58,215 bases of DNA, taken from the IMG/VR virus record IMGVR_UViG_3300042869_000303, positions 1 to 58,215 of that record; one strand, written 5' to 3'. Each line of letters starts with the position of its first letter. Positions within the stretch are counted from its first letter, which is position 1. Positions 1 to 58,215 of this stretch are shown in pieces. The position numbers were made by a program, and so were the translations under genes. Source of the stretch: a virus. A model generated the notes under the pieces. That model worked only from the letters and a program-made list of their open reading frames with translations, had not been told where the DNA came from and made no database searches.

Positions 1-59
1 TCAAAATAATAAGTTGTAATGAACTATCCGGAAATTCCGAACAGTTAAAAGAAAAAACT

Positions 60-623
60 ATGAAAAGTAAATTAAACGGTTGTGGTTTTACACTTGCAAC
101 ATCAATAGTATTATGGGTTGTAATTATTGCTTTGCTTGCATCCTGCAAAACATCCGAGCAGTTGTATAACAAGGCAAAGGAAAAGCCGAATGGAGAGACA
201 AAGGTGGCAGAGTTAGCCCGTAAGGACTTTCCCTGCACTACCACTAAGATTGACAGTATAATTACCGTTGATACCCTTTATGATTCAATAGAGGTAGAAT
301 GCGACCCTATTATTAGAACGAGGGTAGATTCTTTTGAAACTGTTGTAGTCAGTAAGGTAAAGGTTCGTGTACCCCGGGAAGTGGTAACGATTCGCACAAC
401 AGAAAAGATTGAAGACAGCGCTAAAATAAAAGTCATGTATGCAGAAATTCAAAAGGCAGCAGCGATGATAGTGGCAGAAAGGAAGCTCACTGAGCAACAA
501 AAGTTGGAGACAGAAAAGGAGCGTAAAGCAAAGAACAAGTGGCGAAAGTGGTGCTTAATAACGTGGGGCATACTAGGTGCCATTGTAGCATTTAGATTGT
601 TGAGGTCGAAAATAGGGTTTTAA
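60..623 (+). CDS. Lipoprotein with C-terminal membrane segment, candidate u-spanin
   Basis: The 187-residue product starts with a hydrophobic signal sequence (about residues 12-28) ending in a lipobox, L26-A-S-C29, so it is probably an outer-membrane lipoprotein. The middle is rich in charged and Thr/Val residues and predicted periplasmic. A second hydrophobic stretch (about 166-183, WCLITWGILGAIVAF) lies near the C-terminus behind a Lys/Glu-rich coiled-coil-like helix. A lipobox at one end and a membrane segment at the other is the layout of unimolecular spanins such as T1 gp11, which fuse inner and outer membranes at lysis. The frame stays open upstream to the window edge, but the ATG at 60 places the signal peptide correctly. 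The spanin role is inferred from topology only. Confidence 0.6.
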   Translation: MKSKLNGCGFTLATSIVLWVVIIALLASCKTSEQLYNKAKEKPNGETKVAELARKDFPCTTTKIDSIITVDTLYDSIEVECDPIIRTRVDSFETVVVSKVKVRVPREVVTIRTTEKIEDSAKIKVMYAEIQKAAAMIVAERKLTEQQKLETEKERKAKNKWRKWCLITWGILGAIVAFRLLRSKIGF

Positions 624-641
624 TTATTAAAAAATAAAGAA

Positions 642-893
642 ATGTCAAAAATAAGCACATACACAAATGCGCCGAGTCCAATATCGGGTAGCGATAAGCT
701 GATAGGTACAGAGACGGGTGGTTTGGTTGATAACGCTACGAAGAACTTTACCGTTACGGAGCTACAAACGTTTATCTTTAAAAACGGAAACTCATTGTTA
801 TCGTTCGCAAATAATGCAGCAGCTATTTCAGGAGGGCTTGTAGCAGGCAATATTTATAGGACATCGACAGGAGAAATCAGAATTGTTTTTTAA
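642..893 (+). CDS. Small tail-fibre-anchor-like protein
   Basis: The 83-residue product begins MSKISTYTNAPSPISGSDKL, and its first ~45 residues resemble the first residues of the large tail fibre at 54068 (AKISTY, a GDKVIGSD-like stretch, then TKNYTV against TKNFTV). This region is probably a virion attachment domain. The remainder (NAAAISGGLVAGNIYRTSTG) is a short Gly-rich segment of a type often seen in small Bacteroidota phage structural proteins, by recollection only. It may be a short fibre or fibre adaptor. It sits 18 bases after the spanin candidate and just before a 75-residue gene. Confidence 0.6.
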   Translation: MSKISTYTNAPSPISGSDKLIGTETGGLVDNATKNFTVTELQTFIFKNGNSLLSFANNAAAISGGLVAGNIYRTSTGEIRIVF

Positions 894-895
894 TT

Positions 896-1123
896 ATGGA
901 CATCAGAAAAATATCGATAGGACCTGACTACAAGGGAGGAGCGATGCATTACATTGTAGGGCAGCGGATTCTTGGCGATAATTATGAGATTCATTTAATA
1001 AAACATATTCCCAACAATAGTTCATATGGGATTTACATAATAAACAGGAAGAGCGAGGTTCTTCTGTGGAAGGAGTTTTTGAGCACAATGCCAATTTCAA
1101 TTGAATTTAATATAGACTACTGA
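896..1123 (+). CDS. Hypothetical protein, 75 aa
   Basis: The product is not recognised. It is a 75-residue mixed alpha/beta-looking protein with alternating hydrophobic residues (YGIYIINRKSEVLLWKEF) and no membrane segment or cysteine motif. It begins two bases after the previous stop codon, and its TGA overlaps the next ATG by one base, so it is embedded in a tightly packed rightward operon leading to the terminase genes. Confidence 0.55.
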   Translation: MDIRKISIGPDYKGGAMHYIVGQRILGDNYEIHLIKHIPNNSSYGIYIINRKSEVLLWKEFLSTMPISIEFNIDY

Positions 1124-1686
1124 TGCGTTCACCATTCTACTTCATAGTAAAGCCATTGAAGGGAAAGAGGTACGATAACACAAAAGACATAGCCGGTACA
1201 GAACTAATAGTAAGTACCTCTGAGGAGGACCACAAGTTCTCAAACAGGCAGGCTGAGGTTATCAATCTCCCCTTGGGTTACAAAGGACCAATTGCACCGG
1301 GCGATATACTGCTTGTGCATCATAATGCGTTCAAGTTCTACAACGACATAAAGGGTCGTTTAAGGAGCGGAAAGAGTTTTTTTAAGGATGACCTGTTCTT
1401 TATAGAGACGGAGCAGTTCTTCTTATACAAGAAGGGTTCCACATGGAACGCTTACGACAGGTATTGTTTTGTAAAGCCATTGCCTGCAATTGACTGCTAC
1501 ATAAAGAAGCCCTTTACCGAGGAACCGTTGATGGGCACCATGGTATATCCAAACGAGTACTTGATAAGCAAGGGTATAAACAGTGGTGATACGGTGTGTT
1601 TTTCACCTGACAGTGAGTATGAGTTTACGGTTGATGAGCAAAAATTGTACAGAATATACGACCATCAAATAACAATGAAGCTATGA
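1123..1686 (+). CDS. Tandem GroES-like (co-chaperonin-fold) protein
   Basis: The 187-residue product appears to be two GroES-like halves in tandem. The first (about 5-105) has FIVKP, then ELIVSTSEE, a PGDILLVHHN segment where GroES has its VGD-V-F strand, and EQFFLYK where GroES has its EEYLI strand. The second half (about 110-187) repeats the pattern with YCFVKP, GDTVCFSPDSEYEF, and DEQKLYRIYDHQI. The match is by strand pattern, not strong identity, so the fold is an inference. The same phage encodes a true GroEL/GroES pair at 47751-49635, so this could be a second co-chaperonin or a structural use of the fold. Its TGA overlaps the ATG of the oxygenase gene. Confidence 0.55.
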   Translation: MRSPFYFIVKPLKGKRYDNTKDIAGTELIVSTSEEDHKFSNRQAEVINLPLGYKGPIAPGDILLVHHNAFKFYNDIKGRLRSGKSFFKDDLFFIETEQFFLYKKGSTWNAYDRYCFVKPLPAIDCYIKKPFTEEPLMGTMVYPNEYLISKGINSGDTVCFSPDSEYEFTVDEQKLYRIYDHQITMKL

Positions 1687-2174
1687 TTTTATTTACAATA
1701 GACGATGCATTGTCAAACCCTAGTAAATATGCTGCCAATGTTCTTGTTGGGGAGTTTGGAGACTTTCCTGATGGGGACAAGGTTTTTAAAAATATACAAC
1801 CAAGGGATAATGATGAGGCGGCTGATTTGATATTAAGATTGTTCCCTGAATATTCTATCGGATATAACTTTGTAAGGAAGTCTCCATTGGGTCAGATTGA
1901 GCCAAACTTTATACATAAGGATGATATGATGGGAGATATAACCTGCATACTCTACCTTAATGAAACGCATCCTAAAGAAGACGGAACTACAATATACGAT
2001 GACGAAGAACTTCCTGTATGCAAGGTTTATGCTAAATTTAATCGCTTAGTTGCATTTGAGTCTAATCTATTGCATTCGAGAAATATATTTGAAAACTTTG
2101 GAGAAGAAGATGATGCGAGACTTATTCAAGTTATATTTTTAAAAAAAAATAATGAGCAAGGAGACAAAGCTTAG
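1683..2174 (+). CDS. 2-oxoglutarate/Fe(II)-dependent oxygenase
   Basis: The 163-residue protein carries the facial triad of 2OG-Fe(II) dioxygenases: H78-x-D80 (FIHKDDMMGDITCILYLN), distal H131 (LLHSRN), and R146 in ARLIQV placed to hold 2-oxoglutarate. The HxD segment followed by a hydrophobic strand ending in YLN, and the late H...R pair, are typical of the prolyl-hydroxylase-like branch common in phages. The substrate cannot be deduced; nucleobases or virion side chains are possible. It overlaps the upstream gene by 4 bases and the downstream one by 23, immediately before the terminase genes. Confidence 0.8.
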   Translation: MILFTIDDALSNPSKYAANVLVGEFGDFPDGDKVFKNIQPRDNDEAADLILRLFPEYSIGYNFVRKSPLGQIEPNFIHKDDMMGDITCILYLNETHPKEDGTTIYDDEELPVCKVYAKFNRLVAFESNLLHSRNIFENFGEEDDARLIQVIFLKKNNEQGDKA

Positions 2175-2433
2175 AATAATAGCGGCAGGTCATCGTGCAG
2201 TTGACGAGCTGATTAAGGTTGCCGAAGAGTCAATTTTAAAGCATGGTGAGGACGAAGAAGACCTGTCTGCCGACAAGTTAAAGAATGCTGCAGCTACAAA
2301 AAAGTTGGCAATCTTTGATGCGTTTGAAATCCTAAGCAGGATTGAACAAGAACGAGAAAATATAGATTCTATTGATAAAGGAGAAAGCAAAACAGACTCA
2401 AAGCAAGGGTTTGCGGAAAGAAGGTCTAGATAG
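2152..2433 (+). CDS. Possible small terminase subunit
   Basis: The 93-residue protein is charged and mostly helical (KNAAATKKLAIFDAFEILSRIEQ), without a recognised domain. It is proposed as the small terminase subunit only because it directly precedes and overlaps the large terminase gene and has the size and helix content of such DNA-recognition proteins. The sequence gives no clear helix-turn-helix, so it could be an unrelated small virion or packaging factor. It starts within the end of the oxygenase gene. Confidence 0.45.
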   Translation: MSKETKLRIIAAGHRAVDELIKVAEESILKHGEDEEDLSADKLKNAAATKKLAIFDAFEILSRIEQERENIDSIDKGESKTDSKQGFAERRSR

Positions 2434-4660
2434 CGACTTATACCGAGAGTTAGTAGACTATATACCACAAGCTGCCTTGTCTAGAAAGAATAAGAGCAAG
2501 TCTTGGGAATATGGCTATGACGAAAAGTATGACATGGTTGTTATCTCAAAGACCGGGCAAATAGGCAAGATAGTAACCATATCGGGTGTGGTGATTGCTT
2601 TGCCTGCTACTCCCGAAAAGTGCCCTCAAAGACACGCCTCCAAGGCTGAGCAATATTGGGAAAGAGAAGAGCTGAGCAAAGATTTAGCAAGGATTCAGTC
2701 TATATTTCATTGGAACGAAATGCCATCTCAGTTTAAAGATCGTTGGATTGATTATATAGAACAGCAGTTCGAGAACAGAGAACATGGGGTTTGGTTTATG
2801 AACAATGGAGTACCTACCTACATCACCGGGTCCCATTGGATGTACCTGCAGTGGTCAAGTATAGATATTGGCTATCCTGACTTCCGTGAGGCAAATAGAA
2901 TCTTTTATATCTTTTGGGAAGCGTGCAGGGCTGACTACAGGTGCTTTGGGCTAATATACCTTAAGATAAGGCGCTCGGGCTTTTCGTTTATGGCTTCTTC
3001 TGAGTGCGTTAATATAGGCACCCTTGCTAGGGATGCTAGGATTGGCATACTCTCAAAGACCGGTCCTGATGCAAAAAAAATGTTTACAGACAAGGTTGTT
3101 CCAATTAATAGTCGTCTGCCTTTCTTTTTTAAGCCTGTTATGGATGGTATGGATAAGCCGAAGACAGAGTTAGCGTTCCGTCTGCCGGCATCCAAGATTA
3201 CCAAGAAGAACATGTACGACATACAGACCGATGAGATAGATGGTCTAGATACAACTATAGATTGGAAGAATACAGACGATAACTCCTATGATGGAGAAAA
3301 GCTGTTGTTCCTAGCGCATGACGAGAGTGGAAAGTGGACCAAGCCGGTAAACATCAAGGAGAATTGGAGGGTTACGAAGACTTGTTTGCGCTTGGGTAGC
3401 AGGATTATAGGAAAGTGTATGATGGGCTCTACGTCAAATGCCTTATCTAAAGGCGGTCAAAATTTCAAGGATATTTACGAGGACTCTCTTGTGTCTAGAA
3501 GGAATGCAAACGGTCAGACGAAAAGTGGACTGTATTCCTTATTTATTCCCATGGAGTGGAACATGGAGGGATTTATCGATAGGTACGGTATACCGGTGAC
3601 TAGGAAGCAGAAAGAAAAGATACGTGGGATAGACAACGGTTGGGTGTCAAATGGTGCAATTGACTATTGGGAGGCGGAGGTTGACTCCTTAAAAAGTGAT
3701 GCAGATGCATTGAATGAATTTTATCGTCAGTTTCCAAGAACAGAGTCGCATGCATTTAGGGACGAAAGCAAACAAGCGCTATTCAACCTTACCAAGATAT
3801 ATCAGCAGATTGACTACAATGACAGCATGATTAAGGAGCACTTTATTGTGCAGGGGTCCTTCCAATGGAAGGATGGTGTAAAAGACACCTCTGTAGTTTG
3901 GTCTCCAAATAAAAGTGGAAGGTTCTTTGTTAGTTGGTTTCCTCCGAAGCACATGCAGAATAACATTCACACAAGGGGAGGTATAAAGTACCCGGGCAAT
4001 GAGCACCTAGGCTCATTTGGCTGTGACCCATACGATATATCTGCAGTGGTCGATGGTCGAGGCTCAAACGGTGCGCTCCATGGGCTTACAAAATTTCACA
4101 TGGATGAAGCACCTATTAATGAGTTCTTCTTAGAGTATGTTGCTAGACCACAAACAGCAGAGATATTTTTTGAGGAAGTGCTTATGGCGTGTGTATTTTT
4201 TGGGATGCCAATACTGATTGAGAACAACAGGTCAAGGTTGCTATACCATTTTAAGAACAGAGGGTACCGTGGATTCTCATTGAACAGACCCGATAAGCAA
4301 TTTTCAAAGCTGTCAAAAACAGAGAAAGAACTTGGGGGCATACCAAACTCATCAGAAGACGTAAAGCAGTCGCATGCTGCTGCTATTGAGAGCTATGTTG
4401 AGCAGTACGTTGGCTTTGACATGGAGGCTAAGTATAGGGAATCTGACATGATGGGAACAATGCCTTTTACAAGGACGTTAGAGAATTGGGCAAAGTTCGA
4501 CATTAACGATAGAACGAAGTTTGATGCCTCGATAAGTTCGGGGTTGGCAATCATGGCAAATCAGAAGCATATGTACGTTCCTGAAAAAAAAGAGTCAAAA
4601 ATTAGTGTTAGCTTTGCTAGGTATAAACAAGACGGCAACTTAAGTGAATTAATACGATGA
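2372..4660 (+). CDS. terL: Terminase large subunit (DNA packaging ATPase/nuclease)
   Basis: The 762-residue packaging motor has an N-terminal ATPase and C-terminal RNase-H-like nuclease. A degenerate Walker A lies at about 198-205 (KIRRSGFS). A clear Walker B with catalytic acid is at 311-318 (LLFLAHDE, D317/E318), followed by TSNALSKGG, probably the coupling motif. The nuclease half begins near 550 with SFGCDPYDIS (D552), continues to IENNRSR, and later has DVKQSHAAAIESY. The assigned start is a TTG at 2372 inside the upstream gene; the segment KGLRKEGLDSDLY before the first ATG looks like real coding sequence. The stop overlaps the portal start by 4 bases. Confidence 0.88.
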   Translation: MIKEKAKQTQSKGLRKEGLDSDLYRELVDYIPQAALSRKNKSKSWEYGYDEKYDMVVISKTGQIGKIVTISGVVIALPATPEKCPQRHASKAEQYWEREELSKDLARIQSIFHWNEMPSQFKDRWIDYIEQQFENREHGVWFMNNGVPTYITGSHWMYLQWSSIDIGYPDFREANRIFYIFWEACRADYRCFGLIYLKIRRSGFSFMASSECVNIGTLARDARIGILSKTGPDAKKMFTDKVVPINSRLPFFFKPVMDGMDKPKTELAFRLPASKITKKNMYDIQTDEIDGLDTTIDWKNTDDNSYDGEKLLFLAHDESGKWTKPVNIKENWRVTKTCLRLGSRIIGKCMMGSTSNALSKGGQNFKDIYEDSLVSRRNANGQTKSGLYSLFIPMEWNMEGFIDRYGIPVTRKQKEKIRGIDNGWVSNGAIDYWEAEVDSLKSDADALNEFYRQFPRTESHAFRDESKQALFNLTKIYQQIDYNDSMIKEHFIVQGSFQWKDGVKDTSVVWSPNKSGRFFVSWFPPKHMQNNIHTRGGIKYPGNEHLGSFGCDPYDISAVVDGRGSNGALHGLTKFHMDEAPINEFFLEYVARPQTAEIFFEEVLMACVFFGMPILIENNRSRLLYHFKNRGYRGFSLNRPDKQFSKLSKTEKELGGIPNSSEDVKQSHAAAIESYVEQYVGFDMEAKYRESDMMGTMPFTRTLENWAKFDINDRTKFDASISSGLAIMANQKHMYVPEKKESKISVSFARYKQDGNLSELIR

Positions 4661-7092
4661 AAAATTTAACAATAGATATAACATCTTCAGTATTTCCTAC
4701 TCAAATGGCTACAGATGCAGAAAAAGCTTCTGACTCTTATGGCTTGCAAGTTGGTCAAGCCATTCAGTACGAATGGTTCAAAAAAGACGGGGTGGGCTGC
4801 AGATATTATACTCAATGGAGAGAATTTCATAGGCTTAGGTTGTATGCAAGAGGAGAGCAGTCTACAAAGAAATACAAAAATGAATTGGCTATTGATGGAG
4901 ATCTTTCTTACTTAAACCTTGATTGGACCATCGTCCCTATTTTGCCAAAGTTTATTGACATTGTTGTTAATGGAATGTCTGAGCGATTGTTCAAAGTAAA
5001 GGCTTATTCTCAGGACGCTATTTCTCAGGGCAGAAGGAATGAGTACCAAAATATGGTTGAGACTCAGATGGCAGGAAAGGAGATACTAGAGAAGATACAA
5101 GAGAAGGCAGGAGTAGACCCATTTATGATGGCTCCTGAGAAGCTTCCATCGAATGACGAAGAGCTTCAGTTGCACATGCAGATTGCATACAAAACATCGA
5201 TAGAGATTGCGGAGGAAGAGGCGATAAATACAATTTTTGATACAAACAAGTATGACGAGATAAGAAGAAGGCTTGACTATGACTCTACCGTTGTTGGTAT
5301 TGGTGTAGCAAAGCATGAGTTTCTTCCCGGGGCAGGTGTTAAGATTTCGTATGTAGACCCTGCAAACGTTGTTTACAGCTATACAGAAGATCCTTATTTT
5401 AGGGATTGTTTCTATTGGGGTGAGATTAAGACGCTGCCTTTAACGGAGCTGTACAAGATAGACCCAACATTAACTTCTGAAGATGTAAACGAAATATCTC
5501 AGTACAGTCAGTCTTGGTATGATTATTATAATGTTGCTCAGATTTATCAAAATGACATGTTCTATAGGGACACATGCACATTGATGTACTTTAATTATAA
5601 GACAACCAAGAAGGTTGTTTACAAAAAGAAGGTTCTTGATAACGGTGGCGTTAGGGTGATTCAAAAAGATGACACGTTCAATCCGCCTACAGAGATGATG
5701 GAGGAGGGTAATTTTGAGAAGATAGAGAAGACTATTGACGTTTGGTATGATGGTATCATGGTAATGGGAACCAATATCTTGTTGAAGTGGGAACTTTCTG
5801 AGAACATGGTACGTCCTAAATCAGCAAGTCAGTATGCTATACCAAACTATGTAGCCTGTGCGCCAAGGATGTACAAGGGGGTTATAGAGTCATTGCTTAG
5901 AAGGATGATACCTTTTGCTGACCTTATACAGATCACGCATTTGAAGCTGCAGCAGGTAATCAACAGGATAGTTCCTGACGGTGTTTTTATAGATGCAGAT
6001 GGTCTTAATGAGGTTGACTTGGGCACCGGTAATGCGTATAATCCTGAAGACGCTTTAAGGTTGTATTTCCAAACGGGTAGTGTGATAGGAAGAAGTCTTA
6101 CGAGTGACGGTGATTTTAACAATGCAAGGGTTCCAATTACTCAGCTTACGTCTAACTCGGGCACTGCTAAGACTCAGATGTTACTTGCTAATTATAACCA
6201 CTACTTAAACATGATTCGGTCTGTAACAGGGCTGAATGAGGCAAGAGATGGTTCTACTCCTGACCCTAACTCATTGGTTGGTGTTCAGAAGTTAGCAGCG
6301 TTGAACTCAAATACGGCAACAAGACATATCCTTGAGAGTGGGTTGTTTATATACAAGACCTTAGCAGAGGCTATAACTTATAGAGTATCTGATATTTTAG
6401 AGTATGCAGATTTCAAAGAAGAGTTTATAAACCAAATCGGAAAGTACAACGTTGGTATTTTGGAAGAAATATCTGAGTTGTATTTGTATGACTTTGCTAT
6501 TTTTATAGAAGTTGCGCCTGACGAAGAGCAGAAGGCTCAGCTTGAGGCTAACATCCAAATGGCTTTGTCTAAGGGTGACATCAATCTTGAGGATGCTATT
6601 GACATTCGTGAGATAAGAAACTTGAAGATTGCCAATCAGTTGCTCAAGCTCAAGAGGGTTAAGAAGGAAGAGCGAGAGGAGAAGATGGAAATGCAGAAGC
6701 AGGCGATGATTTCTCAGCAGCAATTAAAGTCTCAAGAGATGGCAGGTCAAGTTGCTATGCAGAAGCTACAGACTGAGGCTCAGACTAAGATGCAAGTAAT
6801 ACAGATGCAGGGTCAAATAGACACTCAGATATTGCAGCAAGAGGCTCAGTTAAAGATAATGCTAATGGACAAAGAGTTCCAATATAATCTTCAGTTGGCT
6901 GATATGAACAATGGAACTACATCTCAGAGAGAACAAATGAAAGAAGACTCTAAGTCTAAAAGGATTAGTCAACAAAATTCAGAGCAATCGAAATTGATTA
7001 ATCAGCGAAAGAACAACTTGCCACCTTTGAACTTTGAGTCTAACGAGGATAGTTTAGACGGATTCGATATGGCTGAGTTTGAGCCTCGTTAA
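4657..7092 (+). CDS. Portal protein
   Basis: The 811-residue product follows the large terminase with an ATGA overlap, the usual place for the portal that forms the dodecameric DNA channel at the capsid vertex. Its size suits short-tailed phages with P22- or crAss-type portals. The body contains an SERLFKVKAYSQDAISQG segment and a long helical region (570-700). The last ~170 residues are an extended Gln/Met/Lys-rich coiled coil (QQQLKSQEMAGQVAMQKLQ and similar), consistent with a barrel or core-contacting tail. Assignment rests on position, length and helical architecture, not on a short diagnostic motif. Confidence 0.82.
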   Translation: MKNLTIDITSSVFPTQMATDAEKASDSYGLQVGQAIQYEWFKKDGVGCRYYTQWREFHRLRLYARGEQSTKKYKNELAIDGDLSYLNLDWTIVPILPKFIDIVVNGMSERLFKVKAYSQDAISQGRRNEYQNMVETQMAGKEILEKIQEKAGVDPFMMAPEKLPSNDEELQLHMQIAYKTSIEIAEEEAINTIFDTNKYDEIRRRLDYDSTVVGIGVAKHEFLPGAGVKISYVDPANVVYSYTEDPYFRDCFYWGEIKTLPLTELYKIDPTLTSEDVNEISQYSQSWYDYYNVAQIYQNDMFYRDTCTLMYFNYKTTKKVVYKKKVLDNGGVRVIQKDDTFNPPTEMMEEGNFEKIEKTIDVWYDGIMVMGTNILLKWELSENMVRPKSASQYAIPNYVACAPRMYKGVIESLLRRMIPFADLIQITHLKLQQVINRIVPDGVFIDADGLNEVDLGTGNAYNPEDALRLYFQTGSVIGRSLTSDGDFNNARVPITQLTSNSGTAKTQMLLANYNHYLNMIRSVTGLNEARDGSTPDPNSLVGVQKLAALNSNTATRHILESGLFIYKTLAEAITYRVSDILEYADFKEEFINQIGKYNVGILEEISELYLYDFAIFIEVAPDEEQKAQLEANIQMALSKGDINLEDAIDIREIRNLKIANQLLKLKRVKKEEREEKMEMQKQAMISQQQLKSQEMAGQVAMQKLQTEAQTKMQVIQMQGQIDTQILQQEAQLKIMLMDKEFQYNLQLADMNNGTTSQREQMKEDSKSKRISQQNSEQSKLINQRKNNLPPLNFESNEDSLDGFDMAEFEPR

Positions 7093-7111
7093 AAATATCA
7101 TATAAATCATC

Positions 7112-7119
7112 TATTTTTG
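7112..7119 (+). promoter_or_regulatory. Candidate Bacteroidota-type -7 promoter element
   Basis: TATTTTTG fits the Bacteroidota -7 consensus TAnnTTTG and lies 20 bases before the scaffold-candidate start codon in the only gap between portal and capsid genes. No convincing TTTG -33 element is seen at the expected distance. It would raise scaffold and capsid expression over the upstream operon. Confidence 0.45.
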
Positions 7120-7139
7120 TATAATTAAAATCAAATCAA

Positions 7140-8219
7140 ATGGACATTAAAGTTAGATTATTAGACGGAAATGAAGAGAAGGGTGTAGCGCAGATAGAGC
7201 AAGAGCTACTTGAAAAGCATGAAAATGAATTAAATCATCAGACGGGTGGTGAAGAGGTTGTAGTAGATGAAGTTGCTACTGCAGAGGATCTAAGAGAAGA
7301 AGATGTTCTTTCCTATATTGGTAAAAGATACAATAAGCAAATCAATTCGTTTGACGAGTTGATGGCTGAGAGAAGAGAGACCGAGGATCTTCCTGAAGAC
7401 GTTGCGTCTTTCTTGAAGTATAAAAAAGAGACCGGGAGAGGTTTTGACGACTTTGTAAAGTTGAAGAAAGACTTTGATACCATGGATTCTGAGGAGCTTG
7501 TAAAAGAGTACTTACTTGCCACTCAGGAAGGTCTTGACAAGGAAGATATTGAGAACTTAATGGAGGACTACAATTACGATGAAGACATCGATGATGAGTC
7601 TAAAATCAAGAAAATCAAAATCGAAAGAAAAAAGGTTATAAATGAAGCGAAGAAATACTTCAATTCTCAAAAAGAAAAGTACAAACTACCTCTTGAGTCA
7701 AGTACGGTAGGACTTTCCAAAGATGAGGAAGAAGAGTTTCAAACGTTTCGTGAGTATACAAAACAGGCAAGAACAATAGAAGAGGAGAACAATCGTAAGC
7801 GTCAATGGTTTGACCAAAAGACAAGTGAAGTTTTTGACAAAGGATTCAAAGGTTTTGAGTTTGATGTCAACAATAAAAAAATTACGTTTAATCCCGGAGA
7901 TGCCGCTGAGTTGAAAAGGAATCAGTCTACACCACAGAACTTTATCAATAAGTTTTTGGATGAGTCGGGTTTAATGAAAGATGCAGCAGGCTATCATAGG
8001 TCTTTGTCTATTGCAATGAATCCCGAAAAGTTTGCAAAGTTCTTTTATGAACAAGGACAAGCAGACGCTACTGAAGGCACGATGAAGAACATAAAGAACA
8101 TCAATATGTCTGAGAGAAGAGCCACAGAGGTAGCGAAGAGTACGGAAGGCATGCAAGTAAAAGCAATCAACCCGGATTCGGGGAAAGGCTTAAAAATTAG
8201 GAGTATAAAACGTATTTAA
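7140..8219 (+). CDS. Probable scaffold/prohead assembly protein
   Basis: The 359-residue protein is highly charged, with an acidic N-terminal third (EEVVVDEVATAEDLREEDV), a long Lys/Glu helical centre (residues 100-230) and a more basic C-terminus. It has no catalytic motif. A charged helical protein between portal and major capsid protein is the usual place and appearance of a scaffold, so that role is inferred. The start is preceded by AAAATCAAATCAA directly before ATG, one of the recurring leader motifs of this genome, and by a TAnnTTTG promoter. Confidence 0.7.
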   Translation: MDIKVRLLDGNEEKGVAQIEQELLEKHENELNHQTGGEEVVVDEVATAEDLREEDVLSYIGKRYNKQINSFDELMAERRETEDLPEDVASFLKYKKETGRGFDDFVKLKKDFDTMDSEELVKEYLLATQEGLDKEDIENLMEDYNYDEDIDDESKIKKIKIERKKVINEAKKYFNSQKEKYKLPLESSTVGLSKDEEEEFQTFREYTKQARTIEEENNRKRQWFDQKTSEVFDKGFKGFEFDVNNKKITFNPGDAAELKRNQSTPQNFINKFLDESGLMKDAAGYHRSLSIAMNPEKFAKFFYEQGQADATEGTMKNIKNINMSERRATEVAKSTEGMQVKAINPDSGKGLKIRSIKRI

Positions 8220-8241
8220 AAACATTTAAAAATTAAAAAAA

Positions 8242-9660
8242 ATGGCAAGTGCATTATTAAGTAGCCCTACCTTTGCGCTGCAACCGGCAGCAGAACAGGT
8301 GGCGTTACAAACAAATTACATCACCAACTTCAACTTCTTGAATCAGTATCTCCCTGATACTTATGAGAAAGAATTTGAGCGTTATGGTAATCGTACTGTA
8401 GCTTCCTTCCTACGTATGGTTGGAGCAGAACTTCCTTCTAACTCTGACCAAGTAAAGTGGGCAGAACAAGGTCGTTTACACATCAAATACACAAGTGTAA
8501 CATCAGGAGCTGCTATTAACTCAGCTACTGCAACACTTACCGTTGCTGATACAGGAGTAACATACATCGCTGTTCGTGTAGGACAGACTGTTATGATTCA
8601 GAACAATGCTTCAGGTGTTTTCAACAAAGGAATCGTTACTGCAGTTCCTTCTGCAACAACTTTCACAGTAGCTTACTACGAGACTGCAGGTCAGTCTTTC
8701 GCTGTATCTACTGCTTGTACAGTATTCATTTACGGTTCTGAGTTTAAAAAAGGTACTAACGGAATGGTTGGTTCTTTGGAAGCAGAAGATAGTTTCTTCT
8801 CAAACTCTCCAATCATCATCAAAGACAAGTATGCTGTTAATGGTTCTGACATGGCTCAAATTGGTTGGGTTGAGGTTACTACCGAGAATGGCGCTACAGG
8901 GTACTTATGGTACTTGAAGTCTGAGCATGAGACTCGTCTTCGTTTTGAAGATTACTTGGAAACCGCAATGATTGAAGCTGTTCCTGCTGCTGCAAGTTCA
9001 GGAGCATTGGCTGCAGGCTTTAAGGGTTCTGAAGGTATTTTCTACGTTGTTAATGACCGTGGTAACGTTTGGGGTGGTGGTACTCCTACATCGTTGAGCG
9101 ATTGGGATTCTATCGTTTCTCGCTTGGACAAGCAAGGTGCTATCGAAGAGAACGTTGTATTTGTAAACCGTGGTTTGAGCTTTGACATAGATAATATGTT
9201 GGCTACATTGAACGGTTACACTTCAGGCGGTGTTGCTCAGTCTGCATCTTTTGGTTTGTTCGACAATGACATCAACATGGCGTTGAACTTGGGCTTCACA
9301 GGTTTCCGTAGAGGTTACGATTTCTACAAGTCTGATTGGAAGTACTTGAACGACCCAACCATGCGTGGTGGTCTTAGTACTACTGCTGCTACTGCAACAG
9401 GTACTATTACCGGTTTGCTTGTTCCTGCAGGTTCTACCTCTGTGTATGACCAAATCATGGGCAAGAATGCTAAGCGTCCTTTCTTACACGTTCGCTATCG
9501 TGCTTCTGAAGCCGAAGACAGACGTTACAAGACTTGGATTACAGGTTCTGCCGGTGGTGCTCAAACAAGTGACTTGGATGCAATGGAGGTTAACTTCCTT
9601 TCTGAGCGTTGCGTATGTACGCTTGGTGCAAACAACTTCTTGTTGTTCCGTTATGGATAA
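8242..9660 (+). CDS. Major capsid protein
   Basis: The 472-residue product is placed directly after the scaffold candidate and before a strong terminator, and its codon use looks uniform, as expected for the most abundant virion protein. The N-terminal segment (LNQYLPDTYEKEFERYGNRTVASFL) resembles the N-arm/E-loop entrance of HK97-fold capsid proteins. A Thr/Ala/Val-rich insertion (about 85-170, VGQTVMIQNNASGVFNKG) looks like a small beta domain projecting from the shell. The C-terminal half contains NDRGNVWGGG and GFTGFRRGYDFY, probably P- and A-domain. Identity is inferred from context, size and composition. Confidence 0.85.
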   Translation: MASALLSSPTFALQPAAEQVALQTNYITNFNFLNQYLPDTYEKEFERYGNRTVASFLRMVGAELPSNSDQVKWAEQGRLHIKYTSVTSGAAINSATATLTVADTGVTYIAVRVGQTVMIQNNASGVFNKGIVTAVPSATTFTVAYYETAGQSFAVSTACTVFIYGSEFKKGTNGMVGSLEAEDSFFSNSPIIIKDKYAVNGSDMAQIGWVEVTTENGATGYLWYLKSEHETRLRFEDYLETAMIEAVPAAASSGALAAGFKGSEGIFYVVNDRGNVWGGGTPTSLSDWDSIVSRLDKQGAIEENVVFVNRGLSFDIDNMLATLNGYTSGGVAQSASFGLFDNDINMALNLGFTGFRRGYDFYKSDWKYLNDPTMRGGLSTTAATATGTITGLLVPAGSTSVYDQIMGKNAKRPFLHVRYRASEAEDRRYKTWITGSAGGAQTSDLDAMEVNFLSERCVCTLGANNFLLFRYG

Positions 9661-9676
9661 TTGAAGTAACAATATA

Positions 9677-9705
9677 GAGAGTGTCTTTAATGGCACTCTC
9701 TTTTT
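9677..9705 (+). terminator. Intrinsic terminator after the major capsid gene
   Basis: A 9-base-pair stem, GAGAGTGTC against GGCACTCTC (one G-U pair), with a six-base loop, is followed by TTTTT. It is 16 bases downstream of the capsid stop codon and would separate capsid transcription from the next gene. Confidence 0.85.
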
Positions 9706-9735
9706 ATATTTTTAAATCAAATCAAATTTTATAAA

Positions 9736-10500
9736 ATGGCAAACGAAAAAGCAAAAGCTGTTAAAACAGTTACGCCTTCTAACAAAGTTTACAGACTTTT
9801 AAATGGCGCTCCGTTATCTTACGTGTTACCATCGAGAAACCATCCTAGGTTCCCCTTGCTTTGGTATGACGAAGTAAATAACATTAACAGACCTCTCAGG
9901 TATTCAGTAAATCAACAGTCTCCATTTGAAGACGAGCAAGACGGGAACGCAATTGTAGAGCCTATCATCTTTGACGATGGATTCCTTTCTGTTCCTAAGA
10001 CCAATCCTGTCCTTCAGTTATTCTTACACTATCATCCTTTTAATGGCACCATCTTTACAGAGGTTGACAAAGAGAAAGATGCTGCTGCAGAACTAGAGGA
10101 CTTGAATTATGAAGCTGATGCATTGATTGAGGCTCGTCAACTAGGTATTGAGCAAATAGAAACTCTTACGAGAGTAATGTTTGGCAAAGATCCTTCATTG
10201 ACAACAACATCGGAATTAAGACGAGACATTTTGGTTTTCGCTAAAAGAGAGCCAAAAGAGTTTTTGAACATATTAAACGATCCGGACCTTAAGTTTCAAG
10301 CAAAAATCCATTTGTTTTTTGAACAAAAGTTATTAGTTTTGCGTAACGGTGACAAGGAAGTGTGGTTTAACACAGCAACGAATAAAAAGAAGATGCTGTC
10401 TGTTCCTTTTGGCGAAGAGCCATATGATACGGTATCGTATTTTCTGAAGAGTGATGAAGGCATTGATGCTCTTAAAATGTTAGAAACAATTTTGACATAG
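9736..10500 (+). CDS. Hypothetical head protein, 254 aa
   Basis: The product is not recognised. It has a basic N-terminus (ANEKAKAVKTVTPSNKVYRL), a central region with many aromatic residues, and a helical C-terminal half. It stands alone between two terminators, directly after the major capsid gene, so it is probably a virion protein such as a head decoration or capsid-auxiliary protein. The start follows another AAATCAAATCAA leader about 12 bases upstream. No enzymatic motif is visible. Confidence 0.6.
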   Translation: MANEKAKAVKTVTPSNKVYRLLNGAPLSYVLPSRNHPRFPLLWYDEVNNINRPLRYSVNQQSPFEDEQDGNAIVEPIIFDDGFLSVPKTNPVLQLFLHYHPFNGTIFTEVDKEKDAAAELEDLNYEADALIEARQLGIEQIETLTRVMFGKDPSLTTTSELRRDILVFAKREPKEFLNILNDPDLKFQAKIHLFFEQKLLVLRNGDKEVWFNTATNKKKMLSVPFGEEPYDTVSYFLKSDEGIDALKMLETILT

Positions 10501-10521
10501 TTTTTTTGGATTTATGGTTAG

Positions 10522-10553
10522 GAGGGGGCACTTAATTGTGCCCTCTTTTTTTT
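10522..10553 (+). terminator. Intrinsic terminator
   Basis: GAGGGGGCAC and GTGCCCTC pair around a TTAATT loop and run into eight T residues. It is placed 21 bases after the 254-residue gene and directly before the TATATTTG promoter of the next operon, so transcription is reset here. Confidence 0.85.
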
Positions 10554-10554
10554 G

Positions 10555-10562
10555 TATATTTG
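10555..10562 (+). promoter_or_regulatory. Bacteroidota-type -7 promoter for the tail operon
   Basis: TATATTTG matches the TAnnTTTG consensus and begins directly after the terminator T-tract, 15 bases before the next ATG. The transcript leader would be only a few bases long. No -33 TTTG at the usual 19-21-base spacing is evident, since that region is the terminator stem. Confidence 0.6.
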
Positions 10563-10577
10563 TAAAAAAATCGATAA

Positions 10578-11552
10578 ATGATAAATGAAGTAAGAAATTC
10601 AGTATTAGCCATACTTAATAAAAATAATTATGGTTATGTGTCTCCGTCTGACTTCAATTTGATGGCGGCTAACGCTCAGATGGAAATTTACGAGTCGTAT
10701 TTTACCACATACAATAAGACTACAAACGCTGAGAATATGCGCTCTTCAGGCTCTGATTATGCTGATGTAAAGAAACCATTGTCTGAGGTGCTAGAGGGAT
10801 TTTTAATGAGCGATTTTATTATACCAAAATTTACACCTGCAAGCATTACAACCAATAATTTTTACTACCCATCTATTACTACTGTAGGCAACACTTCGTA
10901 TATGATTAACAGGGTGATTGCTTATACAAATCAATTGGCTTCAGGTGTAAACGATACGTTGCAGGCATTTTCGCTTATTGATACGACTGCAACATTTATT
11001 GCCGATGGGGTGTCTGCAGGAGACATTGTAGTAAATTCAACCACATTCAAGTCGTCTACTGTTATTGCTGTTGTTTCTGAAACAGAATTAAGTCTTAATG
11101 ATGACATATTTTTAGATGTGGCAACAGACGAAGAATATTATATATACTCGGCATCTAGTTATGCAGAGGCTGAAAAGGTGTCGAATAGCAATATATTGAT
11201 GCTTTTAAATTCTATTCATACGGCGCCGTCTTTAATATACCCGGCGTACACAAACATAGGAGACCTGATGACTTTATATCCTGCAACAATAAAAGGATAT
11301 GGTGCTGTAAGAACAGATTACTTTAGGCATCCAAAAGTTCCAAAGTGGACATACCAATCTTTAACCGGTGGTGAGCCTGTGTTTGACCAATCACAATTAG
11401 ACTACCAAGACTTTGAGCTTCCTCCTGAAGATGCTTTTAAATTGGTTTCAAAAATTCTTCAATATTGTGGTATCATCATACGTGAGGCTGAAGTGGCTCA
11501 ATTTGGTATGACTCAAGAACAACAAGCGGTAGCTACATTTGGTGTCCAATAA
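10578..11552 (+). CDS. Head-tail connector/ring protein candidate with inserted beta domain
   Basis: The 324-residue product opens the tail operon. Its N-terminal ~90 residues are helical, as in head-tail adaptor proteins. Residues 135-182 form a small beta-rich insertion (ATFIADGVSAGDIVVN, then SETELSLNDDIF) that recurs in the 161-residue virion protein at 52538. The C-terminal part resumes with Tyr/Pro-rich segments and a helix (DAFKLVSKILQYCGIIIREAE). The position between capsid genes and the tail-tube-like gene suggests a connector ring. No diagnostic motif confirms it. Confidence 0.6.
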   Translation: MINEVRNSVLAILNKNNYGYVSPSDFNLMAANAQMEIYESYFTTYNKTTNAENMRSSGSDYADVKKPLSEVLEGFLMSDFIIPKFTPASITTNNFYYPSITTVGNTSYMINRVIAYTNQLASGVNDTLQAFSLIDTTATFIADGVSAGDIVVNSTTFKSSTVIAVVSETELSLNDDIFLDVATDEEYYIYSASSYAEAEKVSNSNILMLLNSIHTAPSLIYPAYTNIGDLMTLYPATIKGYGAVRTDYFRHPKVPKWTYQSLTGGEPVFDQSQLDYQDFELPPEDAFKLVSKILQYCGIIIREAEVAQFGMTQEQQAVATFGVQ

Positions 11553-11570
11553 TAATAAAAAAAACGAGAA

Positions 11571-12494
11571 ATGGCATATTTATCTCAATATGAATACTAC
11601 AACAATAATGGCAATCCTCCCGAAGATGTAAATTGGGGTTCGTATCAGTACGTTAGCCTTCAGGATATTGTAAACAATTTCCTCTTGATGTATTCAGGCA
11701 ACCATTCGTTGGTGAATAACGAGGAGCGATATAAGGTTTTGTTTCATGCTAAGCGTGCAATACAAGAGTTGAACTACGATGCTTTTAAGGAGATAAAGGT
11801 ATTGGAGCTTACGGTGCCTAGTTCATTGATATACGTCTTGCCGTCTGACTTTGTAAATTGGGTTAGGATCTCATTGTATAAAGATGGGTGGCTTAGACCA
11901 CTTACAGAAAATATTCAAACGCTATCGTCTAAGGCATATTTGCAAGACAATACAGGAAGGATATTATTTGACCAAGATGGGAAGATACTAGAGCCTCAGT
12001 ACTCATCTATTGATTACGATAGATTAGCTAAAACAAAAAAGAGCATTTACCTAAACAAGCACAATAAATTTGACGGTCAGTCAGGATGGAATATAGACGG
12101 TAATTGGTATTTTGAGTATGGAGTAGGTACTCCATTTGGATTGAATACAGAGACGGCTAATTTTAACCCTACGTTCAATATTGACAAGAAGAGAGGAGTG
12201 ATAAACTTTGACTCATCAATGTCAGAAGAGCTTTGCATTCTTGAATATATTTCAGATGGCATGGAGGGTGGAGATGCGTCCTTGGTTACGGTGAACAAGT
12301 TGTTTGAGCAGTATATTTACGCTGCAATTAAATTTGAGATATTGAACTCTAAGTTTGGGGTTCAGGAATACATTGTCAATCGTGCTAGAAAGGAAAGGAA
12401 GGCATTGTTAAATAATGCCAAAATCAGAATCAGCAACATTCATCCCGGAAGACTCTTAATGAACTTAAGAGGAATGGACAAGATACTTAAATAA
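11571..12494 (+). CDS. Tail tubular/adaptor protein (P22 gp4- or T7 gp11-like position)
   Basis: The 307-residue protein has an N-terminal segment VSLQDIVNNFLLMY, then LFHAKRAIQELNYDAFKEIK and VLPSDFVNWVRISLY. This order of an amphipathic helix, a helix ending in RAIQELNYD and a PSDFV strand is, as I recall, the pattern of tail tubular proteins of crAss-like and related short-tailed phages, which seat on the portal. It lies directly before the giant muzzle-like gene, with one base between them, in keeping with tail assembly order. The identification is family recollection plus context. Confidence 0.7.
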   Translation: MAYLSQYEYYNNNGNPPEDVNWGSYQYVSLQDIVNNFLLMYSGNHSLVNNEERYKVLFHAKRAIQELNYDAFKEIKVLELTVPSSLIYVLPSDFVNWVRISLYKDGWLRPLTENIQTLSSKAYLQDNTGRILFDQDGKILEPQYSSIDYDRLAKTKKSIYLNKHNKFDGQSGWNIDGNWYFEYGVGTPFGLNTETANFNPTFNIDKKRGVINFDSSMSEELCILEYISDGMEGGDASLVTVNKLFEQYIYAAIKFEILNSKFGVQEYIVNRARKERKALLNNAKIRISNIHPGRLLMNLRGMDKILK

Positions 12495-12495
12495 T

Positions 12496-15400
12496 ATGAC
12501 AAAGATTTCAAGAACGTTTATATCAGGAAGGATGAACAAGTTGGTAGATGAGCGTCTACTTCCTGAAACTGAATATATTGACGGTATGAACATTAGAATG
12601 GGTTCTACCGAGAAGTCAGAGATGGGTGTTATAGAGAATACCAAGGGGAATCTTCCTCTTACTTCTTTGAGGTATATAGATGGAACTGAATTAAGTACAA
12701 GTGCTAGGTGTATTGGTGCCATTGAGGACAGTGCTAATGAGACTTTGTATTGGTTTGTGCATGACGACAACTTCTCTCTTGGGGCTACAGGTGTACTTGA
12801 TCTTATTGTTTCTTTCAATATTTTGACGAACATACTAACGTATCACGTTATTAGTATAGATGATGGGAGTGGAGTTAGTAGCACATTGAATTTTAATAGC
12901 AAGTACCTGATTACGGGCGTTAATATCATAAACAATTTATTGTTTTTTACAGATGGCTACAATCAGCCTAGGTGTATAAATACAACAAGGAACTATCCAA
13001 ACCCTGTTTCTTTTATCGATAGTATTTCTGCTGAAGAGCTATTAGTTATAAAGAGACCACCCGTAGAGTCTCCGGTAGTACAGCCGATTGTAACAAGCGG
13101 ACAGCAAAACTTTATGGACACAAGGTTTATATCTTTTGCCTATAGGTATCGGTACATTGACGGGGAGTATTCTGCTACATCACAGTGGTCTCAAATATCA
13201 TTTGTGCCAAACCCTTTTAGCTTTAGCCTAAACAGCATGCTGAACGAGGGTATGGTTAACTTCTGCAACACAGCAATTGTGAACTATAATACAGGAAGCT
13301 CACTTGTTGTTGGTATTGATTTACTGTTTAAAGAATCTGCAAGTAACATTGTAAAAGTTATAGAGAAGCTTGACAAGGCAGACTTGGGTCTTGCAGACGA
13401 TACTGTCTATCAGTTCACTTTTAGCAATAGCAAGATATTTACCATTTTGGGAACTAACGAGGTTCTTAGACTTTACGATAACGTTCCAAGGTTAGCAGTG
13501 GCGCAGACCATCATGGGCAACAGGCTCATGTATGGCAATTATCAGGAGGGTTATGACCTTATTGACAAGAACGGCAACCCTGTAAAGTTTGAATATACCA
13601 CAAGTCTTATTTCTGAGACGATTGGGCAGTCTGACGTTGACACGAGCTTTTCTACCGGGTCTTACGATATTGACACACCTGAGAGCATTCCTAACTCTGT
13701 GATAAGTATTGACCTAACAGGATTCTCTTTGGTAGCAGGTGCAGCCATTTCTGTTGAGATGAGTATTGCTCACGAATCATTTTCGGGAGACTTACCATTT
13801 CCTGCTGAAACCACGGATAATATCTCAATAGACTTTTCGTTCTTCTTGACTCAGAACTACAGCTCTGTATACCAAATGGCAACGAGTCCTGAGTTTCAGT
13901 CTGCTGTTGGTACTACTTTGAATATAAAGCCTGTCTACTCGGCTGTACCCGGTACAGAAACGTCTTGTGACGGCATAACGTTTACAGACTTGATAAACTG
14001 TGTTCTACCAAACAACCTAGACGCTTTGCAGAAGTTTAGAAGCGGTGTGGATAGCGTTAATACTCCTGTCTCAATCATAACCTCACCGGCAAGCTCTGTT
14101 ATACAGTTTCAGTTGATTGCAATGAATTATGTTAATAACACTGTTACTCCTACTCAAAATGTTTTCGAGTACTACTCATTCACGTTTGCAAATGCTACGT
14201 TCCAAGAGATAGCAAACCCTCAAAGCTTACACAGCAATAGAGGGTATGAGATTGGTATTGTGTACATGGACATGTACAACAGGTCTACAACTGCATTAGT
14301 TAGCCCTAATAATACTGAGCATATACCATGTGGATTTTCTCCAAATAAAAATGGTATACGTGTAACAATCCCTTTTACTCAAGTTGCTCCGGCTTGGGCT
14401 ACTCGTTATAAGTTTGTTATAAAGCCTGACGCTGAGAAGTATGAGATTATTTACAGCAACTTATTCTTTACAGACGAGAATACAAATGAGGTTTGGTTTT
14501 ACTTAGAAGGAGAAAACGCAAGAAAAGTAGAGATAGGAGATAGGTATATAGTGAAGGCTGATACAAGCGGTCCTCTTCTAAATTGTGCATACGCTACAGT
14601 TCTTGACAAGGCTGTGCAGGCTGCCGACTTTATTACTCCAATAGAGGACGTTACGATACCTGCAGGTGTCTACATGAAGATGAATCCAAACAGCTTTTCT
14701 GCTGTCGTAGACCCTAACTCAACCGTTGCTCCCGGGGGTAAACAAGCTTGTGCTCCCAAGGGAGGTAATTACAGCTATTTAGCTTACCCAATGAATAAAT
14801 TCAATACTGTAACAGGGCTGTACGAAGATTATACTGTACCTGCAGGTAGTAGAATAAAACTTTATATCGAGTGGTCTCGTGCAGGAGTAGGTGGGTCTTG
14901 TGAACAAAGGGGATATGTTTTAGAGCAAAATTACGTTTCTTCTGCTGATTATGACAATATGTATGATTGGTTTATTGGCGAAAATATAGAAAGTTCTTTG
15001 GATAATGGCACATCAACAGATGGAATAACTAGCGTAGAATTTATTCCAACTATTGGTCCTGTAGCCCCTTATTACAACTTTGACATTGTGTATCTAAGGT
15101 TTAATAGGAATCTAGCGACACTGCAATTAACGCTAGAAATGTCTACGGGTAAAAGCTGTACAGGGGGTCAACCAAATAGGAGGAAGTATTGTGTGTATGC
15201 TGACATAGAGGTGTTTCGTGCTCTTGATACAATAATCTTTGAGACTGAACCGTTAGACGCATCTCCTGACATCTTCTTTGAGAACAACTTATCATTTTCT
15301 ATTGATGCTGACGGAAACCACTCAGGAAATGTACAAGACCAAGATATTGCAACTAATACACCTGCGATTGTAGATACCATGTTCTTCAATTGCTTTTCTT

Positions 15401-16911
15401 TTGGTAATGGTGCCGAGAGCTATAAAATAAGAGACTCCTTAATTGGAAGAGAGTTTACCCTTGGTGAAAGAGTTACAGCAGTTTCTGCACAAGACTATAA
15501 GAAAGCAAATAGGTTTGCAGATATTACTTACAGTGGGATATACAATGCTGAGTCTAACGTAAACAAGCTGAATGAGTTTAACTTAGGGGTGCTTAACTAT
15601 AAAACGCTAGAGACTTCTTTTGGTCCTATTTATATATTGGATGGAAGGGAGACTGACGTTCTTGTTTTGCAAGAGGACAAAATATCTTATGTGCTTGAAA
15701 GCAAGAATTTGTTGTCATCCTCTGCCGGAGGTGGAGCAATTGCGTCTATTCCTGAAGTGTTGGGCACTCAGATTGCTCGTACTGAAAAGTATGGCATTAG
15801 CTTTAATCCTGAGAGCTATGTTCAATGGGGCTTCAATAGATTCTTTACTGATGTAAAGCGTGGTGTAGTCCTTCAGTTGATGGGTGACTCATACTCAAAC
15901 GACCAACTAAAAATTGTTTCAGACAGTGGGATGAGAACTTGGTTTAGAGATGAGTTTAATGCATCTTTCAGCACTCAGAAGCTTGGAGGATTTGACCCGT
16001 ACATGAACGAGTATGTCTTGTCAACAAATGACATTACTTTACCTGACGAGTTGAAGTGTGTTGATTGTGGTATCTTGAAAACCTTTACACTTTCAACACT
16101 TGAGGGAGAGACAGGAGAGTTTAGTTATTGCGTTGACTTGGGTCCACTTGTTGGAAATTCTTCTGTGTATTGGACTGTAAACAGCATAAGCGTAGATGGT
16201 GAGTTTAATGTAGATGTAATTTATGATGGCACCACAATAAGTTCAGGACCTGAAACAACATCAGGCTCATTAACTTTTGAGAAAGATAGTATTTCTGTTC
16301 AATCTGCAAGTATAGTAATAACCTATACAGGTGATATGTCATTGACATTTCTTGCAGACTGCTGTAATGCTGAGGAGCTGACAATTATTGAAGTTGTTTT
16401 GACTAGCAATTCAGATTTAGGTCAAAGCATACATACGGAGTTCAGATATACAAGCGGTACATTTATTGGTCCACTTCAATCTTCATTGGTTACGTTTGCT
16501 ACAGGAACGTCTCCAATCGTTTCAAGATACAACTCAATTACGGGGTCTGTGGGTACGGGGTCTTTTCCTCCCGAGGGAAGTACTATGACCTTGCAGACAA
16601 ACCAAATAGTTCCTGATACGTTTGTGTTCAATCCTTCTAGCGACAAGTTTAAGTATGCAAGGACAAATACATTGTACCCGAACACTACTGTGGGCATAAA
16701 TAATTTGCTATCGGTAGCAAGTACTGCAACACCAATTACAGGGGTTGCTCCAACTTATAGCGCATCGTTTACGGTTCCTCTTTCAGTTGATGGTAATAAG
16801 CTATATTTGATTTGGGACTTCAGAGAAGCCACTTCAGTTGAATTGTGTTATACGCCTGCAGAAACCGTAGACCCACAAAAAGATGTTTGCTGTAATTGCG
16901 TTGGAACTTAA
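12496..16911 (+). CDS. Muzzle/tail-stabilisation-like protein, 1471 aa
   Basis: The N-terminus (FISGRMNKLVDERLLPETEY, then IDGMNIRMGSTEKSEMG and NTKGNLPL) resembles, from memory, the start of the tail stabilisation or muzzle proteins of crAss-like phages, which cap the tail tube. The remaining ~1400 residues are beta-rich and Asn/Ser/Thr-rich with no enzyme motif, consistent with a beta-propeller or nozzle-like trunk. Cysteine pairs cluster towards the C-terminus (CVDCG, ADCCN, CCNCVGT), possibly for disulphides or metal. Only one base separates it from the upstream tubular protein, and 17 bases from the next true start at 16929. Confidence 0.72.
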   Translation: MTKISRTFISGRMNKLVDERLLPETEYIDGMNIRMGSTEKSEMGVIENTKGNLPLTSLRYIDGTELSTSARCIGAIEDSANETLYWFVHDDNFSLGATGVLDLIVSFNILTNILTYHVISIDDGSGVSSTLNFNSKYLITGVNIINNLLFFTDGYNQPRCINTTRNYPNPVSFIDSISAEELLVIKRPPVESPVVQPIVTSGQQNFMDTRFISFAYRYRYIDGEYSATSQWSQISFVPNPFSFSLNSMLNEGMVNFCNTAIVNYNTGSSLVVGIDLLFKESASNIVKVIEKLDKADLGLADDTVYQFTFSNSKIFTILGTNEVLRLYDNVPRLAVAQTIMGNRLMYGNYQEGYDLIDKNGNPVKFEYTTSLISETIGQSDVDTSFSTGSYDIDTPESIPNSVISIDLTGFSLVAGAAISVEMSIAHESFSGDLPFPAETTDNISIDFSFFLTQNYSSVYQMATSPEFQSAVGTTLNIKPVYSAVPGTETSCDGITFTDLINCVLPNNLDALQKFRSGVDSVNTPVSIITSPASSVIQFQLIAMNYVNNTVTPTQNVFEYYSFTFANATFQEIANPQSLHSNRGYEIGIVYMDMYNRSTTALVSPNNTEHIPCGFSPNKNGIRVTIPFTQVAPAWATRYKFVIKPDAEKYEIIYSNLFFTDENTNEVWFYLEGENARKVEIGDRYIVKADTSGPLLNCAYATVLDKAVQAADFITPIEDVTIPAGVYMKMNPNSFSAVVDPNSTVAPGGKQACAPKGGNYSYLAYPMNKFNTVTGLYEDYTVPAGSRIKLYIEWSRAGVGGSCEQRGYVLEQNYVSSADYDNMYDWFIGENIESSLDNGTSTDGITSVEFIPTIGPVAPYYNFDIVYLRFNRNLATLQLTLEMSTGKSCTGGQPNRRKYCVYADIEVFRALDTIIFETEPLDASPDIFFENNLSFSIDADGNHSGNVQDQDIATNTPAIVDTMFFNCFSFGNGAESYKIRDSLIGREFTLGERVTAVSAQDYKKANRFADITYSGIYNAESNVNKLNEFNLGVLNYKTLETSFGPIYILDGRETDVLVLQEDKISYVLESKNLLSSSAGGGAIASIPEVLGTQIARTEKYGISFNPESYVQWGFNRFFTDVKRGVVLQLMGDSYSNDQLKIVSDSGMRTWFRDEFNASFSTQKLGGFDPYMNEYVLSTNDITLPDELKCVDCGILKTFTLSTLEGETGEFSYCVDLGPLVGNSSVYWTVNSISVDGEFNVDVIYDGTTISSGPETTSGSLTFEKDSISVQSASIVITYTGDMSLTFLADCCNAEELTIIEVVLTSNSDLGQSIHTEFRYTSGTFIGPLQSSLVTFATGTSPIVSRYNSITGSVGTGSFPPEGSTMTLQTNQIVPDTFVFNPSSDKFKYARTNTLYPNTTVGINNLLSVASTATPITGVAPTYSASFTVPLSVDGNKLYLIWDFREATSVELCYTPAETVDPQKDVCCNCVGT

Positions 16912-16928
16912 TTTATAAAAAAAATAGT

Positions 16929-17864
16929 ATGTCAACACCTACATCATGTTACTTAGATGCTCCTAGCCTCGGCTCGGCTACTAAAATATTTACGGATAGC
17001 AACCTAACGATATGTGCGGCTGATGGGTTTTACTCTGACGGAGTGATAACAAGGCAGTTGCTTGGATGCGTTTTACTTCCTGAACAACCTTGCCCGTCAT
17101 GCGCTTTGTCCTGCGAGGGTGGTATTACTTACGACTCAACATCGGGCTTGACAGGAGTTTATCTAGTAAACCTTGACACGGGAAGTACTTTTGCTGATGT
17201 TGGAGCGATTATCGTAAAGTTCACAGGAACTACGTTTCCTAGTGGTATAAGTGTTTTGTTTAACGGTAATGTTTATAACAAGTTAAGTTCTGAGACGTTT
17301 GGTTATTTAGCAGGAGCACCGGGATTGACTACCTACGTTGGCGATGTTGCTACAGATAGTGGGTTAGTAGCAGGTAGCCCATACACAGCATTGAATGAAT
17401 ATGAGTTTGATGGTGCTACATATGTGCTTACGGGAGATACTCAAAGTTTTACAATTGTTCCAACTCAGTTGGATTTAACTGCAGGTAATCCTGACGATAT
17501 GTATATGGTTATACCAAAAACATCTCCCACTCCATACGACTTGAACATTTCAATATTTGCGCCCATCGCAGGGGCAGACTTTGGTTTTGCTGCTTATTGT
17601 CCTGCAGTGCTGCCTTCGTTTTTATGCGAGCCTGCAACAACGGCTGAGGCTGTTTGTGCCTCAGAGGTTATATCACAGGAGCGGTATACAGCAGTTGTTA
17701 ATGGAAATCTTACTGAGCACGGGTTGTACGATTGGGTTTTTTATGACAACTGTGGAGAGTTCCCTTTAGACGATGGGTATTATAGGTCATTACAATGCCC
17801 TCCGGGATTTGATTATTTTATAGCACAGAATGGAGTTATAATATCTTTTGGGACGTGCGCTTAA
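16929..17864 (+). CDS. Cys-containing tail protein, 311 aa
   Basis: An upstream in-frame start at 16896 would overlap the muzzle-like gene; the ATG at 16929 follows an A-rich spacer and is preferred. The product is beta-rich, Gly/Thr/Ser-rich, and has cysteines at its start (PTSCYLDA), in QPCPSCALSCEGG, and at its end (DNCGEFPLDDGYYRSLQCPP). The cysteine-rich style continues from the end of the muzzle-like protein, so the two may interact. It is probably a tail-tip or spike protein, by location. I recognise no family. Confidence 0.6.
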   Translation: MSTPTSCYLDAPSLGSATKIFTDSNLTICAADGFYSDGVITRQLLGCVLLPEQPCPSCALSCEGGITYDSTSGLTGVYLVNLDTGSTFADVGAIIVKFTGTTFPSGISVLFNGNVYNKLSSETFGYLAGAPGLTTYVGDVATDSGLVAGSPYTALNEYEFDGATYVLTGDTQSFTIVPTQLDLTAGNPDDMYMVIPKTSPTPYDLNISIFAPIAGADFGFAAYCPAVLPSFLCEPATTAEAVCASEVISQERYTAVVNGNLTEHGLYDWVFYDNCGEFPLDDGYYRSLQCPPGFDYFIAQNGVIISFGTCA

Positions 17865-17882
17865 TATTTTAAAAAATAAAAA

Positions 17883-18695
17883 ATGCCTTACAATAATTAC
17901 ACATTGACGTATAGCGAAGGAGTTGAAGGTTGGGTATCTTTCTACTCTTATTATCCTGACTACATGGTTGGGATGAATAACTACTTTTACACTTTCAAGG
18001 GTGGTAACTTGTACAGGCACAATGTAAACGAATTGAGGAATACGTTCTATGACGATTGGTTTATTCGTATTGGCAATCCGTCAGGAGCTTTTACGTCTGC
18101 TTCTATTCAGAGCGTTCTTAATCAGTCTGTACTAGAGAACAAGCTATTCAAGACCATTGACATTAGAGGTACTGCTCCTTGGGAAGTGCAGCTAGAGACA
18201 GACCTTCAGAACTCAGGCTATATTGAGCTAAATTGGTTTCAGAAGAAAGAGGCGACTTACTTTGCTTTTATAAGAAATAACTCAAACGGTCAGTTACCAT
18301 TGAGAAGCTTGAACGGAATTGGAAATAGCATTAGCGTTACCGGTAGTGGCACTATCATCAGCTTTAGTATTTCTCCATTGATTTCAGTAGGGGACATTAT
18401 CAGTATCGGAGACTTCTTGTATTTTCTTTCAGGCACTGCACCTTTACTTGCAGGTACTGTAACAGCTATAAATGTCAACTACCCGGCAGGCATAAACAAT
18501 ATAGTAATAAACAATATAGTGCCTAATGCGGTGCCTATACCAACGCAAACAAACTTTTTCTTGTATATAAAAAATTCGGTAGCTGAGTCCCATGGTGTGC
18601 TAGGTCACTACTGTAAGTTCACTATGCAAAACAGCTATGCAAGCAAAATTGAGCTTTTTGCGCTAGGCGGAGATGTAATGAAAAGTTTTCCTTAA
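17883..18695 (+). CDS. Hypothetical tail protein, 270 aa
   Basis: The 270-residue product is beta-rich, with an aromatic N-terminal part (YNNYTLTYSEGVEGWVSFYSYYPDYM) split here by many tyrosines and a Val/Ser/Ile-rich middle (NSISVTGSGTIISFSISP). No signal peptide or catalytic motif is visible. It closes the tail operon, since a new promoter lies directly downstream, so a tail-tip or fibre-linking role is likely but unproven. Confidence 0.55.
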   Translation: MPYNNYTLTYSEGVEGWVSFYSYYPDYMVGMNNYFYTFKGGNLYRHNVNELRNTFYDDWFIRIGNPSGAFTSASIQSVLNQSVLENKLFKTIDIRGTAPWEVQLETDLQNSGYIELNWFQKKEATYFAFIRNNSNGQLPLRSLNGIGNSISVTGSGTIISFSISPLISVGDIISIGDFLYFLSGTAPLLAGTVTAINVNYPAGINNIVINNIVPNAVPIPTQTNFFLYIKNSVAESHGVLGHYCKFTMQNSYASKIELFALGGDVMKSFP

Positions 18696-18701
18696 ATTCA
18701 A

Positions 18702-18709
18702 TACCTTTG
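18702..18709 (+). promoter_or_regulatory. Bacteroidota-type -7 promoter element
   Basis: TACCTTTG matches TAnnTTTG and ends five bases before the ATG at 18715, giving an almost leaderless transcript for the acetyltransferase-like gene and the ejection-protein genes behind it. A -33 TTTG is not evident. Confidence 0.5.
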
Positions 18710-18714
18710 TATGT

Positions 18715-19128
18715 ATGGGAACATTAAGCGCACGTAAGCTAAATAAATTTGATTACGATGATATTTTGCTAGGATGGTGGAAGGATTGGGAGTGGGAAGC
18801 TCCGACCAAAGACTTTCTTCCCGATAACGGGGAGGGTGGTATAATAATATTCGATGGAGAGGTTCCTATTTGTGCAGGTTTTGCGTATCTAACGAACTCA
18901 AAGGTAGCTTGGGTTGATTGGATTATATCCGACAAGAATTATAACGAAAAGCCTACACGGAAGGAAGCAATAATAATGTTGATTTCGTCATTAACAAATG
19001 TGTGCAAAAAGGTAGATTTTAAATATTGCTATGCTTTAATAAAGAATCAGTCTTTGATTAAAGTGTATGAGGAACTAGGGTATGTGCAGGGTGATAATTA
19101 TACAACAGAAATGATTAAAGTATTATAA
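18715..19128 (+). CDS. GNAT-like acetyltransferase
   Basis: The 137-residue protein has the GNAT pattern: a beta strand with GGIIIFDGEVPICAGFAYL, a central VAWVDWIISDKNY strand, a helix KEAIIMLISSLTNV, and a C-terminal alpha/beta unit ending in a YEELGYVQGDNY turn, the usual GNAT finish. The acetyl-CoA loop (R/Q-x-x-G-x-A) is poorly conserved, so activity is uncertain. Similar small proteins sit among structural genes of many phages. Its stop codon is one base from the next gene's ATG. Confidence 0.6.
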   Translation: MGTLSARKLNKFDYDDILLGWWKDWEWEAPTKDFLPDNGEGGIIIFDGEVPICAGFAYLTNSKVAWVDWIISDKNYNEKPTRKEAIIMLISSLTNVCKKVDFKYCYALIKNQSLIKVYEELGYVQGDNYTTEMIKVL

Positions 19129-19129
19129 T

Positions 19130-19990
19130 ATGGCAGCAATAACAACTGCAGCGATAGGCGCAGGTATATCACTAGCTAGTGCAGCTAAATCCTTCTCTGA
19201 CGCATCTAAGCAAAAGAAGGCTCAGAAAGAAGCTGAAGCAGCAGGAGCAGCAGCAATGAAAGCAGCTCGCCAAAAGCTTGACAAAAATATGTACGAGTCT
19301 CTAGCTGTTAACAAAGAGCCATATGAGATGGCTCAAGAAACAATAATTGCTCAAGGAGCACAGGCTACAGAGGCGGCAAGGGAAAGCGAAAGGGGTGTGG
19401 CTGCTACGGCAGGAGCTGTTCAGCAGGCTACAAACGAGGCTACAGCAGGACTTAGGACTCAAATGGGCTCAGATTTAATGGATATTCAAGAAAAAGTAGT
19501 CACTGAAGACGCTAATCTACAAAAGTTGCAAGCAAACCTAGACGTAGGGGAAGCGGAAGGTGCAGCACAAGCGGCAGCGGATTTACAGGCAGCCTCAGCA
19601 GCATCGTTGTCTCAAGGGTTTGCGAGCGCTACAAGTGCTGCTCAGCAAGGATTAGCTATGACTGAAGGGCTTGGAAAGACTCGCAGTGGAAGGATAACTT
19701 CTCAGATAAATAAAAAAGGATTAGGATTGGTGGGTCAAGCAGATTTGCAGAAAAGCGTTGGAGCAATGGGAACGATTAATGGAGTGGACTTTAGTGGTGT
19801 TTCAAATATGGCTCCAAATGAATACAACGCATTTATGGTTGGCGTGAAACCAAAAACTTTAAAGGCTCTTCAAAATCAATTACAATTTTCTTCTTTTAAG
19901 CCCGGATATACCCCTAAGCCATTTGGTACACAGGCTGCTCTTCCTCCTGTTTTACAATACGGGTATAATATTCCGGGATTGGGAGGGTAA
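19130..19990 (+). CDS. Internal virion protein, Ala-rich (T7 gp14-like position)
   Basis: The 286-residue product begins with a Gly/Ala-rich hydrophobic stretch (TTAAIGAGISLASAAKSF), followed by long Ala/Gln/Glu-rich helices (about 25-190) and a Gly/Pro-rich tail. This resembles the small internal core proteins ejected ahead of DNA by short-tailed phages, such as T7 gp14, which insert in the host envelope. The next two genes are progressively larger, matching the gp14-gp15-gp16 order. The role is inferred from order and composition. Confidence 0.55.
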   Translation: MAAITTAAIGAGISLASAAKSFSDASKQKKAQKEAEAAGAAAMKAARQKLDKNMYESLAVNKEPYEMAQETIIAQGAQATEAARESERGVAATAGAVQQATNEATAGLRTQMGSDLMDIQEKVVTEDANLQKLQANLDVGEAEGAAQAAADLQAASAASLSQGFASATSAAQQGLAMTEGLGKTRSGRITSQINKKGLGLVGQADLQKSVGAMGTINGVDFSGVSNMAPNEYNAFMVGVKPKTLKALQNQLQFSSFKPGYTPKPFGTQAALPPVLQYGYNIPGLGG

Positions 19991-20015
19991 TAAAATAAAA
20001 AATAAAAAATAATAA

Positions 20016-21182
20016 ATGGCAAAGTCGTATTATAAATATGTAGAAAGAGAGGCGGACAGTTTTGTAAATTGGGCAGACATCGGTAAGAATATGTCTGACA
20101 TGCTTGCTGAGACCAACCGTGTACGTAAGGAAAAGAAAGATGCTCTCGACAAATCATCTAGAGATTTTCAAAGCTATCTAAACAATAATACTCCTACAGG
20201 GCAAGATGAATCTGCTAGAAAAGAGGCGTTGATATTTGCAGACAATGCATCTAAGTTTATGCTGATGCAAGACACGCTTCTTAAAAGTGGAATGATGAAG
20301 CTAAAGGACTATACCATTGGCAGGCAGAACATACTTGACGACACAGAAAGACTATTTAACACCATGAAAGAGTACCAAACTCAGTACGGTGAAAGGATGC
20401 AAAGGTATAATGATGGCATTTCATCACTTGGAGAGGTTATGGATATGGAGGAACTTGAAGGCTTTGCTGATTGGGAGAAGTCAGGCGCTTACATTAACCC
20501 ACAGACGGGTCGTGTTGTCATGGCTAAGAAAGAGGAGCAAGACGTAGACGGCAAGAAGATTTATACAATGAGCAAAAACCCAAATACTTTTTCTAGCATT
20601 GCTACACTTAACGGATTGATGCGAGAGAAATGGAATAAATTTGACGTGGCAAAAGCTACCGAGGAGTGGACTTCTGATTTAGGAACAAATTTAGAAGAGA
20701 TGACTGTAACACCTGCAACTGTTCTACAGAAGGGATTGACAAGGTCAAGAGAAGATATTACAAAAAGAACTGACCTAGCTGAAGACGAAAAGACTGTTCT
20801 ATATAAATTTGTTGATGCCGAGAATGACTATATAAAAGCCTCTTTAGTAAATCCATTTAATAGAGCATCTACTCTATTGGACTATGTTGAAAAAGCGTCT
20901 AACAAGCAAAAGTATTTTTTTACTCGGGACCCTGATGTAGCGAAGAGTAATCCTGCTGCTATTCTTCAGATTATAAATCCTGTTACACAAGCAAGGACAT
21001 TTGAGTTTAGTGATGAGCAGATAAAAGCTTCGGAAGAGTATGTTAGAGGGTTCGCTAGGTCTAAGTATAAAAAATCAGTTAAGGAAGAGAGCACTCCTCA
21101 ATTAAAGCCACCGCCACAACCACGGAAGGCTGCTAGTAAGCCTAAAACTACTACTACCGGTTCCTCTTTTAGTAATTTCTAA
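20016..21182 (+). CDS. Internal virion protein candidate, 388 aa (T7 gp15-like position)
   Basis: The 388-residue product is helical and strongly charged, with a Lys/Arg-rich C-terminal tail ending PPPQPRKAASKPKTTTTG. No enzyme motif is seen. The gene lies between the Ala-rich protein and the giant multidomain protein, in the position of the middle ejection protein of T7-like phages. Extended helices and a low-complexity basic tail are compatible with a periplasm-spanning tube subunit, but this is inference. Confidence 0.5.
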   Translation: MAKSYYKYVEREADSFVNWADIGKNMSDMLAETNRVRKEKKDALDKSSRDFQSYLNNNTPTGQDESARKEALIFADNASKFMLMQDTLLKSGMMKLKDYTIGRQNILDDTERLFNTMKEYQTQYGERMQRYNDGISSLGEVMDMEELEGFADWEKSGAYINPQTGRVVMAKKEEQDVDGKKIYTMSKNPNTFSSIATLNGLMREKWNKFDVAKATEEWTSDLGTNLEEMTVTPATVLQKGLTRSREDITKRTDLAEDEKTVLYKFVDAENDYIKASLVNPFNRASTLLDYVEKASNKQKYFFTRDPDVAKSNPAAILQIINPVTQARTFEFSDEQIKASEEYVRGFARSKYKKSVKEESTPQLKPPPQPRKAASKPKTTTTGSSFSNF

Positions 21183-21197
21183 TTAATTTTAAAGAAA

Positions 21198-24100
21198 ATG
21201 GACGAAAAAGCAATTGATCTCTTATACAAAAGAGCAAAGTCTGAGGGTTACACTAAGAGTGTAGATGAATTTGTTGTATTGCTTCATAATAATGATAAAG
21301 CATTTAACCTCATGTTCTCATATGCAAAGGAGAATGGCTACCAAAAAGATGAGAACTCTTTTGCTGAACTTGTAGGCAAAAAAAAAAGCGCAGCACAACC
21401 AATCCCGAAGAGCGTATTTCCCGTTATACCTACCATCCCCACCGCTACGGAATCGTCTGCGGCAGTTGGTTCTTCGGCTTCACCAAAACAACCAAAACCG
21501 AAGAGCGCATTCCCCGTTCAGCCTAATATACCAAGTGCTCCGGCAGCTAGTGCTCCGGCTTCACCAAAAAAGACGGGACCGGTTCGGAGTCTAGTGCCAA
21601 TCTCCCCGGAAGTTGGTTCTTCGGTTTCACCAAAAGAAAGTAAATTTAATGTAGAAGAATTTTTAAAAAGCACTAAGCAGCAACCGCAAAAAATATCTTC
21701 TGACAATTTGGTTTTGCCAAAGTTTTATGACCCGGTTACGGACTCAAAGAATATTGCAGAAACAGCTAAGCGTAAGGCAGAAAATGCAAGGCTATTAAAT
21801 ATTCAAAAAATAAAAGATGCTCAGAAGAAAAAAGAAGAGGATGCTAGAATAAAGGCTGCTGCAATTGGTATTGTAAAGACCCCTGAGTTTCAAAGCAAGT
21901 TAACCATTGTTGACGACAAGCTTATAGACCAAGATGAGGATGCTGTTGTCACTAGAATGAATAGAGAGTTTGGGCGTTATGGGTTTACATTTGAGAAAAC
22001 AGGTATTGGTGATGCTATGATAGTGCGCTCGTTTGATGGCAAGCATACCCTTGATGTTGACTTAGACCCTTTCAAAAAATCAACCGAGATAGAAGAAGCT
22101 TCAAATCTCCGTAAATTCTTAACGTCTTATGCTCAAGAAGATTTTAAGATAAAAGACGAAGACTTTCTTAGCCAAGCATACAAGGCTCAAAATTTAAGAA
22201 AGGTGGGTAGGCTTAATCCTGATGGCACCGAGTCCACTGTAAAGATGACTTCTTTTGAACAGGATGGTAAGTTCTATGCCATGCCTACACTATTCCCCAA
22301 GGACCCCAATAACTACAATACTAGCCCAAGCACTTGGGATGAATTATCTTTTGATAAGGCGCTGAAGGTTGCAAGGGAAAGAGGCGAGCTGTTCCAATTT
22401 AAAACAGATCAAGAGGCAAAAGATTTTGCAAAAGGCTCTTGGAAAGATGTTAGCACAAGAGATGTTGAGGCTGACAAGTTCTACAAGTCAAGGGGTTTAG
22501 ATTACATCTCAGAAAAGAAAAGGTACGATAAATACAAAGAACTAGATGACATCATAGACTTTGTTGAGGGTAACAACGAGGAGGGTAGAGAAGGGTTGAA
22601 GAAAACAAATCCTGAGTTGTTTATAAATGGTCGCTTAAGAGAGGATGCTGAAGAGTATATAAAGGAAATAAAAAATCAAAGAGATGCATTAGAACCTGTT
22701 GTAAAAGACTACGGTTTTTTTGATGACGCAAAGTCTGAAGTTGCTCGTATGGATTGGGATGCAAAACTTGCAGAAAGAGAGAAGGAGATAGTAGGTCAGG
22801 CTATTAAAATAAATAACGAGGCGAAAGCGATAGAATATGAACTTGATGCAAAATCAATCGAAACGTTTGGTATTCCGGCAAAGGACCTTCTTAAGTATAA
22901 GAATACAGACCCTAACATGCAGGCTGAGTTTGATGTGATAACAAAGGAGTACTATTCAGTTCAACAAACTCAAAAAGAAGCAGCAACAAAATTTGAAGTA
23001 GCAAAAACTTATTTTGATGCAAAGGCAGACAAGCAAATAAATGGAGAGTTAAAAGAAAATTTAAGAGGCTTTTGGAACTCTACTTATGATGCTTATAGTC
23101 AAGGACTAATTGGGGAGCAATTATTATCTTTCACAATGCCCGGTGGTAAAGACGTTTCTTCTTTTGCAGACAGAAAAGAGGCTGCGGAGTATATTGCCAA
23201 GCAGTATGCTGATATGTACAATACAGAAAGCAGGGCAATGGCTCGTTGGAGAAATACAAGAGGATTCCAAGAAGGATTAGGAGTTATTGCTGATGACCCT
23301 GCGGAGTTTTTGTCTACATGGGTAGCTACTTCTGTTTCTCAAATATTGCCTTATGGTTGGAAGATTATTGCAGGCTCTACAGCAACAGGTGCCGGAGTTG
23401 GTGCGGCAATAGGTGCTCCGGTAGGCGGAGTAGGAGCTATACCCGGTCTTATTACAGGTGCAGGATATGGATTTAGGTCAGGCATGGCAATTACTAACCT
23501 TGCTGCTGAATATACAGGCGCTATAATGTCTGCGGTTGAAAGCAATGGGTATAATCCAATGGACCCTGAGTCATTAGCAGAAGCTCTTGGGAAGAAAGAA
23601 ATTTGGGATGAAGGGAAAAACATAGGTTTAACTAGGGGTATACCTATTGCAGTAGTTGACATGCTTTCAGCCGGTCTTGCAGGAAGAATTTTTAAGCCTG
23701 CGAGTGCGTTAGCTTCCCGAACTAAAAAGATTGCTCTTGGTGCAGCAGAGCGTCTTGTGATTGACCCTGTTGCTGAAGGAACAGGAGAGCTTTTTGCGCA
23801 AGGAGCAGAAATTATTACGGGAACAGGCAGAAAGAGTATAGGATGGAAGGAGATAGCTGAAGAGACGATGGGTGGCTTAGGTAACAATACTATCAATTGG
23901 GGTATGAATACATACAAAGACCTAAGAGATAAAAACAATATAGACATAGCTAACAGCTTTACTAATATTGCGAACATAAGCTCTGAGAGTGCTTCTGACG
24001 AAAAGATTACTACTTGGGTTGACAATATGTTGCAGCTTAAGAAGATTGACGCTGATGTTGCTCAAAGAATAAATGAGAATGTTGGTTTGAGGAGAGAGGC

Positions 24101-27100
24101 GAGAGAGTTGTTAGAAGTTGGAACAAATAAGAATAAAAACTCAGAGGCAGTTAACAGGACCATGGAGTTGTTGGCTGCAAGAAAAGAGCTTTCTTCATCT
24201 CAAAATAGAAGAGAGATATACCGTTCAAAAATTCAAGATATTAATGCAGAGCTTGCTATTATAGGAGAGACTAAAAATACGCTTCCTGTAGACAAGGCTA
24301 TTGACTTAAGTACTATTATTGGGACTACTAGGCAGGGTACCTCTCAGTATTCTATAGATGGCAGAAGGTTTACAAAAGAGCAGTTTATTGAAAAGGTAAA
24401 AGCCCTGCCTGACGAGCAACTTAACAGAGTAGTATTGGGCGTAAAGAACGACCCTGAAACAGGTAAAATAATAAAACAAAGATACAATGCCATTCAAAAG
24501 CAAGCAGCAGGTCAAGTACCTGTACAGTCAGAAACCGGAGTTAGCCAAGAAGTGGTCGAAGGAGAACCCCAAGCAGAACCTCAAGTCCTTACCAAAGAAG
24601 GTGTCCAAGAAGAAGTAGATGTAGATGTGGAAAGCAAGATAAATAAAATGCTTAGCATAGACGAAAGCGACTACGATTTAGTTGACGAAGATGGCAGACC
24701 TGACACATTTGAAGAAGACCGTTTATCGAAAGACCAAAATGTAGAAATTACAAATAAGGGGGCTACTGTCTTTGTTAAAAAAGAAGACAACAATGAAATG
24801 TATTTATACGGATTAGCAAGCGAAAATAAAAATAAAGGAGAAGCTTCCGAGCTTTTAGACAAAATAATTTCCGTTGCAGATAAAATGGGATATGCAATAA
24901 AACTTGAGGCAATGGCTGAATCAGGTGGGCTTTCCCAAGAAGAATTGATAAGTTTTTATAAAAATAAAGGCTTTGAGTTTGATGGCATAACCGGAACTAG
25001 AAAAGCAAAAGCAGGTCAACAAGGTACTACTGATGTTGGACAAGCAGGGACAGCTCCAACCGCTCCCGTTCGGACTGAAGGAAGCGTAGCCAACCCTGCA
25101 TTGAAAGATGTAAAAAGCACAAAGAGAGCATTGGATGAAATGTTTAATTCAAGACCTGCATATGCTTTGTATAAATTAGTAAAAAATAAGTTTGCCCGTG
25201 CAGCATTAAAAGGAGTTACGTTTGACTTAGCTAATGCAAATGAAAATAGAATTACTGCAGAAGCATATCACCAAGCAAAGAAAAATGGTAAAAATCCCGA
25301 ATTAGTCAAAGCGGTAGAAGAATTATTTGGCAAACAACAAGCACAAGAATCAGAACAACAAACAACAGAAAGCGTATTAGACAAGCCTATAGAAGAGGTG
25401 TCTGTTGAGGATATAATAGCTGAGCTGAACCGTATTAAAAATCCATTGTCGAGTGCTGATATATCAGTAGCAGAATTAAATTCTGACGGAGAGATTCTTG
25501 ATTTCATAAGAAGAGCGTATGCAGTGTTGAAGTTCTTATACCCCAAAGCAACGTTTGAAGTTTATAATACCACCAAAGAATACGAAGCAGCAGGAGGGAG
25601 AAGAAATTCAAGAGGAGAGGCAATGATGAATGAAAATGGGGAGCATAGGATATTACTAAACTTAGAGGTAATAAAGGAACAAGGCTCTGCAAAGACAGCC
25701 TTTCATGAAGTTATTCATCCAATAGTATATGATGCTTTTGGAGCGAGCCCTGAAAAGCTAATCCCTATATGGAATGAGCTTTTCAGAACAATGAGGAACG
25801 TGAAGGGAATGGAACGAGTTTTTAGTCATGTTAGCCGTTACCCTACCAATGAAATAGCCGTAGAAGGTATTACAGAAACAATAACACAAATTGCTGCCGG
25901 GAACATTGATTTAAGCTCAGTGCCGAAATCACAAGCAAACAAATTTATTGAGTTAATAAATAAACTTTTTGAAGCATTAAAAATTGATTTTAGAATAAAT
26001 TCAATCAATGATTTCTCAGAAGTATCTAAAAAAGTAAAACAAGCTTTTGAGACTTCTAATGCAGAATCATTAAAGGGTATTATCAAAGGAGGAAAGAACA
26101 TTGATAATTACTACAAAAACTTAAAAAATAGGGACGCAAATCCTGAGGCAATAGAAAAGCTTCAAAAACTACTTCAAGAAAAATTAAAAATAGAAGTCGA
26201 ATCCGGAAGATTAAAGCAAGATAATGCCAACAAGATTCTAAAGGATAATAACATTGCAGCAGAAGAATCGTTAACAACTAAAAATAAAGAAAATGAAAAA
26301 GTACAATCCGAACGAACAGGAGACGGAGCAGGACGGGATATTGGCAGGAAAATTACGCCTCTTGAAGGCACGCCATCAGTCTCGGGCTTTAACGGACCGG
26401 ACGAACAGCTTGTTGCCGTTGCCGAAAAATATGCAGCAGAAAACGGAATCGACCTCAAAAGACAATCAGAATATGTCGAAGTAGATGAGGAAAGAGCAAC
26501 ACGAATAGCTGATGCTTATGAGCAAATGGCTAACGACCCTCAAAATCCAAAAGTAAAAGAAGCCTATCAAGAGTTAATCAAACAAACAATGGCGCAGTAT
26601 CAGGCATTAGTTGATGCAGGATATAAGTTTTGGTTTATGGACTTGAATATACCAAGCAATGCTGAGTATGCAGAATCTCCATATAATGCTATGCGTGATT
26701 TGAGGCAAAACAAAACCATGGGAGTATTCCCAACTGTTGATGGATTTGGCACAAGCGACCTTGATGTAAGCAACAATCCTTTATTAGAAGACACAGGTCT
26801 TAGATGGTCTGTAGGAGGCGTAGATGGAGAAAGAACGATTCCTGTATTAGCAAATGATTTGTTCAGGGCAGTTCACGATGCTTTTGGTCACGGATTAGAA
26901 GGCTCAGGATTTAGGGCAAGAGGAGAAGAGAATGCTTGGCAGGCTCACGTAAGATTATTTACAGGACCGGCAGTAGGAGCTATTACGAGTGAAACAAGAG
27001 GTCAAAACTCTTGGGTAAACTTTGGTCCTAACGGAGAATCTAATAGAACTGCAAGTACAGAAGACACTGTTTTTGCAGACCAAAAAACAGGTCTTATGCC

Positions 27101-30100
27101 TGATTGGACTTGGACAGAAGGTCGTGCAGGAGATATGAAGACGGAACAAGAAGCTAAGCCTACAACAGAACAGATTGGTGTAAAAGAATTAATGACTGCT
27201 GATACTAAGACTCCCACAACACTTAACAAGGTTCTTGATTTATTAAATAAAGCAGAGGAAAGTATTGATAAGTTTGGAAAAGAAACAGCAGGTGTAAACA
27301 TAGCACTTCCATTAGCGAAGGTTATTATAAAGGCAATCAAGGCTTTAGTAAAAACAGGTATAACTCTTCAAGAAGCTATCAGAATAGTAGCAGAGAAAAA
27401 TAAAGTAACTGAGCAGGATATTATCGAAAGCATTGAGATTCTTACTCAGGAACTAAATGAAACAAACCTGCCCGGCTATGACAGGATGATGGGAGAGGTT
27501 AATGGCATTATCTCTAAGTCACAAAAGCGTGGTGTTCCATTTAACACTATCATGAATAATGCTATGGAGTACGTGAAGAAGTCTAAGGTGTATGAAAACG
27601 CTACAGACATTCAGCGTGAGTCTTTGGTTCGTGAAATAAGAAAATTGTTTGGTAAGCGCGAGAAGGCTGCTCCATCAGTAAGTAAGGTATTAGGTGAGAC
27701 TAAAACAAAAGTAACTGTTGATGAGATGGCTGCTCTCAAGTCTCAGATAAAACTTGAGGCAAGGGCTGCAAGAGAAGCTAAGCTAGACCTTAATGGAAAG
27801 AGAAGGATGCTCAGTGATGCTGTTCGTAAGATGGCATCTACCGGAAAAATCCCTGCAAAAAAAGTAGCGGCAATTATAAACAAGATAGGGAAGTTAAATC
27901 TTGACAGCTACAAATCTGTACAAGCATTTATAGACTATGCAGGCAAGGTGTTTGCCGATGCTGAATATGCAGATAAGCTAAGCACAGCTAAGTCTACTAA
28001 ATCTGAAATATCAAGCCTTTCAAGAAACAAAGAAAAAAATGCTAACCTTAGAGATTTAGCAAGGGAGTTTATTAAAATAGACCCATCATTGGTTGAAGAC
28101 ATAGATGCATACAACGAAATGGCATCTCTGATAAAAGAGTCACTGAAGGGGTCAAAGATTGTTGGTAAGAAAGTAAACTTTGCTGAGATTGCAAATATCG
28201 AAAAAGCTACAGAGTATATCAAAGAAACAATGAATGCTCAGAGAGAAGCGCTTCAAAAAATTGCTTCTGATGAGATCCAAGAATTGATGGGTGTTGACCC
28301 TGATGACTTTACTTATGAAGAGCTATTAAGCCTTCTTCAAAAGGATGAGCCAATTACAAAATACAATGAGAGCATAATCCGTAATTTAATATCTAAAATG
28401 TTTGACATCAACTCTTCAATAATTAAGAGCATGATTAGAACAGGTGTGGATGCTTTTACCGGAGACCCTGTTGATTTTACAAAGTCTCAGGTCGATATTA
28501 TCACTCGGTTTATGGACATGAATTTAGATAGACTTAGTGCAAAAGAAGCTTTGCAAACGGTTGATGCATTAGCAAATTTTATTCAAAATAAGTCTACAGC
28601 AAAAATGGAATCAGTTCTTGCTGATTACCAAGGGAAAGTAAATGCAGAAGCTATTTTAAAGAAAGGAATATTTGCTGTACCATTAAGAAAAATGTTTTCA
28701 AAAGATTTTGGTAGATTATTAGCTGAACAAACAACTAACCTTGGACCTTTATTTACAAGACTATTTAAAGGAGTTCAACGTGGAGGTCTTGTTGAAGAAT
28801 ATATGGGAGTTACAAAACTAACAAATTCAAAAGCGTTAGCAGAGACAGAGGCAAATAATATTGCCAATGACTATGTAAAACAATTTTATAACAAAAAAGC
28901 CAATGGCGAAATATTCAATACTGAGTTAAATAATATAGAAAGAGGGATGGCTTCTTTTATGCTTAGAAATGTTATTGGTACTGATACTGAAATGCAAGAA
29001 GAATTTGATAGAAGAAAAAGGCTTATTGCTGAATCAATTGATGTTTTAAGAGAAGGCACTGAAATTGAACAGAAAAAAGCCGAGTTGTATAGCAAAGTTT
29101 TTGACAAAATTGTTTCAGAGTCTACAAACATTCAGGATATTAAAGATAAAACAGATGTTGTTAATTTAGATGCTGTTAATTTTTGGGTGGAACAGTGGTC
29201 TAATAAGTACGATGAGATGGCTGATGTGTCTTTAAATGTTTATAATAGAGTTTTAGGTAAAGACATCAACTACAACCCTGATAAATTTGTTAGACTTACT
29301 CGAGAGTCAGGAGATGTTGAATTATCTAACAACGAGTCTGCATTCCATAATAATAATGGTACTATATACAAGAAAGAGTCTTCAGGATTAATGACTGCAG
29401 TTAAGCCTAAGACTTTGCCTAAAAACACTAAGAATGGTGAAGTATCTAGGTACATTGATTTGTCATTTGATAAGAACAATGCAAACTCTATGTATGACGC
29501 TCTTGTTGATATTAAAACTGCTGCATCGATAAGACAAATAGAATCGTTTTTAAATTCTTCTTCTTTTAATAAAATTATTGGAACTCCTGAAGATGCAAAA
29601 ATTCTTAAAGAACGCATTCAGCTTTACGTGTCTAATATAAGAAATAAAAATCCTTATTCAAGTACAGATGAATTATCTAAGACAATACGTAGATTAAATA
29701 AAATAGCAGCAATTGGAGTAGGTCAAGCATTAGGAGGTGTAACTCAGCCTCTGAAGCAGGTTATACCTGTGGCAATAAACACTCTTATCAATGCCGGAAG
29801 TTTAGACTTAGGAGCTGTTTTTAATTCTTCTAAAAATAACTTTATATCAAACTCAGGATATGCAATTGCAAACAGAGGAGTTGAGTCTCAAGCTCTAATC
29901 GATTCTATAAACAGAATTATTGAAGAAGCAGCTAATTCAAATGGAGCAAAAGCATTGAGATTAATTGAAGAGGCAAATCAAAAGTGGTTAAAGGTTTTCT
30001 TGGTTAAACCTGATGTGTTTATTGCAAGAGCATCTTGGCTATCTTACTATGAACAGTCTTTAAAAAAACAAGGTATAGACACAAAAGGAATAGACTATGA

Positions 30101-31352
30101 TTCTCATGTTGTAAATGAACAAGCCGGTAATTACGCTCAGAGAATGGTTGACAGACAACAAAATATTTCTGATGCAGACCAAGCCGGAAAGTTATTTGCA
30201 GACAAGAATGATATTAAACAAGTGTTTATAAAAATGCTTATGCCTTTTGCAAGTTTTAGAATGAACCAAGCAACAAGGTTATCCAACGACCTTTCTACTA
30301 TTGGGTATTGGAATGTATCAACAACTGAAGACAAGATAATAGCAGCAAGGTCTTTAGCAGGATTTGCAGCAGAGATGGCTACGTTTAAAGTTATTTCCGG
30401 TTACATTTCTATACTATTAGGTACATTAACAAAGATGATAATGGGTAGAGAAGAAGAAGAAGAGGAATATGAAAAAAGAAAAAAGAATATAATTAAAGGT
30501 CAATTAACAGGAACCGTTACAGATATATTTTCTCCAATTCCATTATTAGATAAGCCTATTCAGGGGCTGACATACTATAGTCTTGATAAAATTCAAGATA
30601 TGTTGAATACTCCTGAAGACTCTAAGTTTAATATTTATAATGTTAAACAAGAAGAATTTATAAGAAGCCTTGGTCTGTTTGGTATTGCTGCAGACAGGGC
30701 AAATCAATTGGCTGAAATAGTGTATCTTTCTCAAACAGGTCAGTTCAAAGATAATTACGGGAACGATAAATATATAAGCCAAAAAGATCAATCTTTTATG
30801 GCTAAACTTATTGGTCCGTCAGTATTATCAAATTTTGGTCTTGCACCTTCTGAAGTTAGTAGCGTTATCAGGATGGCAATAAATGATGCTAAAAAGAAAT
30901 CATCATCAAAAGTGGGAGGAAAATCTGAAGAAGATTTATTGCTAGACAAAAAGGATAAAGAGGCTACGGCAGAAAATAAAATAAAGAAAGAGGAGAAAAC
31001 ACAGAAAAAAATAAAAGCATTAGAACAAATAAAAAAAGAGTTAATAAATTCTGACGAAAGTATAACGAATGAGATACAAAGACAGATAGACGAACTATCG
31101 ATGTCTCCTGAGCAGAAGAAGGCGTATGATGAGGATGAGAAAAATAGGGAGGCAAAACGATTAAAAGAAGAAGAGTATGATGCTTTGCTTCAGGGGTATG
31201 AGAACCAAACCGAAATGAAAAATGCAGACAAGGATTTGTGGGAAAAGACATTCGGACCTGAATCTCCTTATTCAAAAGAGAACTACGCAGAAAGAATGAT
31301 TAAGCGTATGCTTGAGAAGAAGATGTACCCTAAGAAAAAAGGTTGGGATTAA
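21198..31352 (+). CDS. Giant multidomain (polyvalent-type) ejection protein, 3384 aa
   Basis: This is the largest gene of the window and the last of three ejection-type genes. Visible segments in order: two short helical repeats (1-60); a Pro/Ser/Ala linker (70-150); a short conserved phage-type segment around 330-410; a Gly/Ala-rich hydrophobic stretch (705-790) likely to meet membrane; a GNAT-like domain (about 1180-1275, EMYLYGLASENKNKGEASEL); a metallopeptidase-like HEVIH at 1503-1507; a domain with RAVHDAFGHGLEGSGF (HDAFGH at 1893-1898) and SETRGQNSWVNFG (about 1740-1985); long helices; a hydrophobic C-terminal region (about 3010-3085); and a Lys/Glu coiled coil to the end. The multidomain layout fits polyvalent proteins carried in virions and injected with DNA. 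Individual activities are untested. Its TAA shares TTAA with the opposing gene. Confidence 0.8.
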   Translation: MDEKAIDLLYKRAKSEGYTKSVDEFVVLLHNNDKAFNLMFSYAKENGYQKDENSFAELVGKKKSAAQPIPKSVFPVIPTIPTATESSAAVGSSASPKQPKPKSAFPVQPNIPSAPAASAPASPKKTGPVRSLVPISPEVGSSVSPKESKFNVEEFLKSTKQQPQKISSDNLVLPKFYDPVTDSKNIAETAKRKAENARLLNIQKIKDAQKKKEEDARIKAAAIGIVKTPEFQSKLTIVDDKLIDQDEDAVVTRMNREFGRYGFTFEKTGIGDAMIVRSFDGKHTLDVDLDPFKKSTEIEEASNLRKFLTSYAQEDFKIKDEDFLSQAYKAQNLRKVGRLNPDGTESTVKMTSFEQDGKFYAMPTLFPKDPNNYNTSPSTWDELSFDKALKVARERGELFQFKTDQEAKDFAKGSWKDVSTRDVEADKFYKSRGLDYISEKKRYDKYKELDDIIDFVEGNNEEGREGLKKTNPELFINGRLREDAEEYIKEIKNQRDALEPVVKDYGFFDDAKSEVARMDWDAKLAEREKEIVGQAIKINNEAKAIEYELDAKSIETFGIPAKDLLKYKNTDPNMQAEFDVITKEYYSVQQTQKEAATKFEVAKTYFDAKADKQINGELKENLRGFWNSTYDAYSQGLIGEQLLSFTMPGGKDVSSFADRKEAAEYIAKQYADMYNTESRAMARWRNTRGFQEGLGVIADDPAEFLSTWVATSVSQILPYGWKIIAGSTATGAGVGAAIGAPVGGVGAIPGLITGAGYGFRSGMAITNLAAEYTGAIMSAVESNGYNPMDPESLAEALGKKEIWDEGKNIGLTRGIPIAVVDMLSAGLAGRIFKPASALASRTKKIALGAAERLVIDPVAEGTGELFAQGAEIITGTGRKSIGWKEIAEETMGGLGNNTINWGMNTYKDLRDKNNIDIANSFTNIANISSESASDEKITTWVDNMLQLKKIDADVAQRINENVGLRREARELLEVGTNKNKNSEAVNRTMELLAARKELSSSQNRREIYRSKIQDINAELAIIGETKNTLPVDKAIDLSTIIGTTRQGTSQYSIDGRRFTKEQFIEKVKALPDEQLNRVVLGVKNDPETGKIIKQRYNAIQKQAAGQVPVQSETGVSQEVVEGEPQAEPQVLTKEGVQEEVDVDVESKINKMLSIDESDYDLVDEDGRPDTFEEDRLSKDQNVEITNKGATVFVKKEDNNEMYLYGLASENKNKGEASELLDKIISVADKMGYAIKLEAMAESGGLSQEELISFYKNKGFEFDGITGTRKAKAGQQGTTDVGQAGTAPTAPVRTEGSVANPALKDVKSTKRALDEMFNSRPAYALYKLVKNKFARAALKGVTFDLANANENRITAEAYHQAKKNGKNPELVKAVEELFGKQQAQESEQQTTESVLDKPIEEVSVEDIIAELNRIKNPLSSADISVAELNSDGEILDFIRRAYAVLKFLYPKATFEVYNTTKEYEAAGGRRNSRGEAMMNENGEHRILLNLEVIKEQGSAKTAFHEVIHPIVYDAFGASPEKLIPIWNELFRTMRNVKGMERVFSHVSRYPTNEIAVEGITETITQIAAGNIDLSSVPKSQANKFIELINKLFEALKIDFRINSINDFSEVSKKVKQAFETSNAESLKGIIKGGKNIDNYYKNLKNRDANPEAIEKLQKLLQEKLKIEVESGRLKQDNANKILKDNNIAAEESLTTKNKENEKVQSERTGDGAGRDIGRKITPLEGTPSVSGFNGPDEQLVAVAEKYAAENGIDLKRQSEYVEVDEERATRIADAYEQMANDPQNPKVKEAYQELIKQTMAQYQALVDAGYKFWFMDLNIPSNAEYAESPYNAMRDLRQNKTMGVFPTVDGFGTSDLDVSNNPLLEDTGLRWSVGGVDGERTIPVLANDLFRAVHDAFGHGLEGSGFRARGEENAWQAHVRLFTGPAVGAITSETRGQNSWVNFGPNGESNRTASTEDTVFADQKTGLMPDWTWTEGRAGDMKTEQEAKPTTEQIGVKELMTADTKTPTTLNKVLDLLNKAEESIDKFGKETAGVNIALPLAKVIIKAIKALVKTGITLQEAIRIVAEKNKVTEQDIIESIEILTQELNETNLPGYDRMMGEVNGIISKSQKRGVPFNTIMNNAMEYVKKSKVYENATDIQRESLVREIRKLFGKREKAAPSVSKVLGETKTKVTVDEMAALKSQIKLEARAAREAKLDLNGKRRMLSDAVRKMASTGKIPAKKVAAIINKIGKLNLDSYKSVQAFIDYAGKVFADAEYADKLSTAKSTKSEISSLSRNKEKNANLRDLAREFIKIDPSLVEDIDAYNEMASLIKESLKGSKIVGKKVNFAEIANIEKATEYIKETMNAQREALQKIASDEIQELMGVDPDDFTYEELLSLLQKDEPITKYNESIIRNLISKMFDINSSIIKSMIRTGVDAFTGDPVDFTKSQVDIITRFMDMNLDRLSAKEALQTVDALANFIQNKSTAKMESVLADYQGKVNAEAILKKGIFAVPLRKMFSKDFGRLLAEQTTNLGPLFTRLFKGVQRGGLVEEYMGVTKLTNSKALAETEANNIANDYVKQFYNKKANGEIFNTELNNIERGMASFMLRNVIGTDTEMQEEFDRRKRLIAESIDVLREGTEIEQKKAELYSKVFDKIVSESTNIQDIKDKTDVVNLDAVNFWVEQWSNKYDEMADVSLNVYNRVLGKDINYNPDKFVRLTRESGDVELSNNESAFHNNNGTIYKKESSGLMTAVKPKTLPKNTKNGEVSRYIDLSFDKNNANSMYDALVDIKTAASIRQIESFLNSSSFNKIIGTPEDAKILKERIQLYVSNIRNKNPYSSTDELSKTIRRLNKIAAIGVGQALGGVTQPLKQVIPVAINTLINAGSLDLGAVFNSSKNNFISNSGYAIANRGVESQALIDSINRIIEEAANSNGAKALRLIEEANQKWLKVFLVKPDVFIARASWLSYYEQSLKKQGIDTKGIDYDSHVVNEQAGNYAQRMVDRQQNISDADQAGKLFADKNDIKQVFIKMLMPFASFRMNQATRLSNDLSTIGYWNVSTTEDKIIAARSLAGFAAEMATFKVISGYISILLGTLTKMIMGREEEEEEYEKRKKNIIKGQLTGTVTDIFSPIPLLDKPIQGLTYYSLDKIQDMLNTPEDSKFNIYNVKQEEFIRSLGLFGIAADRANQLAEIVYLSQTGQFKDNYGNDKYISQKDQSFMAKLIGPSVLSNFGLAPSEVSSVIRMAINDAKKKSSSKVGGKSEEDLLLDKKDKEATAENKIKKEEKTQKKIKALEQIKKELINSDESITNEIQRQIDELSMSPEQKKAYDEDEKNREAKRLKEEEYDALLQGYENQTEMKNADKDLWEKTFGPESPYSKENYAERMIKRMLEKKMYPKKKGWD

Positions 31353-31765
31353 GTAAATCTAACGTACTTTAAGCTTTTCTGCTTGTCGTAGTAAGCCATC
31401 ATCTCACTATCATTAAAGGAATCATCTCTTGGGGCACGACCACCCCACTTGATGGTTCCTGCTAGCTTGTGGGTCTTGCCATAGATTATACCGTCCTCGC
31501 AGCACCATATTATTACTGAGGGAATCCTCTTGTCAATAAGCTTTACTATTTTCTTTGCAGAGATAGGTAACGGGTAAGCGTTCCTCATTGTCCTTATCCT
31601 GCCCTTCACCTCAGCGTAGGCGATAAGGTTGTTGTCCTTGTCGAATATTTTAAAGTCGACATCAAAAGGGTCAAGCTTTTGGTATGATCCTCCGAATGTT
31701 TTTACGAAAACCTCAATTGCTTTCTTCTCTCTTATGAGGTCCTGCTCTGTTTCAAAAATCATCAT
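31349..31765 (-). CDS. PD-(D/E)XK nuclease-like protein
   Basis: The 138-residue protein has a compact PD-(D/E)XK core: D35-x-D37 in LDPFDVDFKIFD, then E52-x-K54 in IAYAEVKGR, with a following alpha/beta segment (ISAKKIVKLIDK, then PSVIIWCCEDG). This fold is used by small phage nucleases of the Holliday-junction or endonuclease type. The substrate is unknown. The gene is the last of the leftward block and meets the giant rightward gene tail to tail; both TAA stops lie in one TTAA. It overlaps the next leftward gene by 14 bases. Confidence 0.65.
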   Translation of the reverse strand: MMIFETEQDLIREKKAIEVFVKTFGGSYQKLDPFDVDFKIFDKDNNLIAYAEVKGRIRTMRNAYPLPISAKKIVKLIDKRIPSVIIWCCEDGIIYGKTHKLAGTIKWGGRAPRDDSFNDSEMMAYYDKQKSLKYVRFT

Positions 31766-31946
31766 CCTTAATTGATTTAAGGGTGAACCTCAATTCCATG
31801 ACAAGCGTCCGTATAGTTACCTCTGCATCTTCAAAATCCCGGTCAACAATATTCTCGTATATTGAAGAGAGGGCTACATGATATTCTGTTAGCCTTAACA
31901 AAATTCTCATAGCCCTCTCTTGTTCAATCTTTTTATTGTCGTCCAT
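31752..31946 (-). CDS. Hypothetical helical protein, 64 aa
   Basis: The 64-residue product is acidic and all-helical (MRILLRLTEYHVALSSIYEN), with no known motif. It lies in the replication block between a small nuclease gene, which it overlaps, and the DnaA-like gene. It could be a small partner or regulator of these proteins, but nothing specific supports a function. Confidence 0.55.
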   Translation of the reverse strand: MDDNKKIEQERAMRILLRLTEYHVALSSIYENIVDRDFEDAEVTIRTLVMELRFTLKSIKDDDF

Positions 31947-31956
31947 TGTTTATGCT

Positions 31957-32472
31957 TTATGATTGCAGCTCCTTAAACATATGGTCTATCTTTTTATAGA
32001 CAAAGTCTTCTGCACCATCAGGAGTGTTCTCTTTTATTTTATCAAATATTTTCAAAAGTCTTTTGTTTGGTTCGGTAGGTTTCAACTCATTTTTGAGCTT
32101 TTCATTCTCTAAAATTAATCTTTCTACCTGACTTCTTAGCATCAAGGAGCTAAGTTTCGTGTTGTCTAAAAAACTATCCTTGTCATCCAATTTCAAAGCC
32201 TCTTGAAACATGTCCCTACAAACTATGTACTTTCTCATCAAACTATCGTCCTGAGCAAGTATGTCATCAGCCTTCTTGCAGTGATGCATTATTGTTGTGT
32301 GGTCATTATTCAAAGACTTTCCTATGCTTGAGAACGTATATCCCCTTCCTCTTAAAAGCATTCCGTATATCATTCTAGCGTCCACGGTCTCTCTTCTCCT
32401 GTTTGTTCTTGATATATCTATTCCGAATACGTTGTCTACTATATTTTTTAATAATTCCATTTCAGATTTCAT
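31957..32472 (-). CDS. DnaA domain IV-like DNA-binding protein
   Basis: Residues 28-70 (VDARMIYGMLLRGRGYTFSS, then IGKSLNNDHTTIMHHCKK) match the DnaA C-terminal DNA-binding domain, including the signature D-H-T-T-(I/V)-x-H (D57 to H63) that recognises DnaA boxes, with a helix-turn-helix before it. No AAA+ ATPase region is present: the whole protein is 171 residues, and the rest is a coiled-coil-like tail. It may bind DnaA boxes as initiator, loader or competitor of host DnaA. A second, smaller protein of this type is at 39439. Candidate DnaA boxes lie at 46604-46650. Leader TCTAAATCAAATCGACC precedes the start. Confidence 0.8.
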   Translation of the reverse strand: MKSEMELLKNIVDNVFGIDISRTNRRRETVDARMIYGMLLRGRGYTFSSIGKSLNNDHTTIMHHCKKADDILAQDDSLMRKYIVCRDMFQEALKLDDKDSFLDNTKLSSLMLRSQVERLILENEKLKNELKPTEPNKRLLKIFDKIKENTPDGAEDFVYKKIDHMFKELQS

Positions 32473-32484
32473 GGTCGATTTGAT

Positions 32485-32727
32485 TTAGATTGGTTTGTGA
32501 ATTTCTACTTTTAACCCGTGCTCTCTGAGCTCTTTGATTCTGTATTCTTGCAGCTTTGATAGCTTTCCATTCGGACCCTTGACTTCTACAAACAGGACGT
32601 TGCTGTCCCTAGGTAGAGCTAGGAGGTCAGGGATGCCGTTCTTATTCGTTGTTGTTAGCTTAATAACATAGTACCCCTGAGCCTCAAGCTCTTTTATTCT
32701 CCTTGTCTGTATCTGCTGCTCGGTCAT
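32485..32727 (-). CDS. VRR-NUC domain nuclease
   Basis: The 80-residue protein is essentially a lone VRR-NUC module: KNGIPDLLAL with D34, then VLFVEVKGPNGKLSKLQ with E48-x-K50 and Q60. Small stand-alone VRR-NUC proteins are common in phage replication blocks and belong to the PD-(D/E)XK superfamily; Holliday-junction or flap cleavage is suggested for relatives. The gene overlaps the next one by 4 bases, and is next to the DnaA-like gene. Confidence 0.85.
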   Translation of the reverse strand: MTEQQIQTRRIKELEAQGYYVIKLTTTNKNGIPDLLALPRDSNVLFVEVKGPNGKLSKLQEYRIKELREHGLKVEIHKPI

Positions 32728-33011
32728 CTTTTGGTTGATTTGCCGTTGTGCCCATTGCGTGCCCGATTTGACTTTTTATTCTCCATAACTATCTTCCCTG
32801 ACTTTGTATGACTAGCATCCATGCCGTCCTTGTTACCGTAGGTTCCGGCTGCACGGTTCGCCTTGTTGAGTTCTACTCTGTACTTCTTCATCTTCTCAGA
32901 AGCTTGATACTTCTTGTCGTACTCTAGCTTGCTTTCTTTTTGAGCCTTGGTCATCCCTAGCTTATCGTAAGATGGGTGCTTTCCGGCTAACGTGTTCCTT
33001 TTGCTTTTCAT
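32724..33011 (-). CDS. Small basic protein, possibly HNH-related
   Basis: The frame is open to 33071, but the ATG at 33011 is preferred, since a tiny upstream gene (33017-33100) occupies that stretch in another frame. The 95-residue product is Lys/Asn-rich and ends with DGMDASHTKSG and ENKKSNRARNGHNGKS, a pattern seen in degenerate HNH-type phage proteins where Asp-x-x-His and Asn-Arg-x-x-N-x-H are spaced alike. The catalytic motif is not complete enough to be sure. Overlap with the VRR-NUC gene indicates translational coupling. Confidence 0.6.
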   Translation of the reverse strand: MKSKRNTLAGKHPSYDKLGMTKAQKESKLEYDKKYQASEKMKKYRVELNKANRAAGTYGNKDGMDASHTKSGKIVMENKKSNRARNGHNGKSTKR

Positions 33012-33016
33012 GTTTA

Positions 33017-33100
33017 TTAGTTTAAAAATACGGACACTGAGCCGCATATAATAATCACAAAAATAGTCCATATAACAATGTTAATTATCTTGTACTTCAT
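33017..33100 (-). CDS. 27-residue single-membrane-segment microprotein
   Basis: The ATG at 33100 overlaps the TGA of the helicase gene (ATGA), and the frame encodes MKYKIINIVIWTIFVIIICG plus SVSVFLN before TAA. The product is a short positively charged start followed by one membrane helix. The stop is six bases before the next start codon. Stop-start coupling and a clean hydrophobic segment make a real gene likely despite the length. It resembles three other tiny membrane or lipoprotein genes of this block. Function unknown. Confidence 0.5.
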   Translation of the reverse strand: MKYKIINIVIWTIFVIIICGSVSVFLN

Positions 33101-34563
33101 ATTAAGAAATCTTTTTTAAAATGGTTAACGGTGTAGTCCTTCTTTTTTGTTACAGCCTTGTAGATGTCCTTCTCGATGCCGCCCTTGGAAAAAATCCAAA
33201 AGACCTTGTTCTCTAGCCGATCCTTTGTTGTCATCCGGTCCTTGCTCTGCCAATAGCTAGTGGCGCTGAAGTCAATGTTGTAGTAGACCAAGTAGTCAGC
33301 ATGCTTCAGTGATATTCCCTCACGACCTGAAACAATCTGCAGCGCAATATTCTTGTCAGTTTCATCGAAGACACTAAGCTCGGTGGTCAGTTGGTCCCCG
33401 AATACCTCCTTGAGAGCGTTCAGCTCCTCCTTGAACTTGTAAAAGATACCAATCTTGCAGCCGCCAAAATGCTCCTTGATAAACTCAGCCTTGCTGTAGT
33501 CTACTATCATCGAGTTTCCGCTTTCAAATTTAATTGTTCCTGAGCAAAGTTGGTGTACTTTCATCATTAATTTTACGGGCGTGTCCCCAAGGATAACCTC
33601 CTCCTTACCCTCAACAACCAAGTCCTTCTTCAACTTTGCAATCAACTTATAGGTTGACTCCTTCATCTGAACCTCCAACACCTCCTCCGTAGTCTCAGCG
33701 TTGAATCCTGCCTCCTTCTGCGTGTAGCTGATGGTATATGGCTCCATGGCTGCAAGTATCGTATCTAAGCCTCTAGTGTAGTCGTTCATCAACAGACCAT
33801 TTATTTTCTTCTGCTTGACGTTGACGTATTTATCACAGAACCGATAGAAGCTTGAGAACTCCCTGAAAGGGTTGCCCGATATGCCGTACACCTGATGGTA
33901 CATCTGCGAGTATGACTCGGGGGTTGGAGTACCTGATAACAGTATCACCATGGGCTTCAAGTTATTGACTAGCTCCCTTACAGCGTTTGCTCTGTCACTT
34001 GGCTTAGGGAACGCTCCCATGCTGTGTGCCTCATCACAAATTATAAGGTCCCAAACCATATTGCTTGATACAATGTGCAGGCTTTCGTAGTTAATAACCA
34101 CTAGGTCAAAGGATGGGTTTAGCATTTTATAGTCAGCATGTATTGAGCCTATTGCCTTCTTCTTTGTTATGAACAGCACACGCTTGGCACCTACTACTTC
34201 AGCCATGGACAGCGATGTAAGGGTCTTGCCTGTACGTACCTCCATGGCTAGGTAGACGAACCCGTGCTTCTTAAGGATGGCGACACCCTTGCTTACGATA
34301 TCCTTTTGGTAGTCCCTTAGGACAACTTTCACTTCAGGCTCCGCTTCAAACAGCTCCTTGTAGTACTTGCAGCTCCTTACAACCTTATCAACAATCACAG
34401 GGTCTGACTTGTACTTGAGTATGTTCCTTATCTCAGCATTCTTTCCACGTCCAACGGTTACACTCTTTGATGACGTAACAACATCCTTTAGCATCACGCA
34501 CTGCAGCCACATCATCTCGTTTGAGTAGCCCAATATTCTTTCGATGTGTTCGTTTGGTGTCAT
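33097..34563 (-). CDS. SF2/SNF2-like DEAH-box helicase
   Basis: The 488-residue protein has the helicase motifs: Walker A MEVRTGKT (about 107-114), motif Ia-like VLFITKKKA, DEAH at 177-180 (LIICDEAHSMG), motif III-like LLSGTPTP (about 210-217), and a C-terminal lobe with GIFYKFKEELNAL, then VSGREGISLKHADYLVYYNI and SKDRMTTKD (motifs V and VI). This order fits SNF2-like or phage SF2 helicases acting on duplex or forked DNA in replication or recombination. It is coupled to the 83-residue upstream gene by a 4-base overlap. Confidence 0.88.
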   Translation of the reverse strand: MTPNEHIERILGYSNEMMWLQCVMLKDVVTSSKSVTVGRGKNAEIRNILKYKSDPVIVDKVVRSCKYYKELFEAEPEVKVVLRDYQKDIVSKGVAILKKHGFVYLAMEVRTGKTLTSLSMAEVVGAKRVLFITKKKAIGSIHADYKMLNPSFDLVVINYESLHIVSSNMVWDLIICDEAHSMGAFPKPSDRANAVRELVNNLKPMVILLSGTPTPESYSQMYHQVYGISGNPFREFSSFYRFCDKYVNVKQKKINGLLMNDYTRGLDTILAAMEPYTISYTQKEAGFNAETTEEVLEVQMKESTYKLIAKLKKDLVVEGKEEVILGDTPVKLMMKVHQLCSGTIKFESGNSMIVDYSKAEFIKEHFGGCKIGIFYKFKEELNALKEVFGDQLTTELSVFDETDKNIALQIVSGREGISLKHADYLVYYNIDFSATSYWQSKDRMTTKDRLENKVFWIFSKGGIEKDIYKAVTKKKDYTVNHFKKDFLI

Positions 34564-34811
34564 AATTTTTCTATTTCTTTTTTAACTTCTTGCCAATATT
34601 TTTTATATTCTATTTGAGAATCTGTTATAGCAGGTCTTGAATTTATTATCTCATCAACTGCTATTAATGCACATTGTTTACATTCATACCAACTGAATGA
34701 TTGTGCTGCATTGTTTAATCCAAAAGAATAGTATTTTCTTACTAATTCTTCTGCTTCTTTTTTTGGTGTCACAAATATTTTAATATCTGTGACGCCTTTT
34801 ATTCTTTCCAT
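34560..34811 (-). CDS. Hypothetical protein, 83 aa
   Basis: The 83-residue helical product has no known motif. It contains RKYYSFGLNNAAQSFSWYEC and KQCALIAVDEIINS, a pattern I have seen as a small conserved protein in Bacteroidota phages, without known function. It is sandwiched between primase-helicase (5 bases away) and helicase genes (4-base overlap), implying co-translation with the replication machinery. Its AT-rich codon use differs from the more GC-ending codons of both neighbours, suggesting a separate origin. Confidence 0.6.
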   Translation of the reverse strand: MERIKGVTDIKIFVTPKKEAEELVRKYYSFGLNNAAQSFSWYECKQCALIAVDEIINSRPAITDSQIEYKKYWQEVKKEIEKL

Positions 34812-34816
34812 AGTTT

Positions 34817-37213
34817 TTAGTTTATAGGTTTCTTTTTAATGATTATCCAACGCCCTATGTGGTCCCTGCCCTCCTCCGGCTGAACGCCCTCCTTGAACAA
34901 GGCATATGATATAAGCCACTTGTAGAACCTCGTCCTGCTTATACTCATCCTACCCCTCGGTCCGTAGTCAGGATGCTCCTCAACAAAGTTGTAGTACAGG
35001 TCGTTCTTGTAAAGCCTCTGCTCCGCAAACAGTGAGTTGCTTTTGTCGTTACCCTCAACCAATCCGCACCACTCAATGAACTCGTGACAACTCTCTGCCG
35101 ACAACTGCCTAATCTTTAAGTTCACAAACGTTGACTTGACAAGACCCGTGGTCAGGTAGTTCTTCAGGCACCCAATCATGTAGTTGTCAAACTCGCACCA
35201 ATCTGCATCGTTCCAATCCCCGAACATCAACTTGCCAAACTCGTCCAATGGCGTATAGCTTTTAGTGTAGTACTGATGCAGCTCCAACTCCCACTTACGT
35301 CTTGCAAACGAGTTACCTGCTCCCTTGATGGCGTAGTTTGTTGTTATGGCAATCTTCGGTGACTTGCTGAACGGTATCTTGATGGCATCCTTGTTCTTCT
35401 TCTCCAATGTCAACCCCTCCGTAACAACCGAGAACAATCTCTCGAAGTCGAAGTGCTTCTTCACGTCATCAAAGCAAAGTATCTGCGTGTCCGCTGATAC
35501 CAACTGATATGCGAATGAACGCTCAAAAGCAAACGACTTACCATCGATAACCACCAACTTCTTCATCTTTGATAGCGCATTCATAATTAGCCCCTTGCCC
35601 GTGCCGCCCTCCGGATTGTCGCTTATCACCTCATCGTTCAGTATCACTGCCGGACAGAAAGATAGGTTCTTGTAGCCATGCATCAAGAATCCCAACGTAC
35701 TCTCCATTGCGCTTACCCTTTGTTCATCACTGCCGTTGATGTTTGAGATGAACTTTTTAAAGTCGCATCTCTCAGTAACGCTGCATATCGTAAAGTTCCG
35801 GTCAATCACATGGTCTTTCCAAACGTAGCCGCCAAGATCTAAGTAGTCAATTGGCGTAACCTCGGTCTTTGTAATCTTAACAGCGCAGTTCTTGTAGTAC
35901 AGATACGAGCAGTACTTTGAGTCCTCGATGAAGTAAATGTCAATCGTTGACAGCAACGAAAGAAACTCCTCCTTGAAGAACCTAGTGTTGTCAGCGAAGT
36001 AGTTGTACACACTGATGTCGTCCAAGTCAATGAGATAGGAAAGTATGAAGTCCTTAATCTCCTTGTCTGAAGTGTGGTCAATCAAGTTGTTTGTAACCTT
36101 CACGAACACGTAATTCTTCCCACCCTCGGGGCAGTACTTGTAGAAGCCATTGTCCTCAAGGAACTGCTTGAAAAGAACGTGAACTATTCTGATAACACCT
36201 CGCTCGTTCCTGTCCCAAAAGGTCTGCTTTGCGTTCTCCTCCTCAACCTTGTTCAGAACCGCATCGATAACGTTTGAGTCTAGGTTCGAGTCCTGAAGTT
36301 GAATCTTGATCTCCTTCTTAGAAACGCCTCTCCGTAGCTTCGCTTTTATTTGGTTTATGCGCTCCTCATCCTCGTAGTACTTAGTCCCAAAGTTCATCGT
36401 GTTCCTGTACGCTGAGTCAATCGTTATAGCAATCTCCTTGGTAGTAAAGTCTTCGCTAGAGTAGTGGTTCAAGACGTACACGGCAAGGCTCTTGTTGATA
36501 CCAAAGTCATTGAACGCCATGGCAAGGATATAAGCGTTGTGGTTTCGCTGACCCTCGCTCATCGGATACTTGTTTGTCCACCACTTTACGAGTATCTCCA
36601 CAATCTTGTTCTCGTCAGTAATTGGTATCGTGGGTTGGTCTCTGTTCTTACTAACCTCTGTGTACTCGGTCTCCTCTATAACGTCCCAAACAGATGAGTT
36701 CTCGTTGATGTGCAGCAGTGGGTCGTAAGACTCGTAGCAAACTCGGCTAAGGTTCTTGCTCGTCTTGTCGAAGTATGGTGAATTGAAGTGCTTCTCTAGG
36801 CTGTTGAAGTAGTTCACATGGTTCTCAGGGTCTTCAGGAACCTTAACCAATACCTTCAGCCCGTTACCTGACGGTGAGATGAATACAGAATAAACGTACT
36901 TGCTCTTCGACAAACTCTCCTTGTCCTGCAAAAGTTCCTTCTGCTTAAGGTACCCATCAAAGTCTAGGCATACCAACCCTGAGTGCTGAATCAACGAAGT
37001 GTCTAGTCTCTTGTTGAATGTGCCACTAAAACATATTGCAGGTAGCTGCTTCTTTAACTCGTTACGATCAGACTTATTGCTCTCTGACCTAATCTTTTTT
37101 ACCAACTCCTTTGTTGCTCCGTTCTTTATTCGCTCTAGTATTTTGTTGACCGGACGGAAGAAGGGAGTGTCCGTGTCCTTGATGTTTTGGAATATTGTTA
37201 CATTTGCTGTCAT
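34817..37213 (-). CDS. Primase-helicase with VirE-N/BT4734-like N-terminus
   Basis: The 798-residue protein combines a BT4734/VirE-N-like primase-type N-terminal region (about 1-185, including HSGLVCLDFDGYL and VFISPSGNGLKVLVKV), a PriCT-like helical segment (about 205-275, SEGQRNHNAYILAMAF) and an SF3-type helicase. The helicase has Walker A GGTGKG at 536-541, Walker B-like ILCFDDVKKHF and sensor IAITTNYAI. Such proteins prime and unwind at phage forks. The VirE-N type is characteristic of Bacteroidota and their phages. A terminator and promoterless A/T-rich gap separate it from the SSB-like gene upstream. Confidence 0.85.
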   Translation of the reverse strand: MTANVTIFQNIKDTDTPFFRPVNKILERIKNGATKELVKKIRSESNKSDRNELKKQLPAICFSGTFNKRLDTSLIQHSGLVCLDFDGYLKQKELLQDKESLSKSKYVYSVFISPSGNGLKVLVKVPEDPENHVNYFNSLEKHFNSPYFDKTSKNLSRVCYESYDPLLHINENSSVWDVIEETEYTEVSKNRDQPTIPITDENKIVEILVKWWTNKYPMSEGQRNHNAYILAMAFNDFGINKSLAVYVLNHYSSEDFTTKEIAITIDSAYRNTMNFGTKYYEDEERINQIKAKLRRGVSKKEIKIQLQDSNLDSNVIDAVLNKVEEENAKQTFWDRNERGVIRIVHVLFKQFLEDNGFYKYCPEGGKNYVFVKVTNNLIDHTSDKEIKDFILSYLIDLDDISVYNYFADNTRFFKEEFLSLLSTIDIYFIEDSKYCSYLYYKNCAVKITKTEVTPIDYLDLGGYVWKDHVIDRNFTICSVTERCDFKKFISNINGSDEQRVSAMESTLGFLMHGYKNLSFCPAVILNDEVISDNPEGGTGKGLIMNALSKMKKLVVIDGKSFAFERSFAYQLVSADTQILCFDDVKKHFDFERLFSVVTEGLTLEKKNKDAIKIPFSKSPKIAITTNYAIKGAGNSFARRKWELELHQYYTKSYTPLDEFGKLMFGDWNDADWCEFDNYMIGCLKNYLTTGLVKSTFVNLKIRQLSAESCHEFIEWCGLVEGNDKSNSLFAEQRLYKNDLYYNFVEEHPDYGPRGRMSISRTRFYKWLISYALFKEGVQPEEGRDHIGRWIIIKKKPIN

Positions 37214-37384
37214 TTCGTGTCGTTTTTGTGTATGATTTTAAACCCCTAACTTATTGATTATTAATACTTACGTCTTTTCTGTCGATTTTTTCTTCAAATT
37301 CTAGTGAGAAAAATAATAAAGAATAGAAGAAAGTATATATAATAATATAGGAAATTTTTTTTTGACATTTCTGTCATGGGAGAA

Positions 37385-37413
37385 GGATAAAAATAGGGGA
37401 GCCTAAACTCCCC
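37385..37413 (-). terminator. Leftward terminator after the SSB-like gene
   Basis: Read on the minus strand, GGGGAG, a six-base loop and CTCCCC are followed by TATTTTTAT. It is about 27 bases past the SSB-like stop, in the 226-base gap before the primase-helicase start (37214-37439). The rest of that gap is A/T-rich, with no clear promoter seen on the minus strand. Confidence 0.7.
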
Positions 37414-37439
37414 CGTTACTATTGGATTTAAAACGGGAA

Positions 37440-37736
37440 CTAGAAGGGTAACTCCTCTGTTTCCTGTGGTGCTGCCTTTGGTTTTGCTTTGGGGGCTGCA
37501 GCATTCAATTTAGGACTCTGTTCCGCTTGTGCTTCATACGTGTCTAACTCAACGTAATGGTTGCCGCTACGGGCTGTCTTGATGTTTAGGTTTACCCAAC
37601 CATTCCGCTCGTGTTGCTTGATGAAGGCAACCGCTTCATCCACTCTCATGGATAGTCTGCCGATTACGAAGTCGGGTGCTTTCTCATTTCTCTTGAATGA
37701 GAAGCCGTCTGCAAAGATTTTTTCGTCTTGTGCCAT
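37440..37736 (-). CDS. SSB-like ssDNA-binding protein with acidic tip
   Basis: The 98-residue protein has a compact beta-rich body (FADGFSFKRNEKAPDFVIG, WVNLNIKTARSGNHYVELD), a disordered Ala/Pro/Lys linker, and ends ETEELPF. The C-terminal acidic tip finishing in Pro-Phe is the hallmark of bacterial-type SSB tails that recruit replication partners. The body resembles short phage ssDNA-binding proteins rather than full-length SSB (about 170 residues). It lies directly upstream of the primase-helicase in transcription order, beyond a terminator. Confidence 0.7.
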   Translation of the reverse strand: MAQDEKIFADGFSFKRNEKAPDFVIGRLSMRVDEAVAFIKQHERNGWVNLNIKTARSGNHYVELDTYEAQAEQSPKLNAAAPKAKPKAAPQETEELPF

Positions 37737-37818
37737 TGTGTGTTTTTTTTAATTGTTGTCCCAATCTGTTATCAATCATGCCGCCCTTGGGACTGAGCAA
37801 ACATGAAAGTATTTTTAA

Positions 37819-37905
37819 TAGTCAGTGCAGGATTCCAACCTGCATCCCACTGCTGTGCAGCGATGTTGCCCTAGATGGTTTTTAACCCACTTACACCAAC
37901 TGACT
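37819..37905 (-). tRNA. tRNA-like element, anticodon unresolved
   Basis: On the minus strand, AGTCAGT and ACTGACT form a 7-base-pair acceptor stem plus discriminator A, directly stacked on a 5-base-pair arm GCAGG/CCTGC with a seven-base loop TTGGAAT, as in a T-arm, though the usual C56 is G. A D-like loop with GTGGGTTAA follows the 5' acceptor strand. The length (87) suits a class II tRNA. The anticodon arm is poor: the best candidate stem GGGCA/TGCAC has a mismatch and a loop without U33. It is a degenerate or unusual tRNA, or another structured RNA. No CCA is encoded. It lies alone in the gap between the SSB-like and exonuclease genes. Confidence 0.45.
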
Positions 37906-37924
37906 AATAGTGTATTTAAAGATA

Positions 37925-38668
37925 CTACCCGTGTAGCGTAGCCTCTACAAAATGATTCTCGACCTCCTCTGACTTGTTTGGTCCGAAGTACTTGTTGTAC
38001 ACCTCAACCGCACGCTCAACCTTCTCACCGCCCCTCTGTAGGAAACTATCATCAACGTGATACACGCCTAGCTGCCCCGTCTCCTTGTCAACCACGTAGA
38101 ATTTCATCCGCTTACCGAATAGCTTCTCGTAGATGAACGCCTGAGAGTCGTAGTTGTACGCCTTAGCAGAATAGATGAACTTGTTGATATCGCTCGTTGT
38201 CTTCAGGTCAATTAGGAAGTCTGACTCTTGCTCGATGTCCGTCTTGCCCTTGAACGGTAAGCCAAACAACTCTGTGATCGCCGGAACCTCGAACTTATTG
38301 CCGGGCTTGTATATCTCATCAAAGAAGTGGATGTTACCCTTCATGATTGATGCAAGTCTCTCCATCTCGTCCATCTCCTTCTTGAGGAGGGCAAACGCCA
38401 CGTTGTTGGTCTCACAAAAGTTCTTGTACTCCTTCGTTGTGCGAGTGCTAACGTCCACAAACAACTCGTCCTTCACCTTGTCAGGCTCAAGGAGCAACTT
38501 ATGAAAGTATCTACCCTCTGCGAACGCCTTGTTGTCCTCACGCTTCTTGCCGAAGTCTTGAGGGTTATTCAAAAGCGTTCCTATATCTGAATTGGAAAGA
38601 AACTGTTTGCCAATGCCATTGTAGTACTCTTGGTCATTGCGTAGTATATCGATTATTTTTTCTGACAT
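37925..38668 (-). CDS. PD-(D/E)XK exonuclease (RecE/YqaJ-type)
   Basis: The frame opens at 38713, but the ATG at 38668 (MSEKIIDILR) avoids overlapping the annealase gene and is preferred, giving 247 residues. Motifs of the phage PD-(D/E)XK exonuclease group are present: EGRYFHKLLLEP with H56, a conserved acid region FEVPA (E127), LPFKGKTDI with D144, and FLIDLKTT with D154-x-K156, followed by a Tyr/Gln helix (YDSQAFIYE). Such enzymes resect 5' ends to expose ssDNA. Its partner, the single-strand annealing protein, is directly upstream, making a two-gene recombination module. Confidence 0.85.
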   Translation of the reverse strand: MSEKIIDILRNDQEYYNGIGKQFLSNSDIGTLLNNPQDFGKKREDNKAFAEGRYFHKLLLEPDKVKDELFVDVSTRTTKEYKNFCETNNVAFALLKKEMDEMERLASIMKGNIHFFDEIYKPGNKFEVPAITELFGLPFKGKTDIEQESDFLIDLKTTSDINKFIYSAKAYNYDSQAFIYEKLFGKRMKFYVVDKETGQLGVYHVDDSFLQRGGEKVERAVEVYNKYFGPNKSEEVENHFVEATLHG

Positions 38669-38669
38669 T

Positions 38670-39416
38670 TTACTGTGGGTTTGATGTTGTTGCAATATTG
38701 TTATCTGACGCATCTACCCATACCGCTAACGGTAGTTCTGCTGCCACATTATCAGGCTCTACTAGCTTCTTCAGCTCCTTCTTCAATGCCGGAGAAACCT
38801 TGTACTTTCTTGAGACCTGATTTACAATCTTGTCAATACCCAACCCCTTGTTTGCTGTTGCATAATTAACAACATTTGTCCAATTGTCCGAACCTTTTTT
38901 AAGGTCAGGTAAAGATACGACTTGTTCTGTTACAGATTCGTCAGGAGTAGATAGTGCTTGTGCCACCGTAGGAGTCTCTACAATCTCAGGTAGATCTTCT
39001 CCGGCATATATGTACAACCCGAGCCCAAACATGGCTAGATTCTTAACTAAGCACCTCATGTTGGTCTTGTTGATGTCGAACATGGTCGCTGCCTGAACCT
39101 CCTTCTGAACGTCAATCTTCCTGCCGCTCTCCCACTTAGTAGTGAAGTAGGCATATGGCTTGTCTAGCATAGCCTTGTTAGCCCCGTCCATTACCGGTAG
39201 CCACATTGATAACGTCTCGCCATCTATCGTCACCTCAGTGTTACACATGTAGCCTAGCTGCTCGTTAAATTCAAACGGAAGTACCTTGTAGTTGGCATCG
39301 GGACAATTGCGCTTAACCTCCGCCCATGCCCATGCCCATGACAGATAAGTAAGACCGTTCTTTTTCTCAACGTGGTCATTGACGTTGATTGCTGATAACT
39401 TTTCAAATGTTGTCAT
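38670..39416 (-). CDS. Single-strand annealing protein, DUF1071/Sak type
   Basis: The 248-residue product begins with KKNGLTYLSWAWAWAEVKR and continues with WLPVMDGANKAMLDKP and KTNMRCLVKNLAMFGLGLYI, segments I recognise as the DUF1071 group of Sak/Rad52-like annealing proteins. The C-terminal ~90 residues are a linker with an acidic region, probably for partner contact. It would anneal complementary strands exposed by the exonuclease encoded directly downstream (start at 38668), in replication-coupled recombination. The start is preceded by a leader of AAATCAAAAAAAACA. Confidence 0.82.
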   Translation of the reverse strand: MTTFEKLSAINVNDHVEKKNGLTYLSWAWAWAEVKRNCPDANYKVLPFEFNEQLGYMCNTEVTIDGETLSMWLPVMDGANKAMLDKPYAYFTTKWESGRKIDVQKEVQAATMFDINKTNMRCLVKNLAMFGLGLYIYAGEDLPEIVETPTVAQALSTPDESVTEQVVSLPDLKKGSDNWTNVVNYATANKGLGIDKIVNQVSRKYKVSPALKKELKKLVEPDNVAAELPLAVWVDASDNNIATTSNPQ

Positions 39417-39438
39417 TGTTTTTTTTGATTTATGGTTA

Positions 39439-39741
39439 TTAAATTGATGTGCTTTTGTCCAACTCCTTGATAGCTACAACGTAGTCCTTGTCCTCCTTTA
39501 TCTTGTCCTCCACAGCCTTTATGCCATGGATGATTGACGAATGTTTAATTGTGTAACCGCTAAGAGCCATGTAGTCCTCAATGGAAGTTATTTTCATTTG
39601 CCTATTATAGCACATGTAGTAAAGAAGATGCCTAGCATCTACCAACTCACTCTTCTTTGACTTAGAGAACATGTCCTCCTTGCTGATGTTAAATAGTTTT
39701 GCTATCCTATCTGCATAATGATTAAAAATATTCTGCTTCAT
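39439..39741 (-). CDS. Second DnaA domain IV-like protein, 100 aa
   Basis: Residues 33-80 (LVDARHLLYYMCYNRQMKIT, then YTIKHSSIIHGIKAVEDK) have the helix pattern of DnaA domain IV: the ARxLLYY helix, helix-turn-helix and the H-(S/T)-(S/T)-I-I-H signature (67-72), less perfect than in the gene at 31957. There is no ATPase domain. It is the first gene behind the best leftward promoter of the block, so it should be expressed early and strongly. It may bind DnaA boxes near 46.6 kb or its own control region. Confidence 0.72.
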   Translation of the reverse strand: MKQNIFNHYADRIAKLFNISKEDMFSKSKKSELVDARHLLYYMCYNRQMKITSIEDYMALSGYTIKHSSIIHGIKAVEDKIKEDKDYVVAIKELDKSTSI

Positions 39742-39776
39742 TGTTTAAATTTAAGTTAATATGATTATTAAGTGTT

Positions 39777-39807
39777 CAAAGATATAATAATTCTGCGACA
39801 CTGCAAA
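39777..39807 (-). promoter_or_regulatory. Leftward Bacteroidota-type promoter, TTTG-N19-TATCTTTG
   Basis: On the minus strand, TTTG (39807-39804) is followed after exactly 19 bases by TATCTTTG (39784-39777), matching the Bacteroidota -33/-7 consensus. It lies 36 bases upstream of the ATG of the DnaA-like protein at 39741 and should drive the leftward recombination and replication genes beyond. Confidence 0.75.
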
Positions 39808-39808
39808 A

Positions 39809-40201
39809 TTATCCGTAAATAATTTCTCCCAATGCCATGTACTGCATAACGATGTCGCTCGTCTCTGCATCTCCATCCTCATTTATCTCTCTGTCAAGCG
39901 CCCAATTGTGTTCGCTGTCTGCAAGTTTCTGAAGTCTTTCTTGCAGGGTCTTAACGCTTATGGTGCCCAATACATACTCTTCGTCCTCAACATCGCTGAT
40001 ATCAACCTCTACTCCAAAGTCTAGAATAGCCTTTCCAATAGCTGTGCTAAGGTATGGGTCTACGTCCTTAGGGACAACCGCCCTAATTGCCTTCACCGAC
40101 TGCTCGGGAAGGAAGTACCAATAGTTACTACCGCCCTCTAGGGCTGTGACGAATACGTCTTCGATAACCTTTCTGCTGATTGTTCTTGTTACTACTATCA
40201 T
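39809..40201 (-). CDS. Hypothetical acidic protein, 130 aa
   Basis: The product is not recognised. It is a 130-residue acidic protein with an N-terminal beta/alpha part (MIVVTRTISRKVIEDVFVTA, ALEGGSNYWYFLPEQSV) and a helix near the end. The first half, with GGSNYW, is reminiscent of small conserved phage proteins, but no function is known. It ends about eight bases before the -33 element of the promoter at 39777, and starts five bases after the next upstream gene's stop. Confidence 0.55.
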   Translation of the reverse strand: MIVVTRTISRKVIEDVFVTALEGGSNYWYFLPEQSVKAIRAVVPKDVDPYLSTAIGKAILDFGVEVDISDVEDEEYVLGTISVKTLQERLQKLADSEHNWALDREINEDGDAETSDIVMQYMALGEIIYG

Positions 40202-40205
40202 AATA

Positions 40206-40559
40206 TTAGTTATTGTTTGGATTAAATGATTTTGTTTTAGGCTTACCGCCCGTAAGCATCTCCATTATCTCTGAAATAATAGCCATTGTCTTTGAACTAC
40301 TTGCCCTCTGTTCATCAATCGAAATAGACATGCTATCAATTGAATCATGAACGCTTTGTAGTGCGAGAAGCAGTATAACGTTTGGTGGAAGTTCGTTGTA
40401 CATTTTCTCTGCCAACATACTAGCCTTCTCGCCTCCTGATGCGACAAAACTTAATACAAGCGCAGCCATCTTTTCTGACAACTCTTCGCTAGATCCTTCT
40501 ATGCCTAGGGCATCATGAAGTTGTTTCTTGTTGTGGTTAAATTTGATTTCGTTGTTCAT
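40206..40559 (-). CDS. Hypothetical helical protein, 117 aa
   Basis: The 117-residue product is helical, with a moderately hydrophobic middle (PPNVILLLALQSVHDSIDSM) that could be a membrane or oligomer helix, and a basic Asn/Pro tail. No known motif is visible. A tiny upstream gene (40537-40671) runs into its start in another frame, suggesting coupled translation. Leader AAATCAAAAAAAA precedes the ATG. Confidence 0.55.
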   Translation of the reverse strand: MNNEIKFNHNKKQLHDALGIEGSSEELSEKMAALVLSFVASGGEKASMLAEKMYNELPPNVILLLALQSVHDSIDSMSISIDEQRASSSKTMAIISEIMEMLTGGKPKTKSFNPNNN

Positions 40560-40671
40560 TTTTTTTTGATTTAAGTGATTGAATAAAAATAATTGTATAA
40601 ACCGGAATTGCTAAGAATAAAAAAAGTATTGAGTCGAGTGCCCTTGAAGACACGAATAGGAATCTTTTCAT
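40537..40671 (-). CDS. 44-residue membrane microprotein
   Basis: The ATG at 40671 overlaps the TGA of the 192-residue gene (ATGA), and the frame encodes MKRFLFVSSRALDSILFLFL plus AIPVYTIIFIQSL and a polar end. It has one membrane helix (about 14-31) with basic residues on its N-terminal side. The frame ends inside the start of the next gene, in another frame. Stop-start overlap on both sides supports expression. It fits the group of tiny membrane genes in the leftward block. Function unknown. Confidence 0.5.
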   Translation of the reverse strand: MKRFLFVSSRALDSILFLFLAIPVYTIIFIQSLKSKKNEQRNQI

Positions 40672-41246
40672 CGTTTTGTATTTTTAAATTGTTCAGCCTG
40701 CCATTTAGCACCTGCTATAAAAGATTGTTTTCTGTTTACTGAATCTATTTCTTGTTCATCTTCAATAAGGTATTGCACTGCATAATTCTCAGCGGCTTCT
40801 TCAATTGTTTCTGCTTTAGACATTACTATTTTATATTGCCACAAATTAGGCTGCAATACGCTTCTCGTAACCTTCAACGGGTCAGTTACACACATCTTAA
40901 TCTCAACCTCCTCACACTTTGGGTTATTCACAAACCACTCAAGGAAGTCATTAGGTATGGGCTGTACGCCATCGGCAATAAGAAGTCTGTCTGTTGTCAG
41001 GATTACCTTTCTCCAAAATCTTTTTGCAAAATCCAAGGATATGTTCGGACAGTCTGATGGCTTAAAAACTTCCCGACCGTTTGTCACCCAATACTCATTA
41101 GAAATTTCCTCGTCATTAGTGATGTACAGATTGTAGGAATGATGTGGCGCCTCACCCTCACCGTCCCATATCCTTAAGCCAATGCCAACCGCTATGTCGC
41201 CCTTCTTAGTAGGCTCACTTGATAGTATCTTATGTAAATTCTTCAT
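40668..41246 (-). CDS. Hypothetical accessory protein, 192 aa
   Basis: The 192-residue product has an N-terminal beta-rich region (HHSYNLYITNDEEISNEYWV), a middle segment PNDFLEWFVNNPKCEEVEI, and a Glu-rich helical end finishing FIAGAKWQAEQ. I recall the NDFLEWFVNNP pattern as common in small Bacteroidota phage proteins of unknown function. In the variable part behind it, DPLKVTRSVLQ almost repeats the GroEL segment DPLKVTRSALQ, with 21 identical bases in the same frame (40864-40884 and 49256-49276). The leader is AAAATCAAATCAAA directly before ATG. No catalytic motif is seen. Confidence 0.6.
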   Translation of the reverse strand: MKNLHKILSSEPTKKGDIAVGIGLRIWDGEGEAPHHSYNLYITNDEEISNEYWVTNGREVFKPSDCPNISLDFAKRFWRKVILTTDRLLIADGVQPIPNDFLEWFVNNPKCEEVEIKMCVTDPLKVTRSVLQPNLWQYKIVMSKAETIEEAAENYAVQYLIEDEQEIDSVNRKQSFIAGAKWQAEQFKNTKR

Positions 41247-41258
41247 TTTGATTTGATT

Positions 41259-41456
41259 TTATAAGTAAATAATACCGCAAGAAATAATTTCTGCGGATGA
41301 TGTGCTGATTGATAAACGCCCCATTGCACCCCTACTGACATAAAAACGTTTGCCGTCTTCGCTCATTGTTGCCCATTGTGTGTACATATTCGATGGCATA
41401 TAGGCAATTATCTTGTTTATCTTAATCAGGTATTGGTTGTTTGATTGTGCTGTCAT
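41259..41456 (-). CDS. Hypothetical protein, 65 aa
   Basis: The 65-residue product is not recognised. It has a mixed pattern with many Ser, Ile and Tyr residues (MPSNMYTQWATMSEDGKRFY) and no membrane segment. It is placed in regular spacing within the leftward array of accessory genes. Little can be said beyond coding potential. Confidence 0.5.
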   Translation of the reverse strand: MTAQSNNQYLIKINKIIAYMPSNMYTQWATMSEDGKRFYVSRGAMGRLSISTSSAEIISCGIIYL

Positions 41457-41475
41457 TTTTTAATTTTCTGTTACC

Positions 41476-41676
41476 CTAACTTTGTGTGGAGGTATTTACC
41501 GTCTTAGGATAGACTCTGATTCCATTTTCGATCGTCACACTAATTGGGTATAGGGCTTTTAATGTGTTTAGAAAGTACAAGTATTTCTTCAGTTCCTCGT
41601 CAGGTAGGAACACTAATCTGTCAATAACGTCCTGAACTATCTCAAGGCGCTCATTTTCTGTTGGTCTATGTGTCAT
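41476..41676 (-). CDS. Hypothetical protein, 66 aa
   Basis: The 66-residue helical product starts MTHRPTENERLEIVQDVIDR and continues into a hydrophobic helix (LVFLPDEELKKYLYFLNTL). There is no known domain. Its start overlaps the stop of the upstream gene by four bases, so the two are translationally coupled in the accessory operon. Confidence 0.5.
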   Translation of the reverse strand: MTHRPTENERLEIVQDVIDRLVFLPDEELKKYLYFLNTLKALYPISVTIENGIRVYPKTVNTSTQS

Positions 41677-41918
41677 AGAAAGTAGTTTTTAAAGTTAATT
41701 ACTTCGGTTAATGATTCTGATTCGCCAAGTTGCTCGGCATACCAATTGAAAAACTTTGTGCGCTGCCCCGTACCACCTCCACTATCATCAGGGGAAAGTT
41801 CATTGAACAAATTTCTAGCTATAGAGTCATGTCCATTGTCTTTTACGTCAAGAATAAGTTCAAAATACTCTTCGATTGATGCTATATCGAGCATTCTTAA
41901 AATTGCTTTTGTTACCAT
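41673..41918 (-). CDS. Hypothetical protein, 81 aa
   Basis: The frame is open to 41966, but the ATG at 41918 lies three bases behind the stop of the membrane microprotein at 41921-42019, so the shorter 81-residue form (MVTKAILRMLDIASIEEYFE) is preferred. The product is acidic and helical, with a Gly/Ser loop (SPDDSGGGTGQRTKFF). Unknown function; coupled to the downstream 66-residue gene by a 4-base overlap. Confidence 0.5.
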   Translation of the reverse strand: MVTKAILRMLDIASIEEYFELILDVKDNGHDSIARNLFNELSPDDSGGGTGQRTKFFNWYAEQLGESESLTEVINFKNYFL

Positions 41919-41920
41919 GG

Positions 41921-42019
41921 TTATAATTTTCTGATTAAAAATATTGCTCCGATAAATAGTGACCATGCCACTACGACAAGCAGCAATGTGAATGTTTTTG
42001 ACTCTAGGAAATTCTTCAT
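41921..42019 (-). CDS. 32-residue membrane microprotein
   Basis: MKNFLESKTFTLLLVVVAWS continues into LFIGAIFLIRKL and TAA. It is a single membrane helix with charged ends. The ATG follows a ccacAAATCAAATCAAC leader, the recurring motif found before real starts in this genome, and the next gene starts three bases after its stop. These two signs support it as a real gene despite 32 residues. Function unknown. Confidence 0.55.
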   Translation of the reverse strand: MKNFLESKTFTLLLVVVAWSLFIGAIFLIRKL

Positions 42020-42062
42020 GTTGATTTGATTTGTGGTGAAAATTATTGTTAAATATTATTAT

Positions 42063-42320
42063 TTAGCTATTTATTATTTCAAATAGTTCTTTTGGCTGTC
42101 TCTGGTCGTAAAATATCTTACTTTTTAAGCCATCACTAACAGTTATTTTTGAACAATCCCATCCTTCATGAAGCATTGTTCCCGTATATGGTTCAATGCA
42201 TACAATCATTTCAGGATTGATGTAATTTGTAATTACTTTATATCTATTTGTTGGACTGCCATTTTTCCATATAGGGTAAAGTGGCGTATTTACTTCTATC
42301 AAATTTATTTCTTTTTTCAT
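42063..42320 (-). CDS. Hypothetical protein, 85 aa
   Basis: The 85-residue product is beta-rich with several Pro/Tyr (NTPLYPIWKNGSPTNRYKVI) and no known domain. The pattern of strands with WKNGSPTNRYKV and TGTMLHEGWDCSKI could form a small beta-barrel. It is one of six consecutive short accessory genes between 42.0 and 43.2 kb. Function unknown. Confidence 0.5.
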   Translation of the reverse strand: MKKEINLIEVNTPLYPIWKNGSPTNRYKVITNYINPEMIVCIEPYTGTMLHEGWDCSKITVSDGLKSKIFYDQRQPKELFEIINS

Positions 42321-42326
42321 GTTAAT

Positions 42327-42518
42327 TTAGTTTTTTATACAAGTTACTTTGTCTGATGAATTCTGCCATACATCGCCTTCTTTTGCATTGTCTGCCCAAT
42401 CGTTAATGGTTTCGCCATCATCATTGGTATCGTCTTTGAATGCATTCTTTACATCGTCTAAGGTGAACGTATTTGTAATACCTCTGCCCGATTTGTCTTT
42501 CCAAAAAAATTGTTTCAT
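42327..42518 (-). CDS. Hypothetical acidic protein, 63 aa
   Basis: The 63-residue product is acidic (NAFKDDTNDDGETINDWADN), ends with EGDVWQNSSDKVTCIKN, and resembles a short beta-hairpin domain used in small phage proteins with DDGETINDW motifs, which I recall only as conserved hypothetical. Six bases separate it from the downstream gene. Possible DNA-mimic character is not established. Confidence 0.5.
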   Translation of the reverse strand: MKQFFWKDKSGRGITNTFTLDDVKNAFKDDTNDDGETINDWADNAKEGDVWQNSSDKVTCIKN

Positions 42519-42529
42519 GTCGTTTGGTT

Positions 42530-42721
42530 TTATAATTGTCCAACTTCAATACATATTTTTAACCCACATTCCCACGCATCGTTAAGGTCAGCATATGACT
42601 CTATGAGTGATTCGCTACCGTCATTGTGCATAACGTACAATTCAAATAGTCCTGATGAGAAAATTTCTTTTGATTTGTGGCTAACATCAAGCCATACAAA
42701 ACCATCTTTTGTTTGTATCAT
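42530..42721 (-). CDS. Hypothetical protein, 63 aa
   Basis: The 63-residue product (VWLDVSHKSKEIFSSGLFEL, DGSESLIESYADLNDAWECG) has an alpha/beta pattern. Terms such as LFELYVMHNDGSESLIES suggest a small domain binding a ligand or partner, without recognised family. The leader AAATAAAACTAAAACAAA precedes the ATG and belongs to a second A/C-rich leader type in this block. Confidence 0.5.
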   Translation of the reverse strand: MIQTKDGFVWLDVSHKSKEIFSSGLFELYVMHNDGSESLIESYADLNDAWECGLKICIEVGQL

Positions 42722-42737
42722 TTTGTTTTAGTTTTAT

Positions 42738-42890
42738 TTATTTACGAAATTTTGTGTAACCTGACCCTGCTGTTAGCATTCTTTTATTGCCATCGCACCC
42801 TTTACTATAGGTGGTGCAACTTTGTAACGATGCAAACAATAAGCCCAACAAGATGATGAGCATAAAGAATAGTTTAATTTTGTGTACCAT
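42738..42890 (-). CDS. 50-residue lipoprotein microgene
   Basis: The frame encodes MVHKIKLFFMLIILLGLLFA followed by SLQSC and a short polar tail ending GSGYTKFRK. A hydrophobic signal ends in L22-Q-S-C25, a lipobox with an unusual Gln at -2. The ATG is preceded by CTAAAATCAAATAAC, a form of the recurring leader. It would be an envelope lipoprotein, perhaps for superinfection exclusion, but this is speculation. It was below the usual length cut-off. Confidence 0.55.
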   Translation of the reverse strand: MVHKIKLFFMLIILLGLLFASLQSCTTYSKGCDGNKRMLTAGSGYTKFRK

Positions 42891-42908
42891 GTTATTTGAT
42901 TTTAGTTT

Positions 42909-43190
42909 TTAAATTGTTTGTAAACTTTTGTCGTATGCTATAACTTCATCCTCACCCATGTTCCACACTCTATCGCATTCAGCATACGTCTTGAAATAAT
43001 ATACTTCATCGAGCCTTCCACACATAAAAATTGGCTGACATTTCCCCTGATACATCATGTAACTTAATTCAATTCCTTCCATGACTATCCATGATTGGTC
43101 TTGTTCTTGTGCTGTATATTCAATTTTCATGTGAGGGCATTGCTTATAGTAAACTTTAAAAAGCGTCCTCATGTTTTTTTCTTTTTGCAT
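42909..43190 (-). CDS. Hypothetical protein, 93 aa
   Basis: The 93-residue product contains KVYYKQCPHMKIEYTAQEQD and a Cys/Met-rich middle (MMYQGKCQPIFMCGRLDEVY). No known motif is visible. The start at 43190 is supported by AATTAATCAAA directly before ATG; a second ATG lies six codons in. Function unknown. Confidence 0.5.
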   Translation of the reverse strand: MQKEKNMRTLFKVYYKQCPHMKIEYTAQEQDQSWIVMEGIELSYMMYQGKCQPIFMCGRLDEVYYFKTYAECDRVWNMGEDEVIAYDKSLQTI

Positions 43191-43202
43191 TTTGATTAAT
43201 TT

Positions 43203-43622
43203 TTATGGTTCTAAATAGGTATCATCATCTTCGTCTGTCTCATCGTCAATATCTTCAAAATCACTCTCGTCTAGCTTAAAAATATGCTCGTAGTATCGAT
43301 AGTTGTCTGCAACTTCCTCCGCTATTAGTACATAGTTTTCGTATAGGTCAATTTCTGTAACGTTTTTAAGACTTTCTAAATTACCATATCCGTTAAACCT
43401 TACATACTTATCCCAATGCCTATAATCGCCATAAGATACAGCACGAACGGCATCCGTAATACTGCTGAAATTTTCATCTAGGAAACTATCATCATTGTTG
43501 TATATCCTACCGTCAGGATAGTTTTGTTGTTCGCAAAATGTGTTGTTAAGTTCCAACATATCATCGCTGTCGAATGAATTAATCTCTTCAATAATTGCAT
43601 CTAAAAATTTGTCTCTGTTCAT
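43203..43622 (-). CDS. Very acidic protein, 139 aa, possible DNA mimic
   Basis: A frame from 43670 would overlap the peptidase gene; the ATG at 43622 (MNRDKFLDAIIEEINS), preceded by AAAACCAATCAAC, is preferred. The 139-residue product is strongly acidic, especially at its end (DFEDIDDETDEDDDTYLEP), with a conserved-looking DKYVRFNGYGNLESL segment. Acidic phage proteins of this size are often DNA mimics that block restriction enzymes, so an anti-defence role is possible. There is no match to a known anti-restriction motif. Confidence 0.55.
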   Translation of the reverse strand: MNRDKFLDAIIEEINSFDSDDMLELNNTFCEQQNYPDGRIYNNDDSFLDENFSSITDAVRAVSYGDYRHWDKYVRFNGYGNLESLKNVTEIDLYENYVLIAEEVADNYRYYEHIFKLDESDFEDIDDETDEDDDTYLEP

Positions 43623-43633
43623 GTTGATTGGTT

Positions 43634-44566
43634 TTAAAAGTTTATATAATCTTTGATACATTTCTCGCACATATCTATGCCATATTCAGGCACAAATTGT
43701 AGGCTGCTTTGCTCATTACAGCATTCACATAAAACATTCACCTTCTTTGATGATGAATAAAAATACTCTTCATCGTCAGCAAATATTTTGTCATAGCTTT
43801 TATGTAGGCTGCTTTTATGCTCCTTGTACTTGCATGGATAAGATCCGTTTCCTATGCTTTTTATTATGTCAATCACCATCTCTAGGCAATGAAACACATC
43901 GGCAATATTCACATACTCATCGAAGCAATGAGGGTTGTAATATCCGCAGCTAATATTTGCCATGCTGCACAATATACCTGACTGCTTCAGTGCCATTACA
44001 TCAGTCATCATGCCTACATTAAACGAATATCCGTAGCTTGAAATTATAGGAAAAACATCGTCTTGAAATTTAGTACTTGATAACTGCGCTCCACTTGCAT
44101 TCGTTATGAAATCTGTATTGCCTCGTCTATCGCATTGTAAAACAAAACTACAATCATCAAAAAATTCTTTGTTGGATGTATAACTACCTTCGCAGCCTAC
44201 CTCCTCATCCCTAAAAAACACTGCCTTTATATTGTCAAAACTTTCCAAACATTGCAGCGCAATAAAGATACCTACCTTGTCATCCCCTCCTATGCCCGTC
44301 TGTGACATTGTAACTGCATTGATTCCCGTTATGTTACCGTTCACCTCCACTGCCGTTAAATTCTCCTCAATGCTATGCACCGTGTCCATGTGAGATGCAA
44401 TACATGGATAGGTATCAGTCTTACCTTTGGTTGCATATATGCAGCCATTGTAGGTATAATAATTGCAGCCTATCGAATTTAATTGCCTTATAATGTAGGC
44501 AAACATTCTGAATTGATTATAACTTTCACTTTGTATGCTCAATACTTCCTTTAATTTGTTCTTCAT
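43634..44566 (-). CDS. M20-type metallopeptidase with C-terminal zinc ribbon
   Basis: The 310-residue protein has the M20/PepT pattern: ASHMDTVHS with H59 and D61, TGIGGDDKVGI with D95/D96 as bridging Asp, FFRDEEVGCEGS with the catalytic Glu pair E121/E122, QCDRRGNTD with D146, and a later NPHCFDEYVN histidine. Unlike ordinary family members, it lacks most of the dimerisation domain (usual length near 400) and ends in a four-cysteine ribbon (CECCNEQ ... CEKC, about 280-302). Secretion signals are absent, so it acts in the host cytoplasm. Substrate unknown; peptide supply or removal of a peptide signal is possible. Confidence 0.72.
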   Translation of the reverse strand: MKNKLKEVLSIQSESYNQFRMFAYIIRQLNSIGCNYYTYNGCIYATKGKTDTYPCIASHMDTVHSIEENLTAVEVNGNITGINAVTMSQTGIGGDDKVGIFIALQCLESFDNIKAVFFRDEEVGCEGSYTSNKEFFDDCSFVLQCDRRGNTDFITNASGAQLSSTKFQDDVFPIISSYGYSFNVGMMTDVMALKQSGILCSMANISCGYYNPHCFDEYVNIADVFHCLEMVIDIIKSIGNGSYPCKYKEHKSSLHKSYDKIFADDEEYFYSSSKKVNVLCECCNEQSSLQFVPEYGIDMCEKCIKDYINF

Positions 44567-44587
44567 CTTTTAGTTTTTAGGGTTTTA

Positions 44588-45889
44588 TTAATTTGTTTCT
44601 TCATCTGTATCATCATTCTTTATACAATATTCACCGTCTATAAATACAATCTTGTCGCTGTCAGGATGATAATAGTTTCCTTCAACTTTTACTGCATCAC
44701 TTTGCAAAATATATTCATCGTCATCTTCGCAAAAAACACAATCTTCAGTTAAATAGTATTCACCATCTCTTTCACAAAAATAACAGTCATCATGTAGCTG
44801 CCATTCGTCATTAACTAATACAATTTCACCTCCTTCTATAGTGTACCAATTACCGTTAACTCTTGCGATGTTTTCATCGTCCTCATGATACCATTCACTA
44901 TTAACATTCACACAATTATCAATGTGGCAATACCTTCCCCTATATCTGCGCTCCCCTTCTTCAATGTATATTGCATCTTCAGAATCAATATAACAATCGT
45001 TTATCTCGTCGTAGCTTCTCGTCTCGTCTCCTTCTCTGCTTCCTCCCGTATCATTGTAGCAATATATACCATCTCCTGAATAATTGCATAAAAAACCATC
45101 TCCGCCATATTGGAAGGTATCTATATACGGATAATAGTCATGCTCCGTATCAGTATGTACAATGAACTTCCTCACCACTTGCTCACCTTCAGGATTTACA
45201 AAATTTGTCTTGTAGTCAAAACTTTTATATTCTACTTTGCGCCAATATCCGTTATCTTTTGCGAATGTTAAAAATTTATCATATTGCCAATCTTGCGCTA
45301 CATATATTCTGTCTAATAAATTTATGTCTCCTTCTAATTTCCACAACAATGACCTACCACACAATTCACCCTCATTGTTTTTCAGGGTTAAAATTTGCAA
45401 ACTTTTGCAGTCCCTATAAATGTCAAGATATCTGCTATCACCGTTCATGCAACTGCTGTTTAATGATGCGCTTCCCTCCGCTCGTTTCATATCATAAACG
45501 TATGGTATTTTGGTTGACGGCAAAAGTTCAAAACTATATCCGTCATCATTGAAATTTGCTTTGTAGGCATTGGTGAAACATTCGAAATCTGCATCTTTAA
45601 AGTATGAAGCAAATTTTGCGCTGAATAGCTTTTTAATTACTTTACTAGGTTTGCCGTTCTGCCGTCCTTCTTTGCTCCATTCTCCGCTGTCATTGTATAT
45701 ACATTCCTTGCCTGAAGGTAGGTAGCTTATTGTGCCATCTTTCCTGAATGTTATATAATCAACATAATTTGCATTTATGCACAGTGGCGTATAACGTTTG
45801 AAATTTAGCCTATATAATACATTGGCAATTTTACAATCTGAATTTTTAAGAAATTCAATAAATGATGTGGAATAAATTACTTTTTGCAT
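44588..45889 (-). CDS. Tandem-repeat accessory protein, 433 aa
   Basis: The 433-residue product has a mixed N-terminal domain (about 1-290, including ASLNSSCMNGDSRYLDIYRD and CGRSLLWKLEGDINLLDRIY), a pattern I recall from phage proteins of unknown function. The last ~125 residues are about seven acidic, aromatic repeats of about 15-17 residues, each like V-x-(G/D)-x-W/Y-Y-x-x-(E/D)-(D/G)-x-x-(V/I). Several repeats carry cysteines (CYFCERDGEYYLTEDCVF). They could bind a metal or a partner protein. The leader CAAATCAAATTAACCATC precedes the ATG. Confidence 0.65.
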   Translation of the reverse strand: MQKVIYSTSFIEFLKNSDCKIANVLYRLNFKRYTPLCINANYVDYITFRKDGTISYLPSGKECIYNDSGEWSKEGRQNGKPSKVIKKLFSAKFASYFKDADFECFTNAYKANFNDDGYSFELLPSTKIPYVYDMKRAEGSASLNSSCMNGDSRYLDIYRDCKSLQILTLKNNEGELCGRSLLWKLEGDINLLDRIYVAQDWQYDKFLTFAKDNGYWRKVEYKSFDYKTNFVNPEGEQVVRKFIVHTDTEHDYYPYIDTFQYGGDGFLCNYSGDGIYCYNDTGGSREGDETRSYDEINDCYIDSEDAIYIEEGERRYRGRYCHIDNCVNVNSEWYHEDDENIARVNGNWYTIEGGEIVLVNDEWQLHDDCYFCERDGEYYLTEDCVFCEDDDEYILQSDAVKVEGNYYHPDSDKIVFIDGEYCIKNDDTDEETN

Positions 45890-45925
45890 GATGGTTAATT
45901 TGATTTGAATGAATAAATGAATGAA

Positions 45926-46216
45926 TTAAAAATATTTATATGCAATTACCGCTTCTGTATTGCATCTGCTTAATGTTAAACAATAGCCTGAAAAGTAAGA
46001 ATCTGAAAAAACGCCATGCGTAAAATTGTTTCCGTACGTTCTTAAAAATAAAGACATTGGCAATGCTTCATCTTTACCCTTAAATTTACTTATCACGTAA
46101 AGGTCTCCTTCCGCTTGTTCGTACGTGAGGCAGTATATGTTAACTGCATCTTCCTTTTGTTCGTCCGAAAGGTCAAAATAATTTAATACTTTGCTTCTGT
46201 TGTAATTTCTAGTCAT
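45926..46216 (-). CDS. Hypothetical protein, 96 aa
   Basis: The 96-residue product contains NYFDLSDEQKEDAVNIYCLT and ALPMSLFLRTYGNNF, with no recognised domain. The YFDLSDEQK opening is seen in small phage proteins of unknown function. Its start lies within the end of the upstream gene (8-base overlap), making the two translationally coupled. Confidence 0.5.
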   Translation of the reverse strand: MTRNYNRSKVLNYFDLSDEQKEDAVNIYCLTYEQAEGDLYVISKFKGKDEALPMSLFLRTYGNNFTHGVFSDSYFSGYCLTLSRCNTEAVIAYKYF

Positions 46217-46526
46217 GGTTTTTAGCTATTAATTGTTTAAATGATTTCAATATAATGTTCAAAGTATATAATAAATGCTTTTTGCAGTATTCATCACCGA
46301 AATTTGAATCTTTATTCACATTGTATCTTTCTTTCTTGTCAATAAATGAATAATAGTTGATATCACTTTCGATGGTAACAAACTGATTCTTTACCCTTAT
46401 CGGCTTTATCACTACATAGTAAGGGAAAGTTGTACCTGCATATGTCATTGGATAATCTCCCAATTCGTTAACCGTTTCAATCAATGAATTAATTTCGTTA
46501 ATCTTGTTTAAAATTGCTTTTGTCAT
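46209..46526 (-). CDS. Hypothetical protein, 105 aa; first gene of the leftward block
   Basis: The frame opens at 46571, but the ATG at 46526 (MTKAILNKINEINSLIETVN) is preferred because the extension is A/T-rich and lacks codon bias. The product is helical at first, then a beta-rich part (TTFPYYVVIKPIRVKNQFVT) and a basic helical end. It is unknown. It is the first leftward gene beside the DnaA-box region, so it is expected to be among the earliest transcribed. Confidence 0.5.
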   Translation of the reverse strand: MTKAILNKINEINSLIETVNELGDYPMTYAGTTFPYYVVIKPIRVKNQFVTIESDINYYSFIDKKERYNVNKDSNFGDEYCKKHLLYTLNIILKSFKQLIAKNHD

Positions 46527-46603
46527 ATTATTTATTTTTAAATGCTTAAAATTCGTTTGTTCGTCGTTCAATTATTCCACAATACTACATTAAAGAAAAA
46601 ACA

Positions 46604-46650
46604 TTATCCAAATAACTTTATCCACATTTACAAAAAAATTATGTTGATAA
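46604..46650. other. Candidate replication origin with DnaA boxes
   Basis: TTATCCACA at 46618-46626 is an exact match to the strong E. coli-type DnaA box. TTATCCAAA (46604-46612) and, on the reverse strand, TTATCAACA (46650-46642) each differ from it by one base. All three lie within 47 bases in the divergent gap, beside an A/T-rich stretch (46672-46715, with AATAATTTAAAAAATTTATT) that could unwind. The phage encodes two DnaA domain IV-like proteins. Origin function is inferred. Confidence 0.6.
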
Positions 46651-46759
46651 CCTCTGAAACGTATCAGCAGCAAGGGTTGTAGAAGATGAAAATAATTTAA
46701 AAAATTTATTGAGATTCAAAGCGAAGGGAGGGAAAGCAGACCCTGAAGGCACTTTACTT

Positions 46760-46834
46760 GTCTAACTTTATTTGTTAGACTCGTCTAACTTTGGCGCAAA
46801 ATAATTGTTAGATTGATCTAACTTTATTTGCTAG
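46760..46834. repeat. Palindromic operator-like repeats (GTTAGAC half-sites)
   Basis: GTTAGAC-TC-GTCTAAC (46774-46789) and GTTAGAT-TG-ATCTAAC (46807-46822) are two perfect 7-base inverted repeats with 2-base spacers, 33 bases apart. An extra GTCTAAC (46760-46766) faces the first palindrome across TTTATTT, and a degenerate CTAG half-site follows the second. The arrangement looks like binding sites for a dimeric regulator in the control region between leftward and rightward genes. Confidence 0.75.
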
Positions 46835-46852
46835 GCGCTTACTTTGCGCAGT

Positions 46853-46903
46853 CTATCTAAAGTTTAACTTCAGGTAGCTATCTAAAGTTTAACTTTAGGT
46901 AGC
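46853..46903. repeat. Two tandem 26-base palindromic direct repeats
   Basis: Two copies starting CTATCTAAAGTTTAACTT (46853-46878 and 46878-46903) differ at one base and abut with a shared C, giving a 25-base period. Each copy is itself a near-palindrome: CTATCTAAAGT and ACTTTAGGTAG around TTA, with 10 of 11 standard pairs in copy two. They are distinct from the GTTAGAC sites, and could be a second operator or an origin iteron. Confidence 0.75.
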
Positions 46904-47181
46904 GCAATGGAATATACTTTTAAATTCATGTTGCAAATGTTTGAGGGTAGGGCGGACTGCAAACGTATGGACGGAATGCATGGGTAATGACGGCAAACGG
47001 ACGGGAGTAATACCACTGCATTATCTTGCAGCTATGCAGCCATGCCATGACCATGGAAACGCCAAAAATATGGACGGGAATTTTTGAAAGCGCACCCCCA
47101 CCCCCTGAAAATATTTTCGTTTTCGTTTTCGTCCGGTTCATCATAAATCCTGTTAGAATCCCCACAGTGAGAATATTTCAT
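46904..47181. other. Non-coding part of the divergent region
   Basis: No supported gene is seen in this ~280-base stretch. It is GC-richer than its flanks, has several (A/T)GGACGG words (for example near 46969, 46997 and 47074), a CTGCA/TGCAG inverted repeat near 47017-47032 and a run of three TTTTCG-like units near 47115. It may belong to the origin or to regulation of the rightward genes. Confidence 0.4.
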
Positions 47182-47189
47182 TATATTTG
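47182..47189 (+). promoter_or_regulatory. Bacteroidota-type -7 promoter element
   Basis: TATATTTG matches TAnnTTTG and lies 19 bases before the ATG at 47208. It is the first rightward promoter seen after the divergent control region. A -33 TTTG is not evident at the standard spacing. Confidence 0.6.
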
Positions 47190-47207
47190 TGTACTAAAAA
47201 CACCAAT

Positions 47208-47435
47208 ATGGCAAACAAGAAACTTGACTTAAGAAACAGTATTTATCAGCAGCAGGGTTCGGGATATGGTTTAACCCAAAAGAATGGTATGTTGATTAAC
47301 AATGCTCCTGATAGTCGTACCGGCATTCAGCAGCTTTGCGAAACCAAGAAAATGATGAAGCGTTCTGAGAAGATATCTACTTATTCGGAGGCTATCGCAA
47401 TGGGTAATTCCATGAGTGATTGTGGGTGCGATTAA
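47208..47435 (+). CDS. Small hypothetical protein, 75 aa
   Basis: The ATG at 47208 (MANKKLDLRNSIYQQQGSGY) is preferred over one seven codons upstream, since it follows the promoter at a normal distance and begins as many phage proteins do. The 75-residue product has polar helices (CETKKMMKRSEKISTYSEAI) and ends NSMSDCGCD. A similar DDCGC end region occurs in the 60-residue protein at 52353. It forms a one-gene unit between a promoter and a terminator and is likely well expressed. Function unknown. Confidence 0.6.
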   Translation: MANKKLDLRNSIYQQQGSGYGLTQKNGMLINNAPDSRTGIQQLCETKKMMKRSEKISTYSEAIAMGNSMSDCGCD

Positions 47436-47465
47436 AATTTTTCTACATTTCGAGCGTTTTGGTTT

Positions 47466-47497
47466 AAGAGGTCTATTTCTATAGACTTCTTTTTTTT
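47466..47497 (+). terminator. Intrinsic terminator
   Basis: AAGAGGTCTAT and ATAGACTTCTT pair over 11 bases (one G-U) with a TTCT loop, followed by T residues. It ends the 75-residue gene's transcript. Confidence 0.85.
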
Positions 47498-47585
47498 GTA
47501 TTATTCCTAATTATCGACATTTTAATGTTAGTTTTTATGTCGTTTTTAGAGAGATAACTAATTAATAATCAATAGTAGTGTCGAA

Positions 47586-47677
47586 AATGTCAATTTTAAA
47601 GTCAAATTTTAATGGGGGATTTTTAGAAGAAGAAGAAGAAGAGAGAGAGAGAGTAGGGAAAATTTTAAATTGACATT
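47586..47677. repeat. Inverted repeat flanking a GA-rich microsatellite, upstream of groEL
   Basis: AATGTCAATTT (47586-47596) and AAATTGACATT (47667-47677) are perfect 11-base inverted copies, separated by ~70 bases that include a GAA/GA microsatellite (about 47626-47654). The right arm ends ~18 bases before the -33 TTTG of the groEL promoter, so this could be a regulatory site or DNA-looping element. Nothing coding is seen between 47436 and 47750. Confidence 0.6.
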
Positions 47678-47695
47678 CCGGTATTTGACTAAAAA

Positions 47696-47726
47696 TTTGT
47701 TTGTGTGTTTTATTGGTTTATATTTG
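47696..47726 (+). promoter_or_regulatory. groEL promoter, TTTG-N19-TATATTTG
   Basis: TTTG (47696-47699) and TATATTTG (47719-47726) are separated by exactly 19 bases, the full Bacteroidota -33/-7 pattern. The groEL start lies 24 bases beyond. This is the best rightward promoter in the window. Confidence 0.8.
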
Positions 47727-47750
47727 CGTTACAATCAAATCAACTTGAAT

Positions 47751-49367
47751 ATGAACAACGAAGTTTACTCTCCCAAAGATTTGCAGTTTGGCGAGGACGG
47801 AAGGAAGAGACTTATTGAGGGTGTAATGAAAATGTCAAAGGCTGTAGGCAGCACCTTGGGTCCAAGTGGCAACACTGTCTTAATTGAATCTCCCAATCAC
47901 ACACATGGAATTACTGTTACCAAGGATGGTGTAACTGTTGCTAAGGCGATGGACTTGCTTGACCCGGTGGAGAACCTTGCGGTTAAGATGATGAAGGAGG
48001 CTGCGGAGAAGACGGCAACGAGTGCCGGTGATGGTACGACTACTGCTATTGTATTGACCGAGGCATTGGTGCTTGCAGGATTGAACTTGATAAAGGATGG
48101 TGAGGTTAACAGGACAGAGGTGTTGAGACATATGGTGGAGATAACTGACGAGGTAGTGGAGAAGTTAAAGGCGAGAAGCAAGAAGGTGTCAAATAAGACC
48201 ATTGTGGACGTGGCTACTATTTCAGCGAACAATGACAAGAGCATTGGGAAGATTATCTCTGAGGTGTACAAGGACGTTGGCAAGAACGGTATTGTGACGG
48301 TTGAGAAGTCACAGTCGCATGAGACGTATGCTGAGACGACCATGGGCTTAAAGATTGACCGTGGGTATCTTTCACCGTTGTTTATTAACGACCAAAAGAA
48401 GGACGAGTGTGTTTTTGAGGATGTTATGGTCTTGGTAGCAGATATTGAGATAGCGAATATTCTTCAGATTGAAAACGTATTGAAACCAATTATAAGCGAG
48501 GGGAAGAGGTTGTTGATTATCTCTCCTTGCAATGCGAATGTGATAAACACGTTGGCGGCAAATGTGATGAAGGGCAACTTGAAGGTTGTTGCTGTTCCGC
48601 CTCCGGCATTTGGGTACAAGCAGAACGAGCTGATGCAAGACATTGCACTTAGTGTTGGTGCCACGTACTTCAGTGAGAAGACGGGTGACGACTTGAGCCA
48701 CATCAACTATGCTGACTTGGGGCATGCTGCCAAGGTTATTGTGAGCAAGGACAAGACGGTGATACTGAAGTCGGGGTTGAAGATTAAGCAGGAGGAGATT
48801 AACGAGAGGGTTGAGCAGTTGTGGCAGGCACATGCTGACGCAAGGTTAAAGTCAGTTAAGGACTACTTGCTTGAGCGTATTGCGTCATTGACGGGTGGCA
48901 TTGGTGTAATCTTCGTTGGTGGCAACACTGACTTGGAGCAGAAGGAGTTGTACGACAGGGTTGATGACGCTGTTTGTGCGGTTCGGTCAGCTTTAGAGGA
49001 GGGCATACTACCGGGAGCAGGGAAGGCTTTGTATGAGCTTGGCTTTGAGATATTCCAAGCTGCTGAGCATAGGAGCAATGAGCTAAACGTAGCGAGGGCT
49101 ATCATGTCGAACGCATTGTCTACACCACTGAGAACTATTCTAAATAATGCCGGAATAGAGCCCGTTGATGTTTATGAGTTGGGTATTGACGTGAGCGGTC
49201 ATGGTTACAACCTGAAGACGGGTGAGTTTGGCGACTTGATTAAGATGGGTGTTATTGACCCGTTGAAGGTTACGAGGAGCGCACTTCAAAATGCGGTGAG
49301 TGTAGCTGTCACCATACTTAGCACAAATGCAATCATCACCATGGCTCGTACTTACGAGGCAAAATAA
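47751..49367 (+). CDS. groEL: Phage GroEL-like chaperonin, 538 aa
   Basis: The true start is the ATG at 47751 (MNNEVYSPKDLQFGEDG), behind a promoter and the leader CAATCAAATCAACTTGAAT; an upstream in-frame start at 47670 lies before the promoter. The product aligns with GroEL throughout: LGPSGNTVLI (nucleotide-binding), ITKDG-like VTKDGVTVAK, AGDGTTTAIVL (93-98 GDGTTT), and GGIGVIFVGG followed by RVDDAVCAVRSALEEG (D405/D406, equivalent to the ATP-hydrolysis Asp). It ends MARTYEAK and lacks the GGM tail. The ring should fold phage virion proteins with the adjacent GroES. Codons ending in G or C are more frequent than in neighbouring genes. Confidence 0.93.
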   Translation: MNNEVYSPKDLQFGEDGRKRLIEGVMKMSKAVGSTLGPSGNTVLIESPNHTHGITVTKDGVTVAKAMDLLDPVENLAVKMMKEAAEKTATSAGDGTTTAIVLTEALVLAGLNLIKDGEVNRTEVLRHMVEITDEVVEKLKARSKKVSNKTIVDVATISANNDKSIGKIISEVYKDVGKNGIVTVEKSQSHETYAETTMGLKIDRGYLSPLFINDQKKDECVFEDVMVLVADIEIANILQIENVLKPIISEGKRLLIISPCNANVINTLAANVMKGNLKVVAVPPPAFGYKQNELMQDIALSVGATYFSEKTGDDLSHINYADLGHAAKVIVSKDKTVILKSGLKIKQEEINERVEQLWQAHADARLKSVKDYLLERIASLTGGIGVIFVGGNTDLEQKELYDRVDDAVCAVRSALEEGILPGAGKALYELGFEIFQAAEHRSNELNVARAIMSNALSTPLRTILNNAGIEPVDVYELGIDVSGHGYNLKTGEFGDLIKMGVIDPLKVTRSALQNAVSVAVTILSTNAIITMARTYEAK

Positions 49368-49377
49368 ACTTTAATAG

Positions 49378-49635
49378 ATGAAACCAATTGGTAAATACCT
49401 TGTGATAAAGACGATTGACGAGGAGATAAAGACCCAATCAGGTCTGTTTCTGTCAGGCGAGGATGCTAACATGATGCGTTATAGGCGTGGTCTTGTTATC
49501 GAGCCGGGTACTGACGTGAGTACAATCAAGAAGGGTGACGACATCTACTACGACAAGAGCCATGGCTTCACCATGCTAATTAATGACGATCAGTACACGA
49601 TTATTCGGGAGGCTGATGTCGTTGTTGTCTTATAG
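49378..49635 (+). CDS. groES: Phage GroES-like co-chaperonin, 85 aa
   Basis: MKPIGKYLVIK matches the GroES opening, GLFLSGEDANMMR is the mobile loop region (hydrophobic GLFL in place of the usual GGIVL), then RRGLVIEPG, IKKGDDIYYDKSHG and YTIIREADVVVVL align with the closing GroES strands. At 85 residues it is slightly shorter than the bacterial ~97. The 10-base gap behind groEL reverses the usual cellular groES-groEL order. Its last 35 bases overlap the convergent winged-helix gene. Confidence 0.9.
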   Translation: MKPIGKYLVIKTIDEEIKTQSGLFLSGEDANMMRYRRGLVIEPGTDVSTIKKGDDIYYDKSHGFTMLINDDQYTIIREADVVVVL

Positions 49636-50044
49636 ATGAGTTCATGCTTATTATCATGTTGCGGTACACCTTGTCTGCATATGACACGTTCTTCTTGAAT
49701 ACGGGGTTGTGAGACACGCTTGTTGGTATCTCATCCCCGTTCAGCTTCTTGTATATCTCTGTTATCATGCGTGTTCCTTTGTACGAAAGTTCGTACAATG
49801 CCTTACGGGCACCCATCCTCTTGCGGAACACCACAATCCACCCGTCATGGAGCAAGCGCTCAAACCTGTTGATGTCCCAACTTAGGAGCTCGTCAAATTC
49901 TGTGAACTTATCTTTTGTGAAGTATGACTCTGAGTAGAGGAAGAGTAGCATGTCGAGGTCTGCTTGTCCTAAGCCATATTTTCTTTTGTAGAAATATCGT
50001 ATGACCCTCCAATATTTTAGGTAGTCGTATGCTTTTGTTTTCAT
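49601..50044 (-). CDS. Winged-helix (MarR-like) DNA-binding protein
   Basis: The ATG at 50044 (MKTKAYDYLKYWRVIRYFYK), preceded by AAATTAAATCAA, is preferred over one 14 codons upstream. The 147-residue product shows helices, then a wing-like RKRMGARKALYELSYKGTRM segment, the pattern of MarR/winged-helix regulators, and a helical end. It is the only leftward gene between 47 and 58 kb, convergent with groES (35-base overlap) and divergent from the small-gene operon at 50101, whose promoter (50034-50066) overlaps its start. It may autoregulate and control late genes. Confidence 0.65.
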   Translation of the reverse strand: MKTKAYDYLKYWRVIRYFYKRKYGLGQADLDMLLFLYSESYFTKDKFTEFDELLSWDINRFERLLHDGWIVVFRKRMGARKALYELSYKGTRMITEIYKKLNGDEIPTSVSHNPVFKKNVSYADKVYRNMIISMNSSIRQQRHQPPE

Positions 50045-50066
50045 TTGATTTAATTTATTATCTTTG
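50034..50066 (+). promoter_or_regulatory. Promoter TTTG-N21-TATCTTTG for the small-gene operon
   Basis: TTTG (50034-50037) and TATCTTTG (50059-50066) are separated by 21 bases, within the Bacteroidota range. It overlaps the start codon region of the divergent winged-helix gene, so binding of that protein here would link both. Confidence 0.65.
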
Positions 50067-50100
50067 TTTTTCAAAGTTACTAACAATAAAAGTAAATCGT

Positions 50101-50355
50101 ATGCAAGATGATAAAATGAAATCTAAAAAGAGGATGGAGAATGTAAGTGCTTCTTATGCAGCGGAGAAAGAAAAAGCTTACAAAAAAGCAAAAGATAAAG
50201 CAATATCAGTTTCTGCAAGTAACTTTAAAACTGCATTGAAGCGTGCTCCTAAACAAGCAGGAACAATGGGCAGGGCAGATACTCCGTTGGCAAATACTCC
50301 TGATATTGCAATGGAAGCAGATGTAAAACAAACTCGTCAAAATGGCAACTACTAA
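50101..50355 (+). CDS. Small basic protein, 84 aa
   Basis: The ATG at 50101 (MQDDKMKSKKRMENVSASYA) follows the promoter and an AAAAGTAAATCGT leader; an upstream ATG at 50029 lies before the promoter and is rejected. The product is Lys/Ala-rich and helical with a polar tail (GRADTPLANTPDIAMEADVK). It is the first of ten short genes to 52260, probably small virion or DNA-packaging-associated proteins. No motif seen. Confidence 0.55.
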   Translation: MQDDKMKSKKRMENVSASYAAEKEKAYKKAKDKAISVSASNFKTALKRAPKQAGTMGRADTPLANTPDIAMEADVKQTRQNGNY

Positions 50356-50372
50356 CAATTAAAGTAAATCTT

Positions 50373-50567
50373 ATGCAAGACATCAAAGAAAAAAAAGGAA
50401 AAATCATTGCGAAAAAAGTAGATAAACAAAAAATCATTGCGAAAAAAGTAGATAAAGGACGTGACTATCCATTATCTGCTACTCCTAAAATGGAGATTAG
50501 CCCTTTAGACGGAAAGGTTTATATGGACAAACTTCCCGTTTCAGGTATAAAAAAAAATAAATATTAG
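50373..50567 (+). CDS. Small protein with tandem 10-residue repeat, 64 aa
   Basis: The product has two copies of KIIAKKVDK encoded by two identical 26-base units (50401-50426 and 50431-50456, period 30), then a Pro/Lys-rich tail (GRDYPLSATPKMEISPLDGK). The leader AAAGTAAATCTT and ATGCAAGA copy those of the gene at 50101. It looks Lys-rich and disordered; binding to DNA or capsid is possible. Confidence 0.5.
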   Translation: MQDIKEKKGKIIAKKVDKQKIIAKKVDKGRDYPLSATPKMEISPLDGKVYMDKLPVSGIKKNKY

Positions 50568-50571
50568 CAAG

Positions 50572-50772
50572 ATGGTAACCACTAAAAAAACTGAGGAAAA
50601 AACTGCTAAACCTAAGATGACTCTTAAAGAGAAATTAGACGCTATAAAGTATAAGGCTCCTGCTCCAAAGGTTGCAGCTAAGCCTACAAAGTCTTCAAAG
50701 AGACAAAGGCAAAGGGGACCTAGCGGATTACAAACGTTACAAACATTACAAACACTTCAACCATTAAAATAA
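50572..50772 (+). CDS. Small basic Lys/Pro-rich protein, 66 aa
   Basis: The 66-residue product is Lys/Ala/Pro-rich and basic (KEKLDAIKYKAPAPKVAAK) and ends in TLQTLQTLQPL from a TTACAAAC-type 9-base tandem repeat. It belongs to the operon of short basic genes. No known motif; probably disordered and nucleic-acid-binding. Confidence 0.5.
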   Translation: MVTTKKTEEKTAKPKMTLKEKLDAIKYKAPAPKVAAKPTKSSKRQRQRGPSGLQTLQTLQTLQPLK

Positions 50773-50778
50773 AAAAAA

Positions 50779-51042
50779 ATGCCAAAGAATAAATTAAGCT
50801 GTCCAAGTAATGTAAAAGATTGTGGTCCGGGTTTTATAGAACGTTTACGGGATAGAATAAACGAAGGTGTTGAAAAAAGGGCGGTTAAAAGAATAGAAAA
50901 AACCATAAAGAAAGAAGAAAAGACTTATCGGGCACCATTAAAGGCTGCCGTTGGTGATTCAAAGCCTACTAAGGTAGCTATAAATTATAATGAGGTTAAA
51001 AAGGGAGGAATGAAGGGAAGGCTTAACCCATACAGTGCTTAA
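50779..51042 (+). CDS. Small basic protein, 87 aa
   Basis: The 87-residue product opens MPKNKLSCPSNVKDCGPGFI, a Cys-containing segment, then has a Lys/Arg helix (EKRAVKRIEKTIKKEEKTYR), and ends GRLNPYSA. The gene starts six bases after the previous stop. Function unknown; likely a small virion component. Confidence 0.5.
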   Translation: MPKNKLSCPSNVKDCGPGFIERLRDRINEGVEKRAVKRIEKTIKKEEKTYRAPLKAAVGDSKPTKVAINYNEVKKGGMKGRLNPYSA

Positions 51043-51072
51043 AAATATTTTCAAAATTTAAAAATAAAAAAA

Positions 51073-51255
51073 ATGTCAAAGACAAAATCAACCCCAAACT
51101 TACCCGGTGCTTCAAGACTTAAGCCGCCAACAGGTGGTGGGGACATGGGTGGTGTAATGAAAGCAAAGGGTGGTATGAAGGGTAGTACCGGAACCACAAA
51201 GAAGATAATGGCTACTGCCTCTAAGGGTGGTAAGGCTTCAAAAAAAATGTGTTAA
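51073..51255 (+). CDS. Small Gly/Lys-rich protein, 60 aa
   Basis: The 60-residue product is Gly/Lys/Ser-rich and low-complexity (PPTGGGDMGGVMKAKGGMKG), ending SKGGKASKKMC. Such basic, disordered proteins bind nucleic acid or line capsids. The Gly-Lys-Gly repeats MKAKGGMKGSTG resemble those in the preceding gene (KKGGMKGRLN), suggesting related elements. Confidence 0.5.
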   Translation: MSKTKSTPNLPGASRLKPPTGGGDMGGVMKAKGGMKGSTGTTKKIMATASKGGKASKKMC

Positions 51256-51273
51256 TCAAAAAAGTAAATAACA

Positions 51274-51450
51274 ATGGCAGCAACAAAAAAGGTATCAGGT
51301 CTAGAACCATTGCCTACAGTTAGCGAGAGTGCTCCTACGGGTAAAACTGTTGAGCCTGTTAAAACAAAGCCTACTGTTGAAGAAGAGGCATTGCCTACTG
51401 TTGACCCCGGACAAGCAGGTCATTTCAGCAGGGATTTTAAAAGAGGTTAA
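51274..51450 (+). CDS. Small hypothetical protein, 58 aa
   Basis: The 58-residue frame starts MAATKKVSGLEPLPTVSESA, after a leader AAAAAAGTAAATAACA like those at 50101 and 50373, and ends AGHFSRDFKRG. It includes the repeated phrase LPTV (twice). The gene was too short for a standard cut-off but sits cleanly between its neighbours. Function unknown. Confidence 0.5.
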   Translation: MAATKKVSGLEPLPTVSESAPTGKTVEPVKTKPTVEEEALPTVDPGQAGHFSRDFKRG

Positions 51451-51461
51451 AACTTTCCAAT

Positions 51462-51752
51462 ATGGCAGACAAGTCAAAGATGAGCTGCAACCGTCCTGTT
51501 CCATCGGACAGACCCGGCAAGAAGAAGATGGTCAAAGCGTGTTCAGGTGGTGAAGAGAAACTAATCCACTTTGGAGCAAAGGGATACGGCAACAACTATT
51601 CTGCTGCTGCTCGTAAAAGCTTTAAGGCTAGACACGGGTGCGATGGTGCAACTGACAAGCTAAGCGCCAAGTATTGGGCATGTAAGAACCTATGGGCAGG
51701 CAAGGGCGGCTCAACGACAAGTAATCCAAAAGGAAGACAAGGTAAATACTAA
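51462..51752 (+). CDS. Conserved Cys/His small protein, DUF5872-like
   Basis: The 96-residue product has the pattern LIHFGAKGYGNNYSAAARKS, FKARHGCDGATDKLS, and KYWACKNLWAGKGG. I recall this arrangement (GAKGY, ARKSFKARH-C, YWAC-LW) from a small family seen in phages and giant viruses, named DUF5872, with no known activity. It has cysteines at three places for possible zinc binding. It lies in the small-gene operon and might be a DNA-binding virion protein. The family assignment is from memory. Confidence 0.6.
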   Translation: MADKSKMSCNRPVPSDRPGKKKMVKACSGGEEKLIHFGAKGYGNNYSAAARKSFKARHGCDGATDKLSAKYWACKNLWAGKGGSTTSNPKGRQGKY

Positions 51753-51753
51753 G

Positions 51754-52020
51754 ATGAAGACTTTAGAATATACCGGTAGTGGTCAGCTTATTGACAGGCT
51801 TGCTTCTCAAGTAGGTAGCAAGAAGAACGCAATTTATTTACTGCAAAAGCGTGGTCACTTGATGCCTGATGGCAAGACCTTTACCGAGGAGGGTATGCGA
51901 AGAAATTCAATGACTGCTTCCGAGAGGGCGGTAGATAGGGCTTCCAAAAGATTTGGTATTGGTTCTGAGAACTTTGATTATGATGTTCTAAATAACAAAG
52001 CAAAAAGAGTAAAGCTATGA
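51754..52020 (+). CDS. Small hypothetical protein, 88 aa
   Basis: The 88-residue product (GSGQLIDRLASQVGSKKNAI, SASERAVDRASKRFGI-like segment) has a pattern of two short helices with LQKRGHLMPDGKTFTEEGM between. No known family. Its TGA overlaps the next ATG (ATGA), showing coupling with the following tiny gene. Confidence 0.55.
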   Translation: MKTLEYTGSGQLIDRLASQVGSKKNAIYLLQKRGHLMPDGKTFTEEGMRRNSMTASERAVDRASKRFGIGSENFDYDVLNNKAKRVKL

Positions 52021-52151
52021 TGAAGAAAATAGTTAAGAAGGCTGCAAAGTTTGAGTCTAAGAAGTCCTTGGACGGAGCTATGAAGTTCTTGAAAGGCAAC
52101 GTAAGTAAACCTGTAAAAAGAAAAAATGAAAACAGTAAAGAAAGTAACTAG
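52017..52151 (+). CDS. 44-residue basic microprotein
   Basis: Starting with ATGATG in the ATGA overlap, the frame encodes MMKKIVKKAAKFESKKSLDG and AMKFLKGNVSKPVKRK before TAG. It is very Lys-rich and short, like its operon neighbours. Its last 26 bases overlap the start of the EF-hand-like gene in another frame. Function unknown. Confidence 0.5.
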   Translation: MMKKIVKKAAKFESKKSLDGAMKFLKGNVSKPVKRKNENSKESN

Positions 52152-52260
52152 GGTAGAAAAGAATAAAGCCAAATCACTTGATAGAGATGGCAATGGTAAG
52201 ATAACTAAGAAGGACATCCTTATTGCAAGAGGTGTAATTCCAATGAAAAAAAAGAAGTAG
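52126..52260 (+). CDS. 44-residue EF-hand-like microprotein
   Basis: The frame encodes MKTVKKVTRVEKNKAKSLDR followed by a calcium-loop pattern DRDGNGKITKKD (D-x-D-x-N-G-x-I-x-x-x-D), ILIARGVI and a Lys-rich end. The 12-residue loop fits the canonical single EF-hand/dockerin-type consensus exactly. Its start is inside the upstream frame. After its stop, GATCGAAAGATC forms a short GAAA hairpin, and then a terminator follows. Calcium binding, perhaps for virion stability, is an inference. Confidence 0.55.
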   Translation: MKTVKKVTRVEKNKAKSLDRDGNGKITKKDILIARGVIPMKKKK

Positions 52261-52285
52261 GATCGAAAGATCAGATTTATGTATT

Positions 52286-52308
52286 GAGGGGTTGTCCCCT
52301 CTTTTTTT
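52286..52308 (+). terminator. Intrinsic terminator of the small-gene operon
   Basis: GAGGGG and CCCCTC pair around TTGT, followed by seven T residues. It is about 25 bases after the EF-hand-like gene and closes the small-gene operon. Confidence 0.85.
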
Positions 52309-52336
52309 ATGCAAAAAATTTATTCAATTAATTTAA

Positions 52337-52344
52337 TATCTTTG
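52337..52344 (+). promoter_or_regulatory. Bacteroidota-type -7 promoter element
   Basis: TATCTTTG matches the -7 consensus and is eight bases before the ATG at 52353, giving a nearly leaderless transcript for the small-virion/lysis/fibre operon. A -33 TTTG is not evident. Confidence 0.55.
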
Positions 52345-52352
52345 CTAGATAA

Positions 52353-52535
52353 ATGAGAGTCATCTTAAAAAGTAAAAGCAAAGGTCTTGGTGATACTATA
52401 GAGAAGATTACCAAGGCTACGGGCATCAAGCAAACGGTTGACGCTATAGCAAAAGCTTTAGATATTGACGATTGTGGATGTGAGGCTCGCAAGGAGGCTC
52501 TGAACAAAATATTTCCTTACAAAGAAAAAAAATAA
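52353..52535 (+). CDS. Small protein with DCGC motif, 60 aa
   Basis: The 60-residue product is helical (GDTIEKITKATGIKQTVDAI) and carries DDCGCEARKEALNKIFPYK. The CGC-EARKEALN motif is seen in Bacteroidota phage proteins, from memory, without known function; the cysteine pair might bind metal. It is the first gene behind the promoter at 52337 and precedes the beta-domain virion protein by two bases. Confidence 0.6.
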   Translation: MRVILKSKSKGLGDTIEKITKATGIKQTVDAIAKALDIDDCGCEARKEALNKIFPYKEKK

Positions 52536-52537
52536 AT

Positions 52538-53023
52538 ATGTCAGTATTCAAAACAACATTCTCAAGAGCATTAAGAGCGCATCCTTCGGACAATGCTGAT
52601 ATTGCATATCCAAATCAGATTGCAGGAGGAACAAATACCACAGCCACTGCAAATAAATTAATCAATGCATCTGCAACCTTTATTGCTGACAATGTAAAGA
52701 CAGGAGACGTTGTTCACAACGATACGGCAAATACAGCAGCTACTGTTGTTTCAGTAGACAGTGAAACTCAGCTGACTTTAAATGCAAATATTTTTCCTTC
52801 AACAGCGCAAGTTTACGCTGTTTATTCTATGTCTCCTCAGACAAGCATGGGCAACCCCGGGTGTAATTTGTATATAGGTGGAACAGGTACCGTGTCTGTA
52901 ATCACAATAGGTGGGGACCAATTGACTTTTAATGGTGTACCTGCAGGTACAACGCTACCGATTCAGGTAAGACGACTGAGAGCGACAGGAACAACTGCAA
53001 CATTAGTAAACGGACTTTGGTAA
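52538..53023 (+). CDS. Small beta-rich virion protein, 161 aa
   Basis: Residues 45-87 (ATFIADNVKTGDVVHND, SETQLTLNANIF) repeat the insertion seen in the head-tail protein at 10578 (ATFIADGVSAGDIVVN, SETELSLNDDIF). The rest is Gly/Thr-rich beta sequence, ending in QVRRLRATGTTATLVNGLW. It is probably a decoration or tail protein; related small domains are common in phage fibres. No enzyme motif. It precedes the holin-like gene. Confidence 0.6.
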   Translation: MSVFKTTFSRALRAHPSDNADIAYPNQIAGGTNTTATANKLINASATFIADNVKTGDVVHNDTANTAATVVSVDSETQLTLNANIFPSTAQVYAVYSMSPQTSMGNPGCNLYIGGTGTVSVITIGGDQLTFNGVPAGTTLPIQVRRLRATGTTATLVNGLW

Positions 53024-53035
53024 TATAGCTATTGT

Positions 53036-53326
53036 ATGAACCATCAAGATAACAATAGGCTCGATATTATGTCAGACGAACTAGAGTCTATCAAGGCTGA
53101 GATTGCCTCAATGAAGACTGTTTTAAACGATGTTTATACGTTATTGGCAGGCAATCCAATAGACAAGGAGTCTAGTGGTCTTATAGGAAACTTTAAGAGC
53201 ATGCAAAAAGAGGTGTATGACTTGAAGGCTGAGGTTCGGAAATATAAGTCGTATTTTTACGCATTAGTAACGCTGATAGGGATTGGTTTTTTGAAATTAG
53301 TAATTGACTTTTTATCTAAAAAATAA
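53036..53326 (+). CDS. Holin-like protein with one membrane helix
   Basis: The 96-residue product has a coiled-coil-like N-terminal part (MSDELESIKAEIASMKTVLN) and a C-terminal membrane helix (about 73-92, YFYALVTLIGIGFLKLVIDF). Its place two bases before the M15 endolysin suggests a lysis role, either a holin with one membrane segment or an accessory lysis protein. The coiled coil could form oligomers. Assignment by position and topology only. Confidence 0.6.
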   Translation: MNHQDNNRLDIMSDELESIKAEIASMKTVLNDVYTLLAGNPIDKESSGLIGNFKSMQKEVYDLKAEVRKYKSYFYALVTLIGIGFLKLVIDFLSKK

Positions 53327-53328
53327 AT

Positions 53329-53793
53329 ATGATACTTACATCTAATGAAGCGCTAAAGAAGTACGGAGACCCTAACTTATTAGAAACGCAGAATAAGCAC
53401 TTTGAATTATGGATAGTTCCTGCAGAAATTCTTAACGCTTTCAGCCATGTAAGGTTTTCTGCATTAGGCACCATTGGATTCCCAAAAAAAATATTCATCA
53501 ACAAGGATTTCAAGCCTGTTTTAGAAAAGGCTTTGCGAAATCTTATTGATAGAGGGCTTACAAAAGAGCTAAAAACATGGGATGGCGTTTTTGTTATTCG
53601 TAACAAAAGAGATTTAAAATCCCTTTCACTTCACAGTTGGGCTGTTGCCGTTGACGTAAATCGTGCGGAAAATGATTTAAACATGACCCCAAAGCTATCG
53701 CCTGAGTTTGTAAAATGTTTTACTGATGCAGGATGTGATTGGGGTGGGACGTGGAAACGCAAGGACGGGATGCATTTTCAGTTAAAAAAATAA
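53329..53793 (+). CDS. M15-type endolysin (L-Ala-D-Glu or D-Ala-D-Ala peptidase)
   Basis: The 154-residue enzyme has the M15/VanY zinc pattern: LSLHSWAVAVDVN with H102 and D109, and CDWGGTWKRKDGMHFQ with D146 and H149. The SxHxxGxAVD motif has S100-L-H102 and A instead of Gly at one site. Such enzymes cleave peptidoglycan stem peptides and serve as endolysins in many phages. No signal sequence is present, so it needs the holin-like partner encoded two bases upstream. Confidence 0.9.
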   Translation: MILTSNEALKKYGDPNLLETQNKHFELWIVPAEILNAFSHVRFSALGTIGFPKKIFINKDFKPVLEKALRNLIDRGLTKELKTWDGVFVIRNKRDLKSLSLHSWAVAVDVNRAENDLNMTPKLSPEFVKCFTDAGCDWGGTWKRKDGMHFQLKK

Positions 53794-53801
53794 TATCTTT
53801 G
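53794..53801 (+). promoter_or_regulatory. Bacteroidota-type -7 promoter element
   Basis: TATCTTTG directly follows the endolysin stop and lies 24 bases before the ATG at 53826. It may drive the fibre-linked genes separately. A -33 TTTG is not clear. Confidence 0.5.
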
Positions 53802-53825
53802 TTTAAATTAAAAAATCAAATTAAA

Positions 53826-54062
53826 ATGGAACAAGTACACGTAACTCCTGAAGAACTTCAAGCTATCCAACAAATGAATGATGCTTTTAACAAGGCAAAG
53901 TTAGAACTTGGAGACCTTGAGTTGTCAAAACAAAATGTAATTAGACACATAGACGGTCTAAGGGTTGAGTTTAGTAAGCATGAGACAGAATTAGTTGAGA
54001 AGTACGGAAAGGATTCTGTAATCAACATTCAAACCGGTGAGGTTACTAAAAACACAAAATAG
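53826..54062 (+). CDS. Coiled-coil small protein, 78 aa
   Basis: The ATG at 53826 (MEQVHVTPEELQAIQQMNDA) follows AAAAATCAAATTAAA, and is preferred over an upstream start inside the endolysin gene. The 78-residue product is a helical hairpin (FNKAKLELGDLELSKQNVIR) with a short tail, similar in size to fibre-chaperone or small tail proteins. It precedes the tail-fibre gene by five bases. Function is a guess. Confidence 0.55.
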   Translation: MEQVHVTPEELQAIQQMNDAFNKAKLELGDLELSKQNVIRHIDGLRVEFSKHETELVEKYGKDSVINIQTGEVTKNTK

Positions 54063-54067
54063 TATAA

Positions 54068-57000
54068 TTGGCAAAGATAAGTACATACGTCATTGACGGA
54101 ACGATAGTTGATGGTGACAAGGTTATTGGTAGTGATGCCAATAATGCCTTAGTCACCAAGAACTATACTGTTGGCGACTTGGTAAATTATTTTGCAGCCT
54201 CTATTGGTAACAACTTTTTAGTTCCTTACAACTTTGCAACCCAAGATGTAAACCTTGGGTTGTTTAGTCTTTCTGCAAACAACTTATCTTTAACGGGCAC
54301 CATCTCTTTATCGGGTAGCCAAGGACTGCCGGGTCAGGTTCCAATTAGTAACGGACCGGGGAATGACACCACTTGGGGTTACTATGTAGGCACACAAACG
54401 CTTCAAGGCGTATTAGACCTAGGGTATATAGCAACAGAAGCTATCTTACTCAATAATATAAATTCAAGAATAATTCTTGACACCAAAAACATTGACGGAC
54501 CTACTGCTGTTCGTGTTACTAACAAGCTGCCGTATAACAATGCTGCTATTTATGCTTCTGACACAATACATTTAGAGAGCAATCAGTTTGCTTACTCTCA
54601 AGACATTAATATTGACAGGACTGTATATGGTCTATCAGGCAACACGGTTACTTTAAAAACGGGGCAGTATAATAATCAGGACTTGATTCTTCCGGGCGTT
54701 GGTGGGGCATTGCTTGTATCTGTTAACGGTATATTTGGAGACTTGAGTGGAAATGTGATTGTGCCTAGCGACATTCCAACGTTAACAAGTGGGTCAGTTT
54801 TATTTTCAGATGGTACGACCATTGCTGAGGACAATGCCAACTTCTTTTGGGACGATACGAATAACAGATTAGGGATTGGTAATAATACTCCTTTATATCC
54901 TTTAGATGTAACAGGTACTATTAGAGGAAGTTCCGATGCTATTATTAATGGAGCAACTATTGGTCTTGGTTCAGGAAATATTTCTTCAAATATTGCTTTT
55001 GGAAGTTCAGCTTTGTCTTCTAATACTACAGGGTATAGCAATGTGGCTATTGGTTCAAGCGCAATGAGACTAAATACTACAGGAAGAACAAATCTTGCTG
55101 TTGGAGGGTTAGCTCTAGAGAAAAATATTATAGGATTTGGAAATATTGCTATTGGCGCATATGCTCTTCAAGAAAATTTATCTAATTATAATACAGCATT
55201 AGGATATACTGCTTTATATAAAAACACAACAGGAAATTATAATAGTGCAATTGGTTTTGGGTCGTTGCAAAGAAATACTACAGGTAGTTCTAATACAGCT
55301 TTTGGTTCACTTGCCTTAATAAATAGTACTACAGGCAGTTTTAATGCAGCATTTGGAAATTTTGTATTATATTATATATTGAGTGGTAGTAATAATAGTG
55401 CAATTGGGAGTTATGCAGGTAGTTATGTTAGTGACGGTATTTCACAATTAACCTCTGCTGATAATAGTATTTTTATTGGATATTATACAAAAGCGCTTGC
55501 TAACGGACAGACTAATCAGATTGTAATTGGTCATAGTGAAATAGGGTTGGGTAGCAATACCACTATAATAGGTAACGCCTCAACAGTCACCACGGCTCTT
55601 AGGGGCAACTTATTGCTTGGGTCAACTGTTGACACGGGCGGAATACTTCAGGTCACAGGAACGGCTAATATTAGCAGTACGGTAACTCTTGGGTCATTGT
55701 CAGGAGTAGGCACTAGGGTTGTTGTAGCTGATGCGTTAGGAGTTTTGTCGACTACTGCAATATCTAGTGGAACAGTTACAAGTGTAGGGCTATCTATGCC
55801 TGTAGCATTCACTGTAACCAATAGCCCTGTAACAAGTGCAGGAACATTAACGGTTACAGGAGCAGGTACAGCTTCTCAATATATTAGAGGTGATGGGCAG
55901 TTAGCTAATTTTCCTTCTAGTGGGGGTAGTGGTTCATCTGTTGCATATTATTTGAATGGTAGTGTTAGTCAGGGAACATTTGGTGGTGATGCGTATTATG
56001 AATTAAGTAGGACACCTGTGCTTAGTGCAGGAACTAACTTTACAAGAACAAGTGGAGCAGGTGATGGGTATATTGCTTCTTTTATAAGTGATGCAGGAGA
56101 CCCTAGCTTATTAAGCATTCCTGCAGGGAATTGGACTTTAGAATTTTATTTTAGTGCATCTGCAATTGGAGGCGCACCTAGATTTTATGGGGAGCTTTAT
56201 AAAGTTGATTCATCAAATGTTTTCACGTTAATTGCAAGTGAATCAGCTACCCCTGAGTTTATTACAAATGGCACTGCTATAGACCAATACTTTACATCTA
56301 TAAGTGTTCCACAAACTACACTGCTTGTAACAGATAGAATAGCTATAAGGATTTATGTTATTCCTACTACAAGAGATATAACATTACACACAGAAAACAC
56401 TACCTTATCAGAGGTATTAACTACATTCTCTACAGGATTAACAGCACTAAATGGATTAACTGAACAAGTTCAATTTTTAGCAGTAGGTACAAGTGGTACT
56501 GACTTTGCAATTAATTCTACCTCAGCTACACATACATTTAACCTACCTACGGCATCCGCAGCTAATAGAGGGGCTCTATCCTCAACAGATTGGAGTACAT
56601 TTAATGGTAAGTTTACACTGCCATCATTAACAGCAGGGTCAGTTTTATTTTCAAATGGAACAACAATCACTCAAGACAACGCTAATTTATTTTGGGATGA
56701 TACGAACAACAGGTTAGGTATTGGTACAGCTACACCATCTACAGCATTACAAGTCAATGGAGCCGCAACAGCAACATCACTAATAGTTAACACAAGTGGG
56801 CAAGGAAGAACAATTACAACATTCTATGGTGCCGGGAGTGATGGAAACAATATCTTTATTGGTGGTGGTGGATTAAGTAGTGGAACAGGTGGTGGTGCTT
56901 CTGTTCTTGGTTCTAACAATACATCGTTTGGTACTGAAGCATTACTTATTAATACAACAGGATATTACGGTACTGCTATTGGTTGGAGAGCATTATATTC

Positions 57001-58215
57001 CAATACAACAGGAAGAGATAATACAGCTAGTGGTAATCAATCATTATTTTCAAATTCAACAGGAAGAGACAATACAGCTAATGGTTTTCAATCATTGTTT
57101 ACAAATGGTATAGGAATATTAAACACAGCAGTTGGTTCTCAAGCATTATTTGCTAACACATCGGGAAATAATAACACAGCAATAGGTGTTGCCGCAGGTT
57201 ATTTAACAGGAGTTAATGCTAATACAACAGGTAATAATAACATATTTATAGGTGTTAATAGTTTAGGGGTAAGTTCAACAGAGTCTAATAGAACATGGAT
57301 AGGCAATAGTTCTACTAGCTCTACTTGGTTAGGTGGTAATTTGTTGTTAGGCACAACTACAGACTCAGGTCAGAAGTTACAAGTAACAGGAACGGCTATA
57401 ATATCAAGCACTACAACATTAAGCTCATTATCAGGTACAGGCTCTAGGATGGTGGTGGCTGACGCTACAGGTGTACTCTCAACCACAGCAATACCTAGTT
57501 TTACAATAACAGCATCAGCAATAGGAGGCGCTCCTAATGCTGAAGGTATTACTATATCAGGCACTAACTTAACATTAGAGCCTGCAGATGAAAATTTTGG
57601 AGGTGTTGTTACAACAGGTAATCAGAATTTCAATGGAAAAAAATATTTTTGGAACTCTATATATGTAGTTGATTCAGGAAATCTTCCCACTGTATCAATT
57701 GCGAATACAGGAATAACATTTGAAAATACAACATCAGGAGTTACTACTATAAATTCTACAAATCTTACAGGAATACAATCACTTGAATTACCTGATGCTA
57801 GTGGAACTTTTGCTTTAAGTATTAATAGTCTTTCTGCTGATGCACTAGGGAGTATTACACTTACTGCAGGAGATGTTGGAGCAGAACCTGCACTTGGCAA
57901 TCCATCTGTCAGCGGTTATGTGTTATCGTCTACAACAGCAGGTGTTAGGAGTTGGGTGGCAGCAGGGGGTAGTGGAATTACTTCTATAAATACCCTAACA
58001 GGTGCTTCGCAAACAATAGTTGCAGGGACAAGTGGAACTGATTTTGCTGTTAGTTCTACAGGTACTACACATACATTAAATCTTCCTACAGCATCTGCAG
58101 CTAATAGGGGCGCTTTAAGCTCTGCTGATTGGACTACGTTTAACAACAAGCAAAACGCAGTATCACTTACAACTACAGGAACAAGTGGAGCAGCTACATT
58201 CAATCCAACGACAGG
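54068..58215 (+). CDS. Large modular tail fibre, 3' end beyond the window (partial)
   Basis: A TTG at 54068, directly behind an in-frame TAA, starts [10 protein letters not shown], which matches MSKISTYTNA of the protein at 642, so it is the likely start. At least 1382 residues are visible and the frame is open to the edge. Repeated elements include [10 protein letters not shown]...[12 protein letters not shown] (near 54790 and 56640), ALxxNTTGxxNxAIG head-type repeats in two blocks (about 55010-55400 and 56930-57240), GNLLLG..., and [12 protein letters not shown] twice. Two similar modules ~1.8 kb apart indicate duplication. It is the receptor-binding fibre; a self-cleaving C-terminal chaperone may follow outside the window. 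Confidence 0.85.

Follow-up and report, generated by a model that had tools for sequence, protein, structure and literature searches.

Three DnaA-type boxes, one exact and two with a single mismatch, lie within 47 bases in the leftward part of the one large divergent gap of the phage genome studied here (the window, that is, the whole record of 58,215 bp). Judged from the sequence, these boxes may form a lineage-specific DnaA-type site that modulates the leftward gene cluster, a reading to which we assign a probability of roughly 45%. We take the gap as a whole to be the phage's main region of cis-acting control and a plausible origin region. Since the boxes are absent from nearly all relatives and the proteins with a DnaA-type DNA-binding domain are kept, the boxes look like lineage-specific regulatory or accessory sites and not like a proven origin.

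Genome and gene content

The window carries phage-type genes, including those for a terminase, GroEL, two GroES-like proteins, a primase-helicase, a helicase, a Sak annealing protein and an exonuclease. Because the last ORF (54068-58213) runs off the end of the record and no end repeat is present, the sequence is probably incomplete. The nearest named record is MW202828 (MW202828.1, Podoviridae sp. ctfjg026; circular, 60,850 bp), which resembles the window in gene order, in a primase that is 78% identical, in both DnaA domain IV proteins and in a conserved noncoding core. When the right half of the window was compared with phages by megablast, no match was obtained. IMG/VR contains very many relatives, of which the near-complete ones measure about 60-66 kb, and the primase is common to about 600 contigs or more. 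Related phages that infect Flavobacterium or other Bacteroidota, together with a Bacteroidota-type promoter, suggest that the host belongs to the Bacteroidota. Two GroES-like genes accompany GroEL in this one phage (49378-49635, Cpn10 by Pfam; 1123-1686, GroES by PHROG).

Genes on the left side of the gap are almost all oriented leftward, and those on the right side rightward. The leftward cluster holds the replication genes and both domain IV genes; no cognate Rep initiator was recognised in Pfam and PHROGs scans of the main ORFs.

Genes referred to in the text:
31957-32472, minus strand: class B protein of 171 aa, a stand-alone DnaA domain IV (DHTT) with a helical C-terminal extension (PF08299, model)
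33097-34563, minus strand: helicase, SNF2-like / phrog_62 (Pfam/PHROGs scans)
34817-37213, minus strand: primase-helicase with BT4734-like N-terminal domain, PriCT and DUF5906; highly conserved in the clade
39439-39741, minus strand: class A protein of 100 aa, a stand-alone DnaA domain IV whose recognition motif is changed to HSS (PF08299, model)
47670-49367, plus strand: GroEL-like chaperonin, the synteny anchor (Pfam/PHROGs scans)

DnaA boxes in the divergent gap

The gap is bordered by the first leftward start codon (46526) and by the start of a small rightward ORF (47208). By synteny, relatives have an equivalent divergent gap upstream of GroEL.

Features of the gap and its right border:
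46527-47207, no strand: divergent intergenic gap between leftward and rightward gene clusters
46567-46666, no strand: AT-rich stretch holding the boxes, 76% AT per 100 bp, among the top 1.5% of the window
46604-46612, plus strand: DnaA box with one mismatch, TTATCCAAA (sequence match)
46618-46626, plus strand: exact DnaA box, TTATCCACA (sequence match)
46642-46650, minus strand: DnaA box with one mismatch, TTATCAACA (sequence match)
46755-46905, no strand: window-specific dyad repeats, two TTAGA-N4-TCTAA palindromes and two copies of CTATCTAAAGTTTAACTT(C/T)AGGTAG
46950-47080, plus strand: GGACGG-type short direct repeats leading into the core (sequence)
47057-47200, plus strand: conserved noncoding core (AAACGCCAAAAA...ACCCCCACCCC...AAAAAA...TATCTAA...), ~150 bp, in about 100 relative loci
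47182-47189, plus strand: TATATTTG, a -7 promoter element of Bacteroidota type that precedes the small rightward ORF (TAtcTTTg in relatives)
47208-47435, plus strand: conserved small ORF (MANKKLDLRNSIYQQ...), syntenic in relatives, no convincing family match

The initial annotation had described three boxes in the only large divergent gap, beside an A/T-rich stretch, and all of this was confirmed, each box lying where it had been placed. No second copy of the exact box is present in the record. The total of one-mismatch boxes in the window is at chance level (15 observed versus 17.5 expected), and the signal is therefore the clustering. The cluster was reproduced in none of 300 and none of 3,396 whole-window shuffles and in none of 5,000 gap shuffles, which agrees with the earlier claim that chance would rarely place three such sites together; these p-values overstate the evidence, because the window had been picked for its box cluster in the first place. 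Among 1,679 other 9-mers of equal composition, a single one formed a similar cluster in the window, and this was an overlapping register. No match to the exact DNA pattern around the boxes was obtained in a search of viral contigs.

Boxes in related phages

At the homologous place in relatives, boxes occur at chance level. The 76 distinct homologous gaps contain 5 TTATNCACA sites and 16 one-mismatch sites, where shuffles give 3.2 +/- 1.8 and 15.1 +/- 3.9, respectively. Three boxes are found only in the gap of this window; fewer are present in L047 (two) and in L057/L058 (one). The examined gap regions of L124, L130 and L145 have no TTATNCACA box despite a canonical DHTT motif in class B, and no association was seen between the class B recognition motif and the repeats or boxes of the gap. 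With boxes at chance in the gaps and domain IV proteins throughout the clade, it is the proteins that are a general trait, unlike the boxes.

Across 3.5 Mb of loci, just one other three-box cluster exists, that of MW202828 (L082:951-990). This cluster is noncoding and lies not in the gap but elsewhere, immediately before the start of the VRR-NUC gene (MTEQQ...) with the class B gene behind it, a position that favours transcriptional control. Separately, a DnaA-type box pair was seen within a conserved 86-aa coding gene (L066:2231-2262 and L028:227-258).

These comparisons bear on the possibility that three near-boxes simply fell together in one of many scanned windows and have no function. The one-mismatch total at expectation, the lack of enrichment across relatives and the selection of the window all agree with such an accident. 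The 0/3,396 window shuffles argue against it, as does the behaviour of TTATCCACA across the loci, where it gives two distinct three-site clusters, both intergenic, versus none for 1,619 of 1,677 permuted 9-mers. Overall, we consider chance alone unlikely.

GC skew and a possible replication origin

Cumulative GC skew, which had been put forward as a check on an origin, reaches a local minimum at the gap in this phage; in four relatives (G001, G002, G007 and MW202828) the minimum falls no more than about 0.6 kb away. No consistent switch in skew was found at fourfold-degenerate sites or in the conserved counter-oriented gene. The minimum follows gene orientation and gives no independent support for an origin; GC skew was dropped as independent origin evidence on account of this confounding.

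If the cluster were part of an origin, host DnaA or a phage domain IV protein would bind the boxes, the AT-rich DNA would open and the primase-helicase would be loaded. The clustering of boxes within AT-rich DNA, the skew minimum, the replication genes in the leftward cluster and the presence of repeat arrays and a conserved core in the gap are consistent with this. A weak trio-like pattern, four degenerate trios 11 bp after 46626, can be added, as DnaA-trios adjoining a box are a feature of DnaA-dependent origins (PMC8287927); the same pattern, however, follows 7-12% of random positions. Further counter-evidence comes from the chance frequency of boxes in the 76 homologous gaps, from a skew that tracks gene orientation and from phage DnaA-like proteins that lack an AAA+ domain. 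What remains of the origin proposed in the initial annotation is a set of clustered boxes in a control region at a skew minimum; an origin at the boxes is possible but on balance doubtful.

Conserved core and lineage-specific repeats

BLAST aligned two parts of the gap with relatives and no others: the core (47057-47129) and the coding end on the left, where the match extends to about 46549 and, weakly, to 46594. The box-bearing stretch 46550-47050 had no convincing homolog. The core forms the right end of the gap, is conserved across 30 aligned relatives and is present in one copy per locus or genome in about 100 relative loci (weak in MW202828). Its end in relatives consists of the TAtcTTTg promoter element, followed by the start of the conserved small ORF. 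An Rfam search over the gap matched nothing, and RNAalifold (30 sequences) gave no RNA fold in the core. The core is a better candidate for a conserved cis-element than the boxes. Just to its right, the product of the small ORF carries the motif IYQQ..G.GLT...G.LINN.P.

The repeats between the core and the leftward genes vary by lineage. The two TTAGA-N4-TCTAA dyads are absent from the rest of this genome. The repeat content of this gap was reached by 2 of 200 shuffles, and also by 9 of 100 ordinary windows of the genome; for the gaps of most relatives, none of 200 shuffles reached the value. Arrays noted by lineage (46755-46905 here; L057, L047, L003, L015 and L079) comprise TTAGA-N4-TCTAA dyads, AGTCYACC dyads, ACTAACG, GGCAGG and ACTATGC. 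On their sequences, the varying arrays look as if they track a changing DNA-binding protein. A conserved ORF of 147-161 aa (49601-50044) lies on the opposite strand within the rightward cluster, and the MW202828 annotation calls it 'repressor protein', a label for which Pfam gave no support; its product is a candidate reader of the dyad repeats.

Stand-alone DnaA domain IV proteins

Two proteins with DnaA-type DNA-binding domains had been noticed in this genome, and both match PF08299 above the curated cut-off (37.2 and 36.4 bits versus 31.5). The class A and class B profiles match the DnaA chains of E. coli, B. subtilis and Aquifex. Class B and class A were also modelled with AlphaFold (mean pLDDT 90 and 93), and the models match structures of DnaA domain IV, several of which are box-bound (3pvp, 1j1v and 8btg), with a Foldseek probability of 1.00; the E-values were only 0.003-0.05, because the domain is so small. 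Neither protein (171 and 100 aa) has an AAA match, and no full-length DnaA was found in the record. The AAA+ domain is the part of DnaA that opens origins.

The recognition motif is NDHTT in class B, which keeps the DHTT type, and KHSS in class A, from which DHTT is absent. Of 36 records searched, many of them fragments, 29 contain PF08299, and both families are clade-wide, with 63 distinct class A ORFs and 126 distinct ORFs from the class B search (a set that includes some class A proteins). A single-sequence search of viral contigs with class A gave no match. Several class B lineages have lost DHTT (L131, L141, L144, L147, L149, L152 and L175; e.g. RDYGVYMYY and KKSRYAADYY), which suggests changed or lost recognition of DnaA boxes. 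The initial view of a phage that brings its own readers of DnaA boxes was not supported, the proteins being clade-wide and motif and boxes showing no association across relatives.

The domain IV proteins might instead act mainly on the host, competing with host DnaA at host boxes such as those of oriC and so curbing host initiation, with the boxes in the gap minor or autoregulatory. Proteins throughout a clade whose gaps lack boxes would fit such an action, as would the retention of DHTT by class B in several lineages. However, recognition motifs are altered in class A and in many proteins of class B, and we regard such a host-directed role as improbable. More speculative, and in our opinion very improbable, is a scheme in which the clade starts replication at the hypervariable gap, the paired domain IV proteins serving as detachable origin-recognition modules that hand over to the primase-helicase; the recognition helix would be matched to the array of each lineage, and true DnaA boxes would still be used in this phage.

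Comparison with known systems

A literature search on phage-encoded DnaA, or on the origins of such phages, found nothing direct. The site resembles bacterial oriC arrays (E. coli, B. subtilis) in having TTATNCACA-type boxes clustered by AT-rich intergenic DNA. It differs from them in that the gap has only three boxes, one of them exact, and no clear DnaA-trios, that the boxes are not conserved in relatives, and that full-length DnaA is missing from the record. With iteron-type plasmid and phage origins the gap shares short direct or dyad repeat arrays by AT-rich DNA; its repeat unit, however, differs between lineages, and the scans of main ORFs recognised no Rep initiator.

DnaA also works as a transcription factor by way of boxes in promoters; nrdAB, for example, has three (PMC8203912). 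DnaA-regulated promoters (dnaA, nrdAB) are similar to the putative regulatory site of the phage in that a few DnaA boxes stand upstream of replication-function genes. The activator GafA, which carries a DnaA-DBD-like domain, governs a gene transfer agent of phage origin (PMC6363796); like the class A and B proteins, it combines a DnaA-DBD-like HTH detached from AAA+ with a phage-type genome setting. GafA has other targets and a sigma-like part, which is absent from classes A and B.

Proposed role of the box cluster

In the reading that we favour, a lineage-specific site for control of the leftward cluster, divergent transcription would start in the gap, which may include a replication origin. 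A domain IV protein, either host DnaA or class B with its DHTT motif, would bind the boxes, and the bound protein would modulate the leftward cluster of early and replication genes. Binding could possibly also help strand opening in the adjoining AT-rich DNA.

Several observations point to this role: a cluster beyond the shuffles, gap synteny with a single-copy core, repeat-rich gaps in most relatives, boxes in a homolog-free stretch, the promoter-type position of the MW202828 cluster, and class A and B proteins that model as domain IV. On the other side, no leftward promoter of Bacteroidota consensus was found near the boxes, and the cluster is present in only two phages of the clade, at different places.

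If the boxes are bound in infection, the phage would tap the replication-initiation code of its host, with its own detached DnaA DNA-binding domains at hand for reading or masking that code. The conserved core and the two domain IV proteins are defined targets for finding the origin and control switch of these abundant uncultured Bacteroidota phages.
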